This document shows, in pieces, positions 1 through 26,980 of a DNA stretch of 26,980 nt. The stretch is from Anaerolineae bacterium (GTDB lineage: Bacteria > Chloroflexota > Anaerolineae > 4572-78 > J111), in the NCBI GenBank assembly GCA_023151115.1, contig JAKLJP010000074.1, positions 1-26,980 on the forward strand. Direction: 5' to 3'. Position 1 is the first letter of the stretch, and the number at the start of each line of letters is the position of its first letter. The position numbers and the translations under genes are program-made. The notes under the pieces were generated by a model. The model searched no databases and had not been told where the DNA came from. It was given only the letters and a program-made list of their open reading frames with translations.

Positions 1-77
1 AGGATGGGTCGAAGTTCGCCATTCGTGAAGGTGGGCGGACGGTTGGCGCTGGCGTCATCACCAAGATTATTGCCTAA
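1..77 (+). CDS. tuf: Elongation factor Tu, C-terminal end (partial)
   Basis: The first 77 bases encode the last 24 residues of EF-Tu and a TAA stop, read in the frame starting at base 3. The residues FAIREGGRTVGAGVITKI are the nearly invariant end of domain 3. EF-Tu is the GTPase that delivers aminoacyl-tRNA to the ribosomal A site. The gene is cut by the window edge. It lies 48 bp upstream of rpsJ on the same strand, the usual join between the str and S10 operons, so read-through from tuf into the ribosomal-protein cluster is likely. Confidence 0.95.
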   Translation, partial: DGSKFAIREGGRTVGAGVITKIIA

Positions 78-125
78 AGGTCAGGCCGCGACGGTAAGCG
101 CCGCAACCTAACCAACGGAGAAACT

Positions 126-431
126 ATGTCCAAACATAGAATAAGAATTCGATTGAAAGCATATGATCACCGCGTGTTGGATCAGTCGGTGCGACAGATT
201 GTAGATACAGCCGAACGAACCGGAGCCGTTGTGGTAGGGCCAGTGCCACTGCCAACCAAGATCGAGAAGTTCACTGTGCTGCGCTCACCGTTCATTGATA
301 AGGACTCACGCGAGCAGTTTGAGATCCGCACCCACAAGCGATTGATTGATGTGGTGGATCCTAAATCAAAAACCATTGATGCCTTGGTTCGGCTAAATTT
401 GCCGGCCGGTGTGGATGTCGAGATCAAATAA
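126..431 (+). CDS. rpsJ: 30S ribosomal protein S10 (uS10)
   Basis: The gene encodes 101 residues, the normal length. Family signatures are visible: [14 protein letters not shown] at the start, GPVPLPTK near residue 40 and [19 protein letters not shown] in the middle. S10 sits in the 30S head; in other bacteria it also pairs with NusB in transcription antitermination. The ATG follows an ACGGAG ribosome-binding site by a normal distance. It is the first gene of the S10 cluster, directly after tuf. The spacer to rplC is 117 bp, long for this operon, and contains two hairpins. Confidence 0.97.
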
Positions 432-439
432 GCTTAAAA

Positions 440-539
440 ATTCTTAGTTAGCACGCGCCCATAGTGGCAGCGCGGATAAGAATGGGAAAGGGGAATGGGT
501 TCAAGGAATGATGGCCGGTAGGGTTACAGTTCCTGAACC
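440..539 (+). promoter_or_regulatory. Paired hairpins in the rpsJ-rplC spacer, upstream of a start without Shine-Dalgarno
   Basis: Two stem-loops fill the spacer. The first pairs ATTCTTA (440-446) with TAAGAAT (477-483) and, inside it, CGCGC (454-458) with GCGCG (470-474). The second pairs GGTTCAaGGAA (498-508) with TTCCTGAACC (530-539), ten base pairs with one bulged A. The second ends 9 bases before the rplC ATG. Between them the bases are CTAAAATAAA-like, with no purine-rich ribosome-binding site. This could be translational control, an RNA processing site or degraded repeats; the sequence alone does not decide. Confidence 0.45.
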
Positions 540-548
540 TAAAATAAA

Positions 549-1178
549 ATGACACACATATTGGGTAAGAAAGTTGGCATGACCCAGATCGTTGATGAGA
601 AAGGGATTATTATTCCTGTGACCATCATCGAGGCTGGGCCTTGCTATGTAACACAAAAGAAAACGGTTGAAAATGATGGCTACAGCGCGGTTCAGTTGGG
701 CTTTGGCGATTTGCGCCAGAAAAGCCTGAATAAACCGAAGGCCGGCCATCTGAAAAAATCGGGTTCTCCGGCAGTGAAATACCTGCGCGAATTCCGGGTG
801 TCTAATCCTGATGATTATCAGGAAGGCCAGAAGATTGATGCCTCCATTTTTGCCGCCGGCGATATGGTAGATGTCATCGGTACCAGCAAAGGCAAAGGTT
901 TTGCTGGGGGGGTCAAACGGCATGGATTTGGCGGCGGCCCCAAAACTCACGGTCAATCCGACCGCTGGCGCGCTCCCGGCTCGATTGGGGCTGGTACAAC
1001 GCCAGGCCGAGTCTGGAAAGGAACACGCATGGCGGGACGGATGGGCAATGAGCGGGTCACGGTGCAGAATCTTAAAGTGGCCCTGGTAGATGCCGAGAAA
1101 AATGTCATCGCTGTTCGCGGCGCTGTCCCTGGGGCTAAAAATGGCTTGGTGATTGTGCGCAAAGCGGTGAAAGGTTAG
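549..1178 (+). CDS. rplC: 50S ribosomal protein L3 (uL3)
   Basis: The 209-residue protein has the L3 start ([16 protein letters not shown]) and the glycine-rich central extension that reaches toward the peptidyl transferase centre ([19 protein letters not shown], then [16 protein letters not shown] and [14 protein letters not shown]). L3 is an early assembly protein of the 50S subunit. The ATG at 549 fits the family N-terminus but has no recognisable Shine-Dalgarno sequence, unlike most neighbours. In the loop where E. coli L3 has IGQNQTPG, with the glutamine methylated by PrmB, this protein reads IGAGTTPG, so that target is missing. rplD follows 9 bp downstream. Confidence 0.97.
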
Positions 1179-1187
1179 GAGTGGGCC

Positions 1188-1808
1188 ATGAAGATCAATG
1201 TTAAAAACGCCAGCGGCACGACGATAGAAGAACTTGAGCTGCGCGATGACATTTTTGGGATCGAACCGAACACGGCGGTCATGCATCAAGCCTTGGTGCG
1301 GCAATTAGCCAATCAGCGTTTGGGGACGCACAAGACCAAAACGCGCGGCGAAGTGTCTCGGACAACAGCTAAGTGGTATCGGCAAAAAGGCACAGGCCGC
1401 GCTCGGCACGGGTCTCGCAAAGCGCCAATTTTTGTGGGCGGTGGTAAGGCGCATGGACCTGTGCCGCGCGATTACAGCCAAAAAATGCCGCGCAAGATGC
1501 GGCGATTGGCCCTACGCTCGGCGTTATCGGCCAAAGCGGCGGCGGAGCAGCTTATTGTGCTGGATAAACTGGCCTTCGATCAACCCAAGACTGTTGAAGT
1601 GTTGCAGTTGCTCGATAATCTCCAGGTTTCCGGCAGCGCGGTCATTTTGCTGCCGGAGCGCAACGAGAATGTGGAAAAGAGCGCCCGCAATCTGGAAAAT
1701 GTCAAAACCATCCGGGCCGGATACCTTAACATCCGCGACCTTTTAGGCCACAGCTACGTGATCATGCCTAAAGATGCAGTGACCCAGATAGAAAGTTTTT
1801 TGGGTTAA
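1188..1808 (+). CDS. rplD: 50S ribosomal protein L4 (uL4)
   Basis: The 206-residue protein contains the long basic loop of L4 that lines the exit tunnel ([20 protein letters not shown] followed by [20 protein letters not shown], about residues 63-102). The C-terminal half carries the globular domain, ending in [18 protein letters not shown]. In E. coli L4 also represses its own S10 operon by acting on the leader; whether it does so here cannot be read from the sequence. The start has a clear TAGGAG site and lies 9 bp after rplC. Confidence 0.97.
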
Positions 1809-1835
1809 ATAGGCTGAGGCGGGAGAATATTTACG

Positions 1836-2129
1836 ATGGAAATGAATCCTTACGCGGTTATTATCCGCCCAATCAATACGGAAAAGAGCAACCTTGCGGC
1901 TGAGTTGGGGCAGTACACTTTTGTGGTTCACCAGTGGGCTAACAAAGTTGAGATTGCTCAAGCCGTTTCCTATATTTTTGATGTGGATGTGGTCAAGGTG
2001 CGCGTTATCAATCGAGCGCCTAAGTTTGGCCGCTGGGGCCGCAAGCGTGTTCAGCGACAGTCGGCTCAGAAGAAAGCTATTGTGACCCTGGCCCCTGGGC
2101 AGCGCATCGAAGCCTTTGAGGGGGTATAA
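1836..2129 (+). CDS. rplW: 50S ribosomal protein L23 (uL23)
   Basis: The 97-residue protein has the L23 pattern: an IIRPINTEKS start, the AxxVEIAQAVSYIFDVDVVKVRVIN core and a basic loop (APKFGRWGRKRVQRQS). L23 sits at the exit of the peptide tunnel and is the docking site for trigger factor and SRP. There are two possible ATG codons, 1836 and 1842. The first lies about 12 bases after GGGAG and is taken here. The next gene, rplB, begins 3 bp after the stop. Confidence 0.95.
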   Translation: MEMNPYAVIIRPINTEKSNLAAELGQYTFVVHQWANKVEIAQAVSYIFDVDVVKVRVINRAPKFGRWGRKRVQRQSAQKKAIVTLAPGQRIEAFEGV

Positions 2130-2132
2130 GTT

Positions 2133-2969
2133 ATGCCAGTAAAACAATACAAACCAACGTCGGCTGGCCGGCGGGGAATGTCAGTTTCAACTTTTGAAGA
2201 GATTACAAAGGTTGGGCCAGAGAAGAGCCTGCTGGCCCCGCTGCAAAAAAAATCGGGCCGCAACAATCAAGGCCGGATTACGGTGCGGCATCGCGGCGGC
2301 GGTCATAAACAGCGCTATCGCCTGATTGACTTCAAACGCGACAAGCACGGGATTGCGGCCAAAGTCAGCTCGATTGAGTATGATCCCAATCGAACTGCTC
2401 GGATTGCCCTGCTTGTTTATGCCGACGGTGAAAAACGCTACATCCTGGCCCCGGTTGGTCTGAAAGTTGGTGATACTGTAATGTCAGGCCCGACGGCGGA
2501 AATCCGGGTAGGGAATGCTCTGCCGATTTATCGTATTCCCTTAGGTACTCAGGTACATAATATTGAGTTGCAGCCTGGGCGAGGTGGACAGTTGGTGCGG
2601 TCTGCCGGGGTATCGGCTCAGTTATTGGCTAAAGAAGGTTCTTACGCTCAGGTACGTATGCCCAGCGGTGAAGTCCGTTTGATTAGCCAAAATTGCCTGG
2701 CAACCATTGGCCAGGTAGGCAATGTAGATCACAGCAACGTGGTGCTGGGTAAGGCCGGTCGCAAGCGCTGGTTAGGTATTCGACCAGGGGTGCGCGGTAC
2801 CGCGCAAGACCCGAACAGTCATCCGCATGGCGGTGGTGAAGGCCGGTCGCCGGTGGGGATGGCTGCCCCCAAAACGCCGTGGGGTAAACCGGCTTTGGGC
2901 GCTAAAACACGCACCAATAAGCGCACCGAACAATATATTGTGCGCAGCCGGCGGAATAAGAGACGGTAA
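2133..2969 (+). CDS. rplB: 50S ribosomal protein L2 (uL2)
   Basis: The 278-residue, full-length L2 includes the rRNA-binding block [20 protein letters not shown] and the C-terminal [20 protein letters not shown] segment, with the histidine in the extended tail that lies near the peptidyl transferase centre. It is one of the most conserved primary-binding 50S proteins. Translation is tightly linked to rplW: the spacer is 3 bp and the GAGGGGG ribosome-binding site lies inside the rplW 3' end. Confidence 0.98.
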
Positions 2970-2988
2970 GGGCAGAGGAGATTAGCCA

Positions 2989-3264
2989 ATGACTCGTTCG
3001 TTGAAAAAAGGGCCATTTATTGAGCCAAAGCTGTTGAAAAAAATTGAAACGATGAATGCGGCCGGGGAAAAACGGGTTATCCGAACCTGGTCGCGGGCGA
3101 GCACTATCTTTCCGCAGATGGTGGGCCACACCCTGGCCATCCATGACGGTCGCCGCCACGTGCCGATTTACATCACCGAAAATATGGTAGGACATCGGCT
3201 GGGTGAATTTGTGCCGACTCGGTTTTTCCGCGGCCATGTGGCCAAAGAAAAGTCCACTCGTTAA
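2989..3264 (+). CDS. rpsS: 30S ribosomal protein S19 (uS19)
   Basis: At 91 residues this is the standard length. RSLKKGPFI at the N-terminus and the [19 protein letters not shown] block identify S19, which forms a complex with S13 in the 30S head near the A site. A GAGGAG site precedes the ATG. The gene lies 19 bp after rplB and 12 bp before rplV, in the usual S10-operon order. Confidence 0.97.
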
Positions 3265-3276
3265 GAGGATAAGACG

Positions 3277-3624
3277 ATGGCTGATTTTCAAGTAAGAGCA
3301 GTAAGTAAGTATATTATTGGTGCGCCGATCAAGATGCGCCGGGTGGTCAATAGTGTGCGCGGTCTGCCGGCGCAGCAAGCATTGGAAGTGTTAAAGTTAT
3401 TGCCGCAAGCGGCGGCTGATCCGGTTTACAAAACTGTCAAAAGTGCCCTGGCCAACGCGGAAGAAAATTTTGCTCTGGACGCTGAAGATATGGTTATTGC
3501 GGCTATCTCTGTGGATGAAGGGCCGCGACTGCGCCGGGCACGGTATGGGGCACGAGGCCGGTTTAAACCGATCAAAAAACGCCTGTCCCACATTACGGTG
3601 GTGTTGGAAGAGAAAGAAGGGTAA
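3277..3624 (+). CDS. rplV: 50S ribosomal protein L22 (uL22)
   Basis: The 115-residue protein carries the L22 core (KMRRVVNSVRGLPAQQALEV) and the long beta-hairpin that projects into the exit tunnel (EGPRLRRARYGARGRFKPI, then KKRLSHITVVLEE). The tip of this hairpin forms part of the tunnel constriction where macrolides act. The ribosome-binding site is AGAGGA. The 103-bp gap to rpsC is unusually long for the operon and contains an inverted repeat. Confidence 0.97.
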   Translation: MADFQVRAVSKYIIGAPIKMRRVVNSVRGLPAQQALEVLKLLPQAAADPVYKTVKSALANAEENFALDAEDMVIAAISVDEGPRLRRARYGARGRFKPIKKRLSHITVVLEEKEG

Positions 3625-3636
3625 CAGAGTCGCAGG

Positions 3637-3706
3637 GTAGCAGGTGCTATACCGCCTGTCTACACCCCTAGGCGTACCCGAAGGGGTGCCGCCGTTCACT
3701 GCCTAC
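3637..3706. repeat. Nested inverted repeat between rplV and rpsC
   Basis: The outer arms GTAGCAGGTG (3637-3646) and CACTGCCTAC (3697-3706) pair with two bulges. Inside, CACCCCT (3663-3669) pairs perfectly with AGGGGTG (3682-3688). There is no T-run after the structure, so a terminator is unlikely. It resembles the other degenerate palindromic spacers of this window. It ends just before the rpsC ribosome-binding site. Confidence 0.5.
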
Positions 3707-3727
3707 TATCTATGAAGGAGATATAGC

Positions 3728-4405
3728 TTGGGTCGAAAAGTTCATCCCATAGGATTTAGATTAGGTTTTGTGCAGGATCATCGCGCGCGATGGTTTGCCG
3801 AAGGCAAAGAATACCGTGAGTTATTAGAAGAAGATATGGCTATTCGGAAGCTGGTCTTCGATCTGCACGAGCGTGGAAGCGTCGCCAGCGTTGAAATCGA
3901 GCGCCTGCCCGCAGCCAAACAGGTCACAGTAAAAATTAGCACCTCCAAACCCGGTATTGTGATTGGGCGCAAAGGGGCGGCGGTTAACCAACTGCGCAAA
4001 AAGCTGGAAGCGCTGACGCAGAAAAAAGTGCATATTGATGTGACCGAGATTGAAAACCCGGACATCAATGCGTTTCTTATCGGCGAGAGTATTGCCCAGC
4101 AGATTGAGAAGCGTGTTTCGCACAAGCGGGCCATGAAGCAGGCGGTTCGCCGGGCCATGAAAGCCGGGGCGCAGGGGGTGATGATTACCTGTAGCGGGCG
4201 TTTGGGCGGCTCCGATATGGCTCGCCGGGAGACACAACGCGAGGGGCAAATTCCGCGTCATACCCTGCGAGCCGACATTGATTATGCTAACGTCGAAGGG
4301 CTAACTACCTTTAGCAAAATCGGGATTAAGGTGTGGGTTTACAAGGGTGAGATTTTGCCCAAACCCAAAGAAGAACAACCCGTTGGGGCTTACGTTATGC
4401 CCTGA
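3728..4405 (+). CDS. rpsC: 30S ribosomal protein S3 (uS3)
   Basis: The 225-residue protein begins with the family signature GRKVHPIGFRLG and has the type II KH domain, with its GxxG loop GRKG at residues 80-83. The C-terminal domain contains GRLGGSDMARRETQREGQIP. S3 lies at the mRNA entry of the 30S subunit, where it contributes to helicase activity. The start is TTG (3728-3730): it lies 7 bases after a GAAGGAG site and gives exactly the expected N-terminus. A repeat lies on each side of the gene. Confidence 0.96.
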   Translation: MGRKVHPIGFRLGFVQDHRARWFAEGKEYRELLEEDMAIRKLVFDLHERGSVASVEIERLPAAKQVTVKISTSKPGIVIGRKGAAVNQLRKKLEALTQKKVHIDVTEIENPDINAFLIGESIAQQIEKRVSHKRAMKQAVRRAMKAGAQGVMITCSGRLGGSDMARRETQREGQIPRHTLRADIDYANVEGLTTFSKIGIKVWVYKGEILPKPKEEQPVGAYVMP

Positions 4406-4411
4406 GTGCAG

Positions 4412-4472
4412 AAGATAGAGGATAGTAGATAGCGATGTTAAAGATTGTCTATTATCTTCTATCCTCTGTCTT
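4412..4472. repeat. Long inverted repeat between rpsC and rplP
   Basis: AAGATAGAGGATAG (4412-4425) pairs with CTATCCTCTGTCTT (4459-4472) at 14 positions, one of them a G-T wobble. The region between adds shorter pairing (ATAG with CTAT). No T-run follows, and the ribosome-binding site of rplP begins about 10 bases later. The arms are built of purine-rich short units (GATAG), unlike coding sequence nearby. Confidence 0.6.
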
Positions 4473-4495
4473 GGCTGTGAAAAGGAAATCTGATT

Positions 4496-4909
4496 ATGTT
4501 AATGCCTAAACGTGTAAAATATCGAAAACAAATGCGAGGCAGAATGAGAGGGCAGGCGACTCGCGGGGCTGAAGTGTCCTTTGGGGAGTATGGTCTGCAA
4601 GCATTAGAGCCTTGCTGGATGACCAGCCGCCAGATTGAAGCGGCTCGCCGGGCGATTGTTCGTTATGTGCGCCGCGGTGGAAAGCTGTGGATTCGCATTT
4701 TTCCTGATAAACCCGTAACCGCCAAAGCTGCCGAAACCCGGATGGGGAGCGGTAAGGGTTCGGTTGATCACTGGGTTGCGGTTATTAAACCGGGCCGGGT
4801 GCTGTTTGAAATTGCCGGCGTGCCGGAAGACTCGGCTAAAGAAGCGATGCGCCTGGCGGCGCATAAACTGCCTATCAAAACCCAGTTTGTGCAGCGGAAT
4901 ATCGGTTAG
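4496..4909 (+). CDS. rplP: 50S ribosomal protein L16 (uL16)
   Basis: The 137-residue protein has the canonical start [11 protein letters not shown], so the first of two close ATG codons (4496) is preferred over 4502. It also shows [20 protein letters not shown] and [21 protein letters not shown]16 binds late in 50S assembly and contacts the acceptor arm of A-site tRNA. An AAAGGAAA site precedes the start. rpmC begins 10 bp after the stop. Confidence 0.97.
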
Positions 4910-4919
4910 GAGAGAAGCC

Positions 4920-5117
4920 ATGCAAGCGTTTGAAATTAGAAACTTATCTGATGGCGAAATTCAAACCAAGCTGGAAGAGGCTTACGAAGAGCTTTTTAAC
5001 CTGCGTTTCCAGAAAACGATTGGTCAGGTGAAAGACCCCAACCGGTTTACTGCGCTCAAGCGGGATATTGCTCGGATGAAAACAATTCTCGGCGAACGCA
5101 AACGGGCCACGGCCTAA
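4920..5117 (+). CDS. rpmC: 50S ribosomal protein L29 (uL29)
   Basis: L29 has 65 residues when started at the ATG at 4920, which follows a TAGGAGAG site; longer readings upstream would run inside rplP. Recognisable parts are EIRNLSDGEI, the helix LEEAYEELFNLRFQ and the closing helix NRFTALKRDIARMKTILGER. It is a small helical protein at the tunnel exit next to L23. Order rplP-rpmC-rpsQ is universal in bacteria. Confidence 0.96.
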   Translation: MQAFEIRNLSDGEIQTKLEEAYEELFNLRFQKTIGQVKDPNRFTALKRDIARMKTILGERKRATA

Positions 5118-5143
5118 TTTAGTGGATCAGGAGTTGAACAACA

Positions 5144-5401
5144 ATGGCTAGAGAGCAACGTAAAATTTTGGTGGGTCGAGTGACCAGCGATAAAATGGAT
5201 AAAACCATTGTGGTGCAGGTGGACCGGATTAAACGCCATCCCCAATATGGCAAAGTTATGCGCTACCATAAAAAGTACAAGGCGCACGACGAGCAAAACA
5301 GCGCCCACATGGGCGATGTCGTTAAAATTATCGAGTCTAAACCGATGAGCAAAGAGAAGCGATGGGCTTTGGTTGAAATTCTGGAGAAACAGGCAGCCTA
5401 G
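5144..5401 (+). CDS. rpsQ: 30S ribosomal protein S17 (uS17)
   Basis: The 85-residue OB-fold protein has the S17 sequence [18 protein letters not shown] followed by [19 protein letters not shown]. It is a primary 16S rRNA-binding protein of the 30S body. A CAGGAG site lies upstream of the ATG. Its size is typical, with no C-terminal extension beyond [12 protein letters not shown]. Confidence 0.97.
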
Positions 5402-5447
5402 AACCTGCGGCTTGATTCATCTTGAAAGAGTGGTGGAGTAAAGGATC

Positions 5448-5819
5448 ATGATACAACAAGAAAGCCGCTTGAAAGTGGCGGACAACAGCGGGGCCAAAGA
5501 AATCCTGTGCATCCAGGTCGTTGGTGGTTCAAGGCGGCGTTATGCCACGGTTGGCGATGTCATCGTAGCCGCAGTCAAGCAAGCTGCCCCACAGGGTTCG
5601 GTGAAAAAGGGTGATGTGGTCAAGGCGGTGGTGGTGAGGACAACCAAAGAGATAGGCCGGCCCGATGGTTCTTACATCAAATTTGATGATAATGCCGCTG
5701 TAATTTTAGACTCAGAAGCCAAAGGCCCGCGCGGCACCCGTATCTTTGGACCTGTCGCACGCGAACTGCGTGAAAAAGGGTTCATGCGGATTGTGTCGTT
5801 GGCCCCGGAAGTGCTTTAG
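5448..5819 (+). CDS. rplN: 50S ribosomal protein L14 (uL14)
   Basis: At 123 residues this is an ordinary L14. Conserved parts are [51 protein letters not shown] and [20 protein letters not shown]. It is located at the 30S-50S interface and is the binding site of the silencing factor RsfS in bacteria that have it. It heads the spc part of the cluster; in E. coli a separate promoter sits here, but in this 46-bp spacer I see none. Confidence 0.98.
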
Positions 5820-5858
5820 CCACCTCTGCGCCCACCGGGACATTAAGGAGATTACAAC

Positions 5859-6227
5859 ATGCAGCGAATTAAAAAAGGTGATACGGTTCAAGTTATTACC
5901 GGCAACGAAATCGGCGCGCGGGGCGAGGTGGAAAAAGTTCTGGTAGATTGGTATGTTGATCGCGACAATCGCCGGGTCCGGCGGAATCCTGATGGCGATA
6001 AACTGGTTATCAGAGGCGTCAATATTCGCAAAAAGCATCAACGTCCTATCAGCCAGACGCGCACGCAGACCGGTATTATCGAACGAGAAACGCCGGTGCA
6101 TATTTCAAATGTTATGCTGGTTTGCCCCAATTGCGATGAGGCCAGCCGGGTTGGCTTTCGGATTGAAGGCGATAAGAAACTGCGATTTTGCAAACGCTGC
6201 GGCACGCCTATTGACAAAGTGTCGTAA
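5859..6227 (+). CDS. rplX: 50S ribosomal protein L24 (uL24) with zinc-ribbon tail
   Basis: The 122-residue protein has an N-terminal KOW motif (KKGDTVQVITGNEIGARGEV), then the basic core. Its C-terminal tail carries two cysteine pairs, CPNC (89-92) and CKRC (111-114), which look like an intact zinc ribbon. E. coli L24 has lost several of these cysteines, while many other phyla retain them. L24 is the initiator of 50S assembly together with L3. An AAGGAG site precedes the ATG. Confidence 0.96.
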   Translation: MQRIKKGDTVQVITGNEIGARGEVEKVLVDWYVDRDNRRVRRNPDGDKLVIRGVNIRKKHQRPISQTRTQTGIIERETPVHISNVMLVCPNCDEASRVGFRIEGDKKLRFCKRCGTPIDKVS

Positions 6228-6254
6228 TTTTTTGGGGATGGTAAGGATACAATT

Positions 6255-6794
6255 ATGCCTCGATTAAAGGATAAGTATAAAAATGAGGTAGTGCCGGTCT
6301 TGCAAAAGGAGTTTAACTACTCCAATATCAACGAAGTGCCGCGCATTACCAAAACAGTCGTAAACATCGGTCTGGGAGAGGCGTTGCAAAACGCCAAAGC
6401 TCTGGAAAATGCTACGGGTGATCTAAGGATCATCACCGGTCAGCGTCCGGTGATTACCCGCGCTAAAAAGTCTATTGCTACGTTTAAACTGCGCGAAGGC
6501 AACTCGATTGGTGCCAAAGTGACCCTGCGCGGCAGCCGGATGTGGGATTTTTTGGACCGGCTGATTAATATTTCGTTGGCCCGCCAGCGCGACTTTCGGG
6601 GGGTATCGCCTGACAGTTTTGATGGGCGGGGCAATTACAGCTTGGGCCTCAGTGAGCAGTTGTCGTGGCCTGAGATTGATTATGATAAAATTGACAAACT
6701 GCGCGGGATGGAGATTAACATTGTCACCACAGCCAAAACCGATGAAGAAGGCCGGCGGCTGTTGGATTTAATGGGAATGCCCTTTAAAAGGTAG
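6255..6794 (+). CDS. rplE: 50S ribosomal protein L5 (uL5)
   Basis: The 179-residue protein shows the L5 landmarks [47 protein letters not shown] and the C-terminal [21 protein letters not shown]5 binds 5S rRNA in the central protuberance and contacts P-site tRNA. The length and gene order (rplX-rplE-rpsN) are standard. The next gene begins 8 bp after the stop. Confidence 0.98.
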
Positions 6795-6802
6795 GATTAC
6801 TG

Positions 6803-6985
6803 ATGGCAAAAAAATGCATGATTGTGCGCGAACAACGTCGGAAATTTGAAGTGCGGGTGCGTAACCGATGCAGCCAGTGTGGTCGCCCGCGGGCTTATAT
6901 GCGCCGTTTTGGCTTGTGCCGGATTTGTTTCCGCCAATTGGCGAATGAGGGCAAAATCCCCGGCGTGGTCAAATCAAGCTGGTAG
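6803..6985 (+). CDS. rpsN: 30S ribosomal protein S14, zinc-binding short form (uS14, type Z)
   Basis: The protein has only 60 residues and contains the zinc motif C23-x2-C26-x12-C39-x2-C42 within [20 protein letters not shown]. This is the ancestral C+ form, as opposed to the longer cysteine-free form of about 100 residues in E. coli. S14 helps to assemble the 30S head. Zinc-dependent S14 implies that zinc limitation could require an alternative copy elsewhere in the genome; none is in the window. Confidence 0.97.
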
Positions 6986-6990
6986 AGTTA

Positions 6991-7060
6991 GTTTTCTTGT
7001 CTGATCGTTTCTGAATTTTGTTCAAGAACGAGCGGGCAAGAAACTATGTCTTGTTTTTAT
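6991..7060 (+). promoter_or_regulatory. Stem-loop followed by a T-rich run in the rpsN-rpsH spacer
   Basis: GTTTTCTTG (6991-6999) pairs with CAAGAAAC (7037-7044) with one bulge, and TCGTT (7005-7009) pairs with AACGA (7027-7031) inside it. About seven bases later comes CTTGTTTTTATTTG. The arrangement resembles a weak intrinsic terminator or attenuator in the middle of the spc cluster, in a spacer of 102 bp. It may instead be another degenerate palindromic repeat. Confidence 0.4.
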
Positions 7061-7087
7061 TTGTGACTTTTCTGGAAGAGGTACTGT

Positions 7088-7492
7088 ATGAGTGCTATTG
7101 ATCCCATTGCCGACATGCTGACCCGCATTAGAAATGCCTGTATGGCTCGTCATGCTCAGGTAGCGATGCCTGGCTCGAAAGTGCGTGAGGCAATTGCCAA
7201 GATTCTAAAAGAAGAAGGCTTTATTCAGGATTACGAAGTTTTACCGGGTAAGATTGGCTCGACGCTGCTAATTCATCTGAAATATACTCGCGAACGCCAC
7301 CCGCGACCGGTGATTACTAATCTGGAACGGGTGAGCAAACCGGGCCGGCGAGCTTACTATCAAAAGGAGGATATTCCCTGGGTCCGCAGCGGCCTCGGCA
7401 TTTCCATCGTTTCTACTTCCAAGGGAGTCATGACAGGCCGGCAGGCGCGTCGCCTGGGAGTGGGCGGCGAAGTGCTGTGCAACGTCTGGTAA
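7088..7492 (+). CDS. rpsH: 30S ribosomal protein S8 (uS8)
   Basis: The 134-residue protein begins [18 protein letters not shown] and ends with the signature [20 protein letters not shown] followed by VLCNVW, the classic S8 C-terminus. S8 binds the central domain of 16S rRNA; in E. coli it is the translational repressor of the spc operon, acting at the L5 start. The ribosome-binding site is GGAAGAGG. Confidence 0.98.
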
Positions 7493-7534
7493 GCGCCGCC
7501 GATTAGCTCAGGTAGTTATAGTTGAGGTGATGAC

Positions 7535-8080
7535 ATGTCGAGAATAGGTAGATTGCCTGTGGTTATCCCGAAAGGGGTAACTGTAGATATAAACAAAAAC
7601 TCGGTGGTAGTGAAGGGGCCGAAAGGTGAGTTACAGCGAGATTTCCCTCCTGAAATCGAGTTGAAACAGGAAGATGGTCAGGTGGTTGCAACCCGTCACA
7701 GCGATCACCGCACCCATCGCTCCAAGCACGGTTTAACCCGCGCTTTGCTCAACAATATGATTACCGGCGTCAGCACGGGTTTCAAACGCCAGTTATACAT
7801 TGAGGGGGTTGGGTACAAGGCGGCGGTGGAAGGTAAAAAACTGGTTCTGAATGTGGGCTACTCGCATAATGTTGTTTTTGAGCCGCCCCTGGGTGTCAGT
7901 TTTGAGGTAGATAAGACCGGTCGTGACTTGACCATAACCGGGATTGATAAAGAAATGTTGGGCGAGATTTCTGCCCGTATCCGCCGGACTCGCCCGCCGG
8001 AACCCTATAAGGGTAAAGGTATTCGTTATGCTGAAGAAAAAGTCCGGCGCAAAGCTGGTAAGGCCGGTAAGGCCAAGTAA
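7535..8080 (+). CDS. rplF: 50S ribosomal protein L6 (uL6)
   Basis: The 181-residue protein starts MSRIGRLPVVIPKGV and ends with the typical PPEPYKGKGIRYAEEKVRRK and a KAGKAGKAK tail. It has two repeats of the L6 fold and sits near the factor-binding centre by the sarcin-ricin loop. A TTGAGGTGA site precedes the ATG at 7535. Order rpsH-rplF-rplR is conserved. Confidence 0.98.
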   Translation: MSRIGRLPVVIPKGVTVDINKNSVVVKGPKGELQRDFPPEIELKQEDGQVVATRHSDHRTHRSKHGLTRALLNNMITGVSTGFKRQLYIEGVGYKAAVEGKKLVLNVGYSHNVVFEPPLGVSFEVDKTGRDLTITGIDKEMLGEISARIRRTRPPEPYKGKGIRYAEEKVRRKAGKAGKAK

Positions 8081-8110
8081 GCGCGAAGGCGCTTGCTTAT
8101 TGGAGGAATT

Positions 8111-8485
8111 ATGGGAAAAACTAATCCGTCATACGTCGCCAGAAAGCGCCGCCAAGCGCGAGTACGCAAACATTTATCCGGGCTGCCCGAACGGCCGCGC
8201 CTGAATGTATTCCGCAGTTTGAACCATATTTATGCCCAGGTTATTGACGATACTAAAGGGGTAACTCTGGTTTCAGCTTCTAGCCTGGATAGCAATGTTC
8301 GAGAAGCGGAGATAGCCGCCGGCAAGGGCAAAACCGAACGTGCTTCGCTGGTGGGCAAATTGGTGGCCGAGCGAGCCTTGGCAGCAGGGATTACGCAGGT
8401 GGTCTTTGATCGCGGCGGGTATAAATATCACGGTCGAGTTAAAGCATTGGCTGACGCCTCGCGTGAAGCCGGGCTGAAATTTTAA
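8111..8485 (+). CDS. rplR: 50S ribosomal protein L18 (uL18)
   Basis: Starting at the ATG at 8111, which lies 5 bases after a perfect TGGAGGA site, the protein has 124 residues. An in-frame TTG 18 bases upstream lacks such a site and is rejected. Conserved parts are [35 protein letters not shown] and [21 protein letters not shown]18 binds 5S rRNA together with L5 and mediates its attachment to the 50S subunit. Confidence 0.96.
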
Positions 8486-8500
8486 GATAAGGGGAATTTT

Positions 8501-9034
8501 ATGGCAAAGCGTGAATTTCAGGATGCGGTAGAAGAACTTGACGAGCGAGTCGTTCATATTGCGCGGACAGCCAAGGTGGTCAAGGGTGGGCGGCGGTTTA
8601 GTTTCCGGGCCTGTGTAGTGGTTGGCGACGGCAAGGGCAGTGTAGGCGTTGGGATTGGCAAGGCGCGTGAGGTGCCTGAGGCGATTCGCAAAGGATCGGA
8701 GCGGGCCAAACGCAACATGCGCAAGATTGCGATGTCGGGTACAACCATTCCCCATGAAATTACTTCTGGGTTTAGCGCGGCCCAGGTATTTTTGAAACCG
8801 GCCTCACCAGGTACCGGTGTAATTGCCGGCGGTGGGGTGCGGGCGGTCGTTGAGGCGGCGGGCATCCACGATATTTTGACCAAAAGCAAAGGTAGTTCTA
8901 ACATTTTGAATGTGGTCAAAGCGACCATCAAGGCGCTCAACGAACTGCAAGACCCGATGGAAGTCGCTCAAAATCGGGGCGTTCCGCTGAACCGGGTTCA
9001 GCCGTTCTGGCTGGGGAGAGGGAACAATGGCTAA
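8501..9034 (+). CDS. rpsE: 30S ribosomal protein S5 (uS5)
   Basis: The 177-residue protein contains the S5 double-stranded RNA-binding domain ([20 protein letters not shown] followed by [18 protein letters not shown]) and the C-terminal domain ([20 protein letters not shown]). S5 contributes to decoding fidelity and sits near the mRNA entry. Its last 8 bases overlap the start of rpmD, suggesting translational coupling. Confidence 0.98.
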
Positions 9035-9224
9035 AAAAGAAGCGAAAGCATTGAAGGTCAAATGGGTTAAAAGCGCCATTGGCTATTCGGTGCGACAGAA
9101 AAACACCGTGCGAGCTTTAGGGTTGCGCAGGCTCGGGCAAGTTGTCGAACACGATGATACACCGGTTATCCGGGGAATGATTAACAAGGTTTCTCACCTG
9201 GTACAAGTGGTCGAAGAAGCGTAA
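9027..9224 (+). CDS. rpmD: 50S ribosomal protein L30 (uL30)
   Basis: The 65-residue protein has the L30 pattern [40 protein letters not shown] and [11 protein letters not shown]. Its ATG lies inside the final codons of rpsE (8-bp overlap), with GGGGAGAGGG upstream as ribosome-binding site. L30 is not universal in bacteria, so its presence is informative. It contacts 5S and 23S rRNA at the base of the central protuberance. Confidence 0.97.
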
Positions 9225-9240
9225 TTGGAGGCAGCGAGTC

Positions 9241-9699
9241 ATGCAGTTACATGATTTAAAACCCCCTGCGGGGAGTCATAAACGTAAAAAGAGAGTTGGC
9301 CGGGGGATGGCTTCGGGAACCGGCAAAACTTCGGGCCGGGGTATCAAGGGGCAAAATGCGCGTTCCGGTGGTGGTAAAGGGCCTTACTTTGAGGGTGGTC
9401 AGTTGCCGTTGGTGCGGCGCTTACCCTTCCGGCGTGGATTTACAAATATCCGGCGGGTGGAGTACAAGCCGGTCAATGTTGAGTTTTTGCAGGAAAGATT
9501 TGGCGAAGGCTACCAAGAAGTAACGCCGGAAGTTTTGGTTGAGATAGGGGTTATTAAAAGGTCAGATAAAGCCGTGGCCATTCTGGGCAATGGTGAAATT
9601 ACCACTGCTTTGACGGTTAAAGCGCACCGGTTCTCAAAAAGCGCCAGGGAAAAAATTGAGGCAGCCGGCGGTACCGTCGAAGTTTTACCCTTGGCTTGA
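9241..9699 (+). CDS. rplO: 50S ribosomal protein L15 (uL15)
   Basis: The 152-residue protein has the glycine-arginine rich N-terminal extension of L15 ([20 protein letters not shown] followed by [20 protein letters not shown]) and ends [21 protein letters not shown]15 is a late assembly protein of the 50S subunit. A 98-bp spacer separates it from secY and contains a palindromic repeat that also occurs near 23.6 kb. Confidence 0.97.
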
Positions 9700-9703
9700 G
9701 AAC

Positions 9704-9766
9704 TTGTAGGAGCGACTTAAGTCGCAGGCTACTTTGGCTAGAAAACGACTAAAGCCGTCACTACAA
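9704..9766. repeat. Interspersed palindromic repeat, copy 1 (rplO-secY spacer)
   Basis: TTGTAG (9704-9709) and CTACAA (9761-9766) are perfect inverted ends. Inside them lie GCGACTTAAGTCGC (9712-9725, a perfect palindrome) and CGACTAAAG (9746-9754). Both arms match those of the repeat at 23597-23653 at roughly 17 of 20 positions, so the two are copies of one element. The size is 63 bp. No open reading frame or T-run is associated with it. Confidence 0.7.
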
Positions 9767-9797
9767 ACTCGTAGCAAAAGAAGGATTTAACTCTCTG

Positions 9798-11123
9798 ATG
9801 ATAGAAGCGATTCGCAACGCATTTACGCTCCCGGACCTTAGACGTAAAATTATTTTTACGATTTTGATTCTGGTTGCTTATCGGGCCGCGGCGCACGTGC
9901 CGGTACCCGGTGTGAACGGCGCGGCTTTACAACAGTTTTTAGAGTCGGGAGAGCAGGGGAGTACCATTGTTCAGTTTTTGAATCTCCTTTCGGGGGGAAC
10001 ATTGGCCCGGTTCTCAGTGATGGCTATGGGGGTTTATCCCTACATTACGGCTTCGATTATCATCCAATTGCTGACGCCGTTGGTGCCGCAGTTGCAAGAA
10101 CTGTCCAAAGAGGGCGAACAGGGCCGCAACAAGATCAATTTGTACACCCATTGGTTGAGCGTGCCCTTGGCTATGCTTCAGGCTTATGGGCAGGTTGTCT
10201 TTATTCAAAATTCGGTGCCTGGGGTTATTACAAATTTTGGGTTTAGTGTCAATCCGTTAGCAACCATTGCTACCTTGGTGACGATGACGGCGGGAACGAT
10301 GGTGGCTGTGTGGATGGGTGAGCTTATTACCGAGCAGGGCATTGGTAATGGGGTTTCGATTATCATCTTCGGTGGTATTGCGGCCCAAATTCCCAGCCAG
10401 ATTGGTAGTTTTATCAGCCAGAGAGATTGGTTCAATTTGATAGTATTCGCTATCATTACCGTCCTAACCATTGCCGTGATTGTTTTTGTTCAAGAAGGAC
10501 AGCGGCGTATTCCGGTCCAGTATGGTAAGCGAGTGCGCGGCACAAAGGTCTATGGTGGGCAAAGCACTCACATTCCATTAAAGGTCAACAGTGCCGGGAT
10601 GATCCCACTCATTTTTGCCCAATCCATTATGATCTTTCCGAGCGCGGTAGCCGGTTATTTTCAGTTTAGCCAGTACCCAGTTATAGCCAGTATCGCCAAT
10701 TTTGTGGTTCAGTATTTTAGCCCAAACCCGACTTCGTATCCCTACTGGATTCTTTACTTTATCATGGTGGTTGGCTTTACCTACTTCTATACGGATGTTA
10801 TCTTTAAACAACAAAACTTGGCGGACAATTTGCAACGGCAGGGGGGCTTTATTCCAGGATTGCGGCCGGGCAAACGTACGGAGGTTTATTTGAATACGGT
10901 CTTGCAGCGGATTACCCTAGTGGGGGCGTTGTTGTTGGGTGGCGTGGCAATTTTGCCCTGGCTGGCGAATATTATTCCGGGAGTAAGCCAAAGCGGCAGC
11001 CAAACTCAGGCGTTGCTCATTACCAGTACCGGGCTTTTAATTGTGGTTGGGGTGGTGTTGGACACCATGAAACAGCTTCAAGCTCAATTGTTGATGCGTC
11101 ACTACGAGGGCTTTATTAGTTAA
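9798..11123 (+). CDS. secY: Preprotein translocase subunit SecY
   Basis: The 441-residue integral membrane protein forms the channel of the Sec translocon with SecE and SecG. About ten hydrophobic segments are visible, starting near residue 18 (IIFTILILVAYRAAAHVPVP). The conserved cytoplasmic loop QRRIPVQYGKRVRG follows the middle of the protein, and GGFIPGLRPGKRTEVYL lies in the large C-terminal loop. Its length is normal. The ATG follows AAGGA at a rather long spacing of 13. It closes the spc cluster. Unlike many genomes, no adk gene follows; map comes next after 37 bp. Confidence 0.98.
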   Translation: MIEAIRNAFTLPDLRRKIIFTILILVAYRAAAHVPVPGVNGAALQQFLESGEQGSTIVQFLNLLSGGTLARFSVMAMGVYPYITASIIIQLLTPLVPQLQELSKEGEQGRNKINLYTHWLSVPLAMLQAYGQVVFIQNSVPGVITNFGFSVNPLATIATLVTMTAGTMVAVWMGELITEQGIGNGVSIIIFGGIAAQIPSQIGSFISQRDWFNLIVFAIITVLTIAVIVFVQEGQRRIPVQYGKRVRGTKVYGGQSTHIPLKVNSAGMIPLIFAQSIMIFPSAVAGYFQFSQYPVIASIANFVVQYFSPNPTSYPYWILYFIMVVGFTYFYTDVIFKQQNLADNLQRQGGFIPGLRPGKRTEVYLNTVLQRITLVGALLLGGVAILPWLANIIPGVSQSGSQTQALLITSTGLLIVVGVVLDTMKQLQAQLLMRHYEGFIS

Positions 11124-11160
11124 TCAAAGGAAAGTAGTTGCCTGCTAAGTTTTCGGGGCA

Positions 11161-11979
11161 ATGATGAAAGTAGTTCCTGCCAGCAGTATGTTCCAGACCA
11201 AAACCCGGCGTGTTGTCTTAAAATCTAAAGAAGAAATTGCGCAGATGCGCCAAGCAGGGAAAATTGTAGCCTTAGCTTTGGACGAAATTCGACGGCACAC
11301 GAAGCCTGGTGTCACAACCGGCGAACTGGACCGTATTGCCGAGGATGTCTTAAAACGACATAATGCTATCCCTGTTTTTAAGGGCTATCCTAATCAGCGT
11401 GAAGGGGGGCCACCCTTCCCAAAGACGATTACGGCCTGTATCAACGAAGAGTTGGTGCATGGCATTCCCAGCGATAGCCGGGTACTGCGAGAAGGAGATA
11501 TTTTTAGTGTAGACTGCGGCGCCTACTATAAAGGCTGGGTGGGGGATGCGGCAACAACCATCCCGGTCGGCCAAATTTCCGCAGAGGCGCAGCAATTACT
11601 AGCCGTAACTGAACAAGCCCTCTACGAGGGGATTAGCCAGGGAAGGTTGGGCGGTCAAACCGAAGATATTTCGGCAGCGGTACAGGATTACGCCGAGCGG
11701 CATGGTTATAGTGTGGTTCGGGAATATACCGGCCACGGAGTGGGGCGTAATATGCACGAAGACCCGCAAGTACCCAATTTTGGGCAGCGCGGTCGCGGGA
11801 TGCGCCTAAAAATGGGTATGACCATTGCCCTGGAGCCGATGGTCAATATGGGGACGTGGAGAACCAAACTTTTGAACGACCATTGGACAGTAGTTACTGA
11901 AGATGGTAAATTATCGGCTCACTTTGAACATTCTTTTGCCATCACCGATGGTGAGCCTTATATTTTGACCTTATTGTAA
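11161..11979 (+). CDS. map: Methionine aminopeptidase, type I
   Basis: This dinuclear metalloprotease removes the initiator methionine from nascent proteins. The five metal ligands are visible: D118 and D129 (in [14 protein letters not shown]), H192 (in [12 protein letters not shown]), E225 (in ALEPMVNMG) and E256 (in HFEHS), together with the substrate-binding H100 (LVHGIPS). The length of 272 includes about 15 residues before the usual [14 protein letters not shown] start. Of the clustered ATG codons (11161, 11164, 11188) none has a convincing ribosome-binding site, so the start is uncertain. Confidence 0.96.
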
Positions 11980-12013
11980 CAAAGCAGGAAATAACCTGCT
12001 GAGGATGGTAATG

Positions 12014-12127
12014 ATGAAAGTAAGACCTTCAATAAAACGTAGATGTGATAACTGCAAAATCATTAAGCGCCGGGGCGTGGTGCGGATTATTTGTACCAAT
12101 CCCCGTCATAAGCAGCGCCAAGGGTAA
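12014..12127 (+). CDS. rpmJ: 50S ribosomal protein L36 (bL36), zinc-binding form
   Basis: This is a 37-residue protein with the L36 sequence [14 protein letters not shown] at the start and NPRHKQRQG at the end. The zinc ligands C11, C14, C27 and H32 are all present. An ATG immediately upstream (12011) would add one methionine; 12014 matches the family length. A GAGG site lies at 12001-12004. In many bacteria infA stands between map and rpmJ; the 34-bp gap here holds no such gene. Confidence 0.96.
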
Positions 12128-12138
12128 GGAGAGAGAGT

Positions 12139-12519
12139 ATGGCTCGTATTGCCGGTGTTGACCTGCCTCGCGAGAAACGTGTTGAGGTTGGTTTAACTTA
12201 TATTTATGGAATCGGATTAGCCACCAGTCAAGAAATTTTGAAAAGTACCGGGATTAATCCCGATACACGGGTTAAGGACCTGGCCGAAGAAGAAGTGACC
12301 CGTCTGCGCGAGATTATTGACCGTGACTATGTGGTAGAAGGGGACCTGCGGCGCGAGATAGGTTTGAATATTAAACGCTTGCAGGAAATTGGCTGCTATC
12401 GGGGGATGCGCCATCGCCGGAATTTGCCGGTACGTGGTCAGCGCACCCGAACCAATGCCCGAACCAAGCGCGGCGCTCGACGGACAGTAGCTGGTAAGAA
12501 ACGGGCCGCACGAAAGTAA
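12139..12519 (+). CDS. rpsM: 30S ribosomal protein S13 (uS13)
   Basis: The 126-residue protein starts [20 protein letters not shown] and ends with the typical basic tail ([20 protein letters not shown]). The [20 protein letters not shown] block is diagnostic. S13 lies in the 30S head, contacts P-site tRNA and forms intersubunit bridges. It begins 11 bp after rpmJ behind a strong AAGGAGAGA site and opens the alpha-operon part of the cluster. Confidence 0.98.
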
Positions 12520-12586
12520 TTACCTATCTCTGTACTTTTTGTGAAACATTGCAAAACGTGCAGAATTTAGACCTTTTGGAGATTTT

Positions 12587-12988
12587 ATGGCAAAACAAAA
12601 AGCTCGAACGGTGCGGGCAACGACCAAAAAAGAAAAGAAAAATGTAAGTTATGGCCGGGCTTATATTTACGCGACCTTTAATAATACCATCGTCAGTATT
12701 ACCGACCAACAGGGCAATGTTATCTCCTGGTCGAGTGGTGGGACAAGCGGGTTCAAAGGTTCGCGCAAAAGCACCCCTTATGCGGCTCAGTTAGCGGCTA
12801 AAAATGCGGCGAAGGCGGCCCAAGAACATGGGATGCGTGAGTTGGATGTGTTTATCAAGGGGCCGGGGCCAGGCCGTGAGGCGGCCATTCGCTCTTTGCA
12901 GGCGTCAGATATGAAGCTGCGGTCAATTACCGATAAGACGCCTATCCCGCACAACGGTTGCCGCCCGCCTAAAAAGCGTCGAGTCTAA
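12587..12988 (+). CDS. rpsK: 30S ribosomal protein S11 (uS11)
   Basis: The 133-residue protein has the S11 motifs [40 protein letters not shown] and the final [19 protein letters not shown]11 is located on the 30S platform and forms part of the mRNA exit channel. The start has a TTGGAG site. The 67-bp spacer upstream can fold a weak hairpin (CTGTACTTTTTG against CAAAACGTGCAG). Confidence 0.98.
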
Positions 12989-13085
12989 TCTCGCGTCGGT
13001 AAGTGCTTAAAGTTTTAAGAGGGACGAAGGGTCAGCCAAGCCCGTAAACCTCTTTCATTTATTAAAGTTGATTCAGGAGGATAAA

Positions 13086-13721
13086 TTGGCGCGTTATACA
13101 GATTCAGTTTGTAGATTATGCCGGGCCGAAGGAGAAAAACTTTTTCTCAAAGGCGACCGGTGCTTTACCCCCAAGTGTTCGGTGGAGAAACGCTCCTACC
13201 CGCCAGGGTTACACGGGCGGCAAGGGCAATTCCGCCGCAAAGAGTCAGATTATGGCAACCAGTTGCGTGAAAAGCAGAAGGTGCGCCGGCTCTACGGAGT
13301 TTTTGAGCGACAATTCCGGCGTTATTTTCAGGAGGCGCAACGCCAAAAAGGTTTGACCGGCGTTAACCTGCTCTCCATTTTGGAAAGCCGGCTGGATAAT
13401 GTGGTTTATCGGTTAGGGTTGGCTGCCTCGCGCCCGCAAGCGCGACAGCTTGTGTCTCACGGTCATTTTGAGGTAAATGGTCGCAAAACCAATATTTCCT
13501 CGTTTATTGTCTCCGAAGGGGATGTGATTAGCGTCCGTGAGAGCAGCCGGAAGACAACTTACTTTAAAGATATAGCAAAAAGTTTAGATGAGGGACGCGT
13601 GCCGGGTTGGTTGAGCCTGAACGTGGCCGAGATGTCTGGCCGGGTGGTCAGCAAACCTTCACGCGAACACATTGACGTCACCCTCAATGAACAACTGATT
13701 GTTGAATATTACAGCCGGTAA
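13086..13721 (+). CDS. rpsD: 30S ribosomal protein S4 (uS4), zinc-binding form
   Basis: The start is taken as TTG at 13086, five bases after a perfect AGGAGG, which gives the canonical (M)[16 protein letters not shown]-terminus and 211 residues. An upstream in-frame TTG at 13068 would place the ribosome-binding site inside the gene. Zinc ligands C9, C12, C26 and C31 are present. The S4 RNA-binding domain is [20 protein letters not shown] followed by [16 protein letters not shown]4 nucleates 30S body assembly; in E. coli it also represses the alpha operon. Confidence 0.97.
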
Positions 13722-13818
13722 GCCAGGTTGAGTTGATTGGGTTTGGTAGAGTTGGCAACGTTCAACGATTAGAGGTTTATGATAGATTATTGGAAAGACG
13801 TATTTGGAGGGTGTTCCA

Positions 13819-14802
13819 TTGGCTGACATGAATTTGGTCTTACCCAAAATAGAAACCGAGGCAAGTACTCGGAGTTATGGTCGTTTTAGTATCGGTCCAC
13901 TGGAAAGTGGCTACGGGATTACGCTGGGCAATGCCCTGCGCCGGGTCCTGCTTTCTTCGTTGACCGGCGCAGCCGTTACTTCCATTCGCGTTAGTGGGGT
14001 GCATCACGAATTTTCTGATATTCCCCACGTGCGCGAGGATATGACGGCTCTGATCTTAAATGTTAAACAACTGCGGCTCAAATTGCATCAGAATGAGTCG
14101 GCCCGGCTGCGGGTAGAGGTCAAGGGGGAGGGTGTTATCACCGCCGGTGATATTGAATATCCGCCCCATGTTGAAATTATGAACCCTGACCTGCACTTGC
14201 TAACGGCTGACTCCTCGGAAGCCGAACTAGATATGGAGTTGGTTGTGCAGATGGGCCGGGGCTATTCTCCGGCGGAAGAGCGCGGCAAGCTGCCCATTGG
14301 TGAGATTCCGGTTGATGCCATCTTCAGCCCCATTCGGAAGGCAAACTTTGTGGTTGAGCGGGCGCGTATTGGCCAGGATACCGACTATGACCGGCTGCTT
14401 CTGGAAATTACCACCGACGGCACCATTTCGCCGCACGATGCGCTCAGCTCATCGGCCAAGATTTTGGTACAGCATTTCTCGTTGGTCGCCGGCGTCACCG
14501 AAATTGAAGCACCCATTGAAACCGAGTCCGAAGGTGGGATTCCGAGCAAGATTTATGAAACGCCCATCGAGGAGTTGGAGCTGACCGTGCGCGCTTATAA
14601 CTGTCTCAAGCGGGCCGGGATCACGCAAGTGGGTGAAATCCTGGAAAAATTGAAGAAAGGCCAGGATGAAATCCTGGCAATCCGCAACTTTGGACAGAAA
14701 TCGCTGGACGAGTTGATGGAACGCCTGGAAGAAAAAGGCTTTCTGAGCGTCCTGGCCGACGAAGGGGGCGATGGCTCTCCGGTGGCGGTCAAAGATTTTT
14801 AA
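13819..14802 (+). CDS. rpoA: RNA polymerase subunit alpha
   Basis: The chosen start is TTG at 13819, seven bases after GGAGGG; it gives 327 residues. An earlier TTG (13804) precedes that site and an ATG at 13828 is too distant. The N-terminal dimerisation and assembly domain includes SGYGITLGNALRRVLLSSL. The C-terminal domain contains VRAYNCLKRAGI, whose R258 corresponds to the UP-element-contacting R265 of E. coli, and IRNFGQKSLDELMERL. It sits between rpsD and rplQ as in most bacteria. Confidence 0.97.
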   Translation: MADMNLVLPKIETEASTRSYGRFSIGPLESGYGITLGNALRRVLLSSLTGAAVTSIRVSGVHHEFSDIPHVREDMTALILNVKQLRLKLHQNESARLRVEVKGEGVITAGDIEYPPHVEIMNPDLHLLTADSSEAELDMELVVQMGRGYSPAEERGKLPIGEIPVDAIFSPIRKANFVVERARIGQDTDYDRLLLEITTDGTISPHDALSSSAKILVQHFSLVAGVTEIEAPIETESEGGIPSKIYETPIEELELTVRAYNCLKRAGITQVGEILEKLKKGQDEILAIRNFGQKSLDELMERLEEKGFLSVLADEGGDGSPVAVKDF

Positions 14803-14844
14803 TTATAGGCTCGCTTTTGCGGCTGGTTTTGAGGAGAAACAATC

Positions 14845-15204
14845 ATGCGACACAATGTAATGGGGCGAAAGCTGAGCCGCTCGACCAATCATCGCAAGGC
14901 TCTCTTTCGCAACCTGGCGACTGAATTGTTCAGACACGATAGAATTACAACGACGGAAGCCAAAGCTAAGAGTGTGCAACCCATTGCTGAAAAGTTGATT
15001 ACTTTGGCCAAGCGGGGCGATTTACACTCGCGGCGTTTGGCGGCCCGTGATGTAACGGACCCGGCAGTACTGCAAAAACTTTTTGGCGAAATTGGGCCGC
15101 GGGTGCAGAATCGGGCCGGCGGCTATGTGCGGATTTATAAACTGGGTCCGCGCCATGGTGATGCCGCCCCGATGGCCTTGCTTGAGTTGGTAGACAAGGC
15201 CTGA
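14845..15204 (+). CDS. rplQ: 50S ribosomal protein L17 (bL17)
   Basis: The 119-residue protein starts [20 protein letters not shown] and contains [20 protein letters not shown] and the closing [20 protein letters not shown], all typical of L17. It is bacteria-specific and lies near the tunnel exit. A GAGGAG site precedes the ATG. It marks the end of the classic alpha operon, but the gene run continues with truA only 13 bp later. Confidence 0.98.
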
Positions 15205-15217
15205 TTTTTGAAAGCTT

Positions 15218-15973
15218 GTGACCGGCGAGGACCGTTATCGAGCTGTCGTCGAATATGATGGCACGGACTTCCTGGGCTTTCAAATTCAGGCACAGGGGCG
15301 GACTGTTCAGGGCGAGATTGAGAAAGCGCTGCAACAGGTTACTCAATCTGTTATTCGGATAGAGGGCGCTGGCCGGACAGATACCGGGGTTCACGCCACA
15401 GGTCAAGTGGTTGCTTTTAACGCCCAGTGGAAACATTCGCTCACAGACCTGCAACGTGCGCTCAATGCCAATTTGCCCGCCGATATTGTTATCAGCGACT
15501 TAAAAACTGTAGACTCGACCTTTCATCCCCGGTTTAATGCCTTAAGCCGATCCTATCGCTACACGGTTATTAACCAACCGTGGCCTGCTGTGTTACAGCG
15601 GCGGTATGCTTATCACGTTAAGACGCCCTTAGCGGTGAACGCGATGAATGAAGCCAGCCGCTTTCTGATTGGCTCTCACGATTTTGCCTCGTTTGGCAAA
15701 CCGCCGCAGGGTGAAAACACGGTTCGACAGGTTAGCCAGGCTGAATGGACCGCCGACGGCAAGCTGCTAAATTTTGAGATAACAGCCAACGCCTTTTTGT
15801 ATCGAATGGTGAGAACCATTGTCGGAACTCTGATTCAAGTGGGGTTAGGGCAATTGGCTGTTAGCGAGATTAAAAATATTCTGGATGCGCGAGATTTGAC
15901 GCGCTCAGCCCCACCAGCACCAGCGCATGGCTTGTGCTTGGTACGGGTCACTTACTCAGTTACCAGTGAATAG
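15218..15973 (+). CDS. truA: tRNA pseudouridine(38-40) synthase TruA
   Basis: The enzyme converts uridines 38-40 of the tRNA anticodon arm to pseudouridine. The catalytic aspartate is D55 in GAGRTDTGVHATGQV. Other family motifs are VEYDGTDFLGFQIQ near the start and NAFLYRMVRTIVGTLIQVG. The length of 251 is usual. The start GTG at 15218 lacks a strong ribosome-binding site and probably relies on coupling to rplQ 13 bp upstream. The order rplQ-truA-rplM-rpsI occurs in Firmicutes, Actinobacteria and Chloroflexota. Confidence 0.96.
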   Translation: MTGEDRYRAVVEYDGTDFLGFQIQAQGRTVQGEIEKALQQVTQSVIRIEGAGRTDTGVHATGQVVAFNAQWKHSLTDLQRALNANLPADIVISDLKTVDSTFHPRFNALSRSYRYTVINQPWPAVLQRRYAYHVKTPLAVNAMNEASRFLIGSHDFASFGKPPQGENTVRQVSQAEWTADGKLLNFEITANAFLYRMVRTIVGTLIQVGLGQLAVSEIKNILDARDLTRSAPPAPAHGLCLVRVTYSVTSE

Positions 15974-16024
15974 TAATCAGTTCAACCGTATGATTAACCA
16001 CTGATTACTGATTACTGACAACTG
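15973..16024. repeat. Inverted and tandem ACTGATT repeats in the truA-rplM spacer
   Basis: GTAATCAGT (15973-15981) pairs perfectly with ACTGATTAC (16000-16008). The right arm continues as short direct repeats: ACTGATT, ACTGATT, ACTGACA and ACTG through 16024. The pattern is not coding and has no T-run. The rplM ribosome-binding site follows about 15 bases later. Confidence 0.6.
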
Positions 16025-16052
16025 TTTACTATTTTCTGAGGAGTAGACAACT

Positions 16053-16481
16053 GTGAAAACAATCAGTGCTAAAGAAGCAGATATTCAGCGAGATTGGTAT
16101 GTTATTGACGCCCAAGGGCAAACACTAGGCCGGCTGGCGACTCGCACGGCTTCCATTTTGCGCGGCAAACATAAACCTCTTTTCACCCCGCACGTGGATT
16201 GTGGCGATTATGTTATTATCATCAACGCCGAAAAGGTTCATGTGACGGGCCAGAAGATGAGCCAAAAGAAGTATTACCGGCACTCCGGTTACCCCGGCGG
16301 CCTCAAAGAAATTAGCCTGCGCGACCAATTACAAAAGTTCCCGGAGCGAGTGCTGGAAAGCGCGGTGCGTGGTATGCTGCCCAAAAATCGGCTGGGGCGG
16401 CAGATGTTTAAGAAATTGAAAATTTATCCGGGTCCCAATCACCCCCATCAGGCGCAACAACCCAGGCCGATGGAGTTTTAA
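16053..16481 (+). CDS. rplM: 50S ribosomal protein L13 (uL13)
   Basis: The 142-residue protein has the L13 landmarks [56 protein letters not shown] and [20 protein letters not shown]. It is an early assembly protein of the 50S subunit. The start is GTG at 16053, preceded by GAGGAG. rplM and rpsI always travel as a pair, as they do here with a 34-bp spacer. Confidence 0.97.
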
Positions 16482-16515
16482 TTGTAAAGTTTTAATTGAG
16501 GAAGAGACTTAAACT

Positions 16516-16914
16516 ATGGCAGATACTCAATATTACGAAGGTCTTGGCCGGCGCAAAACTGCAACTGCGCGTGTCCGCTTGCATACGGGCGGGAGTGGCA
16601 ATTTTACCGTCAACGACAAACCGATTCAGGACTATTTTAGCCGGGATATGGATCAATTTCAGATCAACGAAGCGCTTAAAGTTACCGGCACCGATGGCCG
16701 CTTTAATGTTACTGTAAAGGTAAGCGGTGGAGGCGTTACCGGGCAGGCCGGAGCCGTAAGATTGGGTATTGCCCGTGCCTTACTCAAAGCTGACCCCGAA
16801 TACCGTAAAGTATTGCGCGAACACGGAATGCTAACACGGGATGCGCGGGCTAAAGAGCGCAAGAAGCCTGGCCTCAAACGGGCCAGAAAAGCCCCGCAGT
16901 ACACCAAACGCTAG
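16516..16914 (+). CDS. rpsI: 30S ribosomal protein S9 (uS9)
   Basis: The 132-residue protein begins YYEGLGRRKTATARVRL and ends in the invariant GLKRARKAPQYTKR tail, whose last arginine reaches the P-site tRNA. GGGVTGQAGAVRLGIARAL is the central signature. A GAGGAAGAGA site precedes the ATG. It is the final gene of the 17-kb translation cluster; a palindromic spacer and a strong terminator follow. Confidence 0.98.
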   Translation: MADTQYYEGLGRRKTATARVRLHTGGSGNFTVNDKPIQDYFSRDMDQFQINEALKVTGTDGRFNVTVKVSGGGVTGQAGAVRLGIARALLKADPEYRKVLREHGMLTRDARAKERKKPGLKRARKAPQYTKR

Positions 16915-17013
16915 ACTCAGTAGATCCAAATTCCCCGTAGGGTGGCATCCCTATGCCGCCCGCTGATACTAGGGATGCGCCAGATACGGTGAAAAATTGT
17001 ATCCACTGAGTCT
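16913..17013. repeat. Composite nested inverted repeat after rpsI
   Basis: The outer arms AGACTCAGTAGATCCAAATT (16913-16932) and AATTGTATCCACTGAGTCT (16995-17013) pair at about 17 of 19 positions. Inside, CATCCCTA (16946-16953) pairs with TAGGGATG (16970-16977), and a competing hairpin GGGTGGCAT/ATGCCGCCC lies at 16940-16961. The left arm begins in the rpsI stop codon. There is no T-run, so it is distinct from the terminator 30 bases downstream. Confidence 0.65.
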
Positions 17014-17044
17014 GTGCCGTTCATATTGCCGGTAAAAAATTTAC

Positions 17045-17080
17045 AGAGATACCTCTTTTTTGAGAGAGGTATCTCTTTTT
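17045..17080. terminator. Intrinsic terminator ending the ribosomal-protein cluster
   Basis: AGAGATACCTCT (17045-17056) pairs perfectly with AGAGGTATCTCT (17065-17076) over 12 bp with an 8-base loop, followed by TTTT and more T-rich sequence. It lies between rpsI and the convergent UbiA-family gene. Read on the opposite strand it is followed by fewer T residues, so it probably acts mainly for the plus strand. Confidence 0.85.
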
Positions 17081-17114
17081 ATTTTAATACGATTGGTGGG
17101 AAAACTTTCCTCAG

Positions 17115-17984
17115 CTAACGGAAGTAGAGAATGGCAATGGCAGTTAAGGTAAACAAAACAATGCTTATCTGTAATGGGCGGTCAACTAAAAGGACCTCAT
17201 CGGGGGCGCCGCCATTCCCCTGGACATGGATAACGTACAAATAGCGAAAAATTCCATAAAGCACAAACGGAATAGTCAGCATCATCAGGTGATTAGCGGG
17301 CAGGTTGGGGGCCGAAAAGGTATAGAAGGAGTAGGTCATCACCGTGCCCGCGGTGACAATCGCCATCATTTCATCCAAAAAAGGCAGATTATACTCATCT
17401 AGAATTGCGCGGGTATTGGTAGCCTGCTCTTTGAGTAGAGCTAACTCCTGACGGCGTTTGCCTAAAACCAAAAATAGAGCCAGGAGCACAGTAAACACAT
17501 AAAGCCAGGGCGAAAATCTTTCGGCTTGAACCAAAACAACGCCGGCCGCCACGCGCAAAACAAATCCCCCGGCTACGGTTAAAACATCTACAATCACGAT
17601 ATTTTTTAAGATTAACGAATAAGCAATTTGCAACAACCAATAGCTAAGGGCCACAATCCCAAAAGTGGGGTCGAGCCAAAAGCTTAACGACAGGCACACC
17701 ACCGATAGGACCACAGCCGAAATGATGGCGACTCGAAGGGGCACACGCCCTGAAGCAATGGGCCGGTTTCTTTTGGTGGGGTGCTGGCGATCCTTTTCTA
17801 CATCAACTAAATCATTAATGATATAAACCGTACCAGACAGGAAACAAAGCAGCACAAACCCATACAGGGTTTTGGCCAAGGGTTCGGCTTGAAATAATTT
17901 AATGTCAAAAATCAGGGCAGCAAAGACAAAGCCATTCTTGGTCCATTGTTTGGGACGTAATGATTTGAGAATACCGGTTAGCAA
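17115..17984 (-). CDS. UbiA-family prenyltransferase, decaprenyl-phosphate phosphoribosyltransferase-like
   Basis: This 289-residue, very hydrophobic protein has about eight to nine membrane helices. The polyprenyl-diphosphate/Mg-binding motif N57-D58-x2-D61-x3-D65 (NDLVDVEKDRQHP) and the adjacent KRNRPIASG are visible. The start LRPKQWTKNGFVFAALIF is typical of the branch that transfers phosphoribose from PRPP to polyprenyl phosphate (mycobacterial Rv3806c), the first step to decaprenyl-phosphoryl-arabinose; the specificity here is inferred. The start is TTG at 17984, seven bases after GGAG. It converges on rpsI and diverges from tlyA. Confidence 0.85.
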   Translation of the reverse strand: MLTGILKSLRPKQWTKNGFVFAALIFDIKLFQAEPLAKTLYGFVLLCFLSGTVYIINDLVDVEKDRQHPTKRNRPIASGRVPLRVAIISAVVLSVVCLSLSFWLDPTFGIVALSYWLLQIAYSLILKNIVIVDVLTVAGGFVLRVAAGVVLVQAERFSPWLYVFTVLLALFLVLGKRRQELALLKEQATNTRAILDEYNLPFLDEMMAIVTAGTVMTYSFYTFSAPNLPANHLMMLTIPFVLYGIFRYLYVIHVQGNGGAPDEVLLVDRPLQISIVLFTLTAIAILYFR

Positions 17985-18095
17985 GTTGTAGCTCCATAAA
18001 GTAGTTGAGAGGACATGATATTTAATGGCAGAAGCTTTGGCAAAAGGAGATGGGTATTATGCCAATCTTTAAACTTTTATAGGTTGCAGATTGCC

Positions 18096-18101
18096 TATAA
18101 T
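18096..18101 (+). promoter_or_regulatory. Probable -10 box of the tlyA promoter
   Basis: TATAAT matches the sigma-70 -10 consensus exactly, 20 bases before the tlyA ATG. No good -35 is present at 16-18 bases upstream. The transcript would start near 18108 with a leader of about 14 bases. The region is the divergent gap between tlyA and the UbiA-family gene. Confidence 0.5.
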
Positions 18102-18121
18102 TGTGCTACGCTTAGGTTAAT

Positions 18122-18940
18122 ATGGGCAAGACAAAGATACGGCTGGACCTTTTATTAACCCAAAAAGGGTTAACCGACAGTAGAAATCGAGCACAGGCGT
18201 TGATTATGGCCGGCAAAGTGCGCGTTGCCGGTCAGGTGATGACGAAACCCGGTCTACAAGTACCGGACGAAGCTGAAGTGACAATTGAGCAAGATCTGCC
18301 TTATGTAAGTCGAGGTGGACTAAAATTAGCTGCGGCATTGGATGAGTTTGAGATTGAGCCGATCAATGCTGTCTGCGCTGATGTAGGCGCTTCAACCGGG
18401 GGATTTACCGACGTTTTGTTGCAACGGGGCGCCAGCCGGGTTTACGCCATTGATGTAGGCTATGGACAGCTTGACTGGAAACTGCGTCAGGACCAGCGTG
18501 TAATCGTTATGGAAAAAACAAACGCGCGTTATCTGGAATCACTGCCAGAGTTGATTAATCTGGTGACAATTGATGCATCTTTTATCTCCTTAACACTGAT
18601 TTTGCCTGTCGTACAAAAGTGGTTAACTTTTCCCGGCCTGGTGATTGCCCTAATAAAACCTCAATTTGAGGCAGGCCGAAGCCAGGTAAGTAAAGGGGGA
18701 GTGGTACGGGATGAACTTGTCCATCGCCAAGTATTGGAAAACACAATCAACACTGCTCTTAGCCTCGGTTTCAAGTTGTTGGGCCTCACCCTTTCACCGA
18801 TTACCGGACCAGCCGGTAATCATGAATTTCTGGTTTGCCTGGGCTGGCAAACGGCGCAACCTTCTATTGACCCGGAAACAGCGATTGAGCAATGTTTGCT
18901 TAAGCTCAATCCGGCAATCACGCTCAGACCAAATTCTTAA
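18122..18940 (+). CDS. tlyA: 16S/23S rRNA 2'-O-methyltransferase TlyA
   Basis: The 272-residue protein has an N-terminal S4-type RNA-binding domain (RLDLLLTQKGLTDSRNRAQA followed by LIMAGKVRVAG) and an FtsJ-like methyltransferase domain. The SAM-binding motif is ADVGASTGGFTDVLLQRGA. Catalytic-type residues occur in SRGGLKL, TIDASFISL, LIKPQFE and NHEFL. TlyA methylates cytidines on 16S and often 23S rRNA, and its loss gives capreomycin resistance in mycobacteria; it was once called a haemolysin. The ATG at 18122 gives the standard length. Confidence 0.94.
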   Translation: MGKTKIRLDLLLTQKGLTDSRNRAQALIMAGKVRVAGQVMTKPGLQVPDEAEVTIEQDLPYVSRGGLKLAAALDEFEIEPINAVCADVGASTGGFTDVLLQRGASRVYAIDVGYGQLDWKLRQDQRVIVMEKTNARYLESLPELINLVTIDASFISLTLILPVVQKWLTFPGLVIALIKPQFEAGRSQVSKGGVVRDELVHRQVLENTINTALSLGFKLLGLTLSPITGPAGNHEFLVCLGWQTAQPSIDPETAIEQCLLKLNPAITLRPNS

Positions 18941-18944
18941 GATA

Positions 18945-18972
18945 TACACAAATCCCTGATTTATGCTATAAT
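18945..18972 (+). promoter_or_regulatory. Extended -10 promoter for the histidine kinase gene
   Basis: TATGC-TATAAT has a perfect -10 (18967-18972) with the TGn extension, and TACACA (18945-18950) gives a partial -35 at 16 bases. It lies just after the tlyA stop and about 80 bases before the kinase ATG, so the kinase can be transcribed independently of tlyA. Confidence 0.7.
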
Positions 18973-19053
18973 CTAATGGGGATGCCTTCCCTCTAAAATA
19001 GAGATAAATTCGCTCTTTAAGTTTAATTACCCCTGATTATAAGCGAGAGACCA

Positions 19054-20508
19054 ATGCTAAAATACTTGGGCGATCAACCTGATCAATCTGATCAGGAGAA
19101 GGAAACAGCCTCGCGGCTGGAGGAAATTGATGATTTGGCTTCGCCAACCTTGAGTGAAGATCACCACGGTTCTAACAGGGAAAAAACTCTGCCAAATTTG
19201 GAACCAGCCATGGAGCCGGAAAGTGAACGAGAGCTGACCATTTTGCTGGAGCAAAAGATAGAAGGTCTGGAAAAGCGCATTGGCTACCTGGAGCGAGTTG
19301 TCAAAGTTAGCCAGATTTTAAACTCAACGTTGAGTGTTGAACCTCTGTTGCAGATTATCATCCAGGCCGCTACTGAATTAACCAATACCGAAGCTTGCTC
19401 GATTATGCTGATTGACAAACATACGGGCGAACTGCGTTTTGCCGAAGCCACCGGTGGCGCTACGGAAGCTTTAAAAAAGGTTTCGGTACCTCTGGATAAC
19501 AGTATCGGTGGCTGGGTCGTTCGCAAAGATAGACCCTTATTAATTAGGGATGCCAAGAATGACCCGCGCTGGCACCGGGGTGTGGACGAAACGACAGAAT
19601 TTGAAACCCGTTCTATTTTGGGCGTGCCGCTTAAAGTGCGTGATCAGGTAATTGGTGTTTTGGAAGTTGTTAACAAAAAATCAGAAGATGGCTTCAATCA
19701 AGATGACATTCAGATTGCCACGACCCTCAGCGCCCAGGCCGCCATTGCCATCGAAAATGCCAGGCTACTGGACGAACTGCAACAAGCCTATCGCGAGTTA
19801 TCCCAATTAGACCAGATTAAAGGTGATTTTGTCAGTATTGCCTCGCACGAATTGAGAACTCCCCTGGCTGTCATTTTGGGTTATGCTACCTTTTTGCGGG
19901 ATAATGTGTCTGGCCAGGCCAGTGAACAGCTTGAAATTGTCTTAAGCAGTGCTATGCGGTTGCGCTCGTTGATTGATGATATGGTCAACTTACGCCATAT
20001 TCAAACCAACGAAGTTCAGTTGGAGCGAAGTATGTTTTCTTTGCGCCAACTGGTGCTGGATGTCACGCAAGAGTTCTCTGAATTAGTGCTAGGCAAACGG
20101 CAAATTATTACAACCAAGTTTGTGCCTAACGATAGCCCCCTCAATATCGAGGCTGACCGGCAAAAAATATATCTGGTGCTGGCTAACCTGATTTCCAATT
20201 CTATTAAATTTACGCCAGAAGGTGGACGTATTCATGTGAATGTTGAGTTAAAGGGTTTCAAATATTGGCTAAACGTGATTGACACGGGTATCGGCATTCC
20301 TAAATCAGAGTACGATCATATCTTTAATCAATTCTATCAGGTAGAACCTTCGCTTACCCGTAAGTATCAGGGGATGGGACTGGGTTTATCTATTGCCAAA
20401 GGTATGGTTGAGGTGCATAAAGGCCGCATCTGGGTGGAAAGCGTGGTCGGGAAGGGGAGCAACTTTAGCGTTGTTTTACCTAGCGCCCCCGATGTTGAAG
20501 TTTTGTAA
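19054..20508 (+). CDS. Soluble GAF-domain sensor histidine kinase
   Basis: The 484-residue protein has no membrane helix or signal peptide. Residues 1-75 are acidic and low-complexity, ending in a coiled segment. A GAF domain spans about 85-240 (SVEPLLQIIIQAATELTNTE; SILGVPLKVRDQVIGVLEVV). The HisKA domain carries H265 in SHELRTPLAVI. The ATPase domain shows the N box (NLISNSIKF), G1 DTGIGIP at 410-416 and G2 GMGLGLS at 440-446. It would autophosphorylate H265 and pass phosphate to a response regulator, but none is encoded nearby. The signal is unknown. Confidence 0.93.
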   Translation: MLKYLGDQPDQSDQEKETASRLEEIDDLASPTLSEDHHGSNREKTLPNLEPAMEPESERELTILLEQKIEGLEKRIGYLERVVKVSQILNSTLSVEPLLQIIIQAATELTNTEACSIMLIDKHTGELRFAEATGGATEALKKVSVPLDNSIGGWVVRKDRPLLIRDAKNDPRWHRGVDETTEFETRSILGVPLKVRDQVIGVLEVVNKKSEDGFNQDDIQIATTLSAQAAIAIENARLLDELQQAYRELSQLDQIKGDFVSIASHELRTPLAVILGYATFLRDNVSGQASEQLEIVLSSAMRLRSLIDDMVNLRHIQTNEVQLERSMFSLRQLVLDVTQEFSELVLGKRQIITTKFVPNDSPLNIEADRQKIYLVLANLISNSIKFTPEGGRIHVNVELKGFKYWLNVIDTGIGIPKSEYDHIFNQFYQVEPSLTRKYQGMGLGLSIAKGMVEVHKGRIWVESVVGKGSNFSVVLPSAPDVEVL

Positions 20509-20592
20509 GGAAAATTTCCGTTTGAAAATATGCCAGAACTTGTTCTGGGCCTTACTTTATTTTTGACTTTTACCTTACCGGAGTCCATCGGT

Positions 20593-21594
20593 ATGCCCGA
20601 TATAATTGTAATAGGCGACATCAATGCGGATGTTATTCTCACTATCCCCGCCTACCCTCGACCTGGCGGCGAGGCCGTAGCCGCTACGGTTAAAATACAC
20701 ACCGGCGGCTCGGCAGTCAATACCGCTGTTGCCCTGGCCAAAATGGACATGGAAGTTGGTTTTATTGGCAGAATTGGCAAAGATGCCCTGGCCAACCAAA
20801 TTTTGGCCGATTTGGGCGAATCGGGGGTGGATGGAACCCATATTCAGACCGACCCTAAAGTTAACACCGGGTTGATTTTTATTGCCGTTACCGTAGATGG
20901 TGAGCGGACCATGTTTGGGGCCAGGGGAGCGAATACTTTCACCGAAGCTTCAGCCATTGATCCGGCCTATTTTGTCAACTGCCGCTGGATTCATCTCTCA
21001 GGCTACTCGTTTTTGTCTTATCATCAACACGAGACCACCCTGATGGCCCTGGAGCTGGCTAAGAACTCGCCCTATACCAGAGTTAGCCTGGATATTGGCA
21101 CCGAACCGGCGCTGCGCGCGCGCAGCCAAATTATGGATGTTTTACCCAAGCTAGATGTCATCTTTCCCAATGAAACGGAGTTAGCCATTCTCACCGAAGG
21201 CCGTTCGATTGAGGCCGGCCTGGATTATTTGTTAGATGGTCGAACCAATGCCGTAGTGGCCAAACGCGGGCGTAAAGGCAGTATTTTAGCGGTGGGTAAT
21301 AAACGGGTCAGCTTGCCCGCTTTTAATATTAATGTTAAGGATAGTACCGGGGCCGGTGACAGTTTTAATGCCGGCGTTGTCTTGGGGCGTCTGGTTGGGT
21401 TAAGTTGGGAAGCATCAGCAGCACTGGGTAATGCTCTGGGTGGATTAGCTACCTCCCAGGAAGGCGGCGTGGCCAGTTCCATTAGCCGCAGCAGTGTGGC
21501 CCGGTTGATTGAGAAACATTTATTTCATGAGGAGTGGGCCCCGGTACGTTATGCCCTGGAAGAGCTGGCGGCTTATTTTGAAGGCGCGCTTTAA
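20593..21594 (+). CDS. PfkB-family carbohydrate kinase (ribokinase-like)
   Basis: The start ATG at 20593 follows CGGAG by nine bases and gives 333 residues beginning MPDIIVIGDINADVI. The longer reading adds 21 hydrophobic residues without homology to the family start. Sugar-binding GGSAVNTAVALAKM lies near residue 39. The ATP/catalytic motif DSTGAGDSFNAG lies at 250-261, with catalytic D256. The substrate (ribose, fructose, a nucleoside or other) cannot be read from sequence. A C-terminal extension of about 20 residues follows the usual fold. It is 84 bp after the kinase gene and may share its transcript. Confidence 0.88.
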   Translation: MPDIIVIGDINADVILTIPAYPRPGGEAVAATVKIHTGGSAVNTAVALAKMDMEVGFIGRIGKDALANQILADLGESGVDGTHIQTDPKVNTGLIFIAVTVDGERTMFGARGANTFTEASAIDPAYFVNCRWIHLSGYSFLSYHQHETTLMALELAKNSPYTRVSLDIGTEPALRARSQIMDVLPKLDVIFPNETELAILTEGRSIEAGLDYLLDGRTNAVVAKRGRKGSILAVGNKRVSLPAFNINVKDSTGAGDSFNAGVVLGRLVGLSWEASAALGNALGGLATSQEGGVASSISRSSVARLIEKHLFHEEWAPVRYALEELAAYFEGAL

Positions 21595-21613
21595 TTTTTA
21601 GTTTACGCCATAG

Positions 21614-21642
21614 TTGACACATCCCCCATCCTGTGCTATAAT
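21614..21642 (+). promoter_or_regulatory. Consensus sigma-70 promoter of the tRNA-rnpB unit
   Basis: TTGACA (21614-21619), a 17-base spacer and TATAAT (21637-21642) match both consensus hexamers exactly, and the -10 has the extended TGn. It is the strongest promoter in the window. Transcription would begin near 21649, about 47 bases before tRNA-Arg. Confidence 0.92.
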
Positions 21643-21695
21643 CGTTCCTGCTGTTGAGAGATAGCAGGTTAACAAATTAAAACTCCAGGAATTGA

Positions 21696-21768
21696 GTCTC
21701 CGTAGCTCAGTGGATAGAGCATTTGGTTGCGGACCAAAAGGCCGCAGGTTCGAATCCTGCCGGGGACG
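21696..21768 (+). tRNA. tRNA-Arg, anticodon GCG
   Basis: A complete 73-base cloverleaf is present: acceptor GTCTCCG/CGGGGAC, D arm GCTC/GAGC with the A20 expected for arginine tRNA, anticodon arm TTTGG-TTGCGGA-CCAAA and T arm GCAGG-TTCGAAT-CCTGC. The anticodon GCG reads CGC and CGU. Most bacteria instead use ACG, edited to ICG, for this box. The CCA end is not encoded. A small hairpin (21770-21786) follows in the 25 bases before rnpB. Confidence 0.95.
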
Positions 21769-21793
21769 CTAAGGAGTTGCTCCTTACAAATTT

Positions 21794-22251
21794 GATCTTT
21801 GAATGAGTTGCGCCGTCGCTATCCAGGTTGAAAAGCCGGGTAGAGGAACTTCCCGACTCTCAGCTCTGAGGTTAAACTCTCAGAAGCAAGATTGCCTCAC
21901 GAAACAGTAAGTGAGGGCGTCCCACTAAAAGTGGGACGACTACAACCGCAACAGAAAGCAAACCAGCTCTTTACCAAACTCAAGACACACCCTGAGAATG
22001 GTGGAGAGTGATGGCTGAAACGGTAGGGTAAGAGCCTACCAGCGGTTTTCGGTAACGAAACCGGCTAGGCGAGCGTGCAATCGAGAGCAAGGTGAGTGGG
22101 CCGGGCTGTAAAGGTTCGGTCTCATCGCAGCAACAACAGTGAAGCAGGATAACACCCTGCAAATTAGGTGTTGCCACCCTAATCAGGGTGAGACAGATGA
22201 CGGTACGGCATAGCCGACAGAATCGGGGGTATTAAACTCTACTAAAAGATC
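21794..22251 (+). ncRNA. rnpB: RNase P RNA
   Basis: This non-coding stretch has the conserved core of bacterial RNase P RNA in order: GAGGAA (21843-21848), GCAACAGAAAGCAAACC (near 21947), GGGTAAGAGCCTACC (near 22027), GAGAGCAAGG (near 22084), AGATGACGG (near 22195) and GACAGAA (22216-22222). Helix P2 pairs CCGTC (21813-21817) with GACGG (22199-22203). P1 pairs GAGTT (21805-21809) with AACTC (22235-22239), with an outer extension GATCTTT/AAAGATC that sets the ends given here. The RNA trims tRNA 5' leaders. The P4 helix (21848-21856 with 22223-22230) is non-canonical but fully paired. Ends are approximate to about 10 bases. Confidence 0.9.
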
Positions 22252-22262
22252 ATTCTTAATAT

Positions 22263-22334
22263 TGCGGGGTGGAGCAGAGGCAGCTCGCCAGGCTCATAAC
22301 CTGGAGGTCGTGGGTTCGAGTCCCGCCCCCGCTA
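22263..22334 (+). tRNA. Initiator tRNA-fMet, anticodon CAT
   Basis: Initiator hallmarks are visible: no Watson-Crick pair at 1-72 (T1 against T72), the acceptor stem GCGGGG/CCCCGC and the A11-T24 pair in the D stem GAGC/GCTC. The anticodon arm is CCAGG-CTCATAA-CCTGG. The three G-C pairs usual at the base of the initiator anticodon stem are reduced to two, because pair 29-41 is A-T. It begins only 11 bases after the RNase P RNA end. CC but not a full CCA is encoded. Confidence 0.93.
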
Positions 22335-22353
22335 CCTTAATAAAGATGAAATA

Positions 22354-22401
22354 TGAAGGATGAAAACTTTTTACTTCCATCCTTCCGCCTTCATCCTTTC
22401 A
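22354..22401. repeat. Competing hairpins between tRNA-fMet and tRNA-Trp
   Basis: GAAGGATG (22355-22362) can pair perfectly with CATCCTTC (22378-22385), or GGATGAA (22358-22364) with TTCATCC (22390-22396). The two right arms are direct repeats of each other. No T-run follows the second. The spacer between the two tRNAs is 70 bases. Confidence 0.55.
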
Positions 22402-22404
22402 AAT

Positions 22405-22477
<73 letters not shown>

Positions 22478-22482
22478 TTGTT

Positions 22483-22556
<74 letters not shown>

Positions 22557-22562
22557 CTGTGA

Positions 22563-22600
22563 AAAAGAAAACCCGTCCCAATTGGGACGGGTTTTCTTTT
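22563..22600. terminator. Perfect palindromic terminator of the tRNA-rnpB unit
   Basis: A 38-base perfect palindrome centres between 22581 and 22582. Its GC core CCCGTCCC/GGGACGGG is flanked by AAAAGAAAA and TTTTCTTTT. It gives a stem followed by a T-rich tract on either strand. Confidence 0.93.
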
Positions 22601-22629
22601 GTTTGGGCGCATTTGTAGTTGGTCAACCT

Positions 22630-22658
22630 TTGTCAGACCCTGCTACCTTTGTTATAAT
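22630..22658 (+). promoter_or_regulatory. Sigma-70 promoter of the membrane-protein gene
   Basis: TTGTCA (22630-22635), a 17-base spacer and a perfect TATAAT (22653-22658). It places the transcript start near 22665, so the downstream gene must begin after that, which fits the start at 22699. Confidence 0.8.
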
Positions 22659-22698
22659 CGGGTCATTGTTAGAATTTTTGCCAGAGGAAACTGTTTTT

Positions 22699-23601
22699 AT
22701 GAAGGAGGCGGTTCAATTGGATTTTACCCCGCAAGAGTTGGACCAGTTGCAGCAAGTCCGCTTGTCGGTGTTAGCTTTTCAACGGGCTATTGCTACCCTG
22801 CCCGCCGATGAATATAACGAGGCGCGCAGCGAACAGTTCAATCAAATTTGGCTTGAAGCCAAAGCCATCTTGAATGAGCCTGATTTTGATAAAAAAATTC
22901 CCAGGGCAATGACCAAAGACCTTTTGGCCGAACGCTCGCAGCGAGTCATTATGTCTCGCTTGTCAGGAATTGTTATGTTTGGGGTGATTTTGGCTTTGCT
23001 GGGCTTGGGCGTTAACTCCATTATTCTGGATGATTTTATCATCAACAGCCTGGGTTGCCTGGTTAGTACTGGCGGCATGTTGCTGATTATAGGCGCTTTT
23101 GTGGTTTGGGCGGTTAACAGCATGCGCGGGCGGGTGAGTAATCTAGGCGATCTTTATTTGAGTAGTAACGCCTTGCTGGTTGAAATTGAGAATGTGCTGA
23201 ACCTGGCCCTGCCCGGCTGGGCTGAACGAGCAACCGGAGAGGGTTCCGAAATCCCCTCGGCGGTGGACCTGGCTTTGGACTCGCTGCGCAAGCAGGCCGC
23301 TGATTGGCAGCATAAACTGCGTGAATTGGAACAGCAGCAGCTATCGCTAGGCGCTGCGGCTCCGTTGGAGTTGAAACTAAACCTTGATTTTAGCCAGCGT
23401 GAGTTGCAGCGGGTTCGGCAGGAGATTGACCGGCTTCAGGGCCGACCCGGAATGGGTCTAAAGGCTAATATTATTGTGCCTCCGGGCGTCGGTGAAGTAA
23501 TCACTGACCCACCCTCGTTGAGAAGGGCCAAATCGGTGACTATGGACATGCCGGTGAGCCGGCCCGAAGAGGCAGACCCGCCGGAAACTGAGGCTGTGTA
23601 G
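22699..23601 (+). CDS. Unrecognised two-helix membrane protein with coiled-coil tail
   Basis: I do not recognise this 300-residue protein. After about 85 soluble residues come two hydrophobic segments (near 92-112, LSGIVMFGVILALLGLGVN, and near 118-142, LGCLVSTGGMLLIIGAFVVW). A helical region follows, rich in leucine, glutamine and glutamate (LDSLRKQAADWQHKLRELEQ; RELQRVRQEIDRLQ) and likely to form a coiled coil, and then a proline-rich acidic tail. The ATG at 22699 follows AGAGGAAA. A TTG at 22717 after a perfect AAGGAGG is an alternative. It has its own promoter and stands alone, convergent to the sugar transferase gene. Confidence 0.75.
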   Translation: MKEAVQLDFTPQELDQLQQVRLSVLAFQRAIATLPADEYNEARSEQFNQIWLEAKAILNEPDFDKKIPRAMTKDLLAERSQRVIMSRLSGIVMFGVILALLGLGVNSIILDDFIINSLGCLVSTGGMLLIIGAFVVWAVNSMRGRVSNLGDLYLSSNALLVEIENVLNLALPGWAERATGEGSEIPSAVDLALDSLRKQAADWQHKLRELEQQQLSLGAAAPLELKLNLDFSQRELQRVRQEIDRLQGRPGMGLKANIIVPPGVGEVITDPPSLRRAKSVTMDMPVSRPEEADPPETEAV

Positions 23602-23653
23602 TAACGACTTTAGTCGTTTCGCCAAATCAGAGGCGACTAAAGTTGCTACTACA
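23597..23653. repeat. Interspersed palindromic repeat, copy 2
   Basis: The arms 23597-23619 (starting TGTAGTAACGACTTTAGTCG) and 23631-23653 (ending in TTGCTACTACA) are inverted repeats at 19 of 23 positions around an 11-base loop. Both arms match the repeat at 9704-9766. The left arm contains the stop codon of the preceding gene and the element fills the gap between two convergent genes. It has no T-run. Confidence 0.75.
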
Positions 23654-23668
23654 ATTTCACAAAAACCA

Positions 23669-25111
23669 CTAATACGCCCCATTCCCAAAGATTACTCTGG
23701 GAATGGTCTGTAGCAAAATCTTGGTATCCAGCCCCAGCGACCAGTTCTCGATATAATAAATATCCAGCAGCGCCGTTTCGTCAAATGTTAGTTCGGAGCG
23801 GCCGCTGATTTGAGACAGCCCGGTGAGGCCGGGGGCCACTTCCAGACGGCGCTTGTGCCACTCCTGGTACTGTTTTACCTCGGCCGGGAGGGGTGGACGT
23901 GGGCCGATCAAACTCATCTCCCCATTGAGAATGTTATACAGTTGCGGCAGTTCATCCAGACTAAATTTGCGCAGCCATTTGCCCACGCGAGTAGTGCGCG
24001 GATCATCTCTGATTTTAAAGAGCGGCCCTTCGGCCTCGTTGAGGTCTAGTAGGGCCGCTTTTTGCTCGTCGGCCCCCTCCACCATCGAGCGAAATTTGTA
24101 AACGGTAAAGCACCGGCCGTTGCGTCCCACCCGCTCTTGCCGAAACAGCACCGGCCCCGGCGACTCCAGCTTAATCATCAAAGCAATCAAGGCCATTAGC
24201 GGGGCGCTGAGGACCAGCGCCAGCGCGGCAAAAAACAGATCAATACTGCGCTTGACCACCTGGTTGAGGCCGCTAATGCTGACCTCTTTAACCCCAATCA
24301 TCGGCACGCCGGCAATATCCTCAACGTGCATGCGGCTGATGGTCATTTGAAACAGATCGGGCACGATGCGCGCCCGGACACTTTCTCGTTCACAGTGGGC
24401 CATAATGGTGACAATTTTGCGGTGATACTGCCAGGGTAAAGTGATGATAACCTCGTCAATAGCCTGCTCGCGCAGCACCTCGGTGAGATTATCCAGACTG
24501 CCCAGTGCTTTGAAACGGCCAATATCCGTCTCACCTTTGGCCGGATTATCGTCCAAAAAGCCGATGATATTGAAGCCGCACTCCGGGTTGGCGACCACCG
24601 CCCGCATCACCGTGCGGGCTATCTCGCCTGCGCCGACAATCAAGACTCGTTCTGAGCCAATACCTCGGCGGCGCAGGGCACGCAGCAGCGTCACCTTGAT
24701 AAACCGGCTGACCCCCAACAAGATGACCACAAAAATCCCGGCATAGATGAAGATGGCCCGAGAATAAAAGGCCGCCCGGTAGAGGAAAATGAAGACAATC
24801 ATGATAATAGTGCCGGTGGCTGTACCGTTGATAATGGCATAAAATTCGTCAAACCAGGAGATTTGGCGGCGCAGGCGATAGGCGCCCTGCTGGCGGTACA
24901 CCAGAATGAGCAGCAAGGTGAACAAGCCCGCAAAAGGCCAATAGACCTCGTAGGGCACATCAAAAGCGGGGTCAACGGCGCGGAAGAGCTGTAGCCTATA
25001 GCGCACCCAATAGGCCAGGCCAAAGGCGACATTAATCAGAACGACGTCAATGAGCACCCAGGTAATGGCAGCAGCTTTTGGGTTACTGAATAGAATGGTT
25101 AAACGTTTCAC
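23669..25111 (-). CDS. Polyprenyl-phosphate sugar-1-phosphate transferase (WbaP/CpsE type)
   Basis: The protein attaches a hexose-1-phosphate to undecaprenyl phosphate, the first membrane step of polysaccharide repeat synthesis. Four N-terminal membrane helices are followed by a Rossmann-like domain ([15 protein letters not shown]) and, after residue 280, the catalytic bacterial sugar transferase domain: [60 protein letters not shown] and GPRPPLP. The GTG at 25111 (480 residues) is preferred to a TTG at 25126, which lies inside a T-tract. Neither has a strong ribosome-binding site. It follows the glycosyltransferase gene. The exact sugar is unknown. Confidence 0.92.
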
Positions 25112-25123
25112 GTAGATATACTT

Positions 25124-25196
25124 CAAAAAAAGGGAACTGAGGAAACTTGTAGGAACTGAGGGAACTCAAGAAAAGTTCCCTCAGTTCTTACAAGTT
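25124..25196 (-). promoter_or_regulatory. Near-perfect 23-bp hairpin and T-tract between two envelope genes
   Basis: The arms 25144-25166 (AACTTGTAGGAACTGAGGGA, then ACT) and 25174-25196 pair at 22 of 23 positions with a 7-base loop. In the minus-strand transcript a further CCTCAGTTCCC is followed by seven T residues (25125-25131), which can pair instead with the GAACTGAGG of the first arm. The element also encodes the last residues (GTCKN) and stop of the glycosyltransferase. It could be an attenuator or terminator, or a repeat copy. Confidence 0.65.
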
Positions 25197-26341
25197 CCTA
25201 TCTCCAGTGCTTTCCTGTAAACTTCTACCGTCTCGCGCGCGGTTTTGTCCCAGCGAAAGTGGGCGGCTCGGATAAGCGCCTGCTGTGACATTGCTGCTCG
25301 CAGGTCACTGTCTGCCATCACCTCACGCAGGGCGGTGGCTAAAGCCTCGGCGTCGGCCGGACTAACCAGGCGGGCTGCGCCGCTGTTACCTGTTACCTCC
25401 GGCAGCGACGACGACGTGCTGGTAATCACCGGCGTGCCGCAGGCCATCGCTTCCAGCACCGGCAGCCCAAACCCCTCGAAATGAGAGGGATAGACAAAGA
25501 GTGAAGCCGCATTATACCACAAAGGCAGTTCATGTTGCGGCACATAGTCGGTAAAGCGGATGTGCTTTGTCAGGTCGAGCGATTCGACCAGGCTGAAGAT
25601 GTGGCTGTAATACCAACCCTTCCCTCCGGCGATGACCAGCGGTGGCGCGTCCGGCTGCTGTTTGCGCCAGCCGGCATAGGCGCAAATGAGGCCGTCCACG
25701 TTTTTGCGCGGTTCTAGCGTCCCCAGAAACAAGACAAAGGTCTCCGGTAATCGCCGGACGGCTTTGAAAGCAGCCACTTCGCCGGCAGGCAGTGGTCGAA
25801 AAGCCTCATCCACGCCACAATAAACGGTGTGAACTCGTTCCGGCGGCACACCTAGCAGCTTAATCACATCCTGCCGGGTGCTTTCCGAGATGGCGATAAC
25901 CGCCCTGGCCCGTCTAACCGACCGAGCCGTGAAATTCCGCAGATACCAGCGGTTGAAAGGGCGAAAGGCTTCGGGGTAGTGCAAGAAGCTGAGATCATAA
26001 ATGGTAACGACAAACGGGCAGGGCGCGGCTACTGGAGCCACAAAGGCCAGGGCATGCAGTAAATCTACCCCAGCTTGCCGCAGCACTAACGGCTGGATGA
26101 ACTGTTCCCAAAGAATCCGTACCGCCGGGCGTTGGGTGGGCAAGCGACTTAAATGCAGTCCCAGTGACGGCTCTTGAAAAGCCGGCTCATTCAAAAAGAC
26201 GCTATAACAAAAATCTGGCGACACCTGGGCCAGATTCTTGAGCAGATTGAAGATATACCAGCTTATGCCAGCACCGCGATAAGATTGACTCAACGATAGC
26301 AGGTGCGCGTTTAGCCCGATATGGATGGGTCGGCCCTTCAT
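25181..26341 (-). CDS. Glycosyltransferase family 4 (GT-B fold)
   Basis: The 386-residue protein has the two Rossmann-like halves of GT4 enzymes. The N-terminal acceptor half starts IHIGLNAHLLSLSQSYRGAG and includes VVTIYDLSFLHYPEAF and IAISESTRQDVIKLLGVP. The nucleotide-sugar half has LFLGTLEPRKNVDGLI and the EX7E region SHFEGFGLPVLEAMACGTPV. Such enzymes add mannose, glucose or similar residues to lipid-linked glycans. The ATG at 26341 has a promoter so close that the mRNA may be leaderless. With the sugar transferase downstream it forms a small polysaccharide gene pair. Confidence 0.93.
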   Translation of the reverse strand: MKGRPIHIGLNAHLLSLSQSYRGAGISWYIFNLLKNLAQVSPDFCYSVFLNEPAFQEPSLGLHLSRLPTQRPAVRILWEQFIQPLVLRQAGVDLLHALAFVAPVAAPCPFVVTIYDLSFLHYPEAFRPFNRWYLRNFTARSVRRARAVIAISESTRQDVIKLLGVPPERVHTVYCGVDEAFRPLPAGEVAAFKAVRRLPETFVLFLGTLEPRKNVDGLICAYAGWRKQQPDAPPLVIAGGKGWYYSHIFSLVESLDLTKHIRFTDYVPQHELPLWYNAASLFVYPSHFEGFGLPVLEAMACGTPVITSTSSSLPEVTGNSGAARLVSPADAEALATALREVMADSDLRAAMSQQALIRAAHFRWDKTARETVEVYRKALEIGTCKN

Positions 26342-26348
26342 TGGCCAT

Positions 26349-26377
26349 ATTATAGCACAAGGTGTAAAGGGTGTTTA
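26349..26377 (-). promoter_or_regulatory. Extended -10 promoter of the glycosyltransferase gene
   Basis: Read on the minus strand: TAAACA (26377-26372), a 17-base spacer ending TGTGC, and a perfect TATAAT (26354-26349). The predicted start point is near 26342, immediately before the ATG. The TGTGCTATAAT block is identical to that of the tRNA-rnpB promoter. Confidence 0.75.
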
Positions 26378-26400
26378 ATTGAGGGTGGGGAAATGCTCGA

Positions 26401-26427
26401 CACGGATTTTGACACGGATGCACGGAT
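26401..26427. repeat. Three CACGGAT repeats upstream of the GxxExxY gene
   Basis: CACGGAT occurs at 26401-26407, 26413-26419 and 26421-26427, the first two within GACACGGAT. They lie in the untranslated region before the GxxExxY start. I recall similar CACGGAT-rich stretches beside GxxExxY genes in other genomes, but cannot check that here. Confidence 0.6.
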
Positions 26428-26473
26428 TAGCTATTCTCAAGTAGGTAAAAGCAAGGGGGTAGGAGGGTCAAAA

Positions 26474-26911
26474 ATGGGCGAAAAAGTCAAAGGGCCCCAT
26501 GAAGATTTGACTTACCGCATTATTGGCGCAGCGATGGCCGTTCATCGCCGGATTGGGCCAGGCTATAGAGAAGTAATTTATCAACGGGCGCTGGAAGAGC
26601 AATTCAAACAGGCGGGCCTGAATTTTGAACCGGAGAAAAAGCTTCCGGTTTACGAAGGGGATCGTCTTTTGGGATTTTATATTCCCGATTTTATTGTTGA
26701 GGGTAAGATTATTGTCGAAATTAAGGCTTTTGTCACCCTACACCAAAAGTATCTGGGCCAGGTGATTACCTATCTAAATCATACCGGTTTGCCTATTGGT
26801 TTATTGATTAATTTTGGGGAGCGCAGCCTGCGTCCCCGGCGAGTCTTTCCATCACCTCAAGCGACTGAATTTCGGCATAACTTTCAATGGATGTTTGTAC
26901 CCGATTTATAA
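26474..26911 (+). CDS. GxxExxY family protein (PD-(D/E)XK-like)
   Basis: Starting at the ATG at 26474, six bases after a perfect AGGAGGG, the protein has 145 residues. The name-giving motif is G30-YR-E33-VI-Y36, within GAAMAVHRRIGPGYREVIYQ. A nuclease-like core is visible as D72 (IPDFIVEGK), E82 and K84 (VEIKAF). A longer frame from upstream is open but has no family homology. The family is widespread and often mobile; its biochemical role is not established. It stands divergent from the glycosyltransferase. Confidence 0.88.
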   Translation: MGEKVKGPHEDLTYRIIGAAMAVHRRIGPGYREVIYQRALEEQFKQAGLNFEPEKKLPVYEGDRLLGFYIPDFIVEGKIIVEIKAFVTLHQKYLGQVITYLNHTGLPIGLLINFGERSLRPRRVFPSPQATEFRHNFQWMFVPDL

Positions 26912-26980
26912 TTGGCCCCAAAAACTGGACCACGAGCTAAGGTGGATTGAAGTATAATCTACCAAACTTGTGGAGGGGTA
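26912..26980 (+). promoter_or_regulatory. Right-edge promoter and ribosome-binding site; possible insertion-sequence end
   Basis: TATAAT at 26953-26958 and GGAGGGG at 26972-26978 point to a plus-strand gene starting just beyond the window. The preceding GGCCCCAAAAACTGGACCAC (26915-26934) resembles the terminal inverted repeats of some IS3-family elements, so the hidden gene may be a transposase. There is no second end in the window to confirm this. Confidence 0.35.

Follow-up and report, generated by a model that had tools for sequence, protein, structure and literature searches.

Exchanged base pairs in helix P4 of a probable lineage of RNase P RNAs from Chloroflexota

The base pairs of helix P4 that lie beside the catalytic metal site of RNase P RNA have long been taken as unchangeable. 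P4 is described in the available text of PMC4919922 as the most conserved region of the molecule, with 11 of the 21 universal nucleotides, and the accessible part of PMC4264200 states that the strictly conserved nucleotides are generally retained in plastid RNAs, inactive ones included. Can these pairs nevertheless be exchanged in nature? The question is raised by a stretch of 26,980 nucleotides from an Anaerolineae bacterium (contig JAKLJP010000074.1; hereafter the window), in which an initial annotation had read an RNase P RNA with compensatory changes in P4 and had implied that the case was singular. Here, we report that this feature is very likely the working RNase P RNA of this bacterium, belonging to one recoded lineage of P RNAs in which P4 has been rewritten. 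Such natural swaps suggest that a different letter code is tolerated beside the metal site.

An rnpB gene scoring below the Rfam cut-off

The features of the locus are given below, with E. coli numbering from the MG1655 rnpB (L180), where GAGGAA starts at 61 and ACAGAA at 347.

21614..21642, plus strand: sigma-70 promoter-like site TTGACA-N17-TATAAT (12/12), with TG before the second hexamer (consensus scan)
21696..21769, plus strand: tRNA-Arg(GCG), CCA not encoded (tRNA match, direct read)
21804..22244, plus strand: rnpB, RNase P RNA (RF00010 over model positions 1-367 at 79.4 bits with E 1.7e-24, short of the gathering score of 100)
21843..21858, plus strand: conserved region I, GAGGAACUUCCCGACU, E. 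coli 61-76 (direct read, RF00010 alignment, E. coli numbering)
21848..21856, plus strand: P4 5' strand, A66 C67 U68 (U69 bulged) C70 C71 C72 G73 A74 (direct read, alignment, census)
21851..21851, plus strand: bulged U69, metal ligand, kept (direct read and census; role from the available text of PMC9433436 and PMC4919922)
22217..22222, plus strand: conserved ACAGAA 5' of the P4 3' strand, E. coli 347-352 (direct read, alignment)
22223..22230, plus strand: P4 3' strand, U353 C354 G355 G356 G357 G358 G359 U360 (direct read, alignment, census)
22263..22336, plus strand: tRNA-Met(CAT), CCA not encoded (tRNA match, direct read)
22404..22478, plus strand: tRNA-Trp (anticodon CCA), 3' CCA not encoded (tRNA match, direct read)
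22485..22557, plus strand: tRNA-Gly(GCC), CCA not encoded (tRNA match, direct read)
22568..22600, plus strand: probable intrinsic terminator, AAAACCCGTCCC-AATT-GGGACGGGTTTT then CTTTT, at the end of the tRNA-rnpB unit (by eye; absent from the terminator scan list)

When cmscan is run on the window at the gathering threshold, only the four tRNAs are shown and rnpB is absent. The locus nonetheless carries what marks an RNase P RNA: a P4 with a bulged U beside GAGGAA and ACAGAA, and a covariance-model match over the whole molecule. RF00010 is the best model of its clan for the window (one lower-scoring clan member was left out unnamed), and the RNA does not qualify as type B (RF00011). The region folds far more stably than shuffled versions of it (z -7.1). 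Scores of related recoded RNAs lie on both sides of the cut-off of 100, at 78.5 bits in the genome of the closest relative (G001) and 94.8 bits in genome G501, and above it in some relatives (e.g., 127 bits).

The segment 21614-22600 looks like one transcription unit, running from the promoter consensus through tRNA-Arg, rnpB and three tRNAs to a terminator-like palindrome. A single site was found by the promoter scan, while shuffles average 0.7 sites at 9/12 or better; from its sequence, this site probably drives tRNA-Arg, rnpB and the tRNA cluster. The ribozyme of such a unit would have to help cut its own transcript. Upstream of rnpB lies a block with genes for RpoA, TruA and S9 (NCBIfam names) that we take from its gene order to be a ribosomal-protein operon, followed by genes for TlyA and two kinases, one a histidine kinase and one a sugar kinase. 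The gap between tRNA-Met and tRNA-Trp holds a 13-pair terminator-like hairpin on the minus strand (22355-22385), and the same gap in the closest relative (L001) gives weak microRNA matches that are surely spurious. In another genome, G128, a tmRNA gene lies directly 3' of the recoded rnpB (L146, 1927-2284).

Three exchanged pairs in P4

On the 5' side, direct reading gives GAGGAA (21843-21848), C67 (21849), U68 (21850), U69 (21851) and CCCGA (21852-21856), and on the 3' side ACAGAA (22217-22222), UCGGGGGU (22223-22230) and A361 (22231), so that both flanking motifs are intact, as had been claimed. The resulting helix consists of A66-U360, C67-G359, U68-G358, C70-G357, C71-G356, C72-G355, G73-C354 and A74-U353, with U69 bulged. 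It differs from the canonical form by C67-G359 for A-U, U68-G358 for G-C and C72-G355 for G-C, and it keeps A65, A66-U360, the bulged U69, C70-G357 and A361. The P4 columns of the RF00010 covariance-model alignment read GAGGAACUUCCCGAC and ACAGAAUCGGGGGUA, which are the same strands, and the model places no canonical strands elsewhere in the region. The initial annotation thus had the P4 strands at the right place in the molecule, and its further claims, namely compensatory replacement of the core pairs 67-359 and 68-358 as well as 72-355, an A-U pair at 74-353, and eight formed pairs with the bulged U retained, hold on E. coli-based numbering.

Paired changes across the census

A census of both strands gave 220 distinct rows. 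Nine were dropped as not rnpB, cut or mis-paired (the canonical L388 among them), leaving 211 RNAs: 106 recoded, 100 canonical (including E. coli, L386 and L447 from outside Chloroflexota) and five half-way. All 106 recoded RNAs carry C-G at 67-359 and C-G at 72-355, while 68-358 is U-G in 78, U-A in 18 and C-G in 10. Pair 73-354 is G-C in 103, the three exceptions being G-U, A-U and C-G (L421), and 74-353 is mismatched in two. The nucleotides A67, G68, C358 and U359 of known bacterial RNase P RNAs are therefore replaced in the window and in 106/106 recoded RNAs; they are an observed regularity of the known members, not what defines an RNase P. Many recoded loci were picked by a 5' pattern that fixes C67, which biases these frequencies, but the loci found with RF00010 are free of this bias and the choice by 5' pattern does not force the 3' strand to pair. 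The constancy of GAGGAA, U69 and the closing UA is likewise partly built in, as the census pattern requires them and allows at most one departure per strand.

When recoded, half-way and canonical RNAs are pooled into 27 distinct P4 strand pairs, 99.1% of cells pair vs 72.3% in shuffles (0/500 as high), the covariation score is 0.673 vs 0.188 (0/500), and 54 cells are changed on both sides vs 18.6; sliding the partner by one column lowers pairing to 49%. Of the five measures, two are less clear-cut: 6 pairs carry changes on both sides vs 5.0 in shuffles (15/500 as high), and further pair types number 12 vs 10.1 (50/500). Mapped on the protein tree (39 recoded hosts), pair 68-358 switched type at least 13 times; on the rnpB tree (51 rows) it did so 11 times. 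Because forms with C68 exist, U69 rather than position 68 is favored as the bulge.

Some RNAs carry part of the change. L431 (genome G512) has GAGGAACGUCCGGGCU with CCCGGCGUA, that is, C67-G359 together with G68-C358. In the class of G512, the 5' pattern occurs in 12/177 genomes, and seven of the loci (L458-L463, L467) are rnpB with a matching 3' strand; for the other five pattern genomes no rnpB with a matching strand was shown. Single flips in an otherwise canonical P4 are seen at 71-356 (G-C, L435) and 72-355 (C-G, L432), and further compensatory changes give 72-355 A-U in L416 and the 73-354 C-G of the recoded L421.

Shifts in the rest of the molecule

The changes extend beyond P4. A MAFFT comparison of 78 recoded and 43 canonical RNAs, in which positions outside the core motifs are approximate, shows that recoded RNAs also shift conserved positions 81, 82, 84, 98, 125, 144, 145, 171, 174, 232, 236, 253, 255 and 301, with C125, G232 and G255 among the changes common to 78/78. 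Of the 93 pairs in a consensus fold built from 24 recoded RNAs, 66 show compensatory changes, and the fold includes two covarying hairpins at the places of P13 and P14. A local GGA-ACU-UCC hairpin proposed by RNAalifold (columns 86-94) was set aside as invariant and uninformative, since the canonical GGAAAGUCC could form it too.

In the alignment columns, the CCA-binding GGU of L15 (E. coli 292-294) is not kept in recoded RNAs. A regular expression for this GGU proved unreliable, hitting 28/106 recoded RNAs (the printed ones via another hairpin) and missing at least 17/100 canonical ones. CCA is not encoded in 140/173 tRNAs near recoded rnpB vs 2/10 near canonical rnpB, the latter being few; identical tRNAs of L001-type loci were counted once, and the four tRNAs of the window were read directly outside this tally. 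Loss of the GGU is linked with tRNA genes without CCA in cyanobacteria. A link between the two in the recoded lineage is only suggestive, and the change in P4 may have come with a wider rebuild that altered L15 and often left tRNA genes without CCA.

Distribution in the class

An RpoA search returned 49 loci. The nearest relative of the window is an Anaerolineales MAG, H5_CFX5 (L001; genome G001), with 99% RpoA identity, followed by H5_CFX7 (L003) with 95%. In further RpoA searches, about 12 matches (e.g., L187, L189, L211) cross one or two in-frame stops, where the alignment probably runs beyond the true protein end. Both H5 relatives hold rnpB at the same place with the same P4, except for an A358 in L003 that makes 68-358 U-A. 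RF00010 matches, one per genome, were found in 18/23 genomes chosen from the RpoA loci. Genomes near the window score 69-127 bits and have a recoded P4 wherever it is readable, while Thermoflexales-like and other genomes score 247-276 bits and have a canonical P4 wherever it is readable. In the order of G001, 18/25 genomes have matches, one each, all at 55-127 bits.

L001 is assigned by NCBI to Anaerolineae. In this class, the 5' pattern GAGGAACTTCYYGNCT occurs in 134/396 genomes and a reversed-pattern control in 17, so some of the 134 are chance. RF00010 matches 344/396 genomes, 254 of them above the cut-off and with two groups of E-values, in a search run with stricter filters that may lose weak matches. 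The remaining 90/344 matching genomes have no RF00010 match above the Rfam cut-off, and many of them may lack an annotated rnpB. Two RF00010 matches were found in 5/344 genomes: split matches of one place in G056 and G185, and split matches or second copies in G149, G209 and G332. Low scorers lacking the 5' pattern number 14: GAGGAACCUCCC and its complementary 3' strand, giving C68-G358, occur in 10, AAGGAACUUCCC in one, and three are unreadable. A complementary 3' strand is present at 19 of 20 further pattern-hit loci; the remaining one, L179, ends short of that strand. Seven of the pattern hits read were false (L092, L096-L098, L468-L470), and no rnpB of L471-L473 entered the census. No genome with both a recoded and a canonical rnpB was seen, the pattern hits read in canonical genomes (L096-L098, L468-L470) being unrelated DNA. 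As a fair estimate rather than an exact count, the recoded form occurs in about one third of the sampled class.

Distribution in the phylum

The 5' pattern GAGGAACYTCCCRNCT occurs in 47/400 genomes drawn from the phylum, and 25/25 loci read (L301-L325) are rnpB with a complementary 3' strand, two of them (L301 and L302) from genomes that the class sample also contains. Of 33 pattern genomes, 29 have type II reaction-centre proteins (PF00124), and in 24 a recoded rnpB was verified (L303-L325, L422). Most genomes encode the reaction-centre proteins separately; in others they share a single long frame of some 650 residues. Across 307 residues, the M protein of G501 is identical to chain M of PDB 8ydm, presumably from Chloroflexus aurantiacus, and the fused reaction-centre protein of G543 is closest to PDB 8iug, which we take to be from Roseiflexus castenholzii. 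RF00010 scores are again below the cut-off in G501 (94.8 bits), G606 (89.2 bits) and G543 (62.6 bits, partial). These three genomes, which hold the recoded form, look by their sequences like phototrophs resembling Chloroflexus and Roseiflexus. The implied singularity of the window's P4 thus does not stand, the form being common to about a third of the sampled class and shared with phototrophs. No earlier description of a recoded P4 was found in the accessible open literature, although older key literature may mention it.

One RNA clade in several host groups

In an rnpB tree built with P4 removed (256 columns), the recoded RNAs form one clade, 51 rows vs 53, with SH-aLRT 97; the subsample comprised 51/106 recoded, 48/100 canonical and 5/5 half-way RNAs. 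Support is 99 once six rows are omitted (L507, two outgroups and three long rows) and reaches 100 in another subsample, of 105 rows; these trees rest on about 250 columns, with long-branch warnings in two of the three. The half-way form needs three changes in the rnpB trees. On a protein tree of 3584 columns, the hosts need four changes, of which starred branches force at least three, and a single clade of the 42 recoded hosts is rejected (AU p 4e-5); this tree has 86 rows, 12 of them less than half filled, long outgroups and some other long rows, four rows of odd make-up, and Chloroflexia absent. That the recoded RNAs form one clade and their hosts do not points to replacement or reversion of rnpB, which perhaps took place in some hosts. 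Gene replacement, reversion and an ancestor with both forms are all compatible with the trees.

Weighing alternative explanations

A sequencing error is ruled out by the same letters in L001, at 99% RpoA identity, and by U68-A358 in L003. We give practically no credence to error more broadly, in sequencing or assembly, or to a misaligned P4, since independent assemblies repeat these letters, some with U-A or C-G as variants, and since both the RF00010 model and the flanking motifs place P4. The RNA might instead be a decayed copy, with tRNA 5' ends made by another rnpB or by a protein-only RNase P of the HARP kind. The low RF00010 score (79.4 bits) and the double matches in G149, G209 and G332 could be read this way, but a decayed gene accords poorly with the strong compensatory change over the whole molecule (24 RNAs) and in P4, with a perfect promoter consensus upstream, or with a single RF00010 match in each matching genome of the RpoA-derived set (18/23) and of the order (18/25). 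Moreover, no genome with both forms was seen among the canonical genomes whose pattern hits were read. RnpA was found in 36/36 genomes tested (20 recoded, 16 canonical), including the closest relative, so the RNA-based enzyme is probably kept, and its retention in 20/20 recoded genomes further argues against decay, which we judge highly improbable. A motif search by regular expression caught 15/30 RnpA proteins; the RNR-type motif is present in nine recoded and five canonical genomes, with G071 excluded as likely in the wrong frame.

A working RNase P RNA could still have acquired its P4 through repeated, independent events in different hosts instead of a single one. Four host changes on the protein tree, the rejection of a single host clade (AU p 4e-5) and the existence of the 67-359 swap in another class all speak for such repeated origins. 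The recoded RNAs, however, form one clade even without P4 (SH-aLRT 97, 99 and 100) and share C125, G232 and G255 in 78/78; one RNA lineage with gene replacement, or with reversion in some hosts, fits better, and we regard independent origins as unlikely. A last explanation equates the recoded RNA with type C, an RNase P RNA already known in Chloroflexota, which comes from the same phylum and is named for Chloroflexi in the available text of PMC4919922 and PMC7191817. This is very improbable: type C lacks P13 and P14 according to the accessible part of PMC2858038, and the recoded consensus fold has both. In addition, the rnpB of G699 (1710922-1711286, plus strand) coincides with the Sphaerobacter thermophilus type C coordinates given in PMC7191817, and its P4 is canonical (L417).

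Implications for the metal site

The available text of PMC9433436 locates an ion at the A67 and G68 phosphates and at O4 of U69, and that of PMC4919922 gives matching metal contacts in T. maritima numbering. With backbone phosphates and the O4 of U69 as ligands, base identity at 67 and 68 may change if geometry and bulge are kept. The recoding, from A67-U359 to C-G, from G68-C358 to pyrimidine-purine (U-G, U-A or C-G) and from G72-C355 to C-G with helix and U69 bulge kept, would then have conserved the geometry of P4 while base identity drifted through paired changes, and the recoded enzyme would cleave pre-tRNA in the normal way. Judging from these sequences, it is most likely the geometry of the helix, the backbone phosphates and U69 that sustain the metal site, rather than the bases paired at 67 and 68. 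To a broader reading we give an even chance: the base identities of the two bulge-flanking pairs would be dispensable for catalysis, a coherent P RNA lineage, spread across Chloroflexota by rnpB replacement, would have solved the P4 metal site in a second way, by placing pyrimidines at 67 and 68, and another class would have stopped half-way, at 67-359 only. Where nature itself has exchanged both pairs and they still covary, the role of base identity at an RNA active site can be told apart from that of geometry and backbone with no need for designed mutants.

Recoded-type sequences must have been public for years. The recoded lineage accounts for the rnpB of many such bacteria falling under the Rfam cut-off, as in the 90/344 class genomes, where it may go unannotated. 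The classical rnpB primers anneal to the P4 strands and would leave the recoded form unseen; primers based on AAAGUCC and GGCUUA should fail to pick it up.

Comparison with known RNase P RNAs

Type C RNAs (Thermomicrobium, Sphaerobacter), listed in two genomes only in the available text of PMC7191817, resemble the recoded RNAs in coming from Chloroflexota and in their low RF00010 score (102 bits in G699), and differ in the canonical P4 of the one type C RNA placed and in the absence of P13 and P14 reported in the accessible part of PMC2858038. The half-way RNAs of the G512 class share C67-G359 for A-U, but their G68-C358 and G72-C355 are canonical, and a score of 180 bits for L462 marks a different RNA background. 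In the available text of PMC2996960, the rnpB genes of Chloroflexus aggregans and of two Roseiflexus are noted as only partly retrieved by Bcheck, with no reason in P4 given and P4 itself unmentioned there; the similar-looking genomes G543, G606 and G501 hold the recoded form. Class A (RF00010; E. coli M1 RNA) shares with the recoded RNAs a full-length match, the U69-bulged P4, GAGGAA, ACAGAA, P13 and P14, and the ACAGA and GAGCAA motifs. The recoded RNAs depart from it at 67-359, 68-358 and 72-355, at no fewer than 14 further conserved positions and by the loss of the L15 GGU, and the window's RNA scores 79 bits against the cut-off of 100.
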